From NCBI GenBank assembly GCA_027483535.1, contig JAIXUN010000002.1, positions 1,798,001 through 1,862,000 on the forward strand: 64,000 bases of DNA, written 5' to 3'. This DNA is from a bacterium (GTDB taxonomy: Bacteria > Armatimonadota > Fimbriimonadia > Fimbriimonadales > Fimbriimonadaceae). Numbering within the stretch: the stretch's first letter is position 1; each line of letters begins with the position of its first letter. Below, piece by piece: positions 1-64,000 of the stretch. The position numbers were made by a program, and so were the translations under genes. The notes beneath the pieces are model-generated. The model did not search any database. It was given only the letters and a program-made list of their open reading frames with translations, and was not told the DNA's origin.

Positions 1-553
1 CCTTAGCGAAGGAGAAAAAGATCTTGTCGGAAACGCTCTGCCAAGTGCTTGCGTTCGAACTCGAGTTGATCTGCCCGCCCAGTTGACCACCAAACCCGAA
101 GTTGTGCAAGAGCTCATCGTTGCGGGAGTAGTGCCCGAAAATGGCGGGGCGGTTGCCTGCGCCTGATGCGGTGCCGACTGGGACGTTGGTCCACTCGGTG
201 AAAGACGCGACTAAGGAAGTGTCGCCCGGCAGTCGATCTGTGAAGTTGAAATTGGTAAAGGTTCGCCGTTCCGGCCGGGGAGCGGTGGAAGCAGGATCGA
301 GGAAGATGTCGATGGACTTGGCGTAGGGCAGAAGGTCCACGTGCATGTCCCACCACTTTCGGTTCACCCAGTCATCCCAATCCGACATGTACAGGAAAGA
401 AGCGGTACCAAGTTGCTTCGCGTTGCTGAGCGCCTGGGTCTTCTTCGCAGCCGCCTTTGCTTGTGCAAACACGGGGAAGAGGATGGCGGCGAGGATTGCA
501 ATGATGGCAATGACGACCAGTAACTCAATGAGGGTGAAGGCTCTGCGTGCCAT
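1..553 (-). CDS. Prepilin-like secreted protein (type II pseudopilin N-terminus), cut by window start
   Basis: The frame opens with ATG at 551-553 and stays open to base 1, so 184 codons are visible and the C-terminus is missing. Residues 5-30 carry the type IV pilin/pseudopilin signature: a short basic leader, then [20 protein letters not shown], which prepilin peptidase would cleave before the phenylalanine. The sequence [19 protein letters not shown] follows, almost identical to the paralogues at 26641-27486 and 47978-48805. The rest is W/D-rich, as in the surface prepilin families expanded in Armatimonadota, Planctomycetota and Lentisphaerota. The role of these proteins is unknown; surface binding or export is an inference. 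Confidence 0.85.
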
Positions 554-641
554 GGGGCTCCTACTGTCGCGCAAAAATGTTAAGCAAAAGATAAGGGAAC
601 GCCACTCTTGACCTGATTCGTACGATAATTGCAAATAAGGA

Positions 642-670
642 TTGACATATAGACGCTTGTCTACTATTCT
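642..670 (+). promoter_or_regulatory. Sigma70-type promoter for the NTF2-like gene
   Basis: A perfect -35 box TTGACA at 642-647 is followed after 17 nt by TATTCT at 665-670. Transcription would start near 677, about 25 nt before the ATG at 702. This argues that the TTG at 642 is promoter sequence and not a start codon. Confidence 0.7.
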
Positions 671-701
671 ATCCGTGGGGCGATTGCCCAAGGATTACAA
701 C

Positions 702-1073
702 ATGAACGCACATGCCATCGGCCAGCGACTCGCTGAACTCCTCAAAGAGGACAACTACGAAGCCATCTACTCCGAACTGTACAGCCCAGAAATCCTGAGC
801 GTTGAGGCGGGTGGTCCTAATGCCGAATTCAAAGGAATTGAGGCAGTCAACGGAAAGAATGAGTGGTGGTATAGCACCTTCCAACTCGATAGCTTCAGCT
901 TTGAGGGACCATTCCCCCACGGCGAAGACCAGTTCGCCATGATCTTCGACATGGCCACCACTCACAAAGAGTCGGGCGCGAAGAACGAAATGCGCGAAGT
1001 TGCGGTTTACAAGGTCGCAGGCGGAAAGATCGTTGAAGAGCGATTCTTTTACGTCGGCGGCGGCGATATGTAA
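702..1073 (+). CDS. NTF2/SnoaL-like small protein
   Basis: The 123-residue protein has the layout of the SnoaL/NTF2 cone fold: an N-terminal helix, a segment ending in an aromatic cluster (NEWWYS), then two long strands including a basic MREVAVYKV segment and a final ERFFYVGG. Many members are polyketide-cyclase-like enzymes or ligand-binding proteins, and no catalytic residue can be assigned here. ATG 702 is chosen because AGGA lies 8 nt upstream and a clear promoter at 642-670 precedes it, which rules out the longer reading from 642. The gene stands alone, 53 nt before the next gene on the same strand. Function is unassigned. Confidence 0.7.
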   Translation: MNAHAIGQRLAELLKEDNYEAIYSELYSPEILSVEAGGPNAEFKGIEAVNGKNEWWYSTFQLDSFSFEGPFPHGEDQFAMIFDMATTHKESGAKNEMREVAVYKVAGGKIVEERFFYVGGGDM

Positions 1074-1126
1074 GCATCAGAGCTTGAAACATTTTCGTGG
1101 GAGATCGGGTTACAATCCGGTCTCCC

Positions 1127-2200
1127 ATGAGCAAATTACGCGTCATCGGCGTCAACTTCGACCACATGCACTTGGGGGACTTGTTGCGGCAAGCCCACGA
1201 GAACCCAAACGTCGAAGTGGTCGGAGTTCAGGATGAAGATTCTGAGCGCGTCTTTCCCGTCCTGGACCGAATTGGACTCGACCGGTCCCTCTTGGTATCC
1301 GACCTTGACGTACTGATCGAAAAGACGAGACCAGATCTCGCGATCCTTTGTTCGTCTACCGCAACCCATGCCGATTGGGGATGTCGCATCCTGAATCTCG
1401 GCGTCCACTTAATGGTGGAGAAACCGTTCGCGGCCAGCTTGGAAGACGCCGATCGGCTGATTGCTGCAGCGAACTTAGCCAAGAAGGAACTCTCGATCAA
1501 CTGGCCGATCCGGTGGTCACCGATCTACCAGGAAGTGAAGCGCCTGATCGATTCCGGCAAGATTGGGACCGTAATCGAAGTTCACCACTACGGCGGAAAC
1601 CGAGGTCCACTGCGGCACCTAGCCGATAAGATCGAAGTCCCCGAAGTGGATAACGCTAAGAAGAGCCAATCCTGGTGGTACCAAAAGAGGCATGGTGGTG
1701 GCTCGATGCTGGACTACATGGGCTACGGAGTGACCTTCGCTACCTGGTTCATGGACGGTCGGAAGCCCCTTGAGGTGACCTCAACGGTCGATCAACCGGA
1801 TGGTCTCGAGGTCGATGAGCACTCGATCACGGTTGCCCGATACGAAACCGGACTCAGCAAATTTGAAACCCGTTGGGGCACCTTCACCGACCCCTGGGTC
1901 CACCAACCTCAACCCAAGTGCGGCTTCATCGTGGTCGGAACAGAGGGCACCTTATCGGCCTTTGACTACGAACCTACGATTCGGATTCAAGACCGCGACC
2001 ACCCAGAAGGGTTTAACCATCCAGTGCCGCCGTCTGAAGCGCCGGAGAGGAACGTGATTGAGTACCTGCTCCACCACTTAACAACCGGTGAGCCGATCAC
2101 CGGACCGCTTTCTCCAAAGATCAGCCGAATCGGACAACAAATCGTCGATTCAGCCGTTCTCTCTGCGCGAGAAAAGCGGACCGTTTCCCTGCTCGGTTAG
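1127..2200 (+). CDS. Gfo/Idh/MocA family NAD(P)-dependent oxidoreductase
   Basis: The 357-residue protein begins with a Rossmann strand-loop (RVIGVNFDHMH, residues 5-15) and carries the family EKP motif at 98-100 (LMVEKPFAAS). The C-terminal alpha/beta domain includes GGGSMLDYMGYG. The family oxidises or reduces sugars, inositols and related alcohols with NAD(P); the substrate cannot be read from the sequence. The glycine-rich loop is atypical (GVNFDH, not GxGxxG), so cofactor use may differ. ATG 1127 is used. A -10-like TACAAT at 1111-1116 lies 10 nt before it, so the leader is very short. The gene ends 3 nt before the convergent DUF1501 gene. Confidence 0.85.
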   Translation: MSKLRVIGVNFDHMHLGDLLRQAHENPNVEVVGVQDEDSERVFPVLDRIGLDRSLLVSDLDVLIEKTRPDLAILCSSTATHADWGCRILNLGVHLMVEKPFAASLEDADRLIAAANLAKKELSINWPIRWSPIYQEVKRLIDSGKIGTVIEVHHYGGNRGPLRHLADKIEVPEVDNAKKSQSWWYQKRHGGGSMLDYMGYGVTFATWFMDGRKPLEVTSTVDQPDGLEVDEHSITVARYETGLSKFETRWGTFTDPWVHQPQPKCGFIVVGTEGTLSAFDYEPTIRIQDRDHPEGFNHPVPPSEAPERNVIEYLLHHLTTGEPITGPLSPKISRIGQQIVDSAVLSAREKRTVSLLG

Positions 2201-2203
2201 AAC

Positions 2204-3694
2204 CTACTTGATAAGGTCGTGGACGACTTCGCCGTGCACGTCGGTGAGGCGGAAGTTGCGACCTTGGAACTTGTAAGTCAATCGGGTGTGATCGATTCCC
2301 ATGAGGTGCAGGATCGTGGCGTGAAGGTCGTGAACGTGCACCTTCTCGTCGTCGATCGTGTACCCAAGTTCGTCGGTGACGCCGTAGCTTGTGCCCGGCT
2401 TGATTCCACCGCCCGCCATCCACATGGTGAAGGCTCGCGGGTGGTGATCCCGGCCCGGATAGGGAGACCCGCCTCGACCTTCATTCATGGGCGTTCGACC
2501 AAACTCTCCGCCCCAAATCACCAGCGTCTCATCAAGCAATCCCTTGCGCTTCAGGTCTTTGATAAGAGCGGCGGCTGCTTGGTCGGTTTGCTGACACATC
2601 CTGGGAAGCGCGTGCTTCAGATCGCTGCCTTCACTCTCACCGTGGTTGTCCCAGCCTCGGTGATACAGTTGAACAAAGCGAACGCCCCGTTCCACCATTC
2701 GACGAGCGAGGAGACAGTTGTTCGCAAAAGAGCGAGCACCGGGTTGGGTGCCGTACATCTCATGAACCTCTTTCGGCTCCTTCGAGATGTCCATCAACTC
2801 CGGCACGGCCGTTTGCATGCGATACGCAAGCTCGTACTGCGAAATGCGGGTCTCGATTTCGGGGTCGAGCACGTTTTGGTGCTTGAGGGTGTTCAGGTCG
2901 CGAATGGCGTCCAACGTGTCGCGTCGAACTTCCCTGCTCACCCCGTCCGGATCCTGAACATACAAAACGGCGTCGCCCTGACTTCTGAACTCAACGCCCT
3001 GGTAGACCGTTGGCAAGAATCCAGATCCCCAGCAGCTTTTGCCCCCATCCGGGTTGTTGTCTCCAGAGATCAGGACAACGAAGCCAGGAAGATCTTTGTT
3101 CGCCGAGCCCAGACCGTAGGTGAGCCAGGAACCCATGCTCGGTCTTCCTGCAATCTGGAAGCCCGTGTTCATGAACAACTGCGCCGGAGCGTGGTTGAAC
3201 TGGCTCGTCTCGACTCCCCGGAGAACCGCGACATCGTCGGCGATGGTTTTGAAGTGCGGCAGAAGCTCGCTGACCCACTGACCGCTCTTGCCAACCTTCT
3301 CGAACTTGAACGGTGACCCGAGTAGTCGCGGCCTCCCGCGAACAAATGCGAAGCGTTCTCCCTTAATCAGGTCTTCTGGACACAGGTCCCCATCAAATTT
3401 CTTGAGAGTGGGCTTGTAGTCGAACAAGTCCAGTTGGGACGGAGCCCCCGCCATGAAGAGGAAAATCACGTTCTTCGCTTTCGGCGCAAAGTGAGGTTTT
3501 CCAAGAGTGGGTCCTTCTGTTGGCAGAATGGACGCAAGACCCGATTCAACGAGCATTGCTTGGAGCGCCGCTAGGCCAACCCCGTAACCAACCTGCTTCA
3601 GCAAAGTACGCCGCGTGACGTCTTTCAACAGTTCATTGCCAAGCTCGCCGCTGGGGAGGGCAATGTCTTCTAGTTCATCGTGGTGGTGGCTCAT
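2204..3694 (-). CDS. DUF1501 family protein (sulfatase/alkaline-phosphatase-like fold)
   Basis: The 496-residue protein matches the DUF1501 (PF07394) pattern. It has an N-terminal helix with [13 protein letters not shown] resembling a Tat signal, then [20 protein letters not shown], a central [21 protein letters not shown] and the C-terminal histidine cluster [14 protein letters not shown]. The fold is related to sulfatases and phosphatases with likely metal binding, but the family reaction is not established. It starts 2 nt after the stop of the cytochrome gene at 3697-6762, with AAGGAG overlapping that stop, so the two are translationally linked. A paralogue lies at 28809-30260 in the same pairing. 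Confidence 0.9.
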
Positions 3695-3696
3695 GA

Positions 3697-6600
3697 TTAC
3701 TCCTTGCTGATGGTCTCGTCCAGGTTCATGAGAACCGTACAAAGCATGATTTTTGCGGCTTCCTCAGCGGAAGAACCGAGTTTTGCAGCGCTGACCGCAT
3801 CGCGGGCATAACGCTCACGAAGCGTTTTCAGCAGACCTTCTAAGCGCGAGAGTTCGGCACTTTCTGGCGTTCGAGCAGTGGCGCGCTCGAAAGCCCATGT
3901 GAGCGCTTCCTTATCCGATGCGTACTTTGCCATTCCGACGGCAAGCGACTTTGCCGAGGCTTTTACGGCCGGATCGTTCAGAAGGGCAAGTGCCTGAAGA
4001 GGAGTGTTCGTGTTCAGGCGACGGGTGGTGCAAACCTCTCTGGACGTGCCATCAAAAACGGTCAGAACCGGGTGAGCCGCAGTTCGCTTAATGTAGGTGT
4101 AAATGCCTCTGCGATAGCGATCTTCGCCCGGAGAGAGCATCCAGCGTTCACCCGAGTAAGGCGTATTCCAAACTCCATCGGGCTGATCGGGATACACACT
4201 CGGACCTCCAATTTTCTTGCTCAGGACGCCTCCGGCTTGTAGGATCACGTCTCGAATGGATTCGGCTTCCATCCGGAACCGTGGTCCACGAGCGAGCAAA
4301 ATGTTCGACGGATCTTTTGCAAGGAGAGCCTTCGTGACCTTTGACGACTGCCTGTAGGTGGAACTCGTGACGATCAGTCGCAAGATGTGCTTGATGTCCC
4401 ATCCGGAGTCCATGAACTCCACCGCAAGCCAATCCAGGAGTTCGGGGTGGCTGGGCAGTGAGCCTTGCGTTCCAAAATCGTCACTGCTTTCAACGAGTCC
4501 GCGACCAAACACGAGTTCCCAAAGTCGGTTGACGGTGACGCGTGCCGTAAGCGGATTCTCTTTGCTGACCAGCCAGCGACCAAGGGTTAACCGATTGATT
4601 GCCGAACCTTTGATGGGGCTGCCCAGAAAGGCGGGAGTAGTCGCGTGAACTGTTTCTCCCGGCATAGTCCACTCCCCACGGTTGTGCACCTTGTACGTCA
4701 GAGGACCCTTGCGTGGCTTTTCGACGAGAACTAAGGCGGAAGGAGCGTTCCGCTCCATATCTTGCGCTTTTCGGTCGACCTCACGAAGCTCGTTCACGAG
4801 CACTCTTCCCTCTGCGCCCAGTGCCTGGAGGCTTTGCACAGTCCGATCTACATCGGCAGGTTTTGCAGAAGCATCCAGAAGAGCCTTCCTCTGTTCCGGA
4901 TCGATAGCGAGCCAAAGCGGGTGGGCGGAAGTCGTCGCGAACAGTCGAAACTTCGCGATGGTGTGCTTCGGCCAACTCGTCGATTCTTGCTTCAACTGAA
5001 GCGTGGCGGTTGTTCCAGTCTTGAAGTCTGCCGGAAGGGTAGCGACAAATCGGTGCGACCTCCTTGCATTGGGGAACACCGCCCAGCCGTACTCCGAGTT
5101 CGTGAGCGTCTTGAGAGGATCGTAGCCGTTCTGGCTGAAGGTCGCTGCTGCATCGGAGAAGGTGGACTCCTTGGCGCCAACTTTAAGGCTCAGGCCAGAT
5201 AGGATGAAGTTGCCACCACCGGGCGCCCTCCCGACGGTTGCCGGATTCCGTGATTCGTCGGGTAGGACTTCCACAACAACGGCGGTCGTCCCGGTTGGAA
5301 TTTGAATCTCGACCGAGTAAACGTCTTGGTCTGGCGACTCGCCTTTCGCCCGCACCGAACCATCGGGCAGGAGTTCCATCTCCGACCTAACAGCGCTGAC
5401 CGCAGTTGGCTTCAGTGCTAGAAGAGGCTCTGCTGGCGAGAAACTTTCTCGGTACTGCTGAGCAACCCGTGACTCCTCTGCCCTCAACTTAAGGGCTGCC
5501 TCAATGGACAGCTTGCGCGCTTTCAGCGTGTCGATCTCATTCTTAAGCGCAGCAGGAACGACCCTCATCGTGGGTTCGCGCCACTTTTCCTCTCCAACGT
5601 TGGCGTCGCCTTGCGGCACGATCAACGTGTTTCCGAAGAACGCCATCATTCGGAAAAAGTCTTTCTGGGAGAATGGGTCGTATTTGTGGTCGTGGCAACG
5701 AGCGCATCCTACGGATGAACCGAGCCAGACCGTCGAAGTGGTCGAGACCCGATCGATGAGCACCTGGTAGTGAGCTTCCGCCTGATCGACTCCCCCTTCA
5801 CTGTTGAACTGGCTGTTCCGATGGAAGCCAGTGGCGATTCGCGTCTCGTCGGTGGCTTCCGGAAGGAGGTCCCCCGCCATTTGCTCGATCGTGAACTGAT
5901 TGAACGGTTTGTTCTTGTTGAACGAGTCGATCAAGTAGTCGCGATAGAGGTAGGCCGTACGACCAAGGTCTTTTTCATAACCATCACTATCGGCGTACCG
6001 AGAAAGATCTAGCCAGAGGCGAGCCATCCGCTCTCCGTATTGAGGACGAGCCAGAAGTGCATCCACCGTCGCTTCGTAATCGAAATCCTCGCCCTTTGGC
6101 AGAACCGTCTCGGGAAGAAGGCCATTGAGGTCCAGGTGCAACCTTCGGCGAAGGGTTTGCGGGTCCGCCTCTTCGGAAGGAGTAAGTCCCTCCTTTTTCA
6201 GGCGCGCATAAACGAATGCATCAATGGGATTTCGGACCCAGCTGCTCGGGAGTTTAGGAACACTCGGCTTCTTGGGAGCAACATACGCCCAGTGCTCTGA
6301 TTTGGCGTTGTCGTAAACCGCTCCTTGGGCGATCCATCGGGCAATTGTCTCCTGCTGAGCCTTGCTGAGCGGAGCGAATCCTTTGGGCATTTGCTCCATG
6401 CCGCCTTTGCCCTGCACGCGAAAAAGTAGGCTAGATTTAGCAGGCTGCCCCGGGATCACCGTCGGACCAGAAAAGCCCCCGCGTTTAATCCCGTCTATGG
6501 AGGTGAGGTCTAGCTTCGCCGCAGCAGACTCTTTGGTGTGGCAAGCATAGCAGTGGGCCTTGAGAATCGGAACGACGTCCTTGCCGAAAGACACCGTGCG

Positions 6601-6762
6601 CTTTTGAGCCGCGACGACGGATTTTGGCTTTGGACTCGAGGGTGTTTTTTGAGCTTGGGCCGAGGGACGAATGGCCGGGGTAGAGGCAGCGTATGCAACG
6701 AAAGCGAAAGCACTCGCACCTAGAAACAGATGCCCAACTCGACGGAACGACGGTGTACCCAT
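3697..6762 (-). CDS. Planctomycete-type cytochrome c protein (PSCyt1-DUF1549-DUF1553)
   Basis: The 1021-residue protein has an N-terminal signal/anchor ([16 protein letters not shown]). A PSCyt1 heme domain follows with CYACH near residue 70, then DUF1549 (PSCyt2) with a second heme motif CARCH in [14 protein letters not shown] beta-rich middle domain leads to the C-terminal DUF1553 (PSD1) with [12 protein letters not shown] and [10 protein letters not shown]. Two CxxCH motifs predict covalent heme and periplasmic electron transfer. Such proteins pair with DUF1501 genes, but their reaction is unproven. ATG 6762 is preferred over TTG 6771. TAGAAT at 6775-6780 is a likely -10 just downstream of the terminator of the preceding gene. 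Confidence 0.92.
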
Positions 6763-6781
6763 AAGGCTCAAGTCATTCTAC

Positions 6782-6815
6782 AAAAATAGCCTCGAACCCG
6801 GAGTGGATTCGAGGC
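6782..6815 (-). terminator. Rho-independent terminator after the isomerase-like gene
   Basis: A perfect 8-bp stem (6789-6796 with 6808-6815) encloses an 11-nt loop and is followed on the minus strand by TATTTTTG. It lies just past the stop at 6849 and immediately before the putative -10 of the cytochrome gene. Confidence 0.75.
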
Positions 6816-6848
6816 ACTTTTGCACCTTTAGCAGATGCATTTTTGAAG

Positions 6849-7625
6849 TCAAGCCCAACGTTGCTTCAGGCGATCCTTCATCCAGAGACATACGTCCCAA
6901 AGGTCGGCTGTGGGTGCGCCCGTTTTGGGGTCGCTCCACATGTAGTTCGGGGGACCAAACTCGGGATCAACGGTAAGGATTTTGTCGCCGCGCTTAACGT
7001 GAGCAGCGTGAATCCGGTCCCACATCTTGTCGAACGCATCCACGTGACCTTTCCATCGTTCAGATCGCGGGTCTGGCACTTGCGGGCCTTCCTCGTGACC
7101 GACGCGAGCATGAATGTGCCGGGTTCTTTGGATGGCCAACTCAAGCGCCGGACCGAACGGGCTGAGCATGGATTCCGTCACGACTGTCCAGTGACTCAGG
7201 TCTGCGCAAAGATGCAGCCCGGGAAACATTTCGAGATACTTTGCGGTCGAGAGTGGCTCGTATAGCAGTCGACCCCGGTGAGTTTCGAAGTTGACCTGGA
7301 AAGGAACCGTCTCCACAATCTTCATCGCCGCTTCAAAGAACTTGGCTCCCTCTTCAAAAGTCCAGTGTGCGCCGCCGCAGTGGACGGTGACCTTCACTGC
7401 GCCGCCATCGTTCAACTCTCCAAGGTCGCGCTTGAACTGTTCGGGGTCGTTTCCGGCGCACATGCCCAGATACTCAACCCCAGCATCGGCGCAGGCTTTT
7501 CGGACCGTGAAGTGAGGAACCACCCACTGTTCAAAGCCGTCGTAACCAGCCTCTTTGATCTTCGCTAGTTGGGCGGGGAGATCCCCACCCATGCCCCAGA
7601 GAGACTTGTAGAACTTAACTTGCAT
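6849..7625 (-). CDS. Sugar phosphate isomerase/epimerase-like TIM barrel (AP endonuclease 2 family)
   Basis: The 258-residue protein fits the xylose-isomerase-like TIM barrel (PF01261). It has an N-terminal KIKEAGYDGFEQWV, acidic and histidine metal-ligand candidates in NFETHRG, CADLSHWTV and RTRHIHARVGHEEG, and a closing DPEFGPPNY. Members isomerise, epimerise or hydrolyse sugars and inositols using divalent metal; the substrate is not predictable. ATG 7625 is supported by a leaderless-type promoter: TTGCAA at 7655-7660, a 17-nt spacer, TAGATT at 7632-7637, then 6 nt to the ATG. It is divergent from the CobW gene and followed by a terminator. Confidence 0.85.
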   Translation of the reverse strand: MQVKFYKSLWGMGGDLPAQLAKIKEAGYDGFEQWVVPHFTVRKACADAGVEYLGMCAGNDPEQFKRDLGELNDGGAVKVTVHCGGAHWTFEEGAKFFEAAMKIVETVPFQVNFETHRGRLLYEPLSTAKYLEMFPGLHLCADLSHWTVVTESMLSPFGPALELAIQRTRHIHARVGHEEGPQVPDPRSERWKGHVDAFDKMWDRIHAAHVKRGDKILTVDPEFGPPNYMWSDPKTGAPTADLWDVCLWMKDRLKQRWA

Positions 7626-7631
7626 GGACAC

Positions 7632-7660
7632 AATCTAGCCGGAACTAACGATTCTTGCAA
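7632..7660 (-). promoter_or_regulatory. Leaderless-type promoter of the isomerase-like gene
   Basis: On the minus strand TTGCAA (7655-7660) is separated by exactly 17 nt from TAGATT (7632-7637), and only 6 nt remain before the ATG at 7625. Transcription would begin at or within a base or two of the start codon. Confidence 0.7.
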
Positions 7661-7693
7661 GGTACCCCTTCCCGGTATTGGTATCATACACGT

Positions 7694-8911
7694 ATGTCGT
7701 TTCTCGCGAAGTTCTCCAAAGACCGAAGGTTGCCCGTGACTGTGCTTTCGGGGTTTTTAGGTGCGGGGAAAACGACTCTCCTAAACCATATTCTTTCCAA
7801 TCGAGAGGGCCGAAAGGTGGCGGTGATCGTCAACGATATGAGCGAGATCAATATCGACTCGCAACTGGTTCAAAACGGCAAAGCAAATCTCTCTCGCACT
7901 GAAGAACGCTTGGTCGAGTTCACCAATGGTTGTATTTGCTGCACGCTTCGAGACGACCTGTTAATCGAAGTTTCTCGATTGGCACGCGAAGGTCGCTTTG
8001 ATTACTTGCTCATCGAGTCAACAGGCATCTCCGAACCACTCCCCGTTGCGATGACCTTCACCTTTGAAGATGAGACGGGGTCAAGCCTTGGGAAAGTGGC
8101 TCGGCTGGACACGATGGTCACCGTTGTGGACGCGTTCAACTTCTTCAAAGACTTCAGTGAAGCGGACTACATTCGCGACCGAGGGGAATCTTTGGGCGAA
8201 GAGGATGAGAGGACCGTTGTGGACTTGCTCACCGACCAAATTGAGTTTGCCGACGTGATTCTTGTTTCTAAGGGCGATCTGGTTACCCCGGTCCAACTTG
8301 GCAAGGTGGTCGCCGTTGTGAAAACACTCAACCCGGGCGCTGAAGTGATTCCGATTGTGCAGGGCAAAGTCGACCTTGACCGAGTTCTCGATACGAAGCG
8401 CTTCGACATGGAGAAGGCGCAAATGTCCCCGGCGTGGGTGCGTGAATTGATGGGCGAGCATGTGCCCGAAACTGAAGAGTACGGAATTTCCAGTTGGGTC
8501 TATCGGGCAAGAAGACCGTTCCATCCCGAACGGTTCTACAACGTTATTCAAGAGAGTTGGCCGGGCGTTGTGAGATCAAAAGGATTCTTCTGGCTCGCAA
8601 CCAAAATGAATTGGATCGGCGGGTGGAGCCAAGCGGGCGGTTCTTGCACCTTCGAGGCGGCGGGTACTTGGTGGGTCACCGCTCCAAAAGAGTATTGGCC
8701 CCATGATAAGGAATCGATTTCCCGAATCGAGGAAAACTTTCAAGAGCCGTATGGGGACAGGCGCCAAGAGATCGTGATCATCGGAATGAACATGGATCGC
8801 GAGGGACTCACGAAGATGCTCGATTCCTGTTTGCTCACTAATGAGGAAATGCAACAAGGTCCTGATGTTTGGGCAAGTTATCCTGATCCCTTTGACGGGG
8901 CGATTGGTTAA
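7694..8911 (+). CDS. CobW/COG0523-type metallochaperone GTPase
   Basis: The 405-residue protein has a Walker A loop GFLGAGKTT (20-28) and the family metal-binding motif GCICC (79-83). [11 protein letters not shown] follows as the switch/Walker B region, then an SKGD guanine-specificity motif near 192-195 where many relatives have NKxD. The C-terminal CobW_C domain contains FWLATK and GWSQAGG. COG0523 proteins use GTP to deliver zinc or other metals to client enzymes; a zinc-stress role is inference, since no Zur-type operator was recognised. TATCAT at 7682-7687 ends 6 nt before the ATG, indicating a leaderless mRNA. The stop lies 7 nt from the convergent gene at 8919. Confidence 0.9.
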
Positions 8912-8918
8912 AGGAACG

Positions 8919-10052
8919 CTAGTCACCCCAAAAGGTTCTTGTCCCCGGGACGAACGGAGTTGATTCAAACAACCGTGGATATCGGTCGAAGATATCCACG
9001 GTGTTTCCTCTCAAAGCTCTCTGGATTTCCTTCTTAAATTCGCCTAGAGTGACCTCGTTCCATTTTTTACGAAGTTCATCCCACGCTAGATACTGCTTGA
9101 CCCTATTTGGCCAGGTCACCTGGGCTAGTGCCTTGCCTTCCTCTATAAGTTCCTGAAGTTTTGAGAGGCCCAACAGTTCACACTCGGCAGTCAGTGCTTC
9201 AATATCTATGCGCTTCTCTTCGAACAAGGATCGCAGACCACTTTGGGAGACATATTCCATTGCTTGCCAGCAAAGGAACTTTGACTCAGAAGAGGACTCG
9301 CTGAGACAGGCAACGAGTCCCTTAACGTCCAGTTCCACCGCCTCCTCAACATTCTCCCGGCTAAGTCCAAGATTCCATTCCGTTAACTTCAGGTCCGGCG
9401 AAGGCGGGAGTGGCAGGGGAAAGACCCAAAGTCGGATCAGTTTGTTCTGCCAAGCATAGAAAGTCCAAAAACTGAAAAAGGAAACGAGATACAACGGTGA
9501 TCCCGATTCTTCTATGAATCTTTGGGGTCCGCCTGTCAAGAAGAACATTGCCACAAAGAAAACATTAAGCCATAGAAAATAGTCATCCTCAAAACCTTGC
9601 CCATAGCGAAATACCAGTGAAGATGTCTTTGTGGGAACCATCAGACCCGTGTTTTTGGGCAGATTTGCATTCTCGAAGAACTGCGGATATTGATTAAACA
9701 ATTCGCTGGCGCGATCCTTGGTGAATAACCACCTGCAGGTATTCCAATACAATCGGCGTCGGGATCGTTTCCAGACCTTCACAAACTTGTCTTGATTCTG
9801 CGGATTCTGGAACTCCCTCATGTCGGCGAGAGATTTCGCCAATTCGGGGAGCTTCAACAAGATTAACTCGTCCCGAACTTGGTCGAGAAAAGCCTCGCTT
9901 TCTTCGAGTAGCACCGAAGCTCCTTTAAAGAGGATGACCTGCTCGGCACGAAAGACCGCCATCCCCTCGTGAAAGAAATTGGTCGACTCCAGAGCTCCCA
10001 ACAAGCTCTGACGCCCAGTCTTGGCAACCTCTAAAAACGCCTCTCGATCCAC
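8919..10052 (-). CDS. Hypothetical membrane protein, 377 aa
   Basis: I do not recognise a family. The protein has a long alpha-helical N-terminal part rich in E, L and K. Two hydrophobic segments at about 157-172 (FLWLNVFFVAMFFLTGG) and 184-200 (LYLVSFFSFWTFYAW) follow, then a charged helical C-terminal half, so a two-span inner-membrane protein with both ends on one side is likely. The start is GTG 10050-10052. It lies inside a 9-bp inverted repeat (10047-10076), and a consensus TATAAT sits at 10075-10080. Parts of the gene are more AT-rich than its neighbours, a weak hint of transfer. It follows the ABC importer operon but probably has its own promoter. Confidence 0.75.
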   Translation of the reverse strand: MDREAFLEVAKTGRQSLLGALESTNFFHEGMAVFRAEQVILFKGASVLLEESEAFLDQVRDELILLKLPELAKSLADMREFQNPQNQDKFVKVWKRSRRRLYWNTCRWLFTKDRASELFNQYPQFFENANLPKNTGLMVPTKTSSLVFRYGQGFEDDYFLWLNVFFVAMFFLTGGPQRFIEESGSPLYLVSFFSFWTFYAWQNKLIRLWVFPLPLPPSPDLKLTEWNLGLSRENVEEAVELDVKGLVACLSESSSESKFLCWQAMEYVSQSGLRSLFEEKRIDIEALTAECELLGLSKLQELIEEGKALAQVTWPNRVKQYLAWDELRKKWNEVTLGEFKKEIQRALRGNTVDIFDRYPRLFESTPFVPGTRTFWGD

Positions 10053-10080
10053 GCGCTATTCACCGAACGCGTGGATTATA
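10047..10080 (-). promoter_or_regulatory. TATAAT promoter element with 9-bp inverted repeat over the start codon
   Basis: Consensus -10 TATAAT lies at 10075-10080 on the minus strand. A perfect 9-bp inverted repeat (10047-10055 and 10068-10076, 12-nt loop) starts at the predicted transcription start and includes the GTG start codon at 10050-10052. It could act as an operator or as a 5' RNA hairpin hiding the start. Confidence 0.5.
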
Positions 10081-10094
10081 GAGAATTCGACAGA

Positions 10095-11168
10095 TCAATA
10101 GTCGTACTTATCGATATTCTCTTTGTCGAAAGTCACCAAAGATCCCGCAATCACAACGTTCTTATCGCCGACCTTGAACTTCCCTTTCCCGGGAATCTCA
10201 AACTCCAATCCTGCTTTGAGCTCCAGCTTCTTTTGCCCAAGTTGAGAGGCTAGAAATGCCGCGACATCGCCGATATCGGCCGGATCCCAAAGTTGGAATT
10301 TTTGGACCGCGCCTTCCTTCACTGCCTTCTTCAGTTCGTTGGGTGTTCCCAGGCCGGTGAGAACCAACCCCTTACCAGAAGCCTTTGGACCCCCGGGATA
10401 GTTGCCTTGCTTGATCAGCACCTGGGCCGCCGCCGCGAGTCCGACCGAGGTTGGAGCAATGACCCCACGTAGATTCGGATGCTTCACTAGCAGTCCTTCC
10501 ATCTCCGTAGAAGATTTTTGAGGCTCGTCGTCGCCGTAAACAACGTCCACCAGTTTCATCTTCGCAAACTTGGGATCTTTCAAAGTCGCCTTCATCCCTT
10601 CGATCCATGCGTTTTGATTGGGCGCGTCCGACGTGGCGCTCAGGATCGCAATCTCGCCTTCGTAGGCGATCATGGAGCCTAGAAGCTCGACCTGAGAAGG
10701 GCCAATGGTCGAGAAATCGACCGGGAGAACTCCCACCGCTCGGTGCGATTCATTACCGACAAGGTCTGCATCGGCGGTGATGACCACCACGCCTTTGGAC
10801 TGGGCCTGATCGAGTGCCTCGTTAAGTGCGTCCGGACTGTTTGGACTAATGACCAGCACCTGCTGACCACGTTGCACCTGATTCTTGATCACCGAGATTT
10901 GCGAGGTGGCATCCGCCGCCTGAGGTGCTTGGGTCGAGAAGTCGATCCCGGCGGAACCCTTGCTCCGATCGAACCCAACTTCCATGCGAGAGAAGTATGG
11001 ATTTCCCGCGCTTTTTGGAATGAATACGGTTTTGACGGCGCCATCCGACTTCGGAGAGGCACCCGAGGCGCCCGCCGAGTTATCGGCAGACTTGGTGCTT
11101 CCGCAACCCGCAAGAAGGGCCAAAGCGAATGCCGAGAGAGACAAAGTGATCAGCGATTGAATCTTCAT
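10095..11168 (-). CDS. Sugar ABC transporter substrate-binding lipoprotein (RhaS/LsrB-like)
   Basis: The 357-residue periplasmic-binding protein has a lipoprotein signal ending LLAGC (Cys22). It carries the cluster B sugar-binding fold: FIPKSAGNPYF, VIKNQVQRGQQVLVISPNS, a hinge segment DAPNQNAWIEGMK, VIAPTSVGLAAAAQ and a C-terminal DKENIDKYDY. From memory of LsrB, the closing IDKYD(F/Y) and the initial IPK loop are shared. The AI-2 ligand Asp-Gln pair is Asn-Gln here (PNQN), and the APTSVG loop looks more like rhamnose-binding RhaS. A rhamnose-type sugar is preferred and AI-2 is the alternative. It is the last gene of the four-gene operon, 22 nt after the permease, which is common for abundant binding proteins. 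Confidence 0.85.
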   Translation of the reverse strand: MKIQSLITLSLSAFALALLAGCGSTKSADNSAGASGASPKSDGAVKTVFIPKSAGNPYFSRMEVGFDRSKGSAGIDFSTQAPQAADATSQISVIKNQVQRGQQVLVISPNSPDALNEALDQAQSKGVVVITADADLVGNESHRAVGVLPVDFSTIGPSQVELLGSMIAYEGEIAILSATSDAPNQNAWIEGMKATLKDPKFAKMKLVDVVYGDDEPQKSSTEMEGLLVKHPNLRGVIAPTSVGLAAAAQVLIKQGNYPGGPKASGKGLVLTGLGTPNELKKAVKEGAVQKFQLWDPADIGDVAAFLASQLGQKKLELKAGLEFEIPGKGKFKVGDKNVVIAGSLVTFDKENIDKYDY

Positions 11169-11190
11169 TGATGTTTCCAAAAAGGGCGCT

Positions 11191-12162
11191 TTACGAACGA
11201 GTCCTGAATCTTAGCAAGAGTTTCCGGGGCTGGATACCAATAGCCGCAACAGCAGCAATAAGAAGAAGGCCCATGAAGCTGAACTGGTACTCCGCCGGAA
11301 GATTGGCAATACCCATAACGGTGCGGACCAGCGAGATGAGCAGGAAGGCAAGAACGGTTCCCAGAACATCCACTTTGCCACCCCTTATGGAGGTTCCCCC
11401 AACGACGACCATGGTGATCGCGTCTAGCTCAATCCCCCTCGAAAATTCATGACGGGCGAGTCCCAGGCGCGAAACCATGAGAACACCCGCAACCGCGGAT
11501 GCGACCCCTGCGAGAACGAAAGCGATCGCTCGGGTTCTCGAAACATTCACTCCGGCGTTGCGAGCGGCTTCCTCGTTCGAACCGATAGCGAGAGTTTCTC
11601 GGCCGAACACATGACGGTCGAACACAAGCCCGATTAGGATCGCCAGCAGAAAGAGAATCCAAAGCGGGATGGTGAGCCCGACGAACGTCTGCGTATCGAT
11701 CCCCACCCACGATTCCGGAATCTCGACCGATTGGGGACCCATGAGCACCTGTGCAATCCCCCGATAAAGAGCGAGGGTTGCGACGGTGACCAAAAACGCC
11801 GGGGCGTTCAAGAGTTTGACGAGCAGAACGTTGGTCCAGCCTAATGCGGCGCCCGCGCCAATAGCGGCAAGGAGGCAAACCGGGAGGGATTGTCCGGCGG
11901 CAGAAAGCTTGGCGTACAAGCACGCCACCAAAACCGTGATTGACCCCACACTCAGATCGATCACGCCGGAGGCGATAACGAAGTTGAGGACGAGAGCAAC
12001 GATTCCAACCTCGGCAAAAAGCGTCACGGACTCTAGCAGGTAGACCCTATCAAGAAACCTATCGGACACCCGGCTGCCAATGACCAGCGTTAGGAAAATG
12101 AGCGCCGTGATAAGCGAATGCGTCCCGTTCCACCCTAGTCTGGAGAGCGAAAACTTGCTCAT
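11191..12162 (-). CDS. Sugar ABC transporter permease (RhaQ/LsrD-like)
   Basis: The 323-residue polytopic membrane protein belongs to the BPD_transp_2 (PF02653) family. About eight to ten hydrophobic spans are visible, together with the family loop VIASGVIDLSVGSI near 62-75 and GSNEEAARNAGVNV near 193, the segment that contacts the ATPase. GGTSIRGGKVDVLGT lies toward the end. It would pair with the neighbouring permease to form the channel. Its start overlaps the stop of the upstream permease by 4 nt (ATGA, 12159-12162). Confidence 0.9.
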   Translation of the reverse strand: MSKFSLSRLGWNGTHSLITALIFLTLVIGSRVSDRFLDRVYLLESVTLFAEVGIVALVLNFVIASGVIDLSVGSITVLVACLYAKLSAAGQSLPVCLLAAIGAGAALGWTNVLLVKLLNAPAFLVTVATLALYRGIAQVLMGPQSVEIPESWVGIDTQTFVGLTIPLWILFLLAILIGLVFDRHVFGRETLAIGSNEEAARNAGVNVSRTRAIAFVLAGVASAVAGVLMVSRLGLARHEFSRGIELDAITMVVVGGTSIRGGKVDVLGTVLAFLLISLVRTVMGIANLPAEYQFSFMGLLLIAAVAAIGIQPRKLLLRFRTRS

Positions 12163-13151
12163 GCGGCCTTCCTTGAGCCGGTTGCACTAGACGAATTCTT
12201 CGAAGGATCAGCGGTTCGATTGGCTCCGAGCGCAGCGAGAAGGAACAGTCCAAACACGAGCAATTGCCAATCTGCCCCGACCCCGATCACGGCAAGACTC
12301 ACGTTCAGGACCGACAAAAAGAGACAGCCTAGGGTCACTGGAAAAATGCGCCCCGTGCCGCCAGACAGCTTCGCGCCACCGATGACTACCGCCGCGATCG
12401 CCGACAGTTCGAGTCCGACTCCCGCGCTGCCTGGAGCCGCCATGGCAAACCGAGATAGGTAAGCCACCGCCGCGAATCCGGCGAACAATCCGGACAAACC
12501 AAAGACCAAAAGATAGATTGAAGAGCTGGAAATGCCTCTTCTAAACGCTCCTTCTGCATTACTTCCAAAGGCATAAACAGAGCGGAGCTTGGGCAGCGAT
12601 TTGACCGCAAAATCCATCGCTAAGGCGGCGAGAATCGCAAAAATCAGGATCCACGGAACGGTGTACGACCCAATCGGCACACCCTTCGACGCCAGGTTGG
12701 TAACGGAATCGGAAACCACTGAACCCGTGATGGTGGTGGCGCCCGAGACCATGAATGCCAGCCCCCTGAACGACGCAAGGGTCGCGATGGTCGTCACCAG
12801 CGGCGGCACCTTTAGATAGCCAACGATTGCTCCATTGATGAGTCCGGCTACGAGCCCCACTCCGGCTGCGACCGCAAAGCTCAGAGCGACCGGGGCGTCG
12901 GGATGGGTTTTCAAAAACATGCCCAGCGCCATCGTGGCAAATCCAAGAATCGACCCGACTGAAACGTCGACCGCTCCCGCGACAATCACGAGCAACTGCC
13001 CGATGGCAAGAAGCCAAAGCATGGGCATCCAAGACGCAATACTCTCTAGCGCCGTTGGAGCGGCAAGCTTTGGAACGAGGAGAAAGCAAATGGCGATTCC
13101 CAAAGCGGGGGGAATCGATTCTCTCACCGCGGCGGGCAGTCGATTTGTCAC
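12159..13151 (-). CDS. Sugar ABC transporter permease (RhaP/LsrC-like)
   Basis: The 330-residue BPD_transp_2 family permease has the diagnostic loop IVAGAVDVSVGSI near 55-67, KVPPLVTTIATLASFRG, the ATPase-contact loop AFGSNAEGAFRRGIS and VVIGGAKLSGGTG. It has many hydrophobic spans and a polar serine-rich tail. It overlaps both neighbours by 4 nt (ATGA at 13148-13151 and 12159-12162), so the three genes are translationally coupled. With 11191-12162 it likely forms the heterodimeric channel of a ribose/rhamnose/AI-2-type importer. Confidence 0.9.
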   Translation of the reverse strand: MTNRLPAAVRESIPPALGIAICFLLVPKLAAPTALESIASWMPMLWLLAIGQLLVIVAGAVDVSVGSILGFATMALGMFLKTHPDAPVALSFAVAAGVGLVAGLINGAIVGYLKVPPLVTTIATLASFRGLAFMVSGATTITGSVVSDSVTNLASKGVPIGSYTVPWILIFAILAALAMDFAVKSLPKLRSVYAFGSNAEGAFRRGISSSSIYLLVFGLSGLFAGFAAVAYLSRFAMAAPGSAGVGLELSAIAAVVIGGAKLSGGTGRIFPVTLGCLFLSVLNVSLAVIGVGADWQLLVFGLFLLAALGANRTADPSKNSSSATGSRKAA

Positions 13152-14665
13152 CTTGCCACCGCCAAAGACATGACTCCCTCTTCCGTTGCTCTTTCTCCGG
13201 AAAGTTCTCCTTGGATAGTCCCCGCCGCCATGACCAACACTCGGTCGGAGATCGCCAGGAGCTCGGGCAGGTCACTAGAAACCATTAGGATGGCCACCCC
13301 TTCTTGGGCCAGGCTACGAATGTGGTCGTGAATCTCTTGTTTCGCACCTACGTCGACGCCCCGAGTTGGCTCATCGAGGAGCAAGATTTTCGGTCCGACA
13401 GCAATTCGCGAGGCGAGAACAACTTTCTGTTGATTGCCTCCCGATAGTTCGCCAACGGGTTGATCGATCCCCGCCATTTTGGTTGAAAATCGTCCCGTCT
13501 CCCGCTCGGCCATCTCAACCTCCACCTTCCGGCTGATAAATCCGAACCGGTTGGCGAGTCGACGAAGAATTGGCAAAACGACGTTCTCTCGAATCGGTCG
13601 CTCGAGTAGGAGAGCATCGTGCCTACGATCTTCTGGCACCATGACCAGACCGGATTGAGCCGCCTCTCTTGGCGATGAAAACTTAACCTTTTCTCCGCCA
13701 AGCTCCACCGATCCGGCAACGGGCTTATCCAGCCCAGCAATGGCTCGCAACAGTTCGGTTCGACCCGCTCCCACAAGCCCACCGATTCCGACGATTTCAC
13801 CCGCATGAAGCACCAAAGAGCAGTCGGCAAAGTTCTTTCCGGATAACCCCTCGACTCTCAGAACCACTTCCCTCTGAACCTGCCCAGGGTGGTACGAACT
13901 GGGTTGATGAGAACTGGATTGGTGAGAATTGGACTTCACATCCCTGCCGACCATCGCCCGGATGAGGGAGTCGCGGTCGTAGTTGCCAATGGGACCAGAC
14001 GAAACCAACGCGCCGTCTCGAAGCACCGAAACCTCATCCGCCACGCGGAACACTTCATGAAGGTGGTGCGAGACGATTCCGATAGCCACTCCGCGCTCTT
14101 TCAAACGATCAATGATTCCGAACAGCCTGTCCACCTCGTTCGGAGTCAGGGGCGCGGTTGTTTCGTCGAAGATCACCACTTTCAACTCTTGCGCCATCGC
14201 CGCTGCAAGTTCTAGAAGTTGCTGATCGGCAATGGGAAGGCTCGCCGCAAGCTCAGTCGGTGATCGCTGAAGGCCGATTTCGGCGAAAATCTCACCCGCC
14301 CGCTCGAGCATCGCCTTTCGATCGACCAAACCCAATCGCCGAGGTACGGAGCCGGCAAAAATGTTCTCCGCCAAACTCAGATCGGGGAACGGAGTGGGTT
14401 CCTGGTGGATGAGAGACACACCCGCCTGCCGAGCCTTTAGCGGACTCGCAAACTGCACCTGCCGACCAAGAAGAGTCAGTTCCCCTCTGGTGGGCCGATA
14501 CAAACCGGAGATCACTTTCGCCAGCGAAGACTTCCCCGCCCCGTTCTCTCCGACCAAAGCGTGAACTCTTCCTGCTTGAAGCTGAATGGAAACGCCTTTG
14601 AGGGCTGCGACTCCGTTGAACTCCAGCGATATGCCTCGGGCATCGATCACCGGAACGGTGTTCAC
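13148..14665 (-). CDS. Sugar ABC transporter ATPase with two ABC domains (RhaT/LsrA/RbsA-like)
   Basis: The 505-residue protein fuses two ATP-binding cassettes, as in all RbsA/MglA-type importers. The first has Walker A GENGAGKSS (39-47) and an atypical signature (LPIADQQLLELA). The second has a degenerate Walker A GLVGAGRTE near 293 but a canonical LSGGNQQKV near 415 and LLLDEPTRGVD. Such asymmetry is usual in the family. The start is GTG 14665, chosen because GGAGG lies 7 nt upstream. It is the first gene of the operon; a promoter is predicted at 14690-14718. Gene order (ATPase, two permeases, binding protein) equals lsrACDB. Confidence 0.92.
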   Translation of the reverse strand: MNTVPVIDARGISLEFNGVAALKGVSIQLQAGRVHALVGENGAGKSSLAKVISGLYRPTRGELTLLGRQVQFASPLKARQAGVSLIHQEPTPFPDLSLAENIFAGSVPRRLGLVDRKAMLERAGEIFAEIGLQRSPTELAASLPIADQQLLELAAAMAQELKVVIFDETTAPLTPNEVDRLFGIIDRLKERGVAIGIVSHHLHEVFRVADEVSVLRDGALVSSGPIGNYDRDSLIRAMVGRDVKSNSHQSSSHQPSSYHPGQVQREVVLRVEGLSGKNFADCSLVLHAGEIVGIGGLVGAGRTELLRAIAGLDKPVAGSVELGGEKVKFSSPREAAQSGLVMVPEDRRHDALLLERPIRENVVLPILRRLANRFGFISRKVEVEMAERETGRFSTKMAGIDQPVGELSGGNQQKVVLASRIAVGPKILLLDEPTRGVDVGAKQEIHDHIRSLAQEGVAILMVSSDLPELLAISDRVLVMAAGTIQGELSGERATEEGVMSLAVAR

Positions 14666-14689
14666 TCGGAGACCTCCATTTGTCGCTCT

Positions 14690-14718
14690 AGCGTAACAGG
14701 AAATTCAAGACGGTTCAA
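14690..14718 (-). promoter_or_regulatory. Promoter of the sugar ABC importer operon
   Basis: Minus-strand TTGAAC (14713-14718) and TACGCT (14690-14695) are separated by 17 nt. The mRNA would start about 18 nt before the GTG and keep the GGAGG ribosome-binding site, so this operon is leadered. The rest of 14719-14994 holds no convincing gene: the plus-strand open frames there show no coding features. Confidence 0.55.
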
Positions 14719-14994
14719 CCCAAATCGCACAAATCTCTATCACAATCGCGCAAAAGTCGAACTTCTGGACAGGATTTGTCTTGAAATCATCGGGAAGAAT
14801 GCTTCCCTCGAGCAGCGAGTACCTTGCATTTGTGAAGGCGGTTGAAGTGATCAAACCAGGTCAGTGGTCATCCACTAATGGCAGTTACCTCTCATCGTAA
14901 GAATCTTGCTGGGACATTCGCTTTTTTGACCCATTGCGGTCAGCTTCTGACGATGTTGGTAGTCAGAATCAACTATTGGACTCCTGATATTAAG

Positions 14995-15441
14995 CTACTT
15001 ATCCAAAATGTCCTTTGCCATTCCTTCGGTGCCAATAAAGAACGATTGGGCCATCTTTTTAAATCCGAAATGGGGAGGTTCAAAAGTCGGAACCTCTATG
15101 AAGCAGAAGCCTCTCGCGTCGGTGTTTGGGTACTCAGGAATTTCCTTGCCGGTGGTTGTAACGATGCGTCTTTTAACCCAGGACTGGACGTAGTCACCAT
15201 CCGCGACATACCCCTTGCCTGCTTGGTTCACCGAAACAACTAGCTGCCCGTCTTCGATTTTTGCTCCTTTTGCCTGATGGACGTATAAGTTGAGCCGGCC
15301 CTGGAAAGTTTCTGGAACTTGTACAGTGAGGTCAACTTGTTGATTTGCCTTGTCGCATCCCCCTACTGCTAGAACAGATGCCATTATCAGCACGATTCTA
15401 AACTGATGATTCTTCTGCATCCAGGACAACTTTAGGTTCAT
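14995..15441 (-). CDS. Small hypothetical lipoprotein in the RHS remnant locus
   Basis: The protein is 148 residues, or 141 from the second ATG at 15420. It has a basic, hydrophobic N-terminus ending in a lipobox-like AVGGC near residue 29, so it is likely a lipoprotein. The mature part begins with a beta-rich segment (QQVDLTVQVPETFQGRLNLYV) and has no family I recognise. It overlaps the upstream gene 15438-15776 by ATGA. In the context of neighbouring RHS pieces it could be an immunity or accessory protein, which is inference. Confidence 0.6.
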   Translation of the reverse strand: MNLKLSWMQKNHQFRIVLIMASVLAVGGCDKANQQVDLTVQVPETFQGRLNLYVHQAKGAKIEDGQLVVSVNQAGKGYVADGDYVQSWVKRRIVTTTGKEIPEYPNTDARGFCFIEVPTFEPPHFGFKKMAQSFFIGTEGMAKDILDK

Positions 15442-15776
15442 GGTGGAGAACCTCGGTGAAGAACTTGTCGAACCATCCCGTCCTTATCCACCACCACACA
15501 CGCGACACCCCGTTCGCCACTGTGCACGTACACGGATCCAAGTGTAGACGGCTTTAAGGAAAAGCGATGATAGTCTTCCGGTGTTTCGAGCTTTAAGCCG
15601 GCTTTTCCGATCTTCGTCACCAATTCCCGGTAGTCACGGCCGATGAACTGAGTCGTAGCGTCCATTATCTCTCGGTCATCCAATGAGTGGACGAGCCGGA
15701 TACTAGCGAAACCGATCGCAACAAAGGAAGCAACCATCGCACCAATTTTCCAACTGTCTCTCAATAACTTTCTCAT
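15438..15776 (-). CDS. Small hypothetical membrane-anchored protein in the RHS remnant locus
   Basis: The 112-residue protein has a basic N-terminus and one hydrophobic span at about 11-29 (IGAMVASFVAIGFASIRLV). A small soluble domain follows that closes with SVYVHSGERGVACVVVDKDG, a strand-turn-strand pattern. No family is recognised. It is translationally coupled to 14995-15441 by a 4-nt overlap. AGGAG lies about 6 nt upstream of the ATG at 15776. Its position downstream of an RHS fragment suggests an accessory or immunity role; this is not demonstrated. Confidence 0.55.
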   Translation of the reverse strand: MRKLLRDSWKIGAMVASFVAIGFASIRLVHSLDDREIMDATTQFIGRDYRELVTKIGKAGLKLETPEDYHRFSLKPSTLGSVYVHSGERGVACVVVDKDGMVRQVLHRGSPP

Positions 15777-15807
15777 AGGAGTGACCTGGACATTCCGATT
15801 TCAGATC

Positions 15808-16165
15808 TCAATGTGACCTAGCTCCCAGACTATTTGCACTGCGGTCAAGTTGTGCACAGCACCATCCAAACCTCCGTCTCCTAGAAGTGAACCACCACGG
15901 AATGCTCGACGTGACCATGTGCGGAGTCCTGCGAACATCGGCATGAGACCACTTCTCTTTCGTAGTCGCAACTATCCCGAAAGTAGTCGTTACTCTGCTG
16001 GTGGTTTGCTTTCGACGGCAACGACAGTCGCCCGGACGTCCTCGTCGTTGGTTGCCACGGAAGCTGTTGATTCGTTTGGTTGCCGTTGGCATCGTAGGCG
16101 TAAGTCAGCGCAGAAAGGCTTTCCATGCCCCTCGATACTTTTTGAAGACCATTGGGTAGCTCCAA
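15808..16165 (-). pseudogene. RHS/YD-repeat protein remnant
   Basis: The minus-strand frame at 16165-15881 includes ALTYAYDANGNQTNQ, a textbook YD/RHS repeat (YDxxGNxT), and then loses RHS character. The reading frames in 16092-15808 show no further repeat and no start or terminal domain. The preceding small gene (stop 16105) reads out of frame into this RHS DNA, so its last residues come from RHS sequence. This looks like a recombination scar from a displaced RHS C-terminal module. The 328 nt between 15777 and 16104 hold nothing else that I can support. Confidence 0.65.
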
Positions 16166-16569
16166 ACAAACCGCGTAGAAACTCCAGCTTGACCAATCAA
16201 GGTACCAGAAGGCTTAAACTTGACGACCGCTGCGTTTCGCAAATTCGATAGGGGTCCTTCAGAGTCGTAGATTTTGACGATCACGGTTTTGGCTGTTTTG
16301 GGAGTAATGTGTATCCAGTCGGCTTTGACCGGGACTGGCATCAGCACCCTAGAAAAGTATTCGCTAGGGTTGTTAATTTCTGCTCCACGAGACGTGTACA
16401 GAAACATCCGACTGCTGAGATGCCACTTAGCTAGTCTTATAGTGTAGTCGCTATTATTTTCGACAGATAAGTAAACTTGGCCAGCACTACTTACGCGCTT
16501 TAGCTCGAAATGCAACTGAGACGCCAAGAAAGTTTCTAAAGTCGCCAAAAAAAGCATCACTGACATCAT
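16105..16569 (-). CDS. Secreted beta-rich hypothetical protein, candidate immunity protein for the RHS tip
   Basis: The 154-residue protein starts with a hydrophobic signal-like segment (MMSVMLFLATLETFLAS). A strand-rich domain follows: QVYLSVENNSDYTIRLAK, then MFLYTSRGAEI and KTAKTVIVKIYD. The pattern recalls small secreted Ig-like or proteinase-inhibitor folds, but the resemblance is weak. It overlaps the RHS tip gene by ATGA (16566-16569), the classical toxin-immunity arrangement. Its C-terminal residues (about the last 8) derive from RHS repeat DNA read out of frame, so the original end may be lost. Base composition is visibly more AT-rich than the flanks. Confidence 0.55.
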   Translation of the reverse strand: MMSVMLFLATLETFLASQLHFELKRVSSAGQVYLSVENNSDYTIRLAKWHLSSRMFLYTSRGAEINNPSEYFSRVLMPVPVKADWIHITPKTAKTVIVKIYDSEGPLSNLRNAAVVKFKPSGTLIGQAGVSTRFVWSYPMVFKKYRGAWKAFLR

Positions 16570-17300
16570 TTGCTCACCTCTGGGAAGCCGAACGATTTAT
16601 AGTCCCTCTGACCGTTGACCACTTTTAGCATACAGCAAGCTGCAATCGAGTGGCAACTAGCCACTTGATCATCAGCTTGATCAAATCCGCAACAATGCAT
16701 AAGTTCGTTCATTATCGCAAATTGCCAAACAGGCTTAATATATTGACCGTACCCATCCGAACATGACTTGGTCCCTTTGCAAAGCAACATCGTGTTCTTT
16801 TCACATTCAATGTCGGCACGCGGAGGGTCGGAATTCTCTTTCGTTTTGCAACAACTCGGCGGGTCTATGGTGGGCTTAGGATGATTTTTGCAGCGTTTTT
16901 TCAAGCACTTGAAGGGTTTGTCCCCGACCTGCTTACAAGCTGGTTTTCCTCCTCGACTCTTTAAGGCAGCTTCAACGCAGGCATTAACTTCCTTTCTCTG
17001 CTTTCTCGCCTTTTCGAAGTCGGCACATCCGGTTTCGACATCGCCTAGACCCGAAGGATCGACACTCCTGATCGCCCTACCCCCCACATACCTATACGCA
17101 CTCTCATCCGGCCAGAGCGGATCGACGGTCGTCAACACACCGGTCGTTTGTAAGTAGTGCCTCGCTCTCATGTAGTGAGAGCTGGCGTAATTGAACGTGG
17201 CTCTGTATCCATACGTTGCAACCCATTGATAAAAGCGGTCGGAGATGCTTCCAGAGCGAGAGAGCACTTCTCCGTACGGGTTGTAACGCATGATCTTCAC
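16566..17300 (-). CDS. RHS core C-terminus with variable cysteine-rich tip (orphan toxin-like module)
   Basis: The 244-residue frame starts at GTG 17300 with no clear ribosome-binding site. Residues 1-90 are the RHS repeat-associated core end: RYNPYGEV, YGYRATFNYASSHYMRARHY, TTVDPLWPDESAYRYVGG and the junction SVDPSGL that precedes variable tips. The tip (about 150 residues) has roughly 17 cysteines and a segment NELMHCCGFDQADD...ACC. This vaguely recalls zincin-like toxin domains (HELxH), but the first His is Asn. The upstream RHS core is cut by an in-frame TAG at 17313-17315, so this is an orphan or dead tip unless translated from GTG. Toxin activity is inference. Confidence 0.6.
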   Translation of the reverse strand: MKIMRYNPYGEVLSRSGSISDRFYQWVATYGYRATFNYASSHYMRARHYLQTTGVLTTVDPLWPDESAYRYVGGRAIRSVDPSGLGDVETGCADFEKARKQRKEVNACVEAALKSRGGKPACKQVGDKPFKCLKKRCKNHPKPTIDPPSCCKTKENSDPPRADIECEKNTMLLCKGTKSCSDGYGQYIKPVWQFAIMNELMHCCGFDQADDQVASCHSIAACCMLKVVNGQRDYKSFGFPEVSK

Positions 17301-17312
17301 CGCTGTTGCTGT

Positions 17313-17438
17313 CTAATCCACCACAGAATGGATGCTACCAAGAGCATCTCGAACGTAGTCTAGCATCACACCGTCTGTGACCTCGGAGACCATCAGACTG
17401 CTGGTTGAAGTATTGTTTGCTAGAATCACATGATGCTT
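17313..17438 (-). pseudogene. RHS core remnant fused in frame to the tip gene through a TAG stop
   Basis: Reading the minus strand in the frame of 16566-17300, the codons before TAG 17313-17315 give LMVSEVTDGVMLDYVRDALG then SIHSVVD. This is the RHS segment that normally runs straight into the YNPYGE motif. The frame opens only after a TGA at 17439-17441. The DNA therefore encodes a contiguous RHS core interrupted by one nonsense codon and cut off further upstream. Confidence 0.7.
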
Positions 17439-17466
17439 TCAAAGGCAAATATCTATCCATGGCAAG

Positions 17467-17880
17467 CTACTCTTTGACTTTTACTTCAATAATTATAAAC
17501 TCATACTGTTTTCCGCTTTCAGATTGAAGGCCTTTCCCAGTGTATACAATATCCGGAATCGGGTCTCCCGACTCCCTGTAAACCAGCGGCACTAGTCCTG
17601 CTTTATCACCAATAGTGTCCCAAATAAAGTCAGCCTTGCCGTTCCTTGGCACAATTGGAAATTCAGCGCTATCGCTTGCTGACAGGTCTTTTCTCGGGCA
17701 AAGCATTATCTCGTAAGCTTGCACCCTTCTGACTTCCTTCTCTTCTTCGGGAGAGAGGACTATTCTCCAGCGATGTTTAAGGTGCCCCTCCGGTCGAATG
17801 GAACATGCAAGATTCGAGATACACATTAACGCAATCAGACTGAGCGCGAGGCAATGAATCGTTTTAGTGGCTCCCATCAT
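17467..17880 (-). CDS. Small secreted hypothetical protein in the RHS remnant locus
   Basis: The 137-residue protein has a hydrophobic signal segment (IHCLALSLIALMCISNLAC) that may be a lipoprotein signal, although the -3 position is a poor lipobox fit. A soluble, charged domain with a Glu-rich stretch (SPEEEKEVRRVQAYEI) follows, and the end is beta-rich (KQYEFIIIEVKVKE). No family is recognised. It begins in an ATGA overlap (17877-17880) with the upstream RHS fragment, repeating the tip-plus-small-secreted-gene arrangement seen at 16566-16569. The sequence is AT-rich relative to the flanks. Candidate immunity gene by position only. Confidence 0.55.
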   Translation of the reverse strand: MMGATKTIHCLALSLIALMCISNLACSIRPEGHLKHRWRIVLSPEEEKEVRRVQAYEIMLCPRKDLSASDSAEFPIVPRNGKADFIWDTIGDKAGLVPLVYRESGDPIPDIVYTGKGLQSESGKQYEFIIIEVKVKE

Positions 17881-18302
17881 CCCTCGTTTTGAAACAACTC
17901 AAGTCTCATAACGGTCCTCCGGTTAATTTCTAATGTTAACTTGCTCTCCGAAGTTTGCGAGCCGAGGCGATCATCCGCCGCCGCCGCCCAAGTGGACGTA
18001 GCCGCGCTTTTGGGCACAACCGTTACTGAGGAAGTTGATCCGGCCGTGAGTTGTGCAGGGAAGTTGTGAAATTCGAAGATCGAGGCGTTCGCGTACTTGG
18101 TGAGCCTCCCTTGCAGGTAGTCGGTTCCATCCCAAACGAGAGTGGTTCGCCCGGATTTGATCTCTTGGGACGAGCGCTTGAGACTGTCCCCGTCGTAGGT
18201 GTAAGTAGAGGCCAGTCCACCGTCCTGGACACGGCGAGTCGTCCTATATTGGCGTAGCTGGCAAAGGACCATGGTCTCAGCAGATGGTACTGCCCTCTTC
18301 AA
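17877..18302 (-). pseudogene. RHS repeat fragment with divergent C-terminal tail
   Basis: The 141-codon frame carries an RHS repeat: STYTYDGDSLKRSSQEI then GRTTLVWDGTDYLQGRL, which matches the usual YDGDGLRRS...WDGxxYL module. There is no RHS N-terminus, and the frame starts at a non-ATG codon near 18302. After about residue 70 the sequence changes to an unrelated Ser/Thr/Ala-rich tail ending NRRTVMRLELFQNEG, which I cannot assign. It overlaps the next small gene by ATGA. It is best read as the truncated end of an RHS protein with a replaced tip. Confidence 0.6.
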
Positions 18303-18474
18303 AATCTGAGAAGGACCCTAAATGGGTAAATCTCTTTTGGGCTGCCTCTTCCCGCAACCGGCAAGATGAGCGCCCCTCCAGCGACCTCCTCTCGCCCAAA
18401 TCGACAAACTTCTCCCTGAATACGGAACACTTCGCGGTCACTCTTCGTTTCTGCACTCGTCTGTGGGGGTGGAA

Positions 18475-19035
18475 ATGGTTTTGGGAGCGTTTGTGGGCAC
18501 TTACCTGATGGCAAAGATCGGCGGGTTTGAACCGGAAGGGGATCTTTCTCTGCTGAACTTGGCAAAAATCGCGAGGCAGGCTGTTTCCGCTTCCCTCTCA
18601 CAGAGCTATAAGCCCTTGGCGACGGGAAAGCTAAAGGCGATGGGAGCCTTTGTGACCATCGAAAAGAACGGGCGAGTTTTAGGCTGTCGAGGCTTTCTGG
18701 ATAGCCCTCACCCATCTTTAGAACAAACCGTTGATGCGGCCGCGAACATGGCCGCTCGAAAAGACCCTCGATACGGACCCGTTCTGCTTGCTCCAACCGA
18801 TTCTTGGAGGGTGACGGTCACCGTGGTAGACGGTCTGCAGCCTTGCCGGGAGATCTCCGACTTGCAGCCCAATCAAGGATTGGTGCTGACGCAGGGCAAC
18901 CGAACGGGTGTGGTTTTGCCATTTGAAGGCAAGGATCCTGAAACTCGCCTAAAATGGGCTTACACAAAAGCGGGCGCAAAGTTTCAATCTGCCGCCAAGC
19001 TTCAGATTCTCACTGGCCGCAGGTGCCGACTGTAA
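18475..19035 (+). CDS. AMMECR1 domain protein
   Basis: The 186-residue protein matches the AMMECR1 family (PF01871), with the hallmark LKAMGAFVTIEKNGRVLGCRG at about 58-78 including the conserved Gly-Cys-Arg-Gly, and WRVTVTVVDGLQPC downstream. The biochemical role is not established; in other genomes the domain is linked to MEMO1-type and radical SAM proteins. ATG 18475 is chosen because a GGGGGTGG sequence precedes it at good spacing; GTG 18463 is possible. The stop overlaps the next start as TAATG, so it is coupled to the alpha-2-macroglobulin gene. Confidence 0.85.
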   Translation: MVLGAFVGTYLMAKIGGFEPEGDLSLLNLAKIARQAVSASLSQSYKPLATGKLKAMGAFVTIEKNGRVLGCRGFLDSPHPSLEQTVDAAANMAARKDPRYGPVLLAPTDSWRVTVTVVDGLQPCREISDLQPNQGLVLTQGNRTGVVLPFEGKDPETRLKWAYTKAGAKFQSAAKLQILTGRRCRL

Positions 19036-22000
19036 TGATTCAATCCATCGCGCTATTCACGTTGTGCCTTACGACTCAGTTTGATTTTGGGGCTACATCT
19101 AGGCCCGTCCGGAAGAGTCAGGTGACTAAACAGGTTGAAACGAAGATCCAGCCGGAACTGGTGGCAATTGCGCAACGAGGAGACGGCGACCCTTCTAGCA
19201 CCACAATCGCCGTCACCTCCATTGCCGTGCCGAGAGTCAAGCTGGAGTTCTTCCGAGTCGATACGCGATCCAAAATCACCGAGCTGGCTTTTTCTCCGAG
19301 CCGGGTTCCGAAGGTAGCCGGCAAACCGATTCGGGCGCTTTACGTGACCGCTCCTGCCTCGGCGAAGCGCTCCGGCGCGGTTTTCAACTTCCGCAAGAAC
19401 GTCAAGGTTTCGAATCTTCCAACGGGCTACTACGTCCTGAGAGCGACGGGCAGCGGGGCCAGTTATCAGTCTCTCGTGCCGATTACCAACCTCAACGTTC
19501 TCACGAAACGGGGTCGGAAGAAGACGCTTGTGTGGGTCACGAACTTCGCGACGGGCAAAGTGACTCCGTCGGCAAAGATCGAAGTGTTTGATAACGAGGG
19601 TCGGCCCGTTTCCACCGCAAAAACGAGCAACGATGGCATCGCTTTCATTCCAACTTCGGAAGCTAAATCTAAGTCGCGAGCCATCTTGGTCGGATCAGGC
19701 AGAGACCAAACCATTCTGTTGCAAAACGCCCCTTACGAGCGGGAGTCGACGGGGCATATCCAAACGGATCGCCCCATTTATCGACCCGGTAACGAGGTGC
19801 AGTTCAAAGGATTCTTCCGCGATCCGAGCGCATCTGGATACAAAACGCCCGTGGGCAAACGAGTCGATTTTGAGCTCCGTGATCCAGAAGATGAGGTTCT
19901 CCAGCGAGGAACGCTCACCACGAATTCGTTTGGCTCCGTCGCCGGATCGGTTGCCATCCCTGCAGACGGAACTCTAGGCGCGTATTCGCTTGTGCTCACC
20001 TACAACAAGCAGTCGTTCTACAGTGCTATCTCTTGCCTTGCCTACCGAAAGCCCCAGTTCAAGGTATCGACAAGCAGCACTCAAACCTTTTTTGCGGGGG
20101 ATAAAGCTTCTCTACAAGTAAAGGCGGAGTATCTGTTTGCGGCACCGCTTCCGAATGCGAACATCGCCTACACCGTTCGACGAGTGAAGCGGTCTTCCTC
20201 ACCCAGAACGGTGGACGTGTTCGACGACCCTGGGCAGGAGAATCTGACCTTCGCGGACGTTTTCAACGGAGATGAGTTTGTGGCGTCGGGTTATGCGCTC
20301 ACGGATCGAGAAGGGATTGCCAACATTGTTTTCCAAACCGCGAAAGACGGGCTGGATTCACGCTACAAAGTCTCTCTAACGGTCACGGACGCAACCAATC
20401 GCCAGGTGGAGTCGCAAGGGGCGGTTTACGTTCCAGCGGCGGCCGTTAAGCTTGACGTCGACACGAATGTCCAGTCGGTCGCGCTTGGCGAACAAATTCC
20501 CCTCACGCTAAAGACAAGCAACACCGAGGGCAAGCCGATCGCGGCTTCGGGAGTGCTCACCGCGACCAGGCAGGTTTGGAATGACAAGCTCGGTCGAGAC
20601 ACCACCGAAGTTCTGCTGCGAAAAGAAGTCCAGATCCCGAACTCAGGAAGGGTGACTGTGAACACTTTGGCAAGCCGCCAAGGGCGTATCGACTACGCCT
20701 TCGAGGTGAAGGATAGCCAGGGCAGAGTAGCTAGGGTCGAAACCGAAATCGACGTTTTTGGTCCGATCCCGTTCGAAGAAAAGGAGTTCACTCCCACTCT
20801 GTTGACGGCGATGAGCAAGAGGCGGCTGAAAGTGGGCGAGAAGGCGACTGTGCTCGTCACCACCAACGTTCGGAAGGGCCCCATTCTCTTTACAATCGAA
20901 GGGAATGATCTGGAAGACGCCCGCGTTTTTCAGCCTTCAGCCAAAGGAATCAAGGTCCCGATAACCGCGACGAAGGCCATGCAGCCGGGGGCGACTCTGA
21001 TTGCGACCCAATCCACGCGCTTCGACTTTCTGACCGACCAAACGGTGGTGGACATCCCTGCGACAGACGAAAAGTTGACCGTTCGAGTAACGCCAAAAAC
21101 CAAAGCGGTTCGACCAGGCGAAAAGACGACCCTCATGGTGGAGACTCTCGATGCGGCGGGTAATCCCACGGCCGCTGAGCTTTCGTTGAAGATCATCGAT
21201 GCGGCGATCTATCAGATCGCGGAGGAAAATGTCCTTGATCCATTCAAACTCCTTTGGGGTCCTCGATCCAATCAAGTCGAGACCACGTACTCGTCGGCTC
21301 GAGAACTCTCCGGTGGTGCCTTTCAAATGGCGGCTTATTACGATGGGAATAAAGTGGCTTCACCAAGTTCGCCCATCAGGGTGCGTCGAAATTTCCAAGA
21401 CACCGCTTACTGGAATGCCTTCGTCACAACTGGCAAAGACGGAAAAGCGGACCTGGAAGTCACGATTCCAGACAACCTAACCACCTGGCGAGCTACCGCC
21501 GTTGGGATCACAACAGACTCCCAAGCGGGAATGAACAGTAATTCGTTTGTTGCCACCCAACCGTTCACGCTCCGAATCGCCACCCCGAGGCAGATCGTTG
21601 CCGGAGACAAGCTCGACTTAACCGCGAGCATCAATAACCGTACGGATCTCCCTTCGAAGCTGAACGTTTCCCTCGAGGTAGACGTCGATGGGCAACGATC
21701 TCGTTTTGATTCAACGGTTTCGGTTTCCGCAAAGGGCGAGGAAACGTTTGTCTTCCCGGTAACAGTGCCGCAAGAACTCAGAAAGCTCGGTGCGAAGGTG
21801 GTGATTCGCGGAGAAGCCAAGCAGGTCGATGGGCCGGAAGGCGATGCCGTCGAAGAAGTGTTTCCAATGGTGCCGGGTGGGGTTTCTCGCCGAGTTCTCT
21901 CTTCGGGCGCCTTTGAGAACACCATTGTGCTTCAGCCCGAACTTCCGTCCAATAGACTCACCGGATTGGACGACTTCCGCCTGACCATTTGGGCGGGGGT

Positions 22001-23354
22001 GATGCCCGTTGTTCTTGAATCGACTCAAGGCGACTTCGACGCTCCGGGCTGGAACCCGCCTACCCTGGCGATGCAGATAGAATCGCTTGCCCGGCTGCCA
22101 AAGTCCGCTCAGCGATCGCTTTTGCCAACGCTCTTCTCTAGACTCTCGGCAACCAAAAGCGGAAATGGCTGGGGTTGGTGGCCCGAATCCAAGGGCGAGG
22201 CAGAAGTCACCACCGAAGTGGCTTATGCGATTGGAACAGCGCAACGTCTGGGTGTATCCGTTCCCGAACGCTTGAAGCCTTACACCTCGTCGGTACTGCG
22301 GAGCGTTCTCGATGAGAGCGGCACACCGGAGGCTAAAGCTCTGGTGCTTTCTTCCATTGCGATCTTAGAGCCGGGTCACATCGGCGCTGTGGTCGAATTT
22401 TCAAAGGATCTCAGTGAAGTGAGCCCCTACGCAAGGGCTCGCGTTGCCGAAGCGTTGCTTTTGAACGGCAAAACGGCCGAAGCACAAGCAATCCTTTCTA
22501 GCTTAAAACCGTTCGTTTCAGACAGTGGAGGCAGGGCCTTCCTGCCGGGCGGAGTAGGACTCGGCTGGAGCGCCGGGTCGACCGAAACCACGGCGCAGTA
22601 TCTGCATGCTCTTTGCCTCGCCAAAGCCGATAAGCCGTTGCGAACGCGACTGGCGCAGTGGCTTCTTGGCAAGGCGAAGGAGACCTACGGCAGCCGGCCC
22701 AAGGCGGCGATGATTCGCGGACTCACCTCTTACGAACAGTCCAGCCCGTCGGCATCAGAACTGGGTGAGGTAAGGGTGAGCGTAAACGGGAGCCCTCTGG
22801 AAGGCGTTGTGCGGCCAAGCGGAGCGATAATCCTTTCCGGAAAACTCCCCGCGTCCAATGCCCAAGTTGCGATTCAGTCTGGAGCCAAAGGCGAGGTCTT
22901 TTACGCCCTCGAATCGCGCTACTTTGACAACACCAATACCGAATCGCCAAGCGGGATTCGCGTGCTGCGGCGCTTTGAAGTGATGAACGAGGCGGGGCAA
23001 TGGGAAGAACTGAAGCGCGCGGTGCGCGTGAACGAACCCGTTCGGGTAAGCGTGGTCGCTTGGAGCGATGGACTTTCCGAGCCGATTCGGATCACCGAAC
23101 CGATCCCGGCGGGATTTGAATATGCAGATGGCGATACGTCGTCTTGGGCGTACGAGGAGGTTCGGGACGGGGCGGTGGTTCACACGCTCGTCGTTGGGGA
23201 CCAGCCGCTCTTCTTCCGCTACTATCTTCGAGCGGAAAGCCCGGGTACGGTGCTGGCGCTTCCGGCGATTATGGAAGTGCTGCGTCGCGGCGATGCCGCC
23301 GGGCAGTCGTCCGCCTCCCTGCTCAAGATTCAAAGCGTGCCAAAGAATCCATGA
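19035..23354 (+). CDS. Alpha-2-macroglobulin family protein lacking the thioester motif
   Basis: The 1439-residue secreted protein has a signal peptide at residues 1-22 (IQSIALFTLCLTTQFDFGA). Macroglobulin-like beta domains follow, including the MG2 segment GHIQTDRPIYRPGNEVQFKG at about 238. The A2M signature region AYWNAFVTTGKDGKADLEVT near 785 is followed by TWRATAVGIT. The helical TED-like domain has GWGWWPESKGEAEVTTEVAY. Where CxEQ would form the thioester (about 1002), the sequence is APGWNPPTLAMQ, so it cannot bond targets covalently and resembles YfaS-type thioester-free members. A role in trapping proteases is inferred. It is coupled to AMMECR1 (TAATG) and to the next gene (ATGA 23351-23354). 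Confidence 0.92.
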   Translation: MIQSIALFTLCLTTQFDFGATSRPVRKSQVTKQVETKIQPELVAIAQRGDGDPSSTTIAVTSIAVPRVKLEFFRVDTRSKITELAFSPSRVPKVAGKPIRALYVTAPASAKRSGAVFNFRKNVKVSNLPTGYYVLRATGSGASYQSLVPITNLNVLTKRGRKKTLVWVTNFATGKVTPSAKIEVFDNEGRPVSTAKTSNDGIAFIPTSEAKSKSRAILVGSGRDQTILLQNAPYERESTGHIQTDRPIYRPGNEVQFKGFFRDPSASGYKTPVGKRVDFELRDPEDEVLQRGTLTTNSFGSVAGSVAIPADGTLGAYSLVLTYNKQSFYSAISCLAYRKPQFKVSTSSTQTFFAGDKASLQVKAEYLFAAPLPNANIAYTVRRVKRSSSPRTVDVFDDPGQENLTFADVFNGDEFVASGYALTDREGIANIVFQTAKDGLDSRYKVSLTVTDATNRQVESQGAVYVPAAAVKLDVDTNVQSVALGEQIPLTLKTSNTEGKPIAASGVLTATRQVWNDKLGRDTTEVLLRKEVQIPNSGRVTVNTLASRQGRIDYAFEVKDSQGRVARVETEIDVFGPIPFEEKEFTPTLLTAMSKRRLKVGEKATVLVTTNVRKGPILFTIEGNDLEDARVFQPSAKGIKVPITATKAMQPGATLIATQSTRFDFLTDQTVVDIPATDEKLTVRVTPKTKAVRPGEKTTLMVETLDAAGNPTAAELSLKIIDAAIYQIAEENVLDPFKLLWGPRSNQVETTYSSARELSGGAFQMAAYYDGNKVASPSSPIRVRRNFQDTAYWNAFVTTGKDGKADLEVTIPDNLTTWRATAVGITTDSQAGMNSNSFVATQPFTLRIATPRQIVAGDKLDLTASINNRTDLPSKLNVSLEVDVDGQRSRFDSTVSVSAKGEETFVFPVTVPQELRKLGAKVVIRGEAKQVDGPEGDAVEEVFPMVPGGVSRRVLSSGAFENTIVLQPELPSNRLTGLDDFRLTIWAGVMPVVLESTQGDFDAPGWNPPTLAMQIESLARLPKSAQRSLLPTLFSRLSATKSGNGWGWWPESKGEAEVTTEVAYAIGTAQRLGVSVPERLKPYTSSVLRSVLDESGTPEAKALVLSSIAILEPGHIGAVVEFSKDLSEVSPYARARVAEALLLNGKTAEAQAILSSLKPFVSDSGGRAFLPGGVGLGWSAGSTETTAQYLHALCLAKADKPLRTRLAQWLLGKAKETYGSRPKAAMIRGLTSYEQSSPSASELGEVRVSVNGSPLEGVVRPSGAIILSGKLPASNAQVAIQSGAKGEVFYALESRYFDNTNTESPSGIRVLRRFEVMNEAGQWEELKRAVRVNEPVRVSVVAWSDGLSEPIRITEPIPAGFEYADGDTSSWAYEEVRDGAVVHTLVVGDQPLFFRYYLRAESPGTVLALPAIMEVLRRGDAAGQSSASLLKIQSVPKNP

Positions 23355-24349
23355 TCCTTTCCACGCTCACTTCCGTTGTGATGCTTTCTGCTGTTATTCC
23401 GGCAGGATCGACTTCACTCGGGAGCACAGAGTCGATCGTTCCGGGTGACATTGTTTCCGAGGCAACCTTTCAAGACAGCTCTGGGGCGGTTTTGAGTTGG
23501 AAAGTGAACAAGCCGACCCTCTTTGTGGTGGTGGGCTACTGGTGCGACACCTGGAAAGTTCAGTTGCCCAGAGTTGCAAAGGTTCGGCAAATGGTTCGCG
23601 ATCTGCCCGTCGATATTCGAGTCGTCTCGATCGACGGGCGGTGGACCGAACTGGGGACCAAACGTGGCCACTCTCCGGACTTTGTCGATGTCCGATCGCG
23701 TTGGTCAGCTTCATTGGGACTGGACAAAGTCCCTTACTCGTTTGTGGTCGACGAAGCGGGAACGGTTCGGTGGACGAAGTATGGAATCGCACGAAGCGAG
23801 GAAATGGCCGCCGCACTCACCGACACCGCAGAAAAGAACCCAAACTCGGCCGCGCTCAACATCACGTTCGATGACTTCCCTTCTCCCGGAGACGAAAAAC
23901 TGCTGGACCTCCTATATCGGGAGGACGTTCAGGCTACGTTCTTTGTGATCGGAGAGAAGCTCGGCGCTTCTCCGGAACTTGTCAAACGAGCGATTCGAGA
24001 GGGTCACCAGATTGAAATCCACGGCTGGAAGCACGATCCGAACCAGGTGAACGCCGACAGATGCGCCCGTGTATTAGACAAAACTTTTGGCGTTCAGGCA
24101 AGTTTCATTCGGCACCCTGGTTCAGAGATGATCTTCAACCTCTCGGGAGAAAAGATGGCGGTCCGCACGACCAATCCTTACGACTACACACGCCCGGGTG
24201 CTGGTGAGATCAGTCGACGAGTGCTAAACCACGTTCGCAAGGACGGGGTGATTCTTTTGCATTCCGGAGTCGATCAAACCGTAGAGGCTCTGCCAAAGAT
24301 TCTTCGGAATCTCCGGCGCCTCAACTATCGGTTTTCTCTGTTGCGCTGA
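23351..24349 (+). CDS. Secreted thioredoxin-like plus NodB polysaccharide deacetylase fusion
   Basis: The 332-residue protein has a signal peptide (LSTLTSVVMLSAVIPAGS). A redoxin/thioredoxin-like domain at about 30-150 contains GYWCDTWKVQLP near 62, where the CxxC second cysteine is Trp, plus a conserved cis-Pro-like DKVPYSFVVDEAG. The NodB deacetylase domain at about 165-332 has motif 1 TFDD (170), motif 2 HGWKH (223-227) and motif 3 RHPGSE (253). The catalytic set therefore appears complete. Substrate could be peptidoglycan or another acetylated glycan. A one-Cys redoxin domain fused to NodB is unusual. The 3' end overlaps the convergent protease gene by 25 nt. Confidence 0.85.
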   Translation: MILSTLTSVVMLSAVIPAGSTSLGSTESIVPGDIVSEATFQDSSGAVLSWKVNKPTLFVVVGYWCDTWKVQLPRVAKVRQMVRDLPVDIRVVSIDGRWTELGTKRGHSPDFVDVRSRWSASLGLDKVPYSFVVDEAGTVRWTKYGIARSEEMAAALTDTAEKNPNSAALNITFDDFPSPGDEKLLDLLYREDVQATFFVIGEKLGASPELVKRAIREGHQIEIHGWKHDPNQVNADRCARVLDKTFGVQASFIRHPGSEMIFNLSGEKMAVRTTNPYDYTRPGAGEISRRVLNHVRKDGVILLHSGVDQTVEALPKILRNLRRLNYRFSLLR

Positions 24350-25224
24350 TTGCGAGATCTGCCAAACATAAACACTCCGACTCCGGCCATCAGCATCGTT
24401 GAAGGTTCTGGAACCATAGCGATTCCGCTCTTTTCTAGAATCCACTGCTCGGCGTCGCTCACTCGGCTGTAGCCGTTGTTATCACCGTAATAGCCGTACC
24501 GATTGGAATTCCTAGATGCCCACGGGTCCACACCCTCCCACGCCACATAGGACGTGATTCCGACCAAGAATTCCTCACCGCCGTAGTTGACAAACAAACC
24601 GCCACCGCTGTCGCCCGGTGTAGCGCAGCCTTCAAGGTCAAGGGGCGAAGAGTCCGATCCGATCAGACCAAACGTGTTTACGGAGCCATCCGGCTTATCG
24701 AAGTCGGTGATAAGTCCATAGTAGTTGTGCCCCCACAACGTCTCGTTATAGCCATCAATGATGTTGCGAACGGCGCGCTTGGTGCCGTAACCGCCCGTGT
24801 TTCCGGTGATTCCGGTCCCGGAAGTCCCGAAGCCAACCGAAGTCGAGACTCGGCCAACTTCGTTACGACCGTTCCACATTCGCACGGGATCAATGCCGAC
24901 CACGGGGGTTTGGAGCCGAACCAGAGCAAGATCGTTCTTTCCCAGATCCCAGCCTGAGAATTCAAACACTTCGGCCGAGTTGTAAACCGTCGAACCAAAC
25001 CGAACGGACCCGGACGTACCACCCCAGAAAACATGTCCGGCGGTAAGCACCCAGTTGGGGGCAATGAGAACGCCCGACCCGCTCCCTCCGCCCGTCACTC
25101 GGCAAACGTAGGGGTAATTCTCACCTAGGGCGATGTAGGCAGAGTCCGCCACGTCATCTCGAATAGTCGAGGCCCATCCAATGCAGGCGGCGAGCCCGAA
25201 TAGTCCTACTGTTGCCAATCGCAT
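24325..25224 (-). CDS. Trypsin-like (S1) serine protease with PEP-CTERM sorting signal
   Basis: The 299-residue protein has a signal peptide and the S1 catalytic triad in order: LTAGH (His64), KNDLAL (Asp98) and TPGDSGGGL (Ser206). The C-terminus (about 272-299) is PEP, a hydrophobic span, then a basic RSRNQRNRENR tail, the PEP-CTERM exosortase signal. It is therefore exported and possibly cleaved and released or linked to exopolysaccharide; no exosortase gene is in this window. TAACCT at 25230-25235 ends 5 nt before the ATG (with TG upstream), a leaderless promoter pattern. The gene converges on, and overlaps, the deacetylase gene. Next to the A2M operon, a protease-and-inhibitor relationship is possible but unproven. 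Confidence 0.9.
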   Translation of the reverse strand: MRLATVGLFGLAACIGWASTIRDDVADSAYIALGENYPYVCRVTGGGSGSGVLIAPNWVLTAGHVFWGGTSGSVRFGSTVYNSAEVFEFSGWDLGKNDLALVRLQTPVVGIDPVRMWNGRNEVGRVSTSVGFGTSGTGITGNTGGYGTKRAVRNIIDGYNETLWGHNYYGLITDFDKPDGSVNTFGLIGSDSSPLDLEGCATPGDSGGGLFVNYGGEEFLVGITSYVAWEGVDPWASRNSNRYGYYGDNNGYSRVSDAEQWILEKSGIAMVPEPSTMLMAGVGVFMFGRSRNQRNRENR

Positions 25225-25285
25225 GCAACAGGTTAACAGGAACTCGCCGGTTTGGGGTCTTTTCGTTGTCCCCTGCGTTTGCCGT

Positions 25286-26230
25286 TCAGCGTTTGATGCC
25301 GACGCTCTTCCAAAGGGAGGGCATATCGGAAAGGGTGATCACTCTTGGATCGTTATAAACGCGATGGATCCAGTAAGGGGTGTTCCCCTTCTTGGGATCT
25401 TCGATCATGTACGCCCACGTCAGGAAGTAAAGCCACGGTCGAGCCTTAACCGTCTCCGGATCGGTCAACCTCCCTTCCTCTCCTAGGGCAAACATCTTGT
25501 TTGACTTGCCAAAAAGCTCGCCAAACTCGGCCCAAGCCGTCGGTGATTCGTAGTCGCGAACGATCATGTCCACCTTATCGTCGCCGGGATACCAGTTCTC
25601 TTTCTCTTTCCCGTAGCTTGTCCAAACCCAGATCAGGTTATTCAGTTTGTGAACCCGCTCGAACCGATCAAACATGAGGTTGTAAAGCGCCCGGCAGGAT
25701 TCGCCGCCGGATTTGCCCCACCAGAACCACTTCCCTTCGGCTTCATGAAGGGGGCGCCACAGTACAGGCACGCCTGCGTCTCTTAACCTGGCTAGGTGAG
25801 ACCCTGCGATATCGATATCTCGGACCAGGTTCTTGTAGGAGGTCGATTGTGGGTCGGCCAGAGCCGCTTTTAGGTCGAATTTGTCGGTGTAGAAGTCACC
25901 GTCGGCATTCGGCGAGATCCAATGCCACTGGATCTGGACAATTCCACCCCGCTTGTGAAAGGCGATCGCTTTCTCGACGTCTCGATTGTTGTTCTGTGAG
26001 GGGACTATGCCGTTAAAGTCGTAGCCGATCATGGCGGGCTCTTTGCCTTCGGAGTGCTTCATGATGTACGGCACATACTTGTCGTCGCACTGCCCGCTAA
26101 TGGTTTGCTTTCCGTAAACACCCCTCATCAGTCGAATCAATGCCAGGGCATCTTTCGAAGGGTTGTTGCACACGAGCCCCGGTTGGAGACTCGCGGATAG
26201 GCAAATGCTTGCAAGCGCGGCGGTAATCAT
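25286..26230 (-). CDS. Secreted GH26 beta-mannanase-like glycoside hydrolase
   Basis: The 314-residue protein has a signal peptide (ITAALASICLSASLQPG). GH26 landmarks follow: IQWHWISPNADGDFY, the acid/base WRPLHEAEGKWFWWG (Glu163) and the nucleophile region MFALGEEGRL (Glu251 or 252), with WVWTSYG between. GH26 enzymes mainly cleave beta-1,4-mannan, sometimes beta-1,3-xylan or mixed glucan. ATG 26230 is set by the signal peptide and by a 17-nt spaced TTGACT/GATAAA promoter ending 6 nt before it. The -35 lies inside the terminator hairpin of the upstream operon. Confidence 0.9.
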   Translation of the reverse strand: MITAALASICLSASLQPGLVCNNPSKDALALIRLMRGVYGKQTISGQCDDKYVPYIMKHSEGKEPAMIGYDFNGIVPSQNNNRDVEKAIAFHKRGGIVQIQWHWISPNADGDFYTDKFDLKAALADPQSTSYKNLVRDIDIAGSHLARLRDAGVPVLWRPLHEAEGKWFWWGKSGGESCRALYNLMFDRFERVHKLNNLIWVWTSYGKEKENWYPGDDKVDMIVRDYESPTAWAEFGELFGKSNKMFALGEEGRLTDPETVKARPWLYFLTWAYMIEDPKKGNTPYWIHRVYNDPRVITLSDMPSLWKSVGIKR

Positions 26231-26236
26231 AGAACC

Positions 26237-26265
26237 TTTATCGACGGAAAAAGTCTCGGAGTCAA
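26237..26265 (-). promoter_or_regulatory. Leaderless-type promoter of the GH26 gene
   Basis: On the minus strand TTGACT (26260-26265), a 17-nt spacer and GATAAA (26237-26242) lead to the ATG at 26230 after 6 nt. The -35 overlaps the 3' arm side of the terminator stem at 26254-26284. Confidence 0.6.
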
Positions 26266-26284
26266 GTCGATTGTGACTCCGAGA
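26247..26284 (-). terminator. Rho-independent terminator after the prepilin/lipoprotein operon
   Basis: A 10-bp perfect stem (26254-26263 with 26275-26284) and 11-nt loop is followed on the minus strand by CTTTTTCC. It would end transcripts from the lipoprotein gene at 26408 and lies directly over the GH26 promoter. Confidence 0.7.
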
Positions 26285-26368
26285 AATACACTTCTCGCTT
26301 ATCGCTTTCGATCGATGCCCGGTGGCAGTCGATCCCCTGATAAGTTTTCTCGGGATCTGGAGACCCCG

Positions 26369-26396
26369 GTTGGGTGACCTTGCGGGGTCACCCAAC
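26369..26396. repeat. 11-bp perfect inverted repeat downstream of the small lipoprotein gene
   Basis: GTTGGGTGACC at 26369-26379 pairs with 26386-26396 around the loop TTGCGG. No T-tract follows on either strand, so it is not a typical terminator. It may protect the 3' end of the lipoprotein mRNA that ends at 26408. Confidence 0.6.
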
Positions 26397-26407
26397 TTGC
26401 GTCGGGC

Positions 26408-26644
26408 CTAACCAGGCCCGGCTTGGGCCCCAGCAGGAGGCGCGGGGGGGGGACCTGCCGCCCCAGCCGCGGGAGCCCCTCCCCCAGACTTCGGCCCCAT
26501 TTGCCCAGCTTCAGGCGGAGGCGTTAGCCTTGGGTTGGTGTAAGAACTTTGCTCCTCCTTAGTGGCGGTAGTTTGGGTTCCAGAATTGCATCCGGCAACG
26601 AGTGCCGCTACAACTAGACCAAGGGCTAGACGGGCGAATCTCAT
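26408..26644 (-). CDS. Small Pro/Gly/Ala-rich lipoprotein paired with a prepilin gene
   Basis: The 78-residue protein has a lipoprotein signal (LGLVVAALVAGC). A low-complexity tail (TPPPEAGQMGPKSGGGAPAA...) ends in GPG. It overlaps the prepilin gene by ATGA (26641-26644), so the two are translated together. The pair at 47978-49059 has the same order and the same kind of protein, with a tail ending GPGN. That indicates a conserved two-gene unit, not chance. The role is unknown; a membrane tether or chaperone for the prepilin-like partner is speculation. Confidence 0.75.
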   Translation of the reverse strand: MRFARLALGLVVAALVAGCNSGTQTTATKEEQSSYTNPRLTPPPEAGQMGPKSGGGAPAAGAAGPPPAPPAGAQAGPG

Positions 26645-27486
26645 TGGCGCTTGGCGTTCCACTTGTTCAGTTGAGGCTGCGCCCCTTCGTTCGGGTTGGT
26701 TTGGACCGGATCCAGGACCGCTGCGTGACCATCTGCGAAGGCAAAGACCGCCTTATTCGAATAGCCTGCCGTCACAGCACCGTTACGGTTGTTTCGGTTG
26801 ATCGTGAATGTCTGTCCGTCCCAGTTGGTTGCGGTGTACGGGTTTCCGTTTCGGCTTCCATCGGGAAGTCGTCCACCGTGACCGGAACCGTCCCACCAGT
26901 CGACACCCGTGATCATGTCGCCCATTCCCCAGGTGATCTGGCTGTTGTAGCGGGTGGCCAGCATGATGGTGTCGGCCGGAAGCCCAACGCTCGTCGCATT
27001 GACGATGGTGTTGCCCATCCATGGCGAAGAGTTACAGCGGTTCGCTGAGGCTGGGATGTTTTGGACCAGGGTCATCAACCCGAAATTCTCGTTCTGCGAA
27101 CCGTTCCATCGAATCAAGCCGTTCGCGGCAAAGGAAATCGGGACTCCGTTCGTATCCGCTCGCAGCCATCCAAGCCAGCCATTCTTATCAAGGGGATCAT
27201 CCGGCGTACGAAGCAACGGAAGATTCTTGATGTAGGGACGCGTATCTAACGCCCAACCACCGTCGGTCGGATACCACCAGCACGCACCTGCGCCCATTGG
27301 GTACATGTCATCGTAATCCGCCAGATAGAGCATGACGCCCGTGGAAGTTTGCTTGACGTTGGACAAGGCGGAGGTCTTCTTCGCGGCGAGCTTCGCTTGA
27401 GCAAAGACCGGGAATAGGATCGCAGCAAGAATTGCGATGATCGCAATGACGACGAGGAGTTCTATTAGGGTGAAGGCTTTCTTCAT
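26641..27486 (-). CDS. Prepilin-like secreted protein
   Basis: The 281-residue protein begins [19 protein letters not shown], a class III prepilin signal, then [19 protein letters not shown]. The body has repeated Trp, Asp and Asn-rich segments (MYLPM-like tract, WWYPTDGGW, NSQITWGMGDMITGVDWWDG) and ends in KAVFAFADGHAAVLDPVQTNP. This resembles the H-X9-DG region of planctomycete/Lentisphaera prepilin families. ATG 27486 is set by the signal. It lies 4 nt after the GntR regulator stop, so it belongs to that operon, and is coupled to the lipoprotein gene downstream. Confidence 0.88.
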   Translation of the reverse strand: MKKAFTLIELLVVIAIIAILAAILFPVFAQAKLAAKKTSALSNVKQTSTGVMLYLADYDDMYPMGAGACWWYPTDGGWALDTRPYIKNLPLLRTPDDPLDKNGWLGWLRADTNGVPISFAANGLIRWNGSQNENFGLMTLVQNIPASANRCNSSPWMGNTIVNATSVGLPADTIMLATRYNSQITWGMGDMITGVDWWDGSGHGGRLPDGSRNGNPYTATNWDGQTFTINRNNRNGAVTAGYSNKAVFAFADGHAAVLDPVQTNPNEGAQPQLNKWNAKRQ

Positions 27487-27490
27487 TGAA

Positions 27491-28666
27491 TTACCTGCCA
27501 TGAGTTCGGGGGAGAGTCTGTTGGACTCGCCAAGGATTGCTGTAAGAGAATGTTTTTCGAAGAGGTAAATCGGTTCTGGATTCTTGAAGGTTGTCAAACG
27601 CCCCACACGAACCCCTGACAATCAGTTCAAAGGGCAGGGTGCGAACAACCGAAGGGCGCTGAAGGTCGGAAAGACGCTCTTTCAAAAGCGCAAATGCTTC
27701 CTGAGAGAGAGCGCTCCAATTGAATCGGACCGCCGTCATTCCAACACCGTCGACGGCGATCGAAAAATCGTCGCCGATCATGCCCAGTTTCAAGTCATTA
27801 GGGAGGTTCAACCCGCATCTCAGCGCGGTCTCCACAACCGGGGAAGCAAGGAAGTCGTGAAGGATGACCATGCCATCTGGCCGGTTGCTTTGGCGGAGAA
27901 GATTCTGAAGCCCGCCAAGTTTTGCCGACGTGTCTCCGCTCGTACTGATGAACTGAAAGTCTTCGGGGTTTGGTTGCAACCCGTGAGCGAAGCAAGCAAG
28001 CATCACGCCCTGAATTCGCGCCACCGTCGTCTCAAGGGTGTCCAGCATTCCTGTGATGCCAATTCTTCGGCAACCCTGCTGAATGAGGTGAGAAGCAAGC
28101 TCGTAGCCTGCTCGCTCATGGTCGAAGCGAACCAAGTCGGTATCGGATTTTCCGATCTTGTGGTCTAGCGCAACCACCGGGAGCGATCGAGTCAGTTGGC
28201 TCAGGACCACGTCATCAGGATCGATTGCGAAGCCCCATATGAAGGCGCCCGAGTAATCCCCGTCAAGGACTCTTTGGAGAGCGTAAGCAAACGGATAGTC
28301 CGCGGTCTGACCAATGCGCTCGATTTTTAGGTTCTCTGAGAAGACAAGATGTTCGAAATACCCACCGAGAAGGGTTTGTACATAAGATCCGTTCTCGATG
28401 AAGGCGACCGTGTTCGATTGGTTGGACCGGATCCCTCGACCAACGAAGACACCCTTTTTGGGGACGTTTACGGCCCACCCTTCTTCGACAAGCTCGGCCA
28501 GAACCTTTCGAATCGTGGAACGACCTGCGCCAAATTCGGTTTGGAGTTCTTTTTCGGTAGCAATGAACTGCCCTGGAATCATTTCAGCCGACATGAGCCG
28601 CTGCCTAAGAGATTCGACAATCTCTAGGTAGCCATTTCGTCCGATTCGGGTGCTACGTTGCTCCAC
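27491..28666 (-). CDS. GntR-type regulator with LacI-like sugar-binding domain
   Basis: The 391-residue protein has a GntR winged helix at about 12-78 (ATEKELQTEFGAGRSTIRKV then LVEEGWAVNVPKKGVFVG). A periplasmic-binding-protein-like effector domain at about 85-350 includes VVALDHKIGKSDTDLVRFDH, RIGITGMLDT and LKLGMIGDDFS. Such AraR-like proteins repress carbohydrate genes until a sugar binds. The start is GTG 28666 with TATATT at 28674-28679 ending 7 nt upstream (leaderless). It is the first gene of a regulator-prepilin-lipoprotein operon and lies between GH26 and GH53 genes, so a glycan-responsive role is inferred. Confidence 0.9.
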   Translation of the reverse strand: MEQRSTRIGRNGYLEIVESLRQRLMSAEMIPGQFIATEKELQTEFGAGRSTIRKVLAELVEEGWAVNVPKKGVFVGRGIRSNQSNTVAFIENGSYVQTLLGGYFEHLVFSENLKIERIGQTADYPFAYALQRVLDGDYSGAFIWGFAIDPDDVVLSQLTRSLPVVALDHKIGKSDTDLVRFDHERAGYELASHLIQQGCRRIGITGMLDTLETTVARIQGVMLACFAHGLQPNPEDFQFISTSGDTSAKLGGLQNLLRQSNRPDGMVILHDFLASPVVETALRCGLNLPNDLKLGMIGDDFSIAVDGVGMTAVRFNWSALSQEAFALLKERLSDLQRPSVVRTLPFELIVRGSCGAFDNLQESRTDLPLRKTFSYSNPWRVQQTLPRTHGR

Positions 28667-28673
28667 GAAAATT

Positions 28674-28690
28674 AATATACACAGTGTTTG
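28674..28690 (-). promoter_or_regulatory. -10 element and possible operator of the GntR regulator
   Basis: TATATT (28674-28679) ends 7 nt before GTG 28666. Just upstream, plus-strand ACACAGTGT (28679-28687) is a short palindrome that could be an autoregulatory operator; this is speculative. Confidence 0.4.
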
Positions 28691-28808
28691 CTAAAACCGG
28701 CGTAGATTTTTCTTTTTTGAAAGAAAGAAAACCTTCCGTTTGACAAAACGAGGGATTCAACGCTTCAGAGAAACGTTTCGCGCCAGGTAACAATCACTAG
28801 GGATTGAT

Positions 28809-30260
28809 TTATCGAAGAATCTCACGCACCACGTTTCCGTGGACGTCAGTGAGTCGAAAGTCCCTTCCGGCGTGGCGGAAAGTAAGTTTGGTGTGATCAA
28901 AACCCAGGAGGTGAAGGATCGTGGCGTGAAGGTCGTGAACATGCATCCGGTTCTCTTCTGCGCGGAAACCAAACTCGTCGGTGGCTCCATAGGCCATTCC
29001 GCCTTTCACGCCGCCGCCTGCCATCCACATAGAAAAGCCGTAGTGGTTGTGGTCTCGACCGTTCATCTTCCCGGCGTTCGCGCCGGGTGTTGGAAGTTCC
29101 ACGGTAGGCGTTCGGCCGAACTCTCCACCCCAGATGACGAGCGTTTCATCGAGCATCCCTCGCTGCTTAAGATCGGTCAAAAGGGCGCCAATCGCCTGAT
29201 CGCACTCTTTTGCGAGGTTACGGTGCTGAATATGGATGTCGTCATGAGAGTCCCAAGGCTGGCCCGCTCCATGATAGAGCTGGATAAACCGCACCCCACG
29301 CTCGGCCAGACGACGCGCGATGAGGCACTGTCGAGCGAAGTTCCCCGCCCCATAGGCAGCTCTTGTCGCCTCGGATTCCCTCATCACGTCAAAGGCGTCG
29401 CTCGCCTCCGACTGCATCCGATAGGCCAACTCGTAAGATTGGATTCGTGCCTCCAGCAAGGGGTCTTGAGCCCGTTTCGCCTGGTGCTCCTTGTTCAAAC
29501 GCTGGAGAAGGTCTAGTTGCGCCCGCTGTTCACTATCCAGGGTGTAACTGTTGCGGACGTTCTCAATGAGCTTCTCAACATCGGTCTTGTTCGGATCAAT
29601 GTAAGTCCCTGCCAGAACGCCCGGCAGAAATCCCGACTGCCAGTTTTGCGTCTCTTGAATGGGATAGCCCCCAGGACACATCGCGATGTAACCAGGCAGA
29701 TTCTGATTCTCCGTACCAAGGCCATAGAGAACCCAGGAACCCATCGAGGGCCGAATCTGGCGGGATTCGCCGCAGTTCATCAACAAGAGAGAGGGCTCGT
29801 GATTGGGAACATCCGCGTGTAACGATCGCATCACGCAAAGATCGTCTGCATGCTTGGCGACGTTCGGAAAGAGTTCTGATATCTCAAGTCCGGATTGCCC
29901 GTGCTTCTGAAACTTGAAGGGCGAAGGAAGCGCCGCCCCGGTCTTTCGCTCGGTGGGAAGATTGAGCGGAATGACCTGCCCCGCGTACTTGTCCAGGGCA
30001 GGCTTGGGATCGAACGTATCGACCTGCGAGGGTCCTCCGTTCATAAAGAGGAAGATCACTCGCTTTGCTTTGCCCCGGAAATGAGGGGCTTTTGGAGCAA
30101 GCGGATTAGAAGAAGTTTTGCCCTGTCCGGATGCCAACGCTTGCGGACCCAAAACGCTGAGCAATCCGAGCGTCGCAAATCCATTCCCCATTCGAGAAAG
30201 CATTTCTCTCCGCGTGAGGAAGAGGTCTTCTATTCGGGCGTCGTGATCGAATTGGGACAT
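28809..30260 (-). CDS. DUF1501 family protein, paralogue of 2204-3694
   Basis: The 483-residue protein has a twin-arginine-like start (FLTRREMLSRMGNGFATLGL), the metal-site-like [49 protein letters not shown] and the C-terminal [20 protein letters not shown]. These motifs match the first DUF1501 protein in this window closely. The fold is sulfatase/phosphatase-like with unproven activity, and it is probably exported folded through Tat. ATG 30260 is chosen; the frame could start at TTG 30278. It is the third gene of the GH53-cytochrome-DUF1501 operon, 26 nt after the cytochrome stop. Confidence 0.9.
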   Translation of the reverse strand: MSQFDHDARIEDLFLTRREMLSRMGNGFATLGLLSVLGPQALASGQGKTSSNPLAPKAPHFRGKAKRVIFLFMNGGPSQVDTFDPKPALDKYAGQVIPLNLPTERKTGAALPSPFKFQKHGQSGLEISELFPNVAKHADDLCVMRSLHADVPNHEPSLLLMNCGESRQIRPSMGSWVLYGLGTENQNLPGYIAMCPGGYPIQETQNWQSGFLPGVLAGTYIDPNKTDVEKLIENVRNSYTLDSEQRAQLDLLQRLNKEHQAKRAQDPLLEARIQSYELAYRMQSEASDAFDVMRESEATRAAYGAGNFARQCLIARRLAERGVRFIQLYHGAGQPWDSHDDIHIQHRNLAKECDQAIGALLTDLKQRGMLDETLVIWGGEFGRTPTVELPTPGANAGKMNGRDHNHYGFSMWMAGGGVKGGMAYGATDEFGFRAEENRMHVHDLHATILHLLGFDHTKLTFRHAGRDFRLTDVHGNVVREILR

Positions 30261-30286
30261 GGCTTTTCTCTCAGTCAATAAATCTC

Positions 30287-33256
30287 TTAGTCAATAAAGA
30301 GGAACTCGTTCGACATCAGCAGGATTTGCGCGAGCATCGCCGTGCGAGCAGGCTTGGGCAGGTTGGTGTTAGGACCGAATTCTCGAGACGCTTCCCACCT
30401 AGCTTTGGATTCCTTATGGACGATGATCGGAGACCAAGCGAAAGCATCGAAGGAGTCCGATCCGTTGGGGTCGGCGACAAAGTCGATCAAATCACCCGCG
30501 TCCAGTTTCAAATCCTCGAGGCGGACCTCCTGATTGCGACCGAACACCGTCCATCTCGCAAGCAGCCCTGTGCGGTTCGAAATGATCGAAGCTCGAATGC
30601 CATTCCCCTGTTTCTCTGGGTGTCCAATGTTGCCGAGGATTTCGTACGTCCCGGATGAGGGAACGCGGAACCGGCGAATCACAGCCGTTTGGTCATCCCT
30701 GCCCGGGTGGCCTCCCGCACCGTTCAGTAGCGCGTAACCCAGCTTTGGATCGGGGAATGTCTCCGAGACCCGAAAATGATCCCCGGCAAAGAACCGAAGC
30801 GGCTGGAATCGCGAAACCCGATCTCCATCAAGAGCACCCGTACCGTACTCCCAAGCCGGAAGAGGTGAGGCGGGAGGGGGTAGGCCGAGATAGTCGGCAG
30901 CGCTCTTGATCTCAGATTCAGATGGGGTGCGCCCTAGCACCTGTCGGAAGATTGCTTGAGCTTTCGACTTTGCGTCTTTGGCTTCCACAATCTCTTTCCG
31001 ACTCGCAATCTGGTGGGAATGACCAATCGCAAAGGGCGAGTTCATGAAGAAAAGCGCCTGTTGAGGCACGGTCGTCTGAAACCGTTTGGGGTTGGTTGTA
31101 TCTGGAGAAGCGAAATCGAAGGTACGGAAAATCCCGGGAAGGTTCTGACGCTCGACAAATCCGTAAACCGCTCGACGCTTCGAGAAAGGTTGCGACCAAA
31201 GGTCCACAGATGGTCCACCGACCATCGAAGTATCGAGATTGCCTGTCGCCGCGACAACCGCGTCGCGCATCTCTTCGAGTCCAAGTCGCCGACGATTCAT
31301 GCGTCCCAGAAGACGATTCTCGGGGTCGATGGCATAGTGCTTGGAAGACCCCACCGAGCCCTGGCGATACGTTGCGGACGTTACGATGAGGCGGTGGAGT
31401 TTCTTAAGCGACCACCCATCCTTGATCAATCTTCCGGCCAGGTAGTCCAACAACTCCGGATGGGTCGGTTTTTCCCCTTGGAAGCCAAAGTCGGATGGGG
31501 TCCTCACCAGCCCATGACCAAAATGGTGCATCCAGACGCGATTCACGATCACGCGCGGAGTGAGCGGGTTGTCGGCAGAAGCGATGGCTTTGGCAAGTTC
31601 TAGGCGACCGCTTCCCTTCTTCCAGTGTTCGCGGTCCTTTCCTGATTGAGAGAGTGCTGCCAAAAATCTCCTCGGAGCGATCGGACCCGGGTTGCCTGGG
31701 TTTCCGCGTTTGAAAACGGGCACGTCGTGGGGGTTGTCTCCCTCCACCACCGCCATTGCGAACTCTGGCGCAGGTGGCATCTCCTTTGTTAGGGTCATCA
31801 TTTGCCCTTCTAACTCGGAATGTCGTTTCTGAGCGTTTGGGCCAAAGGCCTTTTTCAGTTTGTTCAGAACGTCGCCCGTGGGCACCACCTCCTCACGCAG
31901 TCCCTGGAGAATTCCCTTTATCTCCGCCGGGAGATCCTGGGTTTTCCGAAGCGCTTTGACCTCATCTGTAACCAGTTGTCGTTCGGCCTGAAATGCTTGA
32001 ACCAACTTGGCTCTCTGCCGTTCCCAAGGATCGCGAATGGCGCGTGGCGAGGTTGGGATCTCGGCCTCCTTCGTGGAATCAAAGATCGAATAGAGCGAAT
32101 AGTAGTCCTGAGTGGGAACGGGGTCGAACTTGTGGTCGTGACACCTTGCACACGCCACAGTAAAGCCCATGAATCCGCGGGTTGTGACATCTATCCGGTC
32201 GTCGATGATGTCTGGAGTTTGGTTTAGGAATCGCCGTCCAACGGTCAAGAAGCCCATCGCCGCCAAGGGCTTTCTATCGTCGGCTTCCATGACCCCGGGC
32301 AACAAATCAGCCGCGAGTTGTTCTTCGATAAATCGGTTGTAAGGAAGGTCCCGGTTAAAAGCGTCGATCACCCAGTTTCGATAGGTGTACGCATGGGGAT
32401 AGTTGCGGTCCTCTTCAAATACGTACCCCTTCGTGTCGGCGTACCGGGCAACATCGAGCCAGTGCCGCGCCCACCTCTCACCATAACTAGGAGAGGCCAA
32501 GTACCGGTCCACGAGTTTCTCGTAGGCGGTTGGCGAGGCGTCTCCGACAAAGGCGGAAACTTCTGCGTAGGTGGGAGGCAGGCCGAGAAGATCGAAAGAG
32601 AGCCTTCGAATGAGGGTGCGCTTGTCGGCCACTGCCGTTGGAGTCAAACCGGCTCCTTTAAGCGCCTTGAGAATGAAGGGGTCGATGTCGGTCTTAGACC
32701 ACTGATCGCCTGAAATTTTTGGAACGGAGGGTTTTGCTAAGGGCTTCAGACTCCACAGAGACGGACCGGTCGGTGAAGCGGCCACCGTACTTCCGGATTT
32801 CGGCCAAGGGGCACCCATCTCCACCCAGGCGTCCAGGTCGGCAATTTGATTCGCCGGAAGCTTTTTTGCCTTCGGCATTTTAATCGGGCCGTTGTATCGG
32901 ATGACCTTTATGAGCAAGCTCTCCGACGGTTTGCCAGGAACCAGAATTGGACCGGAATCCACTCGACCGAGCATCGCCGTCCGCGAATCGAGCCTCACGC
33001 CCGCGATTTGCGTTTTATCCCCGTGACAGCCCAGACAGTTTTCGACCAAAACCGGCCGAATCCGCGACTCGAAGAAAGCGGCCTGCTCGGGCGTGATAGC
33101 GGGTTCGGATTGTTTTCCGATCAGAGAAGTCGAACGGGCAGGAACCACCAAACCCACGCCGAACAAACCAATCGTAGAGACGGCAAGAAGCCCTCTCCAC
33201 GCCTGTTGCGGTTTCGTGGATTTTCGCGAGGTTGTTCGACCGTGACCCGTCATCAT
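30287..33256 (-). CDS. Planctomycete-type cytochrome c protein (PSCyt1-DUF1549-DUF1553), second copy
   Basis: The 989-residue protein has an N-terminal hydrophobic anchor (GLLAVSTIGLFGVGLVV). A PSCyt1 domain carries heme motif CLGCH near 75, DUF1549 carries CARCH in [17 protein letters not shown], and DUF1553 contains VIVNRVWMHHFGHGLV. A C-terminal beta-sandwich with RFQPLRFFAGDHF and DLIDFVADPNGSDSFD suggests carbohydrate or surface binding, and this part is absent from the copy at 3697-6762. Two hemes are expected in the periplasm. It sits 9 nt after the GH53 stop, with GAAGG as ribosome-binding site, so it is co-transcribed with a galactanase. Confidence 0.92.
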   Translation of the reverse strand: MMTGHGRTTSRKSTKPQQAWRGLLAVSTIGLFGVGLVVPARSTSLIGKQSEPAITPEQAAFFESRIRPVLVENCLGCHGDKTQIAGVRLDSRTAMLGRVDSGPILVPGKPSESLLIKVIRYNGPIKMPKAKKLPANQIADLDAWVEMGAPWPKSGSTVAASPTGPSLWSLKPLAKPSVPKISGDQWSKTDIDPFILKALKGAGLTPTAVADKRTLIRRLSFDLLGLPPTYAEVSAFVGDASPTAYEKLVDRYLASPSYGERWARHWLDVARYADTKGYVFEEDRNYPHAYTYRNWVIDAFNRDLPYNRFIEEQLAADLLPGVMEADDRKPLAAMGFLTVGRRFLNQTPDIIDDRIDVTTRGFMGFTVACARCHDHKFDPVPTQDYYSLYSIFDSTKEAEIPTSPRAIRDPWERQRAKLVQAFQAERQLVTDEVKALRKTQDLPAEIKGILQGLREEVVPTGDVLNKLKKAFGPNAQKRHSELEGQMMTLTKEMPPAPEFAMAVVEGDNPHDVPVFKRGNPGNPGPIAPRRFLAALSQSGKDREHWKKGSGRLELAKAIASADNPLTPRVIVNRVWMHHFGHGLVRTPSDFGFQGEKPTHPELLDYLAGRLIKDGWSLKKLHRLIVTSATYRQGSVGSSKHYAIDPENRLLGRMNRRRLGLEEMRDAVVAATGNLDTSMVGGPSVDLWSQPFSKRRAVYGFVERQNLPGIFRTFDFASPDTTNPKRFQTTVPQQALFFMNSPFAIGHSHQIASRKEIVEAKDAKSKAQAIFRQVLGRTPSESEIKSAADYLGLPPPASPLPAWEYGTGALDGDRVSRFQPLRFFAGDHFRVSETFPDPKLGYALLNGAGGHPGRDDQTAVIRRFRVPSSGTYEILGNIGHPEKQGNGIRASIISNRTGLLARWTVFGRNQEVRLEDLKLDAGDLIDFVADPNGSDSFDAFAWSPIIVHKESKARWEASREFGPNTNLPKPARTAMLAQILLMSNEFLFID

Positions 33257-33265
33257 TCGCCTTCG

Positions 33266-34369
33266 CTATTTTCCGGCCAGAGCCTTCCAGCTATCCAAAA
33301 TTGCCTCGTTCTTAAAGTCAAACAGGCAAAGGTTCTCGTAGGGGGTCTGAATGCCTTCGTGGGCAACATATTCGGGCGCCCAATACACGACGCCGCGACC
33401 AAGTCCGCCGGGAGTCTTTCGAACCGTGGCATGGAGTGCTCGTAAGAACTTTGCCTGACCCGCGGGTGTCGCCTCGAACCCGGGTAACAGTTGATCCGCC
33501 TTACCCACAAAGTTGTTCTCCTTGTCCTTCCATTCCAGGCTGAATGGGTATGCCGTTTCGACGACGATGATCGGCGTCTTTACGCTCTCCACCAAGGCTT
33601 TCAGGTTCTTCTCCAGATCCGTCAGAGTCCCGTGCCACCAGGGGTAGTAAGAAAGACCGATGTAGTCCATCGGCACCTCCGCCTGAGCAAGTCGCACGTA
33701 CCAAGCCGGGGTTCCTTTGTAGTCTCCGCCCGCATCGTTGTGAATGATGATCTTCGGCGAGACCGTCCTTCCGTCCCGACTATCCTTCGTTGGCGGAACG
33801 CGCTTCACTGCGCTTGCACCGGCTTTCAAAAAGGTGACCAGATTGGTAAAGGCTTCGGGATTGTTGCCCTTCTCTTTTGTCCACAGTTGACCTTCTGGCC
33901 AAATCATTCCGGTTCGGATTTCATTTCCCACTTGAACCAGATCCGCCGGGGTCCCTTGGTTGACGAGAGCGTTTAGAACGTCGAACGTGTGCTCTTCAAC
34001 CTTGTTGGCTATAGCTTGAACCGAGAGACCGTCCCAGGCTTTGGGCTTTACTTGGTGACCCGGATCGGCCCACCAGTCTGAGTAGTGAAAGTCGATCATT
34101 AATCGAAGCCCCGCCTTCCAGGCATCTTTCGCCAGCTTCAACGTTTGATCTTTCGAGCAATAACCGTCTTTGGGATTCACCCAAACTCGTAGGCGAAGCA
34201 CGTTCGACCCACTCTCGCGAAGAACCGCCAAGGGGTTCACGGTCTTGCCTTCGCGGTGAAAATCTAACTTCAGGTCTCGATACTGAGGCAGAAACGACAT
34301 GTCTGCCCCAGACCAATACTCGATTGGACCCTGCAATAGGACACCGGCGGCCAGGAGGGCGGTTAGCAC
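33266..34369 (-). CDS. Secreted GH53 endo-beta-1,4-galactanase
   Basis: The 367-residue protein has a signal peptide (LTALLAAGVLLQG) and the GH53 pattern: GADMSFLPQY, NVLRLRVWVNP, MIDFHYSDWWADPGHQ, the acid/base VQVGNEIRTG (Glu150), IGLSYYPWWHG and the nucleophile IIVVETAYPF (Glu271). The family cleaves beta-1,4-galactan side chains of pectin. The start is GTG 34369: TAGAAT at 34376-34381 ends 6 nt before it, a leaderless pattern. It is the first gene of an operon with the cytochrome and DUF1501 genes, linking galactan breakdown to that oxidoreductase-like pair. Confidence 0.92.
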   Translation of the reverse strand: MLTALLAAGVLLQGPIEYWSGADMSFLPQYRDLKLDFHREGKTVNPLAVLRESGSNVLRLRVWVNPKDGYCSKDQTLKLAKDAWKAGLRLMIDFHYSDWWADPGHQVKPKAWDGLSVQAIANKVEEHTFDVLNALVNQGTPADLVQVGNEIRTGMIWPEGQLWTKEKGNNPEAFTNLVTFLKAGASAVKRVPPTKDSRDGRTVSPKIIIHNDAGGDYKGTPAWYVRLAQAEVPMDYIGLSYYPWWHGTLTDLEKNLKALVESVKTPIIVVETAYPFSLEWKDKENNFVGKADQLLPGFEATPAGQAKFLRALHATVRKTPGGLGRGVVYWAPEYVAHEGIQTPYENLCLFDFKNEAILDSWKALAGK

Positions 34370-34375
34370 CCTTTT

Positions 34376-34381
34376 ATTCTA
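34376..34381 (-). promoter_or_regulatory. -10 element of the GH53 operon
   Basis: TAGAAT on the minus strand ends 6 nt before GTG 34369. No good -35 was found at 16-18 nt. Confidence 0.5.
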
Positions 34382-34474
34382 CGACGACCTGTCGCATTGC
34401 ATGAGGATTACGAACTTCGGGAACGCGACCCGACCGTCGTGCAAGTTTAGGACTCCAAGTTTTTCAAGAACAGT

Positions 34475-34480
34475 TAAGAT
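34475..34480 (+). promoter_or_regulatory. -10 element of the PA14-propeller-ThuA gene
   Basis: TAAGAT ends 6 nt before ATG 34487. The intervening AAGGGG touches the ATG and is too close to act as a Shine-Dalgarno sequence, so a leaderless start fits better. Confidence 0.5.
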
Positions 34481-34486
34481 AAGGGG

Positions 34487-37210
34487 ATGATTTCCCTCGC
34501 CGTCGCGGGTCTGGTCTTGCTACCATCGGCCAATTCGTTCATTGCACCCCAAGTCGGTACCTTCGAGCCGGGGCTGACATTCAGGCTTTACCTGATTTCG
34601 CAGAATATGGAGGAGTTGCCGACGCTGGTCAACAACCAAACTCCGAACGTCGATCGATTGATCGACAAGCTCGACTTCCCTAACGGAAAATTCGATTTCA
34701 AAGATCAGTTCTATGCCGAGGTCACAGGCGAGTTCTTTGCCGCGAAGGCAGGTGAATACAGTTTCCGACTCACCTCGGACGATGGGTCTGAGTTGATCAT
34801 CAACGGCAAGTCCGTTCTGACGATGGACGGAGTACACGCCGCAAAATCCGAAATCTGCAAAGTGCAGCTTGCCGCTGGATGGCACAAGCTGCGAGTCCGC
34901 TATTTTGAGAACACGGGCGGCGAGGAGCTGAAGCTTGAGTGGACCCGAAACGGTTCCGATTTTGAGGTCATGGGCGGCGAGGCCACGCGAGTCCAAGCCA
35001 ACGTGACCCGGGTTGTCTCGCCGGGCATGAAGGCGGTTCTCGGGATCGGACCGGCTCTCAAACCCGGGTCGGGTCTCCCGCTGGAAACAATTCACCCCGG
35101 TTGGGAGGTCATCAAGATTCGGCCCGACGACTTTAAGCCTCAGGTGGGTGCCCTTGCGTTCCTATCAAACGGTTCGTTGTTGGTGAGTAACTTCAAGCCG
35201 AACCAATCGGGACAGTTCTTGCCCGACCTGGCCGATGGAAAGCTTTATCGAGTCGATGGTGTGACAGGTGACAGTCCCAAACCTGTGGTCACCGAAGTTG
35301 CCACGAGCCTCCAAGAGCCGCTCGGCCTTTGCGTCCTGCCGGGCAAAGATGGCAAGGATCGAGTTTTCATCGCACAACGGAAAGAGATCACTGAACTGAT
35401 CGACTCCGATGGGGATGGAAGTTACGATAAGCGCAAGACGGTGGGCTCCGGCTGGATTTCGGACAACTATCACCACTTCACATTTGGCCTTGCCCACAAA
35501 GATGGAAAGATTTACGCCGCGTTGAGTACGTCGATCACGTTCAACGCGCCCGGAATCAACGGACCCAATCCTCCGTTCCGAGGATGCACCTTTGCGATCG
35601 ATCCCGACAAATATCGACCCGAAGCACCGCTCGCAAACATCGAATTTCTCACGGGCGGACACCGAACACCGAACGGTGTCTCAAATGGTCCTTGGGGACT
35701 CATCGTTGTTGGCGAGAACCAAGGATCGTGGCAGCCTTCGAACAAGTTGAACGTCATTCAACCGGGCTCCTTCTTCGGACACTATAACAACAGCACGTTT
35801 AAGACAAAGGAGTATCCAAACGGTGGCATTCCCGGTCCCTACGAATACAGCTCGGTCGCACCACCCGCTTTGCACATGCCCCAGGGTGAAGTTGCCAACA
35901 GTCCTGGTCAGACCGTGGTGATCCCGAGTGGTCCCCACAAAGACCAGATCCTCATTTCAGACGTGAAGTACGGCGGGCTTCGAAGAGCCTGGCTCGAGAA
36001 TGTCCGAGGCGTTTGGCAAGGAGGCGTCGTTCAGTACAGCCAAGGGTTCGAAGTTGGAACGAACCGCCTGGTTTGGGGTCCGGATGGGCACCTGTACATC
36101 GGCGGCATTGGCGCCAGCGAAAGTTGGGCTTGGACCGATCCAAAAACCGGACAATGGACCACGTTTGGTCTGCAAAAGGTGAAGCCCACAGGCAAACCCG
36201 CTTTTGAAATCGACTCGATCACTATCCAAAGAGACGGATTCAAGGTCACGTTTAGCGAGCCTCTCAAGTCTGGACTCCGAAAGGACGACCTGTTCGTTCG
36301 CAGCTTCAACTACGAACCAACGGTGGAGTACGGAGGAGACAAGAAGAACCGTGAGACTCTGGTCGTTGAGTCGGTTTCAAAGATCGGGTCCGACAACCGG
36401 AGCTACTTGGTCAAAGTCGGAGGACTCAAAGAGGACCGAATTCTCCACTGGCGGATCAAGGCCGAGTCAAAGAGCGGACGTCCGCTTTGGGCAGGAGACG
36501 TGTTCTACACCCTCAACAAGATGCCCAACATCGGGCTCGCTCAGAAGCAGAAGACGCGCATTCTGGTGTTCTCCAAGACGGCCGCCTTCCGGCACGATTC
36601 GATTCCGACCGGAGTCGCCGCGCTCAAGACGATGGCCGCCCTCAACGGCTGGGAAGTAGATGCCACCGAGGACTCTAGCGTCTTCACTCCAGAGAACCTG
36701 AAGAAGTATCAGACCCTCGTCTTCCTCTCCACAACAGGCGATATCCTCAACCCGGCTCAAGAGGCTGCCTTCGAAGGATTCATCAAGAATGGCGGCGGCT
36801 TCGTTGGCATTCACGCTGCTGCGGATACCGAATACCAGTGCGCCTTCTACGGAGAGGTTGTCGGTGGATACTTCAAGAGCCACCCCGCCAACCAGTTGGC
36901 GACCATCAAAGTAGAGGACCACAAGCACCCCACCACGTCGTTCCTTCCCGCGTATTGGCCCCGTTTCGATGAGTGGTACAACTACCGCGCCAACCCTCGG
37001 GATGGCGCCAAGGTGCTTGCCTCGCTCGACGAGAGCACTTACAAGGGCGGAGACATGGGTGACCACCCGATCATGTGGTACAAGACCGTCGGCAAGGGTC
37101 GATCCTGGTACACAGGCGGCGGACACACCAGAGAGAGCTACTCGGAAATTCTCTTCCTCAAAACCATTGAAGAAGCCATCCGCTGGACGGCTCAAACCGC
37201 GCCGCGCTAA
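34487..37210 (+). CDS. Secreted PA14 - beta-propeller - ThuA multidomain protein
   Basis: The 907-residue protein has a short signal peptide. A PA14 domain at about 28-170 contains EYSFRLTSDDGSELIINGK and WHKLRVRYFENTGGEELKLE. A sugar-dehydrogenase-like six-bladed propeller at about 205-560 contains DRVFIAQRKEITELIDSDGDG, GPWGLIVVGENQG and WGPDGHLYIGG. A ThuA/trehalose-utilisation domain at about 685-905 contains ILVFSKTAAFRHDSIPTG, GGGFVGIHAAADTEY and SWYTGGGHTRESY. PA14 usually binds carbohydrate, and the propeller may be a quinoprotein or lack cofactor. It lies divergent from the GH53 operon, consistent with glycan oxidation or binding. Confidence 0.9.
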   Translation: MISLAVAGLVLLPSANSFIAPQVGTFEPGLTFRLYLISQNMEELPTLVNNQTPNVDRLIDKLDFPNGKFDFKDQFYAEVTGEFFAAKAGEYSFRLTSDDGSELIINGKSVLTMDGVHAAKSEICKVQLAAGWHKLRVRYFENTGGEELKLEWTRNGSDFEVMGGEATRVQANVTRVVSPGMKAVLGIGPALKPGSGLPLETIHPGWEVIKIRPDDFKPQVGALAFLSNGSLLVSNFKPNQSGQFLPDLADGKLYRVDGVTGDSPKPVVTEVATSLQEPLGLCVLPGKDGKDRVFIAQRKEITELIDSDGDGSYDKRKTVGSGWISDNYHHFTFGLAHKDGKIYAALSTSITFNAPGINGPNPPFRGCTFAIDPDKYRPEAPLANIEFLTGGHRTPNGVSNGPWGLIVVGENQGSWQPSNKLNVIQPGSFFGHYNNSTFKTKEYPNGGIPGPYEYSSVAPPALHMPQGEVANSPGQTVVIPSGPHKDQILISDVKYGGLRRAWLENVRGVWQGGVVQYSQGFEVGTNRLVWGPDGHLYIGGIGASESWAWTDPKTGQWTTFGLQKVKPTGKPAFEIDSITIQRDGFKVTFSEPLKSGLRKDDLFVRSFNYEPTVEYGGDKKNRETLVVESVSKIGSDNRSYLVKVGGLKEDRILHWRIKAESKSGRPLWAGDVFYTLNKMPNIGLAQKQKTRILVFSKTAAFRHDSIPTGVAALKTMAALNGWEVDATEDSSVFTPENLKKYQTLVFLSTTGDILNPAQEAAFEGFIKNGGGFVGIHAAADTEYQCAFYGEVVGGYFKSHPANQLATIKVEDHKHPTTSFLPAYWPRFDEWYNYRANPRDGAKVLASLDESTYKGGDMGDHPIMWYKTVGKGRSWYTGGGHTRESYSEILFLKTIEEAIRWTAQTAPR

Positions 37211-37285
37211 CCAAAAAGAATGTTCCTCGGGAGCCCCGTTTTCGGTGACTTCCGAGGAGCTTAGGGTGTATCGTACAAGCCGACC

Positions 37286-37687
37286 ATGTCCGAATCGCTA
37301 GAAGCAACAAAACTCACCGCGCTAGTTGCGGACGACGAGCCACATCTACGGCGATTCGTAACCGAATACTTGAAGTCGGTTGGATTCGCGGTGGTGGAAG
37401 CCGAAGACGGCAAGGACGGACTTCAGAAACTCAATGAAGGGTCGTTCAACCTGATCGTATCGGACATCATGATGCCGAATCTTGACGGTCCGAGCATGCT
37501 GAAGCAAGCTCACGAAAAGGGGCTTCTCACGTCGACGAAGGCGATCTTAGCCAGCGCGGACGACTCTTCCCTCGAAGGAGTTCGTGAGGGCGATTTTCCT
37601 TGGAAACCGGACGCCTTCGTTCGTAAGCCGGTGACGCCGATCTCGTTAGAGTTTGCCCTCAAAGACCTGGGCTTCGAACTCGGCTAG
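37286..37687 (+). CDS. Single-domain response regulator (CheY-like receiver)
   Basis: The 133-residue protein is a lone receiver domain with acidic pocket ADDEPHLRR, the phospho-acceptor region LIVSDIMMPNLDGPSM and the conserved Lys in FVRKPVTP. No output domain is present and no histidine kinase lies nearby, so its partner is unknown; it may act by protein-protein contact or as a phosphate sink. It stands alone between two unrelated genes. TATCGT at 37269-37274 could be a -10, 11 nt before the ATG. Confidence 0.9.
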   Translation: MSESLEATKLTALVADDEPHLRRFVTEYLKSVGFAVVEAEDGKDGLQKLNEGSFNLIVSDIMMPNLDGPSMLKQAHEKGLLTSTKAILASADDSSLEGVREGDFPWKPDAFVRKPVTPISLEFALKDLGFELG

Positions 37688-37799
37688 TTTTCCGGCGGGA
37701 ACCTTTCCTACCTTCAGTCGCTTCTGATTAACACATCCACTATGCGAGCGGGGATTATCCCTTTGACCGCGACGTAGATGACTTAGGAAGTTTGCGGAC

Positions 37800-38510
37800 A
37801 TGAAACTAGTGCCTCAATTAATCGGCTTTTTGGGCCTGATGACCCTTGGAGGATGCGGAACGGTGGCTACTGCCGATCCGATTGGTCAGTACAAGCCAAA
37901 GTTCCAAGCTCCAAAAGCACAAAAGAAAGACCAACCCATGAACGTTTCGGAACTCTATCTTGCGGCAGGCTGCTTCTGGTGCATCGAAGCAATCTATGAC
38001 GATCTGGAAGGGGTCGTTGAGTGTGAAAGCGGTTACGCGGGTGGACCCAAAGCGGGTGTCACCTATGCGGAAGTTTGCTCGGGCCTTACGGGTCACGCTG
38101 AGGTCGTTCGGGTGAAGTACGATGCCGACAAGTTAGATCCGAAGGATCTGCTCCGACTTTTCTTCACTATTCACGATCCCACGCAGTTGAATCGCCAGGG
38201 ACCAGATGTGGGAACGCAGTATCGCTCCGCCGTCTTCTTCCGAACCGCTGAAGAGAAGCAGTTGGCGCAAGAAGTGATGACCGAGATCGCCAAAGCGAAG
38301 ATCTGGCCGAACAAGATCGTCACCACGCTTGAGCCGCTCAAGAATTACACCCGGGCGGAGGAATATCACCAAGACTATTACGTCAAGTTTGAGAACGCCT
38401 CGCCGATGGAGCGAATGAAGATGAACGCGGGCTACTGCCAAGCGATCGTTGCTCCCAAGGTCATCAAGTTCCGAAAGGAATTCAAAGACAAACTGAAGAA
38501 GAAGGGCTAA
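37800..38510 (+). CDS. msrA: Peptide methionine-S-sulfoxide reductase A, lipoprotein form
   Basis: The 236-residue enzyme reduces S-methionine sulfoxide in proteins. The catalytic motif GCFWC is at 57-61, with catalytic Cys58. GYAGG, the YAEVCSGLTGHAE segment and QYRSAVFF complete the family pattern, and NAGYCQA near the end may supply a resolving cysteine. An added N-terminus (residues 1-45) has a lipobox LGGC (Cys19), so this copy is likely anchored on the periplasmic side. The gene is followed by a perfect bidirectional terminator and faces fumC. Confidence 0.93.
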   Translation: MKLVPQLIGFLGLMTLGGCGTVATADPIGQYKPKFQAPKAQKKDQPMNVSELYLAAGCFWCIEAIYDDLEGVVECESGYAGGPKAGVTYAEVCSGLTGHAEVVRVKYDADKLDPKDLLRLFFTIHDPTQLNRQGPDVGTQYRSAVFFRTAEEKQLAQEVMTEIAKAKIWPNKIVTTLEPLKNYTRAEEYHQDYYVKFENASPMERMKMNAGYCQAIVAPKVIKFRKEFKDKLKKKG

Positions 38511-38520
38511 GCTCCCTATT

Positions 38521-38564
38521 CGACATCAAAAAAGGGACCTCGAGAGGTCCCTTTTTTGATGTCG
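38521..38564. terminator. Perfect 20-bp bidirectional terminator between msrA and fumC
   Basis: CGACATCAAAAAAGGGACCT (38521-38540) pairs perfectly with 38545-38564 around the loop CGAG. The A/T6 tracts flank a GC-rich core on both strands, so it can terminate both convergent genes. Confidence 0.9.
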
Positions 38565-38574
38565 AGTTCCCGGA

Positions 38575-39972
38575 CTAGATTGTCGGGTAGGTCATTTCGA
38601 TAGGCTTCACCCAGCTGGCGAACTGCTCCTCGGTGAGATACCCCAGCCCCAGAGCGGCTTCCTTGAGAGTAAGCCCTTCTTTGTGAGCCTTCTTGGCAAT
38701 GGCTGCGGCCTTGTCGTAACCAATGTGCCGATTGAGAGCAGTCACCTGCATCAGGTTGATGGCGAGGTTGTGCTCGATCTTTTCAACGTTGGGCTCAATT
38801 CCAACCGCACAGTTGTCATTGAACGCCTCGCAAGCGTCTCCAAGCAATTGGATGGAAGTGAGGACGTTGTGCACCATGACGGGCTTGAAAACGTTTAGCT
38901 GGAAGTTGCCTTGAGAGCCTCCGAACGCAACCGCGGCATCGCATCCAAAGACTTGCACCGCCACCATGGTGAGCGCTTCGCACTGGGTCGGATTGACCTT
39001 TCCGGGCATGATCGAGCTGCCCGGCTCGTTCTCCGGAATGACGATTTCGCCGATACCGTTTCTGGGACCCGAGGCCAGCCAGCGAACGTCGTTCGCCATC
39101 TTCATCAAAGCACCCGCAAGGGTTCGAAGAGCGGCCGATGTTGTGACCAAAGCATCGTGGCCCGCCAGCGCGGCGAATTTGTTGTCGGCACTCCGGAACG
39201 GGAATCCGGTGGACTTTGCGTAGTACTCCGCCGCCTTATCACCGAACTGCGGGTGAGCGTTGAGACCCGTTCCAACCGCCGTTCCGCCGATCGCGAGGTC
39301 GTACAATCCTTTCTCCGCCGATGCAACTTCGGCAAGGCAGTAGTCCATCTGAGCAACCCACGAACCGATTTCTTGCCCGAGCGTGATCGGCGTAGCGTCT
39401 TGAAGGTGGGTGCGTCCGACCTTTACGAGATCGGAGTAAGCCTCCGACTTCGCGGCGAGCGTGTCGCGCAGCTTCTTGACCTTCGGATAAAGCTGCCGGT
39501 GAAGTTCTTCCACAACGGCAATGTGCATCGCGGTTGGGAACGTATCGTTCGAGCTTTGACCCCGGTTCACGTGGTCGTTCGGGTGCACCGGATCTTTCGA
39601 GCCAAGAACTCCACCTGCGATCTCGATCGCGCGGTTCGAGATCACCTCGTTAGCGTTCATGTTGGACTGTGTGCCCGAACCCGTCTGGAAAACGACAAGC
39701 GGAAAGTGCTCGTCGAGCTTCCCATCGATAACCTCTTGAGCCGCCTGCGAAATGAGGTCCGCTTTGTCTCGGGGGAGTTCTCCAAGATCGGCGTTCGCAA
39801 GCGCCGCGCCTTGCTTCAAAATGCCCAGAGCCCGCACGATCGATCGGGTCATTCGGAATCGTTCGGTCCCGATTGGGAAGTTGATCAACGATCGCTGAGT
39901 TTGTGCGCCCCAGTAGCGAGAATTCTCTACTTGAATCTCGCCCATCGTATCCTTTTCGATTCGGTAGTCCAT
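38575..39972 (-). CDS. fumC: Class II fumarate hydratase
   Basis: The 465-residue enzyme interconverts fumarate and malate in the TCA cycle. It shows the class II superfamily signature [16 protein letters not shown], the active-site segment [12 protein letters not shown] and the N-terminal [12 protein letters not shown]. Length matches E. coli FumC, so no iron-sulfur cluster is expected. Likely -10 TACTCT is at 39985-39990, 12 nt before the ATG. An 8-bp inverted repeat (39992-40020) lies over the -35 region, a possible operator. Confidence 0.95.
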
Positions 39973-39991
39973 AGCCTAGGCACTAGAGTAC

Positions 39992-40020
39992 CGCCCGACC
40001 ATTGGTCGGAACGTCGGGCG
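39992..40020. repeat. 8-bp inverted repeat upstream of the fumC -10
   Basis: CGCCCGAC (39992-39999) and GTCGGGCG (40013-40020) form a perfect 8-bp inverted repeat that contains a smaller one, CGACC-ATT-GGTCG. It overlaps where the fumC -35 should be and has no T-tract. Candidate operator. Confidence 0.45.
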
Positions 40021-40048
40021 ATTCATGGACTTTGGCGAAGCTTCCCTT

Positions 40049-40093
40049 CGAGCCGGAACTAGTCAAGCCCGAACTGGTCGAGCCGGAACTAGT
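40049..40093. repeat. Three tandem 15-bp repeats at the 3' end of the saccharopine dehydrogenase-like gene
   Basis: Three adjacent 15-mers (40049-40063, 40064-40078, 40079-40093) share CRAGCCSGAACTRGT. The outer two are identical and the middle differs at three positions. The TAG stop (40089-40091) lies in the third copy. Read in the gene frame, each unit gives Leu-Asp-(stop or Gln)-Phe, so the gene end was duplicated twice. Confidence 0.85.
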
Positions 40094-41234
40094 CGAGTCG
40101 TTCTTCGGCCCAAACGACTTGGACGCCTCTGTTTTGGATTTCCGAGAGGAAGGTCTCTGGGTTCATAGCGATCTCAAGCTGATTGACGCCCGGTTTTAGA
40201 CCCTCGCCACCAACACCGTACTTACAAAGATGGATTGCGGGAATGGAGATTCCGATTCCGGTGAGCCACTCCATTGCCGTGAACGTATCGCCAAGGTTCT
40301 GAGGATGGATGACGGTGGCTCGAACTTTCATGTTCACATCTTCTTTCACACCCTCCGCCTCGGCGAGAGTGATGGCAATTTCCCTTTCATCTGGTAGCGA
40401 AAGAGCCGACTCCATCTGACCCGCGAACACTTCAAGCGGCGAGACTCCCCCCTCGCCTAGCGGTTCACGCGACCACATTCCAACGTCGCGCAGCCATTTC
40501 ATGGATTGAGCGTGACCGGGATACCGGAGAGTTCGATAGGCATACTCCTTCAGAATTCCCGGATAAAGGTCAACGGAGGTGCCTGCTCCTCCGGAAGTTG
40601 GGAAAGCCTCTAACGCGCCGATGCCTTCCACGTAGATTGGATCGATCGGATCGAGCGCCTCTCGCTCGATGACTTCGCCCCCTTGAATTTCATGAACCGC
40701 ATCCTCGTACTCGCCGATCAACCCTTCCAGGCTGAAAGCGATCTTGTATCCGAAAGGAAGATTGCGATTCTGCGGAAGGACACCGCAGAACAGCCGCACG
40801 CGTTCGGGAGCATCCAACTTTTGCATCCCAGCCGCCCCGAGCATGTTCACCAACCCAGGAGCTAAACCGCAATCGGGAACAGCGACTAATCCTTTCGCCT
40901 CGATTTCTCCGCGCCGTGCGAAGAGCTCGCGAGCGTCGGGAGTGTCGATCCCAAGGTCCAGATAATGCTTCCCAGCGGAGAGAGCTGCGCTTGCCAAAGC
41001 GGGGTGCAACGTGTAGGGCAACGCGCCAACCACCACGTCTACTTTCGCCAACGCGGAAAACAGCGACTCGTTGTTTCGGATGTCGAGCAATTCACACGAG
41101 GCTCCAGAAATTGCGCCTGCGTGCTCTAGCCGCCCGATTGAGTTGTCAAATAGGACGGTCTCGATGCCGTTTCGAACGATGTCGTAGGCAACACAACTGC
41201 CCTGCTTCCCTGCTCCAAACACACCTACTTTCAT
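40089..41234 (-). CDS. Saccharopine dehydrogenase-like (lysine dehydrogenase-type) oxidoreductase
   Basis: The 381-residue protein begins with a Rossmann NAD(P) loop VGVFGAGKQGSCVA (residues 3-16). The saccharopine dehydrogenase pattern follows: VDVVVGALPYTLHPALASAA, HYLDLGIDTPDARELF and VAVPDCGLAPGLVNMLG. The family acts on lysine, saccharopine, carboxynorspermidine or related amino acids; substrate is unassigned. A leadered start is likely: minus-strand TATACT at 41266-41271 overlaps the -10 of the divergent aldo/keto reductase, and AAGGA lies upstream of the ATG. The stop lies in a tandem repeat. Confidence 0.85.
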   Translation of the reverse strand: MKVGVFGAGKQGSCVAYDIVRNGIETVLFDNSIGRLEHAGAISGASCELLDIRNNESLFSALAKVDVVVGALPYTLHPALASAALSAGKHYLDLGIDTPDARELFARRGEIEAKGLVAVPDCGLAPGLVNMLGAAGMQKLDAPERVRLFCGVLPQNRNLPFGYKIAFSLEGLIGEYEDAVHEIQGGEVIEREALDPIDPIYVEGIGALEAFPTSGGAGTSVDLYPGILKEYAYRTLRYPGHAQSMKWLRDVGMWSREPLGEGGVSPLEVFAGQMESALSLPDEREIAITLAEAEGVKEDVNMKVRATVIHPQNLGDTFTAMEWLTGIGISIPAIHLCKYGVGGEGLKPGVNQLEIAMNPETFLSEIQNRGVQVVWAEERLD

Positions 41235-41264
41235 TCGATATCCATTCCTTATAAGAGAACCCAG

Positions 41265-41271
41265 TAGTATA
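41265..41271. promoter_or_regulatory. Overlapping divergent -10 elements
   Basis: Plus-strand TAGTAT (41265-41270, 7 nt before ATG 41278) and minus-strand TATACT (41266-41271) share five base pairs. The plus gene would be leaderless; the minus gene would have a leader of about 25 nt. Confidence 0.45.
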
Positions 41272-41277
41272 CGAGCG

Positions 41278-42171
41278 ATGCGTACCGTTCCATTTGGAGA
41301 CCTTGGGGTTCATGTCAGCGAGTTGGGCGTTGGTGGAGCCGAGATTGGCTTCGGTAACGTGCCGCAACCGGACGTCGATCTCCTTCTGAACTCCGCGCTA
41401 GATGCAGGGATCAATGTGATCGATACCGCCGAATGTTACGCAGAGAGCGAAGACAAGATCGGGAGAGCGGTCTCTCATCGAAGGGATGAATATTTCCTTC
41501 TCACCAAATGCGGGCATAGCCGAAACAAGGGCCTAGCGGATTGGGATGTACGCCTGCTCGAACAGCAGATCGATGAGAGCCTCATCAAACTCAAAACCGA
41601 CCGACTCGACCTTGTCCAACTGCACTCGTGCTCTCTGGAACACCTCGAACGAGGGGAGGTTATTGAAGTCTTAGAGAAGGCAAAACAAGCTGGAAAGACT
41701 CGGTGGATAGGATACAGTGGCGACCGCGAAGAGGCGCTCTACGCCGTGAATTCGGGTCGCTTTGATACGCTCCAAACCAGTTGCAACCTGTTTGATCAGC
41801 AGGTGCTGAACGAGACAATCCCGACCGCCCTTACAAGGGGTATGGGCGTCATCGCAAAGCGACCGATCGGAAACGCGGTTTGGAAATGGGCGAGCTTAGA
41901 GGAGTGTCCCGATTATCCAAAACCTTACTGGCAACGGATGACCGAGTTGGAGTATCCAGAGCTCCTAGGCGAGCGTGAACCCATTGAAGTCGCCCTCGGC
42001 TTTACAAAGTTCTCCGGTGTTCACACCATGATCGTCGGAGCCTCTAGCTCACGCCGCATCACGGATAACGTTGCGACCCTTCGATCCCTCCACTTCTCAG
42101 CCAGCGAGTTTGAATCGATCCGGCAACACTGGCTGAATGTTGCCAAGCCCGATTGGATTGGTCAAACCTAG
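41278..42171 (+). CDS. Aldo/keto reductase
   Basis: The 297-residue TIM-barrel oxidoreductase has the AKR catalytic tetrad in order: Asp in INVIDTAECY, Tyr in AECYAESEDKIG, Lys in YFLLTKCGHS and His in DLVQLHSCSLEHLERG. The C-terminal NADPH-binding segment TMIVGASSSRRITDN completes the pattern. It reduces aldehydes or ketones, or oxidises sugars, with NADP(H); the natural substrate is unknown. TAGTAT ends 7 nt before the ATG, suggesting a leaderless mRNA. It is divergent from the saccharopine dehydrogenase-like gene and convergent with the cyclase gene. Confidence 0.92.
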   Translation: MRTVPFGDLGVHVSELGVGGAEIGFGNVPQPDVDLLLNSALDAGINVIDTAECYAESEDKIGRAVSHRRDEYFLLTKCGHSRNKGLADWDVRLLEQQIDESLIKLKTDRLDLVQLHSCSLEHLERGEVIEVLEKAKQAGKTRWIGYSGDREEALYAVNSGRFDTLQTSCNLFDQQVLNETIPTALTRGMGVIAKRPIGNAVWKWASLEECPDYPKPYWQRMTELEYPELLGEREPIEVALGFTKFSGVHTMIVGASSSRRITDNVATLRSLHFSASEFESIRQHWLNVAKPDWIGQT

Positions 42172-42180
42172 TCGCTCAGC

Positions 42181-43584
42181 TCATGCGATCATTTGCGAAT
42201 CGAGCTCGCGGTAATGGGTCGAACAGTTTCGACCCTTGCGCTTTGATTCGTAAAGAGCTTGGTCAGCGCGTTCGATGAATTCGACTTCACTGAGGTGGGG
42301 CTCGAACGTGGAGATACCCACGCTCACGGTTACTTCCCGGTGTGCCCACTTGCCCTCTTGTATGGCGACCCGAAACCGTTCAGCGGCGAGCTTAGCGGAA
42401 TCACCGGAGGCACCCTCTAGGACAATGGCAAACTCTTCGCCGCCGTAGCGAGCCGGCTTTTCGTTCGACCGAGCCGTCTTTCTAAGGATGGACCCAACCT
42501 TCTTGAGCACCTGATCCCCCGCTTGGTGACCGAAGCCGTCGTTAAACTGCTTGAAATGGTCTACATCGAAGAGGAGCAAAGAAAAGGGTTTCCCGTTCCG
42601 GTGGAATCGGCTTACCGCATCGGCGAGGAAGTTTTGGAATTGTCGACGGTTGCTTAAACCGGTGAGACCATCGGTTGTCGCGAGTTCTTCAAGCTGCTTG
42701 AGCGCCTTCTGGAGTTTGCCCTCATGCAAGACAAGGGCGTCGTTCTTGCTCTTGAGTTCGCGCATGGTCAACTCAACCTTGCGCTCGGCAATCACTCGCG
42801 CCGTGATATCGATACTGCCCGCGATAGCCGCCACGCGGTTGCCTCGTGAGTCACAAAGGCAAATCACCTTGCAAGCCAGATAGACGTCCTCTCCATCGTT
42901 CTTGGTAAAAGCCCAATCGAATTCGTATCCGTCTTCAGCAATGAAGAGATCGTTCACACGCTGGTAGGACCACGACCCGGTCCCGTCTGGATCCATGACA
43001 TCCCAAACCGGAAAGCCGAACGCTTCCCACGGTTGGAGCCCAAAAATTTTCGTGGCAAGGCTGTTCCATTCTTGGATGAACCCGTCTCGATCTAGCGTGA
43101 AACAGGCCACGGGAAGTCCGTTGAATAGATCTTGAAATCGTCGCGATGCAACCTGAAGAGTCTCATTGAGGATCGACATTTCCTCCGACACGCGCTCGTT
43201 CACGGTGAGCTTTTCGAGGAGCGCACGACGCTCGGTCACTTTCGCTGAGAGTCGTTTCAGGACAAGTTCAACCATTGTCGGCGAAGCCGGGAGAAGCAGT
43301 GCATCGTCCGCCCCATTCGAAAGTGCAGCGATCGCTTCGCCTTCCGAACTTGTCACGATCAAAGTCCCGGTCTCAGGTCCAAGACCTCCCTCTAATCGGG
43401 CTTTCTCAAATTCGGTAAGACTGAGAATCTGCACCGAGGCTACTTCGGAGTCCCCAAGTTTTGGCTGCGCCTCCCCTAATCCGGGTAGGCAATTGTGCGC
43501 TTCTAGAAGCGAGAACGCTTCCGAAGAAATCCAGAAGCCCTGCGGCGGCTTCTTCGAATCAAACAAATCATTCAACAAACTCAA
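42181..43584 (-). CDS. Diguanylate cyclase with pseudo-receiver and PAS domains
   Basis: The 467-residue protein has three parts. Residues 1-115 resemble a receiver domain that lacks the phospho-Asp and conserved Lys (SNGADDALLLPASPTMVEL). A PAS domain spans about 150-270 (LPVACFTLDRDGFIQEWNSL, then AIAGSIDITARV). A GGDEF domain spans about 300-460 with an intact active site RYGGEEF (381-385). It would make cyclic di-GMP from GTP. The inhibitory I-site RxxD is not evident (RSNE). The start is TTG 43584 with GGGAG upstream. No phosphodiesterase lies nearby. Confidence 0.9.
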   Translation of the reverse strand: MSLLNDLFDSKKPPQGFWISSEAFSLLEAHNCLPGLGEAQPKLGDSEVASVQILSLTEFEKARLEGGLGPETGTLIVTSSEGEAIAALSNGADDALLLPASPTMVELVLKRLSAKVTERRALLEKLTVNERVSEEMSILNETLQVASRRFQDLFNGLPVACFTLDRDGFIQEWNSLATKIFGLQPWEAFGFPVWDVMDPDGTGSWSYQRVNDLFIAEDGYEFDWAFTKNDGEDVYLACKVICLCDSRGNRVAAIAGSIDITARVIAERKVELTMRELKSKNDALVLHEGKLQKALKQLEELATTDGLTGLSNRRQFQNFLADAVSRFHRNGKPFSLLLFDVDHFKQFNDGFGHQAGDQVLKKVGSILRKTARSNEKPARYGGEEFAIVLEGASGDSAKLAAERFRVAIQEGKWAHREVTVSVGISTFEPHLSEVEFIERADQALYESKRKGRNCSTHYRELDSQMIA

Positions 43585-43662
43585 GGATCTCCCAACCCGA
43601 TTTCCTTTTAGTTATCGGAAAACAGCCTGCCAGTCTTGAGGTCTTTGCTTAACGAAACCGAC

Positions 43663-44382
43663 TCACCAATCCACATCTTTAATCGCATCTTCTATGCGTG
43701 TGTGGACGTAACGTGGGACCTTAAAAAGGGTGGGGGCCAGTTCCGCGGGTCGGCATTCTTCGGTGAATGCCATTACGTAACCAGCTTGTTCTGCCGCTCG
43801 AGCAACTCGATCATCGAACTTCCCGTTCGGGTACGCCAGGAATCGGGAAGCCTTGAGCCTTTTGACGAGACTTCGCTTGCTGTTGACGAACTCCTTTTCG
43901 AGTCGCTGAGTAGAGAGTGTTCGAAGGTCTGCCGGGTGCGAAACCGTTTGACTTTCAACGTCAAACCCTTTTGCTTTCAAGGAGATCAACTCGGGCCAAT
44001 CGCATTTGGGCCTTCCTGTTTGAGCGCCTACGAATCCGGTGTGAACGAACTGTACGGCGGGAACATCAAACTCCTCCAGGATGGGGACGCCGTAGTCAAG
44101 AAACCCCTTGTAGTTATCAGCAAACGTGATCAGGACGGCTTTCTCGGGGAGCCTTTTTTGGCCCGTGAGACCCTTATACAGAGTCTCGACGCTGATGAAG
44201 GTCGCCCCGAGCGCTCGCAACCGTTCGAGTTGAGATTTCAGTTCGTTCTCGGTGGTGTCGAACCAAACTTTCTTCGGTCCATCTCCCGGAAGAACGTCGT
44301 GGTAGGTCAGCACGATGCTTCGGGTCGCCAGCCAATGAAGAACCGGCGACCCAATAACAAACGCACTAACCGCAAGGATCAT
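43663..44382 (-). CDS. Polysaccharide deacetylase-like protein with altered NodB motifs
   Basis: The 239-residue protein has an N-terminal hydrophobic anchor and the NodB fold, but the key residues differ. Motif 1 reads ITFADN (catalytic-base Asp to Ala), and motif 2 reads ESQTVSHPADL (first metal His to Gln). Motif 3, FLAYPNGKFDD, is recognisable. Metal binding and deacetylation are therefore doubtful; it may bind glycan only or use other ligands. It begins directly after the TAA stop of the Ig-cyclophilin lipoprotein gene (TAAATG), so both are co-translated. Compare the intact NodB domain at 23351-24349. Confidence 0.8.
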   Translation of the reverse strand: MILAVSAFVIGSPVLHWLATRSIVLTYHDVLPGDGPKKVWFDTTENELKSQLERLRALGATFISVETLYKGLTGQKRLPEKAVLITFADNYKGFLDYGVPILEEFDVPAVQFVHTGFVGAQTGRPKCDWPELISLKAKGFDVESQTVSHPADLRTLSTQRLEKEFVNSKRSLVKRLKASRFLAYPNGKFDDRVARAAEQAGYVMAFTEECRPAELAPTLFKVPRYVHTRIEDAIKDVDW

Positions 44383-45666
44383 TTAAGGGACGGCTTGAAC
44401 CCGTGCAGTGAGGATCTTGTCGCCACGCCTCAGCGCGTCCACAACGTCTCCACCCGATGCCACGTCACCAAAGACCACGTAATTGCCGTCGAGCGACGGT
44501 TGCGGAGCAAGAGTGATGTACACCTGGGATCCAGCCGTGTCTAAGCCCGTCGCTCGTGCCATTGCCAAGACGTGCCGACCGTGGAGCAGATCATTCGCTT
44601 CGAACGGAATCGTGTATCCCGGTCCCCCGGTTCCAATGCTTGGATCCGTAAGAGGCAGCGTCTTCGTGAGCGGGTCGCCCCACTGGATCACGAATCCCGG
44701 CTCGTATCGGTGCATGATGATTTCGTCATAGAAACCACGGTTGACCAGGGTCACGAAGTTGGCACAGGTGTTCGGCGCCTTATCGGGCCGAAGCGAGAGA
44801 ACAAATTCGCCCTTGCCCTCAACAACGTATCGAACTTGGACATTCGCAACCACCTGAACGTTGACCGATGCAGTCTTTGACGTATCTGCCTTGTTGGTCG
44901 CCGTAATCGTAACGGTGCCCGTGGAATCGGGAGCCGTCCATTCACCGGAGGCGTTGATCGTTCCGGCCGTTGCGGACCAATCGACATTGGTGCTGTTGAC
45001 GCCCACCACTTTTGCTCCAAAAGTGAGCTTGCTTCTAGGAATGGAGAGCGGGAGCGTGGAAGGTGATGAAATTTCGACCGGACGAACAATGTTCACCGTG
45101 ACGGTTTTCGACTTCGCGGGATCGTCGACACTGGTCGCAGTGACCGTGCAAGTTCCAACGGTCGCAGGAGCGGTCAGCACACCCGTGGCCGAAATCGTCG
45201 CCCCCGTCGCGGACCAAGTGACGCGCTGGTCGGTCGCACCTGCCACTCGACTCGTCATCGTGAGAGTTCCGTCAGTCCCGATGTTTAAGGGTCCGGAGTT
45301 CGTGATCTGAACGTCGTAGTTGCTCTCGACGATCACGGTCGCCTCGGCGAACTTGGAGGGGTCCCCTGCCACCTCGGCGCGAACCTTGTACGTTCCAGAC
45401 TTACGAGGAGCGGCGTACTTACCCTCTTTGTCGATGGTTCCGGCAGACGCGTCGACAACCTGCCAGCGAACACTTTGCTTCCCACCATCGACAACCGCGG
45501 TAAACGTATTGATCCCGCTAAGACCGAGACGTACGGTGCTTGGCTCAATCTTCATGCTTCGGAACGCGGGCTTTGCGTCTGTCCCTCCACCACCGCAACC
45601 GGCTACGAAGGCGACTAAGCACGCCAATCCTGCAACTTTTACCGACCTACCCATTCCCATATCCAT
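44383..45666 (-). CDS. Lipoprotein with Ig-like domains and a cyclophilin-type prolyl isomerase
   Basis: The 427-residue protein has a lipoprotein signal (GLACLVAFVAGC, Cys24), then three or four bacterial Ig-like repeats at about 35-270 with recurrent VTWSATGATISATGVLTAP-like units. A cyclophilin domain at about 278-427 contains GEFVLSLRPDKAPNTCANFV, GFYDEIIMHR, FVIQWGDP and YVVFGDV. Cyclophilins speed prolyl bond isomerisation and assist folding of secreted proteins. Several usual active-site residues are hard to place (the FHR motif reads MHR), so activity is probable but not sure. ATG 45666 is chosen from the signal. It is co-transcribed with the altered deacetylase gene. Confidence 0.85.
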   Translation of the reverse strand: MDMGMGRSVKVAGLACLVAFVAGCGGGGTDAKPAFRSMKIEPSTVRLGLSGINTFTAVVDGGKQSVRWQVVDASAGTIDKEGKYAAPRKSGTYKVRAEVAGDPSKFAEATVIVESNYDVQITNSGPLNIGTDGTLTMTSRVAGATDQRVTWSATGATISATGVLTAPATVGTCTVTATSVDDPAKSKTVTVNIVRPVEISSPSTLPLSIPRSKLTFGAKVVGVNSTNVDWSATAGTINASGEWTAPDSTGTVTITATNKADTSKTASVNVQVVANVQVRYVVEGKGEFVLSLRPDKAPNTCANFVTLVNRGFYDEIIMHRYEPGFVIQWGDPLTKTLPLTDPSIGTGGPGYTIPFEANDLLHGRHVLAMARATGLDTAGSQVYITLAPQPSLDGNYVVFGDVASGGDVVDALRRGDKILTARVQAVP

Positions 45667-45760
45667 CCTCGCCCTACAGTCTGTCCCGGTTCGAATAAGA
45701 GCATCACCAGGCGCCAAAAAGAATCATCGGAAGTTTATCCGGTGATCCCCACGAACCAAC

Positions 45761-47395
45761 CTATTTCGCCGACCACCGCCGCGATCGAATTCCATCCAGT
45801 TCAAAAGCTCGGAGCACCGGATGCATCTCCCCAACGTCGAACTTGGCCCCAAAGAAGTTCCAAGCGGTCAAACTGTCGGGCGTGTTCGGTTGAAGAAGTT
45901 CGAAGGCAACGATGCCTAATGGCTGGGCGGTTCGAACGAGGACGTACTCGGAAGGGTTGGTAATCGGCATCCGTTCCCATGCGCCTTTCACTCTTATCAT
46001 CTCGTGTCCTTGGAATTTCGGAAGGACCTGACAAGTTGAGACCTTCAAGCTCTCCGCAAAGATCACCTTCGGCGCTTCGACAATCTCCTCGACGGTGACA
46101 CCGTGCAATCGGACCTTCACTAATGCATCACTAAACTTCTTTGGAACGAAGAATCCCATCGGGAACCGATCAGTCTCTTCCGCGACGAATCGATCGAAAA
46201 CCTCCATCCGCGTCTTTCCTATCGAACGAATCGGCCCCCGACCCCGCTCGCCGCTTGGCAACTGCTCCATGAGGACTTCCTCGAATCCTCGCGACTTCAC
46301 TTTGTAAGAAACCGCGAAGGGAGGCGCGCTCTTTGGATCTCGTCCCCATGCAATCACGTCTGCATCGGCAAGAGCCTTGTTCTTGAGAATGCGCTTGCTG
46401 TCTCGGACGATCTTCTCAAGGCAGAGATCGACAAAGTTGCGCGTGTCCCGAATCCGGTTCGAGAACGGTTCGTACACCATCGCCTCGCTCAAAATCGTGA
46501 TCGCGTTACGAAGACCGCCGTAGTTGGTCACGTAGCGAGCGTCTCCCGCGAACGTGCTCCAAACCGTATTGCCATCCTTCTTTTCTGCGTTACCGTAATC
46601 GAAAAGCTCGAGTTTGAACTTGCTCCTGCTGGCACTTCTCACCGCAGGGAAGAACTCTCCGAGCGAATAATCGCGAATGGCTGGATGGGTGTTCGCGTGA
46701 AGCGGACCTCCGTAGGTGAGCGGATATCCGTGCCGGGTTCCGTTGGTGGTGTGAAGGTCGAAAACCACATGAGGGTTCCACCGATTGTAAATCTCGGTCA
46801 GTGCGCTCTCCATCTCCGGAGATTCCACTTTCACGCAGTCGCGATTGAGGTCAAACCCTTGACCGTTTGCTCGCAGTCCAACCACAGCGGGCCCATTCTG
46901 TCCTGGACGGTTGCGCTCTTGGGGTCCAAAAGAATCGTTGCCGTCGACGTTATAGATGGGTTGAACCACCAGCACGACCTTGTCCAAAAGCGGGTTGGTC
47001 GGCAAGGACGCATCCCTTAAGAGGGCAAGCGCGGCTTCCTTCCCTTCTACTTCACCTGCGTGGATGTTCGCCTGGATGTAGATAATCGGCCGTTGTAACC
47101 GGGCGGCTTCCTCCGGTGTTGAGATGAGCGGACGACTGGCAACGACTAGCGGAATCGGCTTTCCTTTTGGAGAGTTGCCAGAGAACTCGATGCGGATGGG
47201 TGCTCCGAGCCGTTCAAGGTCGCGGAGAAACTCCATAACATCCTCATAACTGGACGTCTTTTCGAAATTGGAAGCCTCGGGCACCGTTTTCAGCGATCGC
47301 AGCTTTTCGGTTGCAACGATCCGCGTGGGACCTCCATCGATCCCGATGGGCAGAGTCGGAAGCAAAGCCGCCACGATAGCCATTGTCGACAACAT
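45761..47395 (-). CDS. Secreted M14-family zinc carboxypeptidase-like protein
   Basis: The 544-residue protein has a signal peptide (MAIVAALLPTLPIG). The M14 zinc site is IHAGEVEGKEA (His112, Glu115) with the third ligand in FDLHTTNG (His214). RDCVKVESPEM and the catalytic-glutamate candidate ITILSEAMVYEP complete the pattern. Family enzymes trim C-terminal amino acids or amide-linked groups. The C-terminal 200 residues are additional. TATGAT at 47403-47408 ends 7 nt before the ATG, predicting a leaderless mRNA. Confidence 0.9.
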   Translation of the reverse strand: MLSTMAIVAALLPTLPIGIDGGPTRIVATEKLRSLKTVPEASNFEKTSSYEDVMEFLRDLERLGAPIRIEFSGNSPKGKPIPLVVASRPLISTPEEAARLQRPIIYIQANIHAGEVEGKEAALALLRDASLPTNPLLDKVVLVVQPIYNVDGNDSFGPQERNRPGQNGPAVVGLRANGQGFDLNRDCVKVESPEMESALTEIYNRWNPHVVFDLHTTNGTRHGYPLTYGGPLHANTHPAIRDYSLGEFFPAVRSASRSKFKLELFDYGNAEKKDGNTVWSTFAGDARYVTNYGGLRNAITILSEAMVYEPFSNRIRDTRNFVDLCLEKIVRDSKRILKNKALADADVIAWGRDPKSAPPFAVSYKVKSRGFEEVLMEQLPSGERGRGPIRSIGKTRMEVFDRFVAEETDRFPMGFFVPKKFSDALVKVRLHGVTVEEIVEAPKVIFAESLKVSTCQVLPKFQGHEMIRVKGAWERMPITNPSEYVLVRTAQPLGIVAFELLQPNTPDSLTAWNFFGAKFDVGEMHPVLRAFELDGIRSRRWSAK

Positions 47396-47977
47396 CGGCT
47401 AGATCATATCTCAAGAGGTTTAGAAGAGCTCAGGGAGAGTTTCTCGGGCAAGACCTGTCACACCAAACAAAGAGCTCGGTAGAAAGCGTGAACTCAGTGA
47501 GGGCCCTTTCCGTCCCCGGAGGGAGTGGCGTCTGACGACCATTTTGAGACCGATTAGGGTGGCAAATTCCCTTTTTGGGGAGTGTGGATGAGCCCAGCAA
47601 CGGCTCTTTGACCTGTTTTTTAACCACTTCCAGCAACTTCCTACAAAAAGGAAGAACAAATCCAACTATATCGTTGTATCTTTATAGAGCGATCCCGCAT
47701 TTAACCGTAAATCCAGCGTATTGCAATTTCGACGCTATCTGCGCACCAGTGGCATGAACATTTTCCGCGAACAATTTGTCGAATCCAGAGGAGCCTCTTC
47801 CCGACCTAGGCTTCTTGGAAAGGTCGATTTCGCAACCGTTCCTTCGCCACGCACGCTTTCATTCCCTGGCAACTCTCGCTCCTTGCAAGCGTTCCAGAAC
47901 AATCATTCATCATTCCCGACTGCTGACTCGAAGTCCGAGAAAACGGCAGCGCGTCCATCTCATTGACGAGACTAACC
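47396..47977. other. 582-bp gene-free interval upstream of a prepilin gene
   Basis: Near 47403 it holds the -10 of the M14 gene. Elsewhere only short frames without coding character are visible on either strand. A weak hairpin (GAGCC/GGCTC) followed by scattered T residues lies near 47590-47620. No clear -35/-10 pair, riboswitch or repeat was found, although the prepilin gene needs a promoter here, so a long 5' leader is possible. Confidence 0.4.
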
Positions 47978-48805
47978 ATGCAACGAAAAGCATTCACTCT
48001 AATTGAACTCCTCGTAGTCATCGCGATTATCGCGATCCTCGCGGCAATCCTCTTCCCTGTCTTCGCACAGGCAAAGGCTGCTGCAAAGAAGACCCAGTCG
48101 CTCTCCAACTGTAAGCAAACGGCTACGGCTACCTTGATTTACAGCACGGACAACGACGACATGTTCCCGTTTGGTTCCGGCAACGACTGGTACTACCCGA
48201 ACGGTAGCTGGGTTTGGTCCACGCAACCTTACATCAAGAACTACCCAATGCTGTTGGATCCTCAGGACCCCAAGAGCCGGGCATTCTGGCCGAACTGGTT
48301 CCCAGCCGACGCACTTTCCATCTCCTACGCAGCCAACTCCCTGATCAAGTGGAATGGCACCAACAACCAAGCGGTGGGCGTCATCAACATGATTCAAGGC
48401 TGGTACAGCGGTCCGTACACGGTTAGCCAAACCATGGTCGGTCGCCCTGCGGAGACCATCATGTATGCGTCGCACTACTACGGTAACAACATCTGGGGCA
48501 TGGGCGCGCTCATCACGGGCGCTCCGTTCTGGGACTTTGCTGGACCTACGGTTCACCCGCAAGGAACCCCTCCTCCCGGTGGAACTCCTCGAACAGGCGG
48601 TCCTTACACGGTTACCGCTAACGGGCAAACCATCGTAGTCAACCGAAACGACCGATACGGCTCCGTTGCCGTCTACGGAAACCAAGGTATCTTCGTGTTC
48701 ACCGACGGTCACGCGAAGTCGATGGATCCCGTCCAAACCAACCCTGCAGAAGGTTACGAGCCACAGTTCGATCAACAGAACATGTGGAACTACACCCGAC
48801 TCTAA
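47978..48805 (+). CDS. Prepilin-like secreted protein, paired with a small lipoprotein
   Basis: The 275-residue protein begins [20 protein letters not shown], the prepilin peptidase site and hydrophobic helix, then [19 protein letters not shown]. The body is Trp/Asn/Tyr/Pro-rich (NDWYYPNGSWVWSTQPYIKN, GAPFWDFAGP) and ends IFVFTDGHAKSMDPVQTNPA, the same C-terminal block as in 26641-27486. ATG 47978 is chosen from the signal; the frame could start earlier at 47963. The lipoprotein gene follows 8 nt downstream. Role unknown. Confidence 0.88.
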   Translation: MQRKAFTLIELLVVIAIIAILAAILFPVFAQAKAAAKKTQSLSNCKQTATATLIYSTDNDDMFPFGSGNDWYYPNGSWVWSTQPYIKNYPMLLDPQDPKSRAFWPNWFPADALSISYAANSLIKWNGTNNQAVGVINMIQGWYSGPYTVSQTMVGRPAETIMYASHYYGNNIWGMGALITGAPFWDFAGPTVHPQGTPPPGGTPRTGGPYTVTANGQTIVVNRNDRYGSVAVYGNQGIFVFTDGHAKSMDPVQTNPAEGYEPQFDQQNMWNYTRL

Positions 48806-48813
48806 GTTAAGCA

Positions 48814-49059
48814 ATGAAAAAAGTTCTTAAGACTCTACTTATCGTCAGCTCCATGGTGGTGGCTTCTGCTCTCGTTGGTTGCGGATCGGAAACGGGCGCA
48901 ACTAAGGCAGAGGAAAACACCTTCAAGAGCGGCGCGAAGCCAACGGTTAATATTCCGCCTGGATCTAACCAAGCTCCATCCGACTTCAAGAGCAGTCTTG
49001 ATACCGGTGGCGGGCCTCGACCGCCCGCGGGTGCGGGTGCGCCAGGACCCGGCAACTAG
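48814..49059 (+). CDS. Small lipoprotein paired with a prepilin gene
   Basis: The 81-residue protein has a lipoprotein signal (LIVSSMVVASALVGC). A short charged segment and a Pro/Gly-rich tail ending GPGN follow. It parallels the lipoprotein at 26408-26644, which also sits directly downstream of a prepilin gene and ends GPG, although the signal sequences differ. The pairing suggests a joint function such as anchoring. A strong terminator follows at 49081-49123. Confidence 0.75.
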   Translation: MKKVLKTLLIVSSMVVASALVGCGSETGATKAEENTFKSGAKPTVNIPPGSNQAPSDFKSSLDTGGGPRPPAGAGAPGPGN

Positions 49060-49080
49060 AGTCTTAGTAGACTAAGACGA

Positions 49081-49123
49081 AATAAACCCCGAAGATTCTT
49101 TGAATCATCGGGGTTTATTTTTT
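49081..49123 (+). terminator. Rho-independent terminator after the prepilin/lipoprotein pair
   Basis: AATAAACCCCGA (49081-49092) pairs with 49108-49119, and an inner GATT/AATC pairing extends the stem past a one-base bulge on each side. A run of T residues closes it on the plus strand. Confidence 0.85.
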
Positions 49124-49302
49124 GATCAAGCGTTCAAATGAGCTTGTAAAAAAGACTATGCGCGGGGATGGTGAGTGAGTCTGGAAGAGGACATTAAGCG
49201 TCCGTAACTCACCCAAGGGATGCCTTATCATCCAATAGAATCAGATCTGGGGCCATCGGCAGCAAAAACCGGGCAGTGCGCACCCACCTATCGAAAGGTG
49301 AA

Positions 49303-49378
49303 TGGTGGGCGGTGAGGGACTCGAACCCCCGACAACCTCGGTGTAAACGAGACGCTCTACCAACTGAGCTAACCGCCC
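49303..49378 (-). tRNA. tRNA-Val (anticodon TAC), CCA encoded
   Basis: On the minus strand the 76-nt sequence folds as a full tRNA. The acceptor stem GGGCGGT pairs with ACCGCCC (49307-49313). It has the D-arm TTAGCTCAGTTGGTAGAGC, an anticodon loop TTTACAC giving TAC, and the T-arm GGGTTCGAGTCCC. The discriminator A and an encoded CCA occupy 49303-49306. It reads GUA valine codons. It stands alone between the lipoprotein terminator and the divergent amidase gene. Confidence 0.97.
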
Positions 49379-49499
49379 GAGAGGAAAACCGCATCTGACG
49401 ATTTCCCGAAAGGAGCCAAGAATTTACCCTAGGGATCGGTCGGTGCGCTTTTCTGGCACTGAAATTTCTAGAATGGCTGTACAATTTACCGGGGCCGTA

Positions 49500-51152
49500 A
49501 TGACAAGGAGTGTTGGCTTTTTCGCGCTAGGAGTGGCGCTGGTGACAACTGCGTTTGCAGGAGAACCTTCATTAGCGACCAAAGGTCGGCAGAACAAGCC
49601 GGTGCAAGCCAACGTGACGGGTGCTGTTCGCAAGGCCGAACTCGCCTTTACCCACTTTGAAACGCCCGCCAAGGGATTCCGCATTGCGGATGACTTCTAC
49701 TTGCCCATTGCTTTGGTGGAAGCGTTTGGATGGAGCGCATCCGTTCAAAACGGAGAAGCGAAGGTCATCATCGATCAGTCGCTTTACATGACCACCTTGA
49801 AAGAGGTCAACGGTCAGGCTTGCTTGTCGGTCCGCGACCTCGTTGCCGAAGCCGGAGCCATCGCGGCTTGGACGCCTGGTTTTGATCGATTAGAAGTTGC
49901 GGCGGCTCTCAAGAACGTTCGCGTTTCAAAAGGAACGGTCAGCTTCTCTTCCACGCTTCCCCTAAAAACTTCAGTCACCACGCTTACCTCACCCTCTCGA
50001 GTCGTGTTAGACATCGTCGGTGCTCGGATGGGTCCGAATACAAAGCTCGACTTGGAATCCAGTGCTCGGGTCTCCCAGTTCAAGCCAAACACGGTGAGAG
50101 TGGTCTTAGAGACAACCTTTGTTCCTGACCTCTCTAAAGCGACTTCGGATGACTCACCAAAGAAAGATTTCAGTTTTGACTTCACCCCTCCGCAGGTGGT
50201 GCCAGAGCAAACCGTCCCCTCGGAAACCGGTACGACGCCGGTTCCGACTCCTTCAGCGGGACCCCTGAAAACGATTGGAATCGGAGTGGACATCGAGAAC
50301 GCGAATACCACGTTGCTCTCGATCAAATTGCCCGCCGCGCACCTTAAGAAGCCTGCGCAGTTTGCCAAAAAGGGCCCCGATGCGTTTGAGTTGTTCATCC
50401 CGCAGAGCAATCTTCAACTCTCTCCCGACGACAAATTCGAGTCGGAGTTTGTTGCCGGCGTAAACGTCCGCTCCGAGAAAGGCGGCACCTTCTTAACCTT
50501 CCAACTCACCCGAGCAATGGGTGTGGAGCTTTGGACAAGCCCAGTCGGATTGCAGATTCAACTTGTTCGACCGACCCAGGGTGGATCCCTTGCGGGCAAG
50601 ATCGTTGTTATCGACGCCGGTCACGGTGGCTCCGACTCCGGTTGTCGGCACGGCGCTCTTTGTGAGAAGCATCTCACGCTTCCAATGGCCAAGTTCGCGG
50701 CAGCAGAGCTCTCGGCGGAAGGTGCAACGGTGCTCATGACGCGTCGCGAAGATACCTATCCGTCCCTGGATGCTCGGTGCGAACTCGCGAACAAAAACAA
50801 AGCAGATTTCTTCATTTCGATCCACATCAACTCGCCGGGAAGAGGACGTGCATCCCCCAGCGGGTCGCAAACGTACTATCACAAGAAGAACGCCATCGGA
50901 AAGCTCCTGGCAGAGTGTGTTCATCGAGAACTCCTCCGCTACGGCAAGCTTCCAGACTTGGGATACCGAAGTGACAGCACCTTGTATTCCAGTGGTTTGA
51001 AAGTACTTAGAGACACAAAGGCAGCCGCAATTTTGATTGAGTGTGGATTCATCACTCACCCAACAGACCGGGCGAAAATGCAAACGAAGGAATTTCAGCA
51101 GGGCGTCGGTAAGGCGATCGTGCAAGGATTAAAAACGTTCTTAGGACAATGA
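49500..51152 (+). CDS. N-acetylmuramoyl-L-alanine amidase with AMIN-type domain
   Basis: The 550-residue exported enzyme has a signal peptide (RSVGFFALGVALVTTAFAG), which decides for ATG 49500 over earlier starts. Residues about 45-125 resemble a copper-amine-oxidase-N-like substrate-binding domain. AMIN-like strands follow at about 130-360, then the Amidase_3 domain with VVIDAGHGGSDSG (near 370), EKHLTLPMAKF, FFISIHINSPGRG and ILIECGFITHP. Zinc-dependent cleavage of the sugar-peptide bond in peptidoglycan serves cell separation or wall remodelling. TACAAT at 49480-49485 may be the -10, with a leader of a few bases. It overlaps the GerMN gene by ATGA (51149-51152). Confidence 0.93.
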   Translation: MTRSVGFFALGVALVTTAFAGEPSLATKGRQNKPVQANVTGAVRKAELAFTHFETPAKGFRIADDFYLPIALVEAFGWSASVQNGEAKVIIDQSLYMTTLKEVNGQACLSVRDLVAEAGAIAAWTPGFDRLEVAAALKNVRVSKGTVSFSSTLPLKTSVTTLTSPSRVVLDIVGARMGPNTKLDLESSARVSQFKPNTVRVVLETTFVPDLSKATSDDSPKKDFSFDFTPPQVVPEQTVPSETGTTPVPTPSAGPLKTIGIGVDIENANTTLLSIKLPAAHLKKPAQFAKKGPDAFELFIPQSNLQLSPDDKFESEFVAGVNVRSEKGGTFLTFQLTRAMGVELWTSPVGLQIQLVRPTQGGSLAGKIVVIDAGHGGSDSGCRHGALCEKHLTLPMAKFAAAELSAEGATVLMTRREDTYPSLDARCELANKNKADFFISIHINSPGRGRASPSGSQTYYHKKNAIGKLLAECVHRELLRYGKLPDLGYRSDSTLYSSGLKVLRDTKAAAILIECGFITHPTDRAKMQTKEFQQGVGKAIVQGLKTFLGQ

Positions 51153-51742
51153 GCAAAGGCAAGTCATTCCCCATTACGCTGGTGGCATTCGGTCTCCTTG
51201 CAGGGCTGGGCTTGGCCGGCATCGCGACGTACGTCCAATCTGCACCTGGCAGTAAGCAGAATCCCATTCTTAAAGAGCAGGCGCCCGTTCAACGTCCAAC
51301 CAATGAACCAACGGACCCCGTCGACCCGGCCCCGCTTAAGGAACAAGTGAGCGTCCAGTCTATCAAGCAGACAGAAACGGGCTACGAGCTCTCCGGGTCG
51401 GTAAAGGTCTCAGCAAAGGAGCCTGAACTAGGAGCCCTCAATGCCATGCTGGGCACCCTTGGGTACAAGGAGTTCAACTTTGTGGACTTCCAGGTCTCAG
51501 AAGATGGCTTGGCCACGCTCGATGTTTCGAGCGGAGTTCGAAGCGGTTTTTCCTCTGGTGAAGAGTCCGACTTCGTGAAGGCTCTCCAGGTTTGCCTCGG
51601 TCAGTTTCCGAAAGTTAAGTCGGTTGTCCTAAAGGTCGATGGTGAGAAACTCGACACGCTGGGACACCTGGAACTTTCCGAGCCGATCCTTGTTGGAGCC
51701 GCGGCTAACGCCTCGGAGCCAGCACCCGACGCAGGCCAATAA
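51149..51742 (+). CDS. GerMN domain membrane protein
   Basis: The 197-residue protein has one N-terminal membrane span (ITLVAFGLLAGLGLAGIATY), a Pro-rich linker with repeats of EQ/PTNEP, and a GerMN-like domain at about 70-180 (GALNAMLGTLGYKEFNFVDF, SGEESDFVKALQVCLGQF). GerMN domains occur with peptidoglycan amidases in sporulating and non-sporulating bacteria and probably bind cell-wall components. It is translationally coupled to the amidase. The 3' end overlaps the convergent M50-like gene by 38 nt. Confidence 0.8.
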   Translation: MSKGKSFPITLVAFGLLAGLGLAGIATYVQSAPGSKQNPILKEQAPVQRPTNEPTDPVDPAPLKEQVSVQSIKQTETGYELSGSVKVSAKEPELGALNAMLGTLGYKEFNFVDFQVSEDGLATLDVSSGVRSGFSSGEESDFVKALQVCLGQFPKVKSVVLKVDGEKLDTLGHLELSEPILVGAAANASEPAPDAGQ

Positions 51743-52400
51743 TCAGGCCGATACCACCAAGAACGAGCCACAGGGATGCCCAGCCAATGGCAGGGATGCC
51801 GGTGGCTCTTTCCATATTCTTCGCGTCGGTTGCCGCTTCAGTGAGAGAACTGAGCATTACGAGATCTCGGAACGACGCCAACGACGTCAAACAAAGCTGC
51901 ACTCCGATGAACTGAACTGCGAACATTCGCGTTTCGACATCCGCAATTTTTGGGATCGACCACAAGACCCCTAACCAAGCAAATGCGGTCAGGAGTCCCA
52001 CTAGGTCACCCCTCAGCCACAGGATGATCACGACCATCAGTGCGATCGCAAGGCCCCGGGCAATCTTCGAAGCGGCTTCCCCGTTCATGCACGAGGCGAT
52101 GACGAACGCCCCAAGCAAGGTCGCCCCGAGGTATCCGGCAGGCGCGATCAGAAAGAGCGATCCGCCTTGGCTGAGAGTGACCCCCGACGTGTCCCCATAA
52201 ACTTCGATCTTGCGCACCAGACCGCCGCTCGCAAGAGTCGCAAACGCGTGCATCGCCTCGTGGAAGTGCGTGTTGAGATACTGGATCGGAAACAGCACGA
52301 ACCGCCCGAAAGGAATAAGAGTGAGGGCGATAGAAACAATCGTCGCGTAGACCAGCGACCGCTGTTGGGGATTTAAGGCGCTACGACTGCGTTGGCTCAT
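51705..52400 (-). CDS. M50B-like membrane metalloprotease-type protein
   Basis: The 231-residue multi-span protein has HEAMH (47-51), the HExxH zinc motif of the peptidase M50B-like family (PF13398), inside NTHFHEAMHAFATLASGG. YLGATLLGAFVIA and further hydrophobic spans follow. Such proteins may be intramembrane proteases, though the family is poorly characterised. ATG 52400 gives 20 nt overlap with the upstream PAP2 gene (stop at 52381). The tail overlaps the GerMN gene on the opposite strand. Confidence 0.8.
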   Translation of the reverse strand: MSQRSRSALNPQQRSLVYATIVSIALTLIPFGRFVLFPIQYLNTHFHEAMHAFATLASGGLVRKIEVYGDTSGVTLSQGGSLFLIAPAGYLGATLLGAFVIASCMNGEAASKIARGLAIALMVVIILWLRGDLVGLLTAFAWLGVLWSIPKIADVETRMFAVQFIGVQLCLTSLASFRDLVMLSSLTEAATDAKNMERATGIPAIGWASLWLVLGGIGLIIGLRRVLAPRR

Positions 52401-52980
52401 GAATCTCTTGGAGCTTTGTCGGGGAGGAAGTCTCGGCCGCTTTCTGCTCTTTTCCTTTACGGATGCGCTCGGCAATGAGATGCACGCTAATGGCCATAAA
52501 GGCACCAACGACCCATCCAAGAACCACCTGACTCGGATAATGGGCACCGTTGTAGATGCGGCTCAGGCCCACAAAAATAGCAAGGATCAACCAGGGTGCT
52601 CCGAACCAACGAAGGTGGATCAGGAACATCACTCCCGCAGCCATCATGTTTGCTGAGTGTGCGCTTGCCGTGCCCGCAGAGTCAGCGTAGCCGACCCGCA
52701 TGATGCAATCGGTGAGATCGGGATCGTTTAGCGGCCTCGGCATGGGGATGCCCTTCTTGAACAGATCCGTCACAAGATTTGCAAGCGGTACCGAGATGAG
52801 AGCAAGAACGGCCGCTCGCCGAGTTTGCTTCCCGGAAAGAATCATTGCGAGGAGCATGATTCCAAGGAGAGCTTTGACCCAAGGGTAGTTAAGACCCTCC
52901 GAGAAAAAACGCATCGGAGCTTCCCAAAAGCCTGGCCACCGATTAATCCAGTGGAATACGGCACGATCTGCTCCGATCAT
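52381..52980 (-). CDS. PAP2 superfamily membrane phosphatase
   Basis: The 199-residue protein has about five hydrophobic spans and PAP2 motifs: FKKGIPMPRP (motif 1 KxxxxxxRP), GTASAHSAN (motif 2, usually PSGH) and SRIYNGAHYPSQVVLG (motif 3, SRxxxxxHxxxD). In motif 3 the last Asp is replaced by Gln. Substrates are probably lipid phosphates such as undecaprenyl pyrophosphate, but activity is uncertain with the missing Asp. TAGAAT at 52987-52992 ends 6 nt before the ATG, a leaderless pattern. It is divergent from 53006. Confidence 0.82.
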   Translation of the reverse strand: MIGADRAVFHWINRWPGFWEAPMRFFSEGLNYPWVKALLGIMLLAMILSGKQTRRAAVLALISVPLANLVTDLFKKGIPMPRPLNDPDLTDCIMRVGYADSAGTASAHSANMMAAGVMFLIHLRWFGAPWLILAIFVGLSRIYNGAHYPSQVVLGWVVGAFMAISVHLIAERIRKGKEQKAAETSSPTKLQEIHEPTQS

Positions 52981-52985
52981 AGACG

Positions 52986-52992
52986 TATTCTA
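52986..52992. promoter_or_regulatory. Overlapping divergent -10 elements (PAP2 / 53006 gene)
   Basis: Minus-strand TAGAAT (52987-52992, 6 nt before ATG 52980) and plus-strand TATTCT (52986-52991) occupy the same base pairs. Either gene could be served from the same melted region. Confidence 0.5.
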
Positions 52993-53005
52993 CTTGGGAG
53001 CATCC

Positions 53006-53323
53006 ATGACCGTCGTTTCTCGTTGGCTAGCCCGCCGATTCTGGTGGGGAATTCTTTGGCTAATGAGACAGCCGTGGATGCGGCGCGCCCAAGAGGCTCC
53101 GCTTCAATGGTTCTCGGAATCTTTCCGTTCCCGAGCGCTCGAATCGAACAAGCGCCAGAACGCATTGGCGCGCAAGATTGGGCTTCCCTTGCTAACGGTG
53201 CTAATCGACATGATCGTCGCCGTCTGCGCTCTTTCTATTGCCGTTCAGCTTTTGTTGATGGCAAACGACCAGGGCTGGCTGCAGGCACCGGAAACGCTGA
53301 TCGAAAAGACATCTACATACTGA
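53006..53323 (+). CDS. Small hypothetical membrane protein
   Basis: The 105-residue protein has a basic, Trp-rich amphipathic N-terminus (SRWLARRFWWGILWLMRQPW), a charged linker and one clear transmembrane segment (TVLIDMIVAVCALSIAVQLLL). I do not recognise a family. GGGAG lies 5 nt before the ATG, while TATTCT 52986-52991 would start transcription close to it. The 3' end overlaps murB on the other strand by 11 nt. Confidence 0.65.
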   Translation: MTVVSRWLARRFWWGILWLMRQPWMRRAQEAPLQWFSESFRSRALESNKRQNALARKIGLPLLTVLIDMIVAVCALSIAVQLLLMANDQGWLQAPETLIEKTSTY

Positions 53324-54275
53324 TCGGGACAAAGTCCGACCAATCGCCAAGGTACAAAACCTCTTCCTCTAAGCAGACTGAAAACTGAGCGTGCACCGAT
53401 TCCCGTACGTGGCTTGCTAAAGACCGGATCTCGGTCGCTTTTGCTTCGTTGACGTTGAGAAGAAAATTGGCATGCTTCTTCCCTACCATCGCCCCGCCAA
53501 GACGAAAGCCTTTCAGTCCGCATGCTTCGATGAGGAAGCCAGAAGGCACCACTCCCGCCTTCCTCATGCCCTCAGTGAGACCAGGAATCCGCTTTGCGAG
53601 GTCCGTATCGACAACATTCTTGAAGAAACTTCCTGCGCTCGCGGGGGGAGGCTGCTTGGAGATTCGTTGTCGCTGATACTCCCGCGCCTCATCGAAAATC
53701 GCCTTGGCAGGCTTTTCGGGGAGCTTCATCTCCACCTTGGTGACCACCGCCTTAGGAGCATCCGGGCGGCGAAGAATGGAATCGCGGTACGAAAACTCCA
53801 TCCAGCTAGGATCGACCCATTGCGGCTCGCCGTTTTGCACGATCTCCAGCCTGGTCAGAAACTCGGAAACGTTGCTCCTGTACGCTCCCGCATTAGAAAC
53901 CAAAGCGCCACCAAGGGTCCCAGGAATGCCAACCGCAAACTCGAGTCCGCCGAATCCGCGTTGAGCCGCTTTGAGAAAGACTTCCTGAAAACCCGCCCCG
54001 GCATCGGCAAGAAGCGATCCTTCTGCATCGATCTCGATGCACCGCGCGGCGTTGACAACCACGAGTCCTTGAACACCCGCGTCTGCGGGCAAAACATTGC
54101 TTCCCCAACCCAAAAGGGTGACATCAAGGCCCTCAGACTGGGCGGCGCTGATGACCCTCACGAGCTGATCGTGAGACTTCGCAACCACGAAGAACTCGGC
54201 CGATCCACCCGCCTTGAGCGTGGTGTAGGGGCCCAGCGGCACTTTCCGGCTCACCTGAGTCCAATCAAACTGCAT
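53313..54275 (-). CDS. murB: UDP-N-acetylenolpyruvoylglucosamine reductase (MurB)
   Basis: The 320-residue flavoenzyme uses FAD and NADPH to make UDP-MurNAc in peptidoglycan precursor synthesis. It carries the FAD-binding VTLLGWGSNVLPADAGVQGL, VGIPGTLGGALVSNAGAYRS, SYRDSILRR with the active-site Arg, the catalytic Ser in PPASAGSFFKN and the terminal Glu in FSVCLEEEVLYLGDW. The YRxS and SAGSFFKN forms indicate the type IIa-like MurB. It lies 15 nt after the tsaB stop, so it belongs to the operon 56002-53313. Confidence 0.95.
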   Translation of the reverse strand: MQFDWTQVSRKVPLGPYTTLKAGGSAEFFVVAKSHDQLVRVISAAQSEGLDVTLLGWGSNVLPADAGVQGLVVVNAARCIEIDAEGSLLADAGAGFQEVFLKAAQRGFGGLEFAVGIPGTLGGALVSNAGAYRSNVSEFLTRLEIVQNGEPQWVDPSWMEFSYRDSILRRPDAPKAVVTKVEMKLPEKPAKAIFDEAREYQRQRISKQPPPASAGSFFKNVVDTDLAKRIPGLTEGMRKAGVVPSGFLIEACGLKGFRLGGAMVGKKHANFLLNVNEAKATEIRSLASHVRESVHAQFSVCLEEEVLYLGDWSDFVPISM

Positions 54276-54290
54276 CAGAATCGTCCTTGA

Positions 54291-54905
54291 TTAACCCTTG
54301 TCATTGTTCGAACTGGGTCCCACAGTTGGGTTGGACATGGTGTACCCGATGGGCTTCTTCGGTGTGCTGATGCTCGGCTCGATCAGATAAATGGGGAGGA
54401 GCTCCGCCGGGGAGGTTGGGATCAGACGATCGCGGATTTCAGCCACCTTTTCAGCGTTTGGGTAAACGGCGTCTTCGAAGCCCGGGCCAAAGCCGACGAG
54501 ATCGGAATATCGTTGGTTCAGGACGTCGAGGGTTTCTTCCGTTCTGAAAACGGCCTCTCCCGGGACCCTTACAAACCATTCACCACGCTTGCTCGGAAAG
54601 ACAACGGTTCGGTTCGCCGCGATCAGATCAAAACTGTCGCAACCCGCGCAGGGTTTTGACTGCGCGTAGGCAAGAGATTTCGTGAGCGTAACACCCACGC
54701 GGGTTCCGGTAAACGATCCCGGCCCAAGGTCTGCCACGAACAGGTCGACCTCGGAAAGTGAGACAGGAAGCTCGCTTAACATTTCCGAGAAAGCCTCCAG
54801 GGCGCGGTTTTTCCATTCCCTCGTCGCGGAGAACAAGATCCCCCCATCGGAATCAATGAGAGCCACGGAGGTCATCGCCGAGGACGAACTGAGCGCAAGA
54901 ATCAC
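54291..54905 (-). CDS. tsaB: TsaB, tRNA threonylcarbamoyladenosine biosynthesis scaffold
   Basis: The 204-residue ASKHA-fold protein shows ILALSSSSAMTSVALIDSDG, LFVADLGPGSFTGTRVGVT and SLAYAQSKPC, the signature of TsaB (YeaZ). TsaB partners TsaD and TsaE to put t6A on tRNAs reading ANN codons; neither partner is in this window. It begins in an ATGA overlap with the preceding gene (54902-54905). The C-terminal tail (PSSNNDKG) is short and unusual. Confidence 0.92.
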   Translation of the reverse strand: MILALSSSSAMTSVALIDSDGGILFSATREWKNRALEAFSEMLSELPVSLSEVDLFVADLGPGSFTGTRVGVTLTKSLAYAQSKPCAGCDSFDLIAANRTVVFPSKRGEWFVRVPGEAVFRTEETLDVLNQRYSDLVGFGPGFEDAVYPNAEKVAEIRDRLIPTSPAELLPIYLIEPSISTPKKPIGYTMSNPTVGPSSNNDKG

Positions 54906-56002
54906 GATTTACGTTCGATGCGCACCTTTCTGGCGAACTCATAGAGTTTGGAACGAAGATCCTTCAGGTTCTGAGAACCCTCTGCCTCGCAGTACAGAAC
55001 CACAAACCCCTCTCGCTTCAAGTCCAGCAATACCGTCCAGGCCGACATTCGGTCTTTACCTTCGGCACTCTTGCCTTGTCGGGTTCTGATGCCGTCGATG
55101 AACATCCCCGATTCGGTGTAATAACCTGGCTCGTTACTGCGCTGTTGCACAACCGAATACTTCTCCAAGTCTTCATTCTCGACTCGACGAATCACGCCGA
55201 CAAAGTCCGGCATGAACGAGTCGCCGAACGAACCCTTCACCACCTTTTTCTGAGGCGACAAGAACGCGATAAAGTCTTCCCTTGCGGTTCGAGCGACCCC
55301 CGTTTGAGCGGGGAGGAAAACCGTGTAGTTGCGGTTCTCAACAACGATCGGAGCCGACATGGGGCCAACGAACGGCTTTGTCGGGGGTTTCGAACCCTCG
55401 ATAAAGATTCGCGTTTCATTCATGGCCGGGAGCCCTTGGGCATCAACCCGGGGTGCTTCCATTGGCTGAACGGTCTCCAAGAATTCCATAAGCTTGGGCT
55501 CGAGGACGCCATCATTGGCCTTGGGAGCAGAAATTTCAATTCCCAGTTTTTTAGCGCCGGGTCGAAGAACAGCGGCGTGGATCGTTGCTCGTTCGCCCTG
55601 CTTGTCTTTCTTGGTAAAGCGGGTGAGTGCGACCTTTGAGTCCAGCACCTCAAGAATCCATTGCCGCTCAACTACCGCCTTGTCTTTCAGAGCTTCGGCG
55701 AACTTTGCATTGTAGTCTTCCGCCGAAGAATCGGAGACGATCAGATAAAGGTCCAGATTCGCTTCGAATTTCGGCTCTGTGAACGGAATCGCCCGCGAAG
55801 TAAACGCCCCCTTCGGCGACCGAACCTTTCGCCAGTTGGCAGGATGGGTGAATCCCAGCCCCACTTCCTTCACATCCAGCTTTTTGGGTGCTACCTCGGG
55901 GGCAAGTGCAGCGGGAGCCACTGCCAAAGAGGAGCTAACAAACGAAAGCTCAACAGGCTGGTTCGTTGTAAACAAAGCGACGGCCGCAAAGAGTGGAAGC
56001 AT
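54902..56002 (-). CDS. Hypothetical exported protein, 366 aa
   Basis: No family is recognised. The protein has a signal peptide (LPLFAAVALFTTNQP). A Pro/Ala-rich linker and two similar-looking halves of mixed alpha/beta character follow, containing VGLGFTHPANWRKVRSPKGA (like an outer-membrane-associated PsbP/DUF1795-type opening) and ENRNYTVFLPAQTGVARTAR. The first half resembles lipoprotein domains that start GFTHPxNW. It is translationally coupled to tsaB, so it may be an envelope protein expressed with housekeeping genes. Confidence 0.7.
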   Translation of the reverse strand: MLPLFAAVALFTTNQPVELSFVSSSLAVAPAALAPEVAPKKLDVKEVGLGFTHPANWRKVRSPKGAFTSRAIPFTEPKFEANLDLYLIVSDSSAEDYNAKFAEALKDKAVVERQWILEVLDSKVALTRFTKKDKQGERATIHAAVLRPGAKKLGIEISAPKANDGVLEPKLMEFLETVQPMEAPRVDAQGLPAMNETRIFIEGSKPPTKPFVGPMSAPIVVENRNYTVFLPAQTGVARTAREDFIAFLSPQKKVVKGSFGDSFMPDFVGVIRRVENEDLEKYSVVQQRSNEPGYYTESGMFIDGIRTRQGKSAEGKDRMSAWTVLLDLKREGFVVLYCEAEGSQNLKDLRSKLYEFARKVRIERKS

Positions 56003-56090
56003 AGTCGAGTACGGTGATTATGACGGGCAAGGAGCTCGCTAGTTATCAGATTTCGGGTCGGGAAAGTTTCAGCGAACGACTCGACAGGAA

Positions 56091-56699
56091 CTATTCGCCT
56101 TTGGCAAGCAAAGTTCCGAGGCGATCGCCCACCTGCTTGAGCACCTTGCCGCGGTGACTGATCCGGTGCTTTTGTTCCGCAGTAAGATCGGCCATCGTGC
56201 AATCTAGCTCAGGCAAGAAAAAGATCGGGTCGTAACCAAATCCGCCGTTGCCTGAAGGAGTCTCAGAGATTCGGCCCTCGCAGGTTGCGTTGAAAAGTTC
56301 CGTCGGGTGACCCTTCTTGGCCAGCGCCACGAAGCAGTTGAACCTCGCCCCTCGCTGATCAACGGAGACTCCATTGAGGCGTTCCAGGATAAGAGCAATC
56401 TTCTCCGGAAAGGGCAGGTCCTCGCCGCCGAACCGCTTGCTGTAAACCCCAGGAGCTCCGTCGAAAGCGTCAATTTCCAGACCCGCGTCATCGGCCACGC
56501 ACCACTCGCCCGTTACCTCTGCCGCACTGTTCGCCTTGATGGCAGCGTTCTCGGCATAGGTCGTTCCGGTCTCTTCGGGTTCAGGAGCCTCGGGATACTC
56601 CGCAAGCGTGACGATTTCGAGTTCCGGAAAACGTGCGCTGAGGATGGTGACCATCTCTCCCGCTTTCTTCCGATTGTGAGTGGCAATTACAAGACGCAT
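56091..56699 (-). CDS. rdgB: XTP/dITP pyrophosphatase (RdgB/HAM1)
   Basis: The 202-residue enzyme hydrolyses non-canonical purine nucleoside triphosphates (dITP, XTP) to monophosphates, guarding DNA from their incorporation. It has the N-terminal ATHNRKKAGEM, the metal-binding TTYAENAAIKA, VADDAGLEIDAFDGAPGVYS and GGFGYDPIFFLPE, all HAM1 hallmarks. The start ATG 56699 is 25 nt after the rph stop, an arrangement common in bacteria. Confidence 0.95.
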   Translation of the reverse strand: MRLVIATHNRKKAGEMVTILSARFPELEIVTLAEYPEAPEPEETGTTYAENAAIKANSAAEVTGEWCVADDAGLEIDAFDGAPGVYSKRFGGEDLPFPEKIALILERLNGVSVDQRGARFNCFVALAKKGHPTELFNATCEGRISETPSGNGGFGYDPIFFLPELDCTMADLTAEQKHRISHRGKVLKQVGDRLGTLLAKGE

Positions 56700-56724
56700 C
56701 TTGACGAATCCTTTTGCGGAGCCC

Positions 56725-57435
56725 TTATTGACCGAGCGTTTCTCGCTGGGCGACCATCAACTCGTCGCAACCCTTTTTCGCAAGTTTCAACATGCGACCA
56801 AGGGTGTCTGGTCCAAAAGGATCGTGCTCCGCCGTGCCTTGAATCTCGACAAACTTTCCGGCTCCGGTCATGACCACGTTCATGTCTGTGCCCGCTTCGC
56901 TATCTTCGTCGTAATTCAGGTCCAGAACTTCTTGATTTCGGTAGATCCCAACGCTGATCGCGGCGATTTGGTCAAGAATGGGGTTCTTCTTGATAGCCCG
57001 TTTCTTCAACAAGTAATCCACCGCATCGGAAAGCGCAATGTAACCCGCGGTGATCGCGGCGCATCGAGTGCCACCGTCTGCCCGGATCGCATCGCAGTCA
57101 ATCGTGATCGTGTTTTCACCCAGGGCGCTCAAGTCCACAACAGCGCGGAGCGATCGTCCGATGAGTCGCTGAATCTCCATCGATCGACCATTTGGCTTCA
57201 TGAGATCGCGATTGTTGCGCTGTCGGCCAGATCTGGGAAGCATGGAGTATTCGGCGGTGATCCACCCCTGACCCTTGCCCTTCAGGAACGGCGGAACCCG
57301 CTCTTCCACCGTCGCCGTCACGAGCATGTGGGTATCGCCAAGCTTAAGGAGGCACGATCCTTCGGCGAATTTTGCAAAGCCCCTTTCAAAGGTATAAGGG
57401 CGTAGTTCGTCGAGTTGCCTTCCGTCAGGTCGCAT
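56725..57435 (-). CDS. rph: Ribonuclease PH
   Basis: The 236-residue phosphorolytic exoribonuclease trims the 3' end of tRNA precursors. It shows [12 protein letters not shown] at the start, [18 protein letters not shown], the phosphate-site [28 protein letters not shown] and [26 protein letters not shown] at 57442-57447 ends 6 nt before the ATG, predicting a leaderless transcript. It is the first gene of an operon with rdgB. Confidence 0.96.
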
Positions 57436-57457
57436 GCTGCGAGAGTACCTAGGCGAG

Positions 57458-58447
57458 CTACGACCTGTCGCCTAACACAATCACACGATCAGTTTGGGCA
57501 CTCTCAAGGGCTGCACAGGCCACCTCGAGAGCGGCAAAGGCATCGCCTAGTTGCACAGGAGAAGGCTTTCCGGAGACGATTGCTTCGATAAAGTCTTGAA
57601 ACTGTCGCCGGAAAGGATCGTCAGCGGGCGTGAAATTCCCCTCGTAGCGCTTCTCTCCGGGTCGGACGGTTCGCACCGAGCTTGCGCGACGACTATCGTA
57701 TTGCAGCAGCCCTTCTGAGCCTGCGATATCGAATCCAACGCTGAATCCTTCCGGATCCATCCAGGTTGCCTCGACATGGGCGATCACGCCGGAGTGGAAT
57801 TCGAGCGTCGCCATCCCGTGGTCGGGACCAGACATGGTTTTGGCTCCCACTGAACGGGCGAAGACGGTCTTCACTGAGCCAAATCTCTGAAGTAGCCAAT
57901 CGAAGTCGTGAACGGCGAGGTCGATAAAGACACCGCCTGACCGGTGGTGATCGGTGAACCACCCTTGGGCTCCCTGAGGAACTCCGCCTCCTCGACGAAC
58001 CCTTGCGGCTGCAACTCGACCAATCTTGCCCGAGTCGATCAGATCGGCGGCACGCCGGAACTCGGGAAAGTAGCGAACAACATGGCCGACCATCACAACC
58101 GAACCTGAATGCCCCTCCAATTCGGAGACCACGTTGCGAGCCGTTTCCAAGTTGTGCGCCAAGGGCTTTTCAACAAAAACCTGCTTTCCAGCTTTCGCGG
58201 CTGCGACCGTGAACTCGGCGTGGGCGTCATTGGGCGTGACGATGTCGACAATGTCGACTGACTTCAAAAGCTCGTCAAAGGTGGTGACGGCGGATCCACC
58301 ATTTTGCGCAGCGAACTCGGTGGCTCGCTCCGGATTGCGATCAAAGACGAAGAGTTCAGAGCCTCCGTGATCGGCAAGCAACGGCTTCAGGTGCCGCAAG
58401 TGCACTCCCGCAAGTCTGCCCGCGCCCACGACGCCTAATCGCAACAT
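57458..58447 (-). CDS. Gfo/Idh/MocA family oxidoreductase
   Basis: The 329-residue protein has a typical NAD(P) loop [16 protein letters not shown] (4-19), the EKP motif in FVEKPLAHN, and the C-terminal signature [16 protein letters not shown] with the usual Asp and His. The family dehydrogenates sugars and cyclitols. ATG 58447 is chosen because the longer reading has no sensible start; CACAAT (58455-58460) ends 7 nt before it and may be a weak -10. The gene is 22 nt upstream of rph and could read into it. Confidence 0.9.
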
Positions 58448-58488
58448 GATCCGAATTGTGACAGAGAACGAGGAGAGGATGAGGCACG

Positions 58489-58517
58489 AAAAAAGGGGCC
58501 GACTTTCGCCGAGCCCC
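58489..58517 (-). terminator. Rho-independent terminator after the small cysteine-rich gene
   Basis: On the minus strand GGGGCTCG and CGGCCCC form a short GC stem followed by six T residues (58489-58494). It separates the small gene from the oxidoreductase. Confidence 0.75.
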
Positions 58518-58555
58518 TGGTCTCTCCCTCTCCACAAAAATTGTGTTTCGTCAGC

Positions 58556-58762
58556 CTATGCGGCGTCGTCTTCAACGCGCACTTCTTTCGCTTCTTCGGT
58601 GGTGGACATATCCCAGTTGTCGCAGTCCAACCTGCGGCAATAGATCATCCTTTGGTTCTCACCCGAAGCAGTTTCAACGTCGGCGATCTGGGCGAATCGG
58701 CAGTCGAGACACATCTCCGGCTCGATAAGCCTCACGATCTTCATTTGCTTCTTCGCCCCCAT
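58556..58762 (-). CDS. Small cysteine-rich protein (possible zinc ribbon)
   Basis: The 68-residue protein has two paired cysteine motifs, CLDCRF and CRRLDC, separated by 20-25 residues, the spacing of a zinc ribbon. Acidic ends (EEAKEVRVEDDAA) follow. No family is named with confidence. ATG 58762 is chosen because GAGGGAAG precedes it at about 7 nt; the ATG at 58744 is an alternative. It is monocistronic with its own terminator, and divergent from the methyltransferase gene. Confidence 0.75.
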   Translation of the reverse strand: MGAKKQMKIVRLIEPEMCLDCRFAQIADVETASGENQRMIYCRRLDCDNWDMSTTEEAKEVRVEDDAA

Positions 58763-58941
58763 TTCGCTTCCCTCTTTTCTCTCCCAATCCGTCCCTCCCA
58801 CAAATCGCTTCCCTCGTGCGACTGCCGGCAGTGACTTCCACCAGGGTCTTTCCAGCCACAAGAAAGGTGCCCTCGCGCATTCTTACCGGCTTTGCCCGAG
58901 AACCCCCGCTCGGTGCGCGTTTCGACATAATGGGTTTTAGG

Positions 58942-59598
58942 ATGCGGCTTACCCAAAGCGAACGAATGCGCCGAATGGATGCGGAGAACGAAGCCGTTTG
59001 GGATCAAGCGGAGGCCACGTCCAGCCCGAGACTGCGACACATCTATCCAAGCCTGTTGCGAGCACCGATCGAGGTGATTGTTTGCCCGCTTGGGAAAGCG
59101 GTGAACCACGGAGGCATTTTGCGGGCGGCCGATTCTTTTCGGATCGAGCGAGTCACCTTTCAAAAAGAAGAAGATGGAGCCACCGATTTTGCGGGCTCCC
59201 GTGGCGCTAGGAAGTGGCAACCCTACAGCTGGCTATCCGCTCTTGAAGCTGCCCAGCAGGCTAAAGAAGCGGGTCGAACCCTCGTCTCACTCACCTGGAC
59301 CCCCGAAGCGGTAAGCATCTTCGACTTTAATTGGACCTTCCCTCTTTCTATTGTCGCGGGTAGCGAGTGGCAAGGAGTTCCTGATGAAATCGTCGAGATG
59401 AGCGATCACGTCATCGCGATTCCCATGTTCGGAGCAACTGGGTCGCTCAACGTTGCGGTAGCAACTTCAATTGTTCTGAGTCAGGCGAGCATGGCGTATC
59501 ACCGAGCAAATCCCGAGTTCATCCCGGCAAGGCCGGAATCGCAACAGTTGCTTGGAATAGACAATGCGTCCCTAGTGAACGTCGAGGATGTCGTTTAG
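58942..59598 (+). CDS. TrmH/SpoU-family RNA 2'-O-methyltransferase-like protein
   Basis: The 218-residue protein has the three SpoU (SPOUT) motifs: PLGKAVNHGGILRAADSF (motif 1), SIVAGSEWQGVPDEIVE (motif 2) and IPMFGATGSLNVAVATSIVL (motif 3). These form the knotted AdoMet site that methylates the ribose of tRNA or rRNA. The substrate is not known. ATG 58942 and ATG 58930 are both possible; CATAAT (58926-58931) is a -10 candidate. The 3' end overlaps the convergent gene by 27 nt. Confidence 0.88.
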   Translation: MRLTQSERMRRMDAENEAVWDQAEATSSPRLRHIYPSLLRAPIEVIVCPLGKAVNHGGILRAADSFRIERVTFQKEEDGATDFAGSRGARKWQPYSWLSALEAAQQAKEAGRTLVSLTWTPEAVSIFDFNWTFPLSIVAGSEWQGVPDEIVEMSDHVIAIPMFGATGSLNVAVATSIVLSQASMAYHRANPEFIPARPESQQLLGIDNASLVNVEDVV

Positions 59599-60066
59599 GT
59601 CTCCGCGATACCCTTCTTGCTTCATGGATTCTCGTAGCGTCGAACGCTGCTCGTCGGAAAGTGGCATCGGCGAGAAAGATTCGGCAACGTGGATCTTCTG
59701 AGCGGCGGTGAGGATCATCTTTCGAAGTTCGTTCTCCTCGCGGAGATTCTTCTCCAACTCGTTTCGAATTCGAAGAAGCATGATGACGGTGAAGACGCAA
59801 ACGCCCACACAGACCCATTGAAAAATCTGAAGGTTCTTTTCCGCGATCCGCGAACGAGAGGCCGCAGGGGCGGCGAACACGGCGACGAGCGAGGTCACAC
59901 CCGTGATGAAGGCGATGTTCTTGTACTTCCCGAGTCTGCCGCGGGCGTCCAATTGCTCCTGACCAATCCGCAAGACAGCAGAGAGCGACCTCATCGTCGG
60001 GTCTGAGACAAGGCGGTCAAACGACTCCTTGATCTCTTCGATTGTCATCTTGTGATAAATGGCCAT
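59572..60066 (-). CDS. Hypothetical two-span membrane protein
   Basis: The 164-residue protein has an N-terminal soluble part, two transmembrane segments at about 50-68 (NIAFITGVTSLVAVFAA) and 82-98 (IFQWVCVGVCVFTVIMLL), then a charged coiled-coil-like helix (RIRNELEKNLREENELRKM). No family is recognised. GAGGTG lies 5 nt upstream of the ATG. The gene converges on the methyltransferase gene with a 27-nt 3' overlap. Confidence 0.7.
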   Translation of the reverse strand: MAIYHKMTIEEIKESFDRLVSDPTMRSLSAVLRIGQEQLDARGRLGKYKNIAFITGVTSLVAVFAAPAASRSRIAEKNLQIFQWVCVGVCVFTVIMLLRIRNELEKNLREENELRKMILTAAQKIHVAESFSPMPLSDEQRSTLRESMKQEGYRGDLNDILDVH

Positions 60067-60219
60067 AGAACACCTCGTTGGGCTCTGCTTTCTTAAAGAT
60101 AGTCTCTAGCAGGAAGCACGTCAACCACAACGTTCACCGGTATTGAACCTTTTCTCAATCCTGTCCTTTCCCAGGCGGCGCGGTTCTTAACCTCCGGTCA
60201 CTCGGATTAGGCACCCGAC

Positions 60220-60816
60220 TTATCGGTAGACGCGCAACCCCCACTCGGTTTTTATCATCACCGCCGATTCCAGGAGGGTCTCGTACTCATCTGTACTCAC
60301 CGAAAACGCACCAAGGGATTTCAGGTGTGGATTCATCATCTGAGCATCGAAGAGTTCAAAACCTTGCTCTCGGCACCGATTGATGAGCGCCCAAAGGGCT
60401 ACCTTGCTCGCGTCGGTCTCACGGTGAAACATGGACTCGGCGAAAAACGCACCGCCGATCGCCAAGCCGTAGGATCCGCCGACCAACTCTTCCCCGTTCC
60501 AAACCTCTACGCTGTGACCCCAGCCTTCCTCGTGGGCCTCACAAAAAACGTCGATGATCTCTGGGGTGATCCAGTTGTCGCCTGGTCGCAAACAACCCTG
60601 CATGACTTGAGGAAACGCCTGATCAAAGGTCCAACGAAACTTCCCAGATCGAATGGTTTTTGCTAGCGACCGAGAGACGTGAATGCCGGAGATCGGAAAA
60701 AGGGCACGGTCATGGGAGGTGTACCAATCGATTCGGCCACGCTCGTCCCCCATTGGGAACAATCCCGACAGGTAGGCATGCATCAGAGTCTCGGTTGTTA
60801 ATTCAATCCTTCGCAA
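60220..60816 (-). CDS. aat: Leucyl/phenylalanyl-tRNA-protein transferase
   Basis: The 198-residue enzyme adds Leu or Phe to N-terminal Arg or Lys of proteins, marking them for ClpAP (N-end rule). It shows GLFPMGDERGRIDWYTSHDR, DNWITPEIIDVFCEAH, GGSYGLAIGGAFFAESMFHR and GFELFDAQMMNPHLKSLGA, all typical. The start is TTG 60816 because GGAGG sits 6 nt upstream. The gene stands alone. Confidence 0.95.
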   Translation of the reverse strand: MRRIELTTETLMHAYLSGLFPMGDERGRIDWYTSHDRALFPISGIHVSRSLAKTIRSGKFRWTFDQAFPQVMQGCLRPGDNWITPEIIDVFCEAHEEGWGHSVEVWNGEELVGGSYGLAIGGAFFAESMFHRETDASKVALWALINRCREQGFELFDAQMMNPHLKSLGAFSVSTDEYETLLESAVMIKTEWGLRVYR

Positions 60817-60893
60817 CGGGTGCCTCCAATGGCAATCTTTAACAAGTTGTACGGATTGTGCCCGGAATTCACGTGCCGGTGAATACTGTCTGC

Positions 60894-61313
60894 ATGGACG
60901 CCATTTCGCTCCTCAAACACCAGATTGACGATTCCGCCTACCAGTTAGAGAAATGCCTCAACGGTTTCCCCGTCGAGTCTTACGATACAAAGCCTGTCGC
61001 CTCTGGGATGTCCTTCCGAGAGATGACCGTCCACCTTCTTGAGGTCTACCACGCCGCCGCGAAGATGGCAAAGGGCGAGAAGCACGAGTGGGGTTCTTAC
61101 GTGGCGCCCGAGCTTTCCGATGAGGACATGCTTTCCGCGTTGACGAGCCTACGAGCGACCGCAGTGGATCTCCTGCTTGAAGCCGGCGACAGCGGAATCC
61201 ACACCGCAAGCGCTTTCATTGTTGGCCACGACTACTACCACGTCGGTCAGTTGGTAACGCTACGGTTAGCGGTCCAGCCCGACTGGGATTCGTATTCGAT
61301 CTATAACCACTAA
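60894..61313 (+). CDS. DinB/YfiT-type four-helix bundle protein
   Basis: The 139-residue protein has the DinB-like pattern of three His ligands: SFREMTVHLLEVYH, then the C-terminal FIVGHDYYHVGQLVTLR that closes many DinB proteins. Family members bind divalent metal and some use bacillithiol or mycothiol. Function here is unknown. ATG 60894 is chosen; TACTGT (60884-60889) or AATACT may be a -10, 4-6 nt upstream. A terminator follows at 61336. Confidence 0.82.
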   Translation: MDAISLLKHQIDDSAYQLEKCLNGFPVESYDTKPVASGMSFREMTVHLLEVYHAAAKMAKGEKHEWGSYVAPELSDEDMLSALTSLRATAVDLLLEAGDSGIHTASAFIVGHDYYHVGQLVTLRLAVQPDWDSYSIYNH

Positions 61314-61335
61314 TCCATCTCCCATCAAAATCGCG

Positions 61336-61371
61336 CCGCCTTCTTTCTTATTCGAGAAAGAGGGCGGTTTT
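61336..61371 (+). terminator. Rho-independent terminator after the DinB-like gene
   Basis: CCGCCTTCTTTCT (61336-61348) and AGAAAGAGGGCGG (61355-61367) form a 13-bp stem with one G-T pair and a 6-nt loop, followed by TTTT. Confidence 0.85.
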
Positions 61372-61496
61372 GCTCCTGAGGTATCCTCTGGAGGAATTTC
61401 ACACGGATGCGTCGCGCGTCCAGGTCTCCTGTCTCTTGATGGGAGAAAAGCGCGCTCAACCCATGGCGTTATCCGGAGGTTCAACCTGGAGATAAT
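61372..61496 (+). promoter_or_regulatory. Structured rpsB leader
   Basis: The 125 nt between the upstream terminator and rpsB contain a nested stem: GCGCG near 61412 pairs with CGCGC near 61451, with an inner TCTCC/GGAGA pair. GGAG then lies 5 nt before the start. The position matches the S2-binding rpsB leader known in other bacteria. No consensus was tested, and no promoter was picked with confidence. Confidence 0.4.
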
Positions 61497-62312
61497 ATGG
61501 TCCAACTGAGCATGAAAGAGCTCTTGGAGGCCGGCGTGCATTTCGGGCACCAAACCCGACGCTGGAACCCCAAGATGAAGCGCTACATTTACGGCGCGCG
61601 CAACGGCATTTACATCATTGATCTGCACCAAACGATCAAGCTGTTCGAAGATGCCCTGAACTACGTCCAAAAGATCGTCGAAGACGGTGGAACGGTTCTT
61701 TTCGTCGGCACCAAGAAGCAGGCTCAATCTGCTGTCAAGGAAGCGGCTGAGCGAAGCGGACAATACTTCGTCTGCGAGCGATGGCTCGGCGGAACGTTGA
61801 CCAACTGGAAAACGATCCAAGCCCGGATTTCCCGCCTGAAGGAACTCGACCGAATGGAAGCCGATGGCTACTTCGAGCGTCTTCCCAAGAAGGAAGCCCT
61901 TCAGCGACGAGAAGAGCGAGAGCAGCTGAACCGATACCTTGGCGGTATCCGGAACATGCAAACGATGCCCGCGCTTATGTTCGTTGTTGACCTCAACAAG
62001 GAAGACATCGCGGTTGCCGAAGCTCGAAAGCTTGGTATCCCGATCGTCGCCATCGTTGACACGAACTGCGATCCTGAGCTCGCTGACGTCATCATCCCTG
62101 GCAACGACGACGCCATCCGCGCGATCCGACTTGTCACCCAAAAGATGAGCGAAGCGATTCTTGAAGCACGACCGCTGAGCGACGCCGTCACCGAAGGAAC
62201 GATTTCCGAAACTGAAGAAGGAACGGAGATTCTTGACGACGCTCCGATCCACATTGACGAGGAATTCGCCAAGGCTTTTGGCGCTGAACTAGGAACTGAG
62301 GAAAGCAAGTAA
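61497..62312 (+). CDS. rpsB: 30S ribosomal protein S2
   Basis: The 271-residue protein has the S2 signatures [20 protein letters not shown] and [20 protein letters not shown], with [13 protein letters not shown] between. It binds the 16S rRNA head-body junction and helps recruit S1. The acidic C-terminal tail ([20 protein letters not shown]) is longer than in E. coli. The start ATG has GGAG 5 nt upstream, and the stop overlaps tsf (TAATG). The order rpsB-tsf-pyrH is conserved in bacteria. Confidence 0.97.
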
Positions 62313-63124
62313 TGGCCGGTTACACCGCAGCAGACGTTAAGCGACTTCGAGAAGAAACCGATGCACCTATGATGGAGTGCAAAGCTGCCTTGGAAGAGGC
62401 AGGTGGCGACTACGAGCGAGCAAAGGAAGTCCTTCGAGAGAAGGGCAAGGCTTCGGCAGGCAAGAAAGCAGGCCGAGCAACCAACGCCGGCGCGGTCGCA
62501 TTTGCCTCATCGGAGAGCGGAAACGTTCTTGGCGTGGCACTTGTCGAATCTGAGACAGACTTCGTTTCCAACAACGAAAAGTTCGTCGCAATGGTTCAAG
62601 AGATCGCCAACTGGGCTCGAGACAACGGCACCGCAGACGAAGCGAAGAAGAAGGAATTCTCCGACGAGATCATCGCCGCCTTCCGCGAAAACTGCGTGGT
62701 CAAAGTCGCCGAACAACTCACTTCGGACAGCAAGATTGCCTACTACCTCCACCACGACAAGACCAACGGCGCTGCCGTTATGTCATCGGGTGAGGGCGCA
62801 GGCTCCGAAGCTATCCGAAAGGTTGCGGTCCACATCTCGTGGGGCAAGCCGGAGTTCACGTCCAAGGATCAACTTCCGCAAGAGAAGCTTGATGCTGAGT
62901 ACAAGATCGAGTTCGAGCGAGCTCTCAACGAGGGTAAGCCTGAGAACATCGCGAAGAACATTGCTCAAGGTCGCGTGAACAAGGAGTACATCAAGCAGGT
63001 GGTTCTCCTGGAGCAGCCGTTCTACGTCGATCAAGGCAAGACGGTCAGCCAGTACATCGCCGAAGAAGCGAAAGGAACCCAAGTCACGGGCTTCCGATAC
63101 TTCGCCGTCGGTCAAGACGCGTAA
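62312..63124 (+). CDS. tsf: Translation elongation factor Ts
   Basis: The 270-residue protein exchanges GDP on EF-Tu. It shows the N-terminal UBA-like VKRLREETDAPMMECKAALE, the TDFVSNNEKF signature (VESETDFVSNNEKFVAM) and the C-terminal QVVLLEQPFYVDQGKTVSQY. It begins in a TAATG overlap with rpsB and is followed by a strong terminator at 63145-63180, so pyrH needs its own promoter or read-through. Confidence 0.97.
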   Translation: MAGYTAADVKRLREETDAPMMECKAALEEAGGDYERAKEVLREKGKASAGKKAGRATNAGAVAFASSESGNVLGVALVESETDFVSNNEKFVAMVQEIANWARDNGTADEAKKKEFSDEIIAAFRENCVVKVAEQLTSDSKIAYYLHHDKTNGAAVMSSGEGAGSEAIRKVAVHISWGKPEFTSKDQLPQEKLDAEYKIEFERALNEGKPENIAKNIAQGRVNKEYIKQVVLLEQPFYVDQGKTVSQYIAEEAKGTQVTGFRYFAVGQDA

Positions 63125-63144
63125 GCGATTCTGGTCCGAAAGAG

Positions 63145-63180
63145 ACGCCTCTTCGCCAACTTGGCGGAGGGGCGTTTTTT
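63145..63180 (+). terminator. Rho-independent terminator after tsf
   Basis: ACGCC TCTTCGCCAA pairs with TTGGCGGAG GGGCGT to give a long GC-rich stem, followed by TTTTTT. It separates tsf from pyrH. Confidence 0.9.
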
Positions 63181-63266
63181 GTTCTTGGAGTCGCTTTTGA
63201 ACGCGAGTGAGGTCTGGGTCTCCAGGCATTACGGCGGGTGGTAAACTCCCCTTCTGAGGGACATCC

Positions 63267-64000
63267 TTGGCGCAACAACGAAGATCTTACAGACGGGCAC
63301 TTATCAAACTGAGCGGCGAGGCTTTAGCCGGTGATCTTCGATTCGGACTTGATCCCCACATCCTCAACTACATCGCCCACGAGATCGCTGCGGTTCAACA
63401 GGCCGGCATCGAGTGCGCCATCGTTGTTGGTGGAGGCAACTTCATTCGCGGTGAAACCTTCTCTGCCGAAGGTGGCATCGACCGGAGCGTTGCCGACCAA
63501 ATGGGCATGCTTGGCACCCTGATGAACTCCCTAGGCCTTCAATCTGCGATTGAGAAGCAGTCTATTGAGGTGCGCGTTCAGAGTGCGATCACCATTTCGG
63601 CAGTGGCCGAGCCGTTCATCCGTCGCCGAGCAATTCGACACATGCAAAAAGGCCGAATGGTCGTTTTTGCGGCAGGAACGGGCAACCCCTTCTTCTCTAC
63701 CGATACGGCCGCTGTTCTTCGCGCACTCGAGATCGAGGCCGACGTTTTGGTCAAAGCGACCAAGGTCGACGGCGTTTACGACAGCGATCCCAAGAAGAAC
63801 CCAGAAGCCAAACGATTTGACACGCTCAGTTACGATCGAGCCATCTCGGATCGACTCAAGGTCATGGATCAAACCGCATTCACGATGGCTCAAGACCATC
63901 GCCTGCCGTTGATCGTCCTTGATTTCCATAAGCCGGGCGCATTGCTAGACGCGCTCACAGGCGGAAGCACCGGAACGCTCGTGGCTGACGAGCACAAGCC
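63267..64000 (+). CDS. pyrH: UMP kinase (PyrH), cut by window end
   Basis: The frame runs from TTG 63267 to the window edge, 244 codons. The protein phosphorylates UMP to UDP with ATP, in pyrimidine nucleotide synthesis. It shows ALIKLSGEALAGDL, IVVGGGNFIRGE, the VADQMGMLGTLMNSLGL segment, GRMVVFAAGTGNPFFSTDTA, LVKATKVDGVYDSDPKKNP and LKVMDQTAFTMA. The start TTG is supported by GAGGGA about 7 nt upstream. Typical length is about 240 residues, so the stop lies just past the window. TAAACT at 63242-63247 may be the -10 of its own promoter. Confidence 0.95.
   Translation, partial: MAQQRRSYRRALIKLSGEALAGDLRFGLDPHILNYIAHEIAAVQQAGIECAIVVGGGNFIRGETFSAEGGIDRSVADQMGMLGTLMNSLGLQSAIEKQSIEVRVQSAITISAVAEPFIRRRAIRHMQKGRMVVFAAGTGNPFFSTDTAAVLRALEIEADVLVKATKVDGVYDSDPKKNPEAKRFDTLSYDRAISDRLKVMDQTAFTMAQDHRLPLIVLDFHKPGALLDALTGGSTGTLVADEHK

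What the first reader, a model, noticed from the sequence alone, without database searches (positions are those of the whole stretch)
14995..18302. Decayed RHS locus with alternating toxin-tip remnants and small secreted genes
Three RHS/YD-repeat fragments (17877-18302, 16566-17438, 15808-16165) lie on one strand, and small signal-bearing genes sit between them (17467-17880, 16105-16569, 15438-15776, 14995-15441). Two small genes start in an ATGA overlap with the preceding RHS fragment, as toxin-immunity pairs do. No RHS N-terminus or full core remains. This fits repeated displacement of C-terminal tips by recombination, leaving an archive of orphan tips and immunity candidates. The region is also more AT-rich. 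RHS tip displacement is known; this array and its small genes are not assigned here.
Basis: partly seen in the sequence, partly recalled or inferred. Interest (0 to 1): 0.7.

Follow-up and report, generated by a model that had tools for sequence, protein, structure and literature searches.

The report
Broken toxin-tip array from split Rhs genes
This stretch is the decayed remnant of a bacterial toxin-and-partner gene array, and its intact relatives belong to a lineage of Rhs toxins in which the shell and the toxin tip are encoded by two separate genes, so that many different tips lie side by side as complete genes of their own.

Summary
All three RHS pieces are confirmed by homology, the four small genes are long intact ORFs, and the region is the GC minimum of the window. 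No RHS shell survives here or elsewhere in the genome. The same chromosome carries a second array 0.43 Mb away with five open tip genes, each followed by a small gene; its fifth core is the closest relative of the window's (about 70% identity). Related genomes explain the layout. In a well-supported clade of Armatimonadota Rhs proteins the gene is split: a 1050-1270 aa shell gene stops just before the Rhs-associated core, and a ~300 aa gene with its own conserved start codon and ribosome-binding site encodes core plus cysteine-rich tip. Tips stand in tandem, each followed by a partner gene. The window is a broken member: shell end, a tip gene with an in-frame stop, lost start and damaged metallopeptidase-like motif, a YD scrap, and four surviving partners. 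Orphan toxin/immunity arrays are known; I found no report of the split with self-starting tips. That the small genes are immunity genes rests on position alone: they have almost no homologues.

The parts
18105..18314 (-). Remnant of the 3' end of an RHS shell gene (TYTYDGDSLKR...TTLVWDGTDYLQGR); the normal stop just after this motif is not in this frame, and nothing of the shell upstream remains
   Evidence: tblastn 41-67% identity to shell ends of G036 and G030, E 1e-8 to 1e-10
17467..17880 (-). Small lipoprotein-like gene, 137 aa, intact; candidate partner (immunity) gene whose own tip is lost
   Evidence: ORF with hydrophobic N-terminus and lipobox-like NLAC; no family; no homologue in 61 relatives
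17058..17438 (-). Rhs-associated core of a split-type tip gene, broken: conserved start and ribosome-binding region absent, in-frame TAG at 17315-17313
   Evidence: TIGR03696 E 2e-7; 69% identity to L008 18243-19217, E 1e-51; frames; tree
16569..17057 (-). Cysteine-rich tip after DPSG (15 Cys in 163 aa), related to HExxH tips of other Rhs genes; reads NELMH (16709-16695) in place of HExxH
   Evidence: tblastn E 1e-20 to 1e-23 over core and tip to L072, L031, L071; phmmer of the tip alone E 2e-4 to L071; alignment
16105..16569 (-). Small secreted or membrane-anchored gene, 154 aa, intact, overlapping the tip by ATGA; candidate partner (immunity) gene of that tip
   Evidence: no family; no homologue in 61 relatives
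16037..16105 (-). YD-repeat scrap (TYAYDANGNQTNQQLPWQPTTRT) of a further module, beginning at the stop codon of the preceding partner gene
   Evidence: 83% identity over 23 aa to the L068 RHS fragment, E 2e-6
15438..15776 (-). Small gene with N-terminal membrane segment, 112 aa, intact; candidate partner of a lost tip
   Evidence: homologue in G144:C35 (29%, E 4e-13), at a contig end so its neighbours are unknown
14995..15441 (-). Small lipoprotein-like gene, 148 aa, intact, ATGA overlap with the preceding gene; candidate partner of a lost tip
   Evidence: only a 35-residue marginal match (E 0.0099, frame with stops) in 85 family genomes

Best explanation
The locus is the decayed remnant of an array of Rhs tip + partner modules belonging to a split-Rhs clade of Armatimonadota (mostly Fimbriimonadaceae). 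In the intact form (shown by sequence in relatives) a shell gene of YD repeats stops just before the Rhs-associated core; a separate gene with its own start codon and Shine-Dalgarno site encodes the core (about 120 aa, ending in DPxG) and a cysteine-rich tip; a small partner gene overlaps or closely follows; and further tip+partner modules with unrelated tips follow in tandem. Inferred mechanism: shell and core+tip proteins assemble into one Rhs cocoon, as TcB and TcC do; the core's aspartyl protease frees the tip; the tip acts outside the cytoplasm on competitors; the membrane or lipoprotein partner gives immunity; and modules are exchanged by homologous recombination in shell end and core. 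In the window this has decayed: the shell is reduced to its last ~65 codons, the one recognisable tip gene is broken, another module survives as a YD scrap, and only the four partner genes stay intact.
For: Homology of all three pieces. Open five-module array in the same genome, its fifth core nearest to the window's. 26 shell-to-tip junctions in 15 genomes with separate frames, 15 of them with shell frames of at least 1000 aa. Shell stop 74-80 nt before the core and tip start 23-26 codons before it. Shine-Dalgarno match in 37 of 53 tip starts against 21.7% background. Shell and core domains fall on different genes. Core tree: a 100/100 branch encloses all 21 split rows and the window. Partners within +10 nt of the tip stop in 46 of 61 and with hydrophobic N-terminus in 44 of 61; tips 7.5% Cys. 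Lesions in the window.
Against: The immunity role is positional only; partners share no sequence family. This genome and G010 keep tip arrays without any intact shell of the clade, so the two-component cocoon cannot operate there unless a shell was missed. Five core-clade members are fused, so the split is not obligatory. No structure or experiment supports assembly.
Confidence: 0.75

Rival explanations
1. Immunity bank: the locus is not simply junk but a retained set of immunity genes; toxin and shell parts decayed because only the partner genes (17467, 16105, 15438, 14995) give a benefit, protecting against relatives that still fire the matching tips.
For: All four partner ORFs are open while all RHS pieces are broken. 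One partner has a homologue in another genus. Functional orphan immunity expression is documented for CDI (PMC3150448) and polyimmunity loci are described (PMC3482391).
Against: Short ORFs survive longer than long ones under neutral decay; no dN/dS can be computed for three of the four; expression unknown.
Confidence: 0.35
2. Plain neutral relic: the whole locus is decaying after loss of the shell and the small ORFs are open only because decay is recent. Compatible with the best explanation, but with no present function.
For: No intact shell in the genome; multiple lesions in the tip gene; GC minimum typical of imported, unameliorated DNA.
Against: Four small ORFs all open; core dN/dS against the nearest cassette is still 0.23, although that may predate decay.
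Confidence: 0.5
3. The small genes are unrelated to the RHS pieces and the alternation is chance: ordinary small lipoprotein genes beside a random RHS scrap.
For: Three of four have no homologues or family, and none matches partners in other arrays.
Against: The alternation repeats the layout of 18 fetched array loci; partners there are equally orphan, small and mostly membrane-bound, and the ATGA junction at 16566/16569 is the same as in 7 other tip-partner pairs.
Confidence: 0.08
4. The split is an artefact: ordinary fused RHS genes broken by sequencing or assembly errors, or joined in the cell by programmed frameshifting.
For: Fused members exist in the same clade (G024, G003).
Against: Same split point in 15 genomes, with differing stop codon, frame relation and spacing but a conserved tip start and Shine-Dalgarno site. 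In some loci the stop lies in the same frame as the tip, which frameshifting cannot bypass (L072, L076).
Confidence: 0.04

Closest known systems
Orphan rhs-CT/rhsI and cdiA-CT/cdiI modules (Poole et al. 2011, PMC3150448)
   Same: Tandem toxin-tip fragments, each followed by a small immunity gene, with conserved upstream sequence and unrelated tips
   Different: There most orphan toxin fragments lack translation initiation signals and the main gene is fused; here tip genes have their own conserved start and ribosome-binding site and the main gene itself is split. The immunity partners here look membrane-anchored or secreted.
TcB/TcC cocoon with several TcC loci (Yersinia entomophaga YenB with YenC1-3, PMC11067744)
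   Same: Shell in two proteins; one shell protein with several alternative proteins that carry core plus variable toxin
   Different: The TcC conserved part is ~680 residues, here ~120; no Tc-specific Pfam domain was found in the two split shells scanned; immunity-like partner genes follow each tip here
T6SS and other fused Rhs effectors (e.g. RhsA, PMC8765631)
   Same: YD-repeat shell, C-terminal Rhs-associated core, DPxG, variable tip, downstream partner
   Different: There shell, core and tip are one polypeptide; no T6SS domain was seen in the scanned shells
Toxin-cassette arrays and polyimmunity loci (Zhang et al. 2012, PMC3482391)
   Same: Arrays of toxin cassettes with adjacent immunity genes; runs of immunity genes alone are described
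   Different: None of the window's small proteins matches a curated family

Membership tests
Rhs polymorphic toxins | Rhs-associated core and DPxG before the tip | tested here: met
   TIGR03696 E 2e-7; VDPSGL present
Rhs polymorphic toxins | YD-repeat shell of ~1000 residues | tested here: not met
   Only the 3' end and one YD scrap in the window; longest shell piece in the genome 245 aa
Rhs polymorphic toxins | Small gene directly downstream of the tip | tested here: met
   16105-16569 overlaps the tip by ATGA
Rhs polymorphic toxins | Tip is toxic and the partner neutralises it | not testable with these tools
   needs expression assays
Split-Rhs clade (defined here) | Core falls in the split clade | tested here: met
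   100/100 branch; sister to L008 18243 (100/98)
Split-Rhs clade (defined here) | Shell stop directly before a tip-gene start with Shine-Dalgarno site | tested here: not met
   Start region lost in the window and a small gene lies between shell end and core; met in relatives. The window is filed by homology as a decayed derivative.
Orphan CT/immunity module | Toxin fragment without its delivery gene, with adjacent small gene | tested here: met
Tc toxin BC component | Tc-specific domains besides RHS repeats | tested here: not met
   Two split shells of relatives scanned: RHS_repeat and YD models only; the window has no shell to scan
HExxH metallopeptidase tip | HExxH motif | tested here: not met
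   Window tip reads NELMH; related tips read HELMH or HEVLH; motif in 12 of 60 tips against 0.18 expected
HExxH metallopeptidase tip | Fold of a zinc peptidase | tested here: inconclusive
   Model pLDDT 32; only weak Peptidase_M76 hits, best E 0.006, in 3 tips

The most novel reading that the evidence does not exclude
A lineage of Armatimonadota runs a two-gene Rhs weapon: one shell and many interchangeable, independently translated core+tip genes, so tip choice is made by expression and assembly rather than by recombination into one long gene. Each module carries its own translation signal, often lying in the last codons of the shell, and the partner genes outlive the weapon as an immunity bank, as in the window.
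Probability: 0.4. Interest if true: 0.75.

Novelty: new variant of a known kind. Interest (0 to 1): 0.5.

Why it matters
If the split is functional, one Rhs shell could load many tips without the recombination that fused Rhs and CDI systems need, which speaks to the open question in Poole et al. of why toxin fragments are kept in orphan arrays. It gives a testable two-component Rhs cocoon outside the Tc toxins, in a phylum with little functional work, and a source of cysteine-rich, mostly unclassified tips with membrane-anchored partners. The window itself shows an end state: weapon gone, partner genes still open.

Tried and rejected
Frameshift or assembly error as the cause of the split: rejected, because stop codon, frame relation and spacing differ among loci while the tip start is conserved across genera. 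Programmed frameshifting: unlikely; in some loci the stop is in the same frame (L072, L076). Homology among the small genes, or between them and partners in other arrays: none found (phmmer; BLASTP; hhalign). Structures: tip pLDDT 32 with four sequences, partner pLDDT 55, Foldseek no match below 0.001, so no fold claim is made. The PLA2-like reading of four tips rests on a CG...C..HD pattern only; a PDB sequence search did not support it for the one tip tried, and a tip profile found nothing in the PDB. Orthologous flank: AMMECR1 and the A2M gene adjoin in 9 of 9 relatives, but the sugar-ABC side is not conserved, so no clean empty site could be read. Alignment A1 was too diverse for a scan.

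Full report
CHECK OF THE OBSERVATION. The window is G000:C1:1798001-1862000 of a 3.77 Mb, 4-contig, 99% complete genome. The reported ORFs are present. Two tests support the RHS identity. The tip-gene core hits TIGR03696 (E 2e-7; above the curated cut-off). A tblastn of ORFs from related loci against 14001-19000 recovers three RHS segments on the minus strand: 18314-18105 (shell 3' end, E 1e-8 to 1e-10), 17438-17049 plus tip to 16599 (E 1e-51 for the core) and 16105-16037 (YD repeat, E 2e-6). GC is 49.5% in the region against 55.1% in the window, the lowest stretch of the window; the small genes are 46-51%.

WHAT SURVIVES AND WHAT IS BROKEN. The sequence shows directly that the shell is reduced to its last ~65 codons. 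The tip gene has no recognisable start at the conserved place, an in-frame TAG at 17315-17313 within the core, and NELMH where related tips have HExxH. The four small ORFs are open over 112-154 codons, with hydrophobic or lipobox-like N-termini. The 16105-16569 gene overlaps the tip by ATGA. The YD scrap begins at that gene's stop codon, as in L068, where a new module starts inside the end of the preceding partner gene. The 15438 and 14995 genes overlap by ATGA and would then be partners of lost tips (inference).

THE SAME GENOME HOLDS AN OPEN ARRAY. At G000:C1 2,238,660-2,248,770 (L008 9659-19770) lie a 245 aa shell end and five tip ORFs of 286-324 aa (stop to stop), each followed by a small gene. 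The fifth core is the window core's nearest relative (69-71% protein, 76.5% DNA). No complete RHS shell was found in this genome.

THE RELATIVES EXPLAIN THE LAYOUT. Of 61 genomes (own included), 30 have a matching core, most in frames of 230-400 aa. Searching with an intact 1252 aa shell (L067) and pairing the two tables by hand gives 26 shell-to-tip junctions in 15 genomes where shell and tip are separate frames, 15 of them with shell frames of at least 1000 aa (count). The shell ends in WDGxDYLxE- plus a few residues and a stop mostly 74-80 nt before the core. The tip gene starts 23-26 codons before the core, usually ATG GCN/CCN ATG, so stop and start are adjacent or overlapping. A Shine-Dalgarno match of at least 4 nt precedes 37 of 53 tip starts, against 21.7% of random ATGs in the same loci; in many loci it lies in the codons for the terminal LGE of the shell. 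Stop codon, frame relation and spacing differ between loci, which argues against sequencing error and programmed frameshifting. NCBIfam and Pfam divide the proteins the same way: RHS and YD repeats in the shell, Rhs-associated core in the tip gene.

ONE CLADE. A tree of 90 cores from the loci in hand has a 100/100 branch separating 63 rows (21 split, 31 own-start, 5 fused, 5 orphan including the window, 1 at a contig edge) from 27 rows with no split. The split type is thus confined to one core clade, mostly in Fimbriimonadaceae, with a few other genomes (a related family, a Chthonomonas record, one Actinomycetota MAG that may be misbinned, one viral contig). Few alignment columns limit the finer branching, and changes of label within the clade are frequent. 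Standalone core frames in tandem are common in the phylum also outside this clade: 187 of 237 genomes have a core match.

TIPS AND PARTNERS. Tips average 7.5% cysteine against 0.87% for window genes. Partners start at or before +10 nt of the tip stop in 46 of 61 cases, 8 of them as ATGA; 44 of 61 have a hydrophobic N-terminus, against 20 of 47 larger window genes (mechanical start calls and a simple hydropathy cut, so approximate). HExxH occurs in 12 of 60 tips, with 0.18 expected after shuffling. DUF6973 (E 4e-12), NAGPA (E 7e-4) and weak Peptidase_M76 hits are the main other family leads. Cysteine-rich tips and membrane-anchored partners suggest action outside the cytoplasm (inference). Cores of array members differ at synonymous sites far more than at replacement sites (omega mostly 0.07-0.3), so they diverged under constraint; whether in the array or before import cannot be told.

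HOW IT LIKELY WORKS. Established for Rhs and Tc proteins: the C-terminal core spirals into the cocoon, seals one end and, as an aspartyl protease, cleaves off the toxin (PMC8765631), and one TcB shell can package cargo from several TcC loci (PMC11067744). Inferred here: the separate tip protein completes the shell and brings its own cargo, so one shell could serve many tips. Against this, this genome and G010 keep arrays without any intact shell of the clade, so in them the arrays are an archive, a set of immunity genes, or decaying. In the window the partner genes are the only intact part, which fits an immunity bank but does not prove it.

KNOWN AND NEW. Orphan toxin/immunity arrays behind Rhs and CDI genes are known, and in CDI most orphan toxin fragments lack translation starts (PMC3150448); toxin-cassette arrays and polyimmunity loci are described (PMC3482391). 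I found no description of an Rhs lineage split at the core with self-starting tips (the held library is partial). I file the window as a decayed derivative of that variant: it fails the intact-shell and junction tests, and the assignment rests on homology of its parts and on the tree.

LIMITS. Immunity is positional: the small proteins have no family, and only 15438-15776 has a clear homologue (29%, E 4e-13, at a contig end). Structure predictions were too poor to use. Delivery, expression and activity are untested.

Noticed in passing
L067 4816-5415 (upstream of the intact split shell of G018): A standalone 199 aa gene that looks like a Hint/intein-type domain (Intein_splicing, Hint and Vint all weak, E 0.02-0.05), directly before the shell gene; possibly a processing partner.
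   Followed up: partly
L008 16675-17160 and L009 330-998: Two same-strand copies of a Lhr-helicase-like C-terminal fragment flank the fifth tip module of the own-genome array, and an IS3-type transposase-like tail lies at L008 16457-16753 (read by eye); mobile or duplicated DNA around the module.
   Followed up: no
L140 5155-5511 and 9239-9595: Two copies (87% identical) of one small partner-like gene 4 kb apart in G144, the first directly after an RHS tip; a possible duplicated immunity gene.
   Followed up: partly
L066 10802-11296: The partner of a CG...C..HD (PLA2-like pattern) tip is an ankyrin-repeat protein with an N-terminal membrane segment (Ank_5 is hit by one partner, E 8e-12).
   Followed up: no
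window 18463-23354: An AMMECR1 gene followed by a bacterial alpha-2-macroglobulin gene, a pair kept adjacent in 9 of 9 relatives examined.
   Followed up: partly
L102 3989-4873 (IMG/VR contig): A split-clade core + tip gene with its own start and a lipoprotein-like partner on a contig classed as viral, perhaps a carrier of such modules.
   Followed up: no
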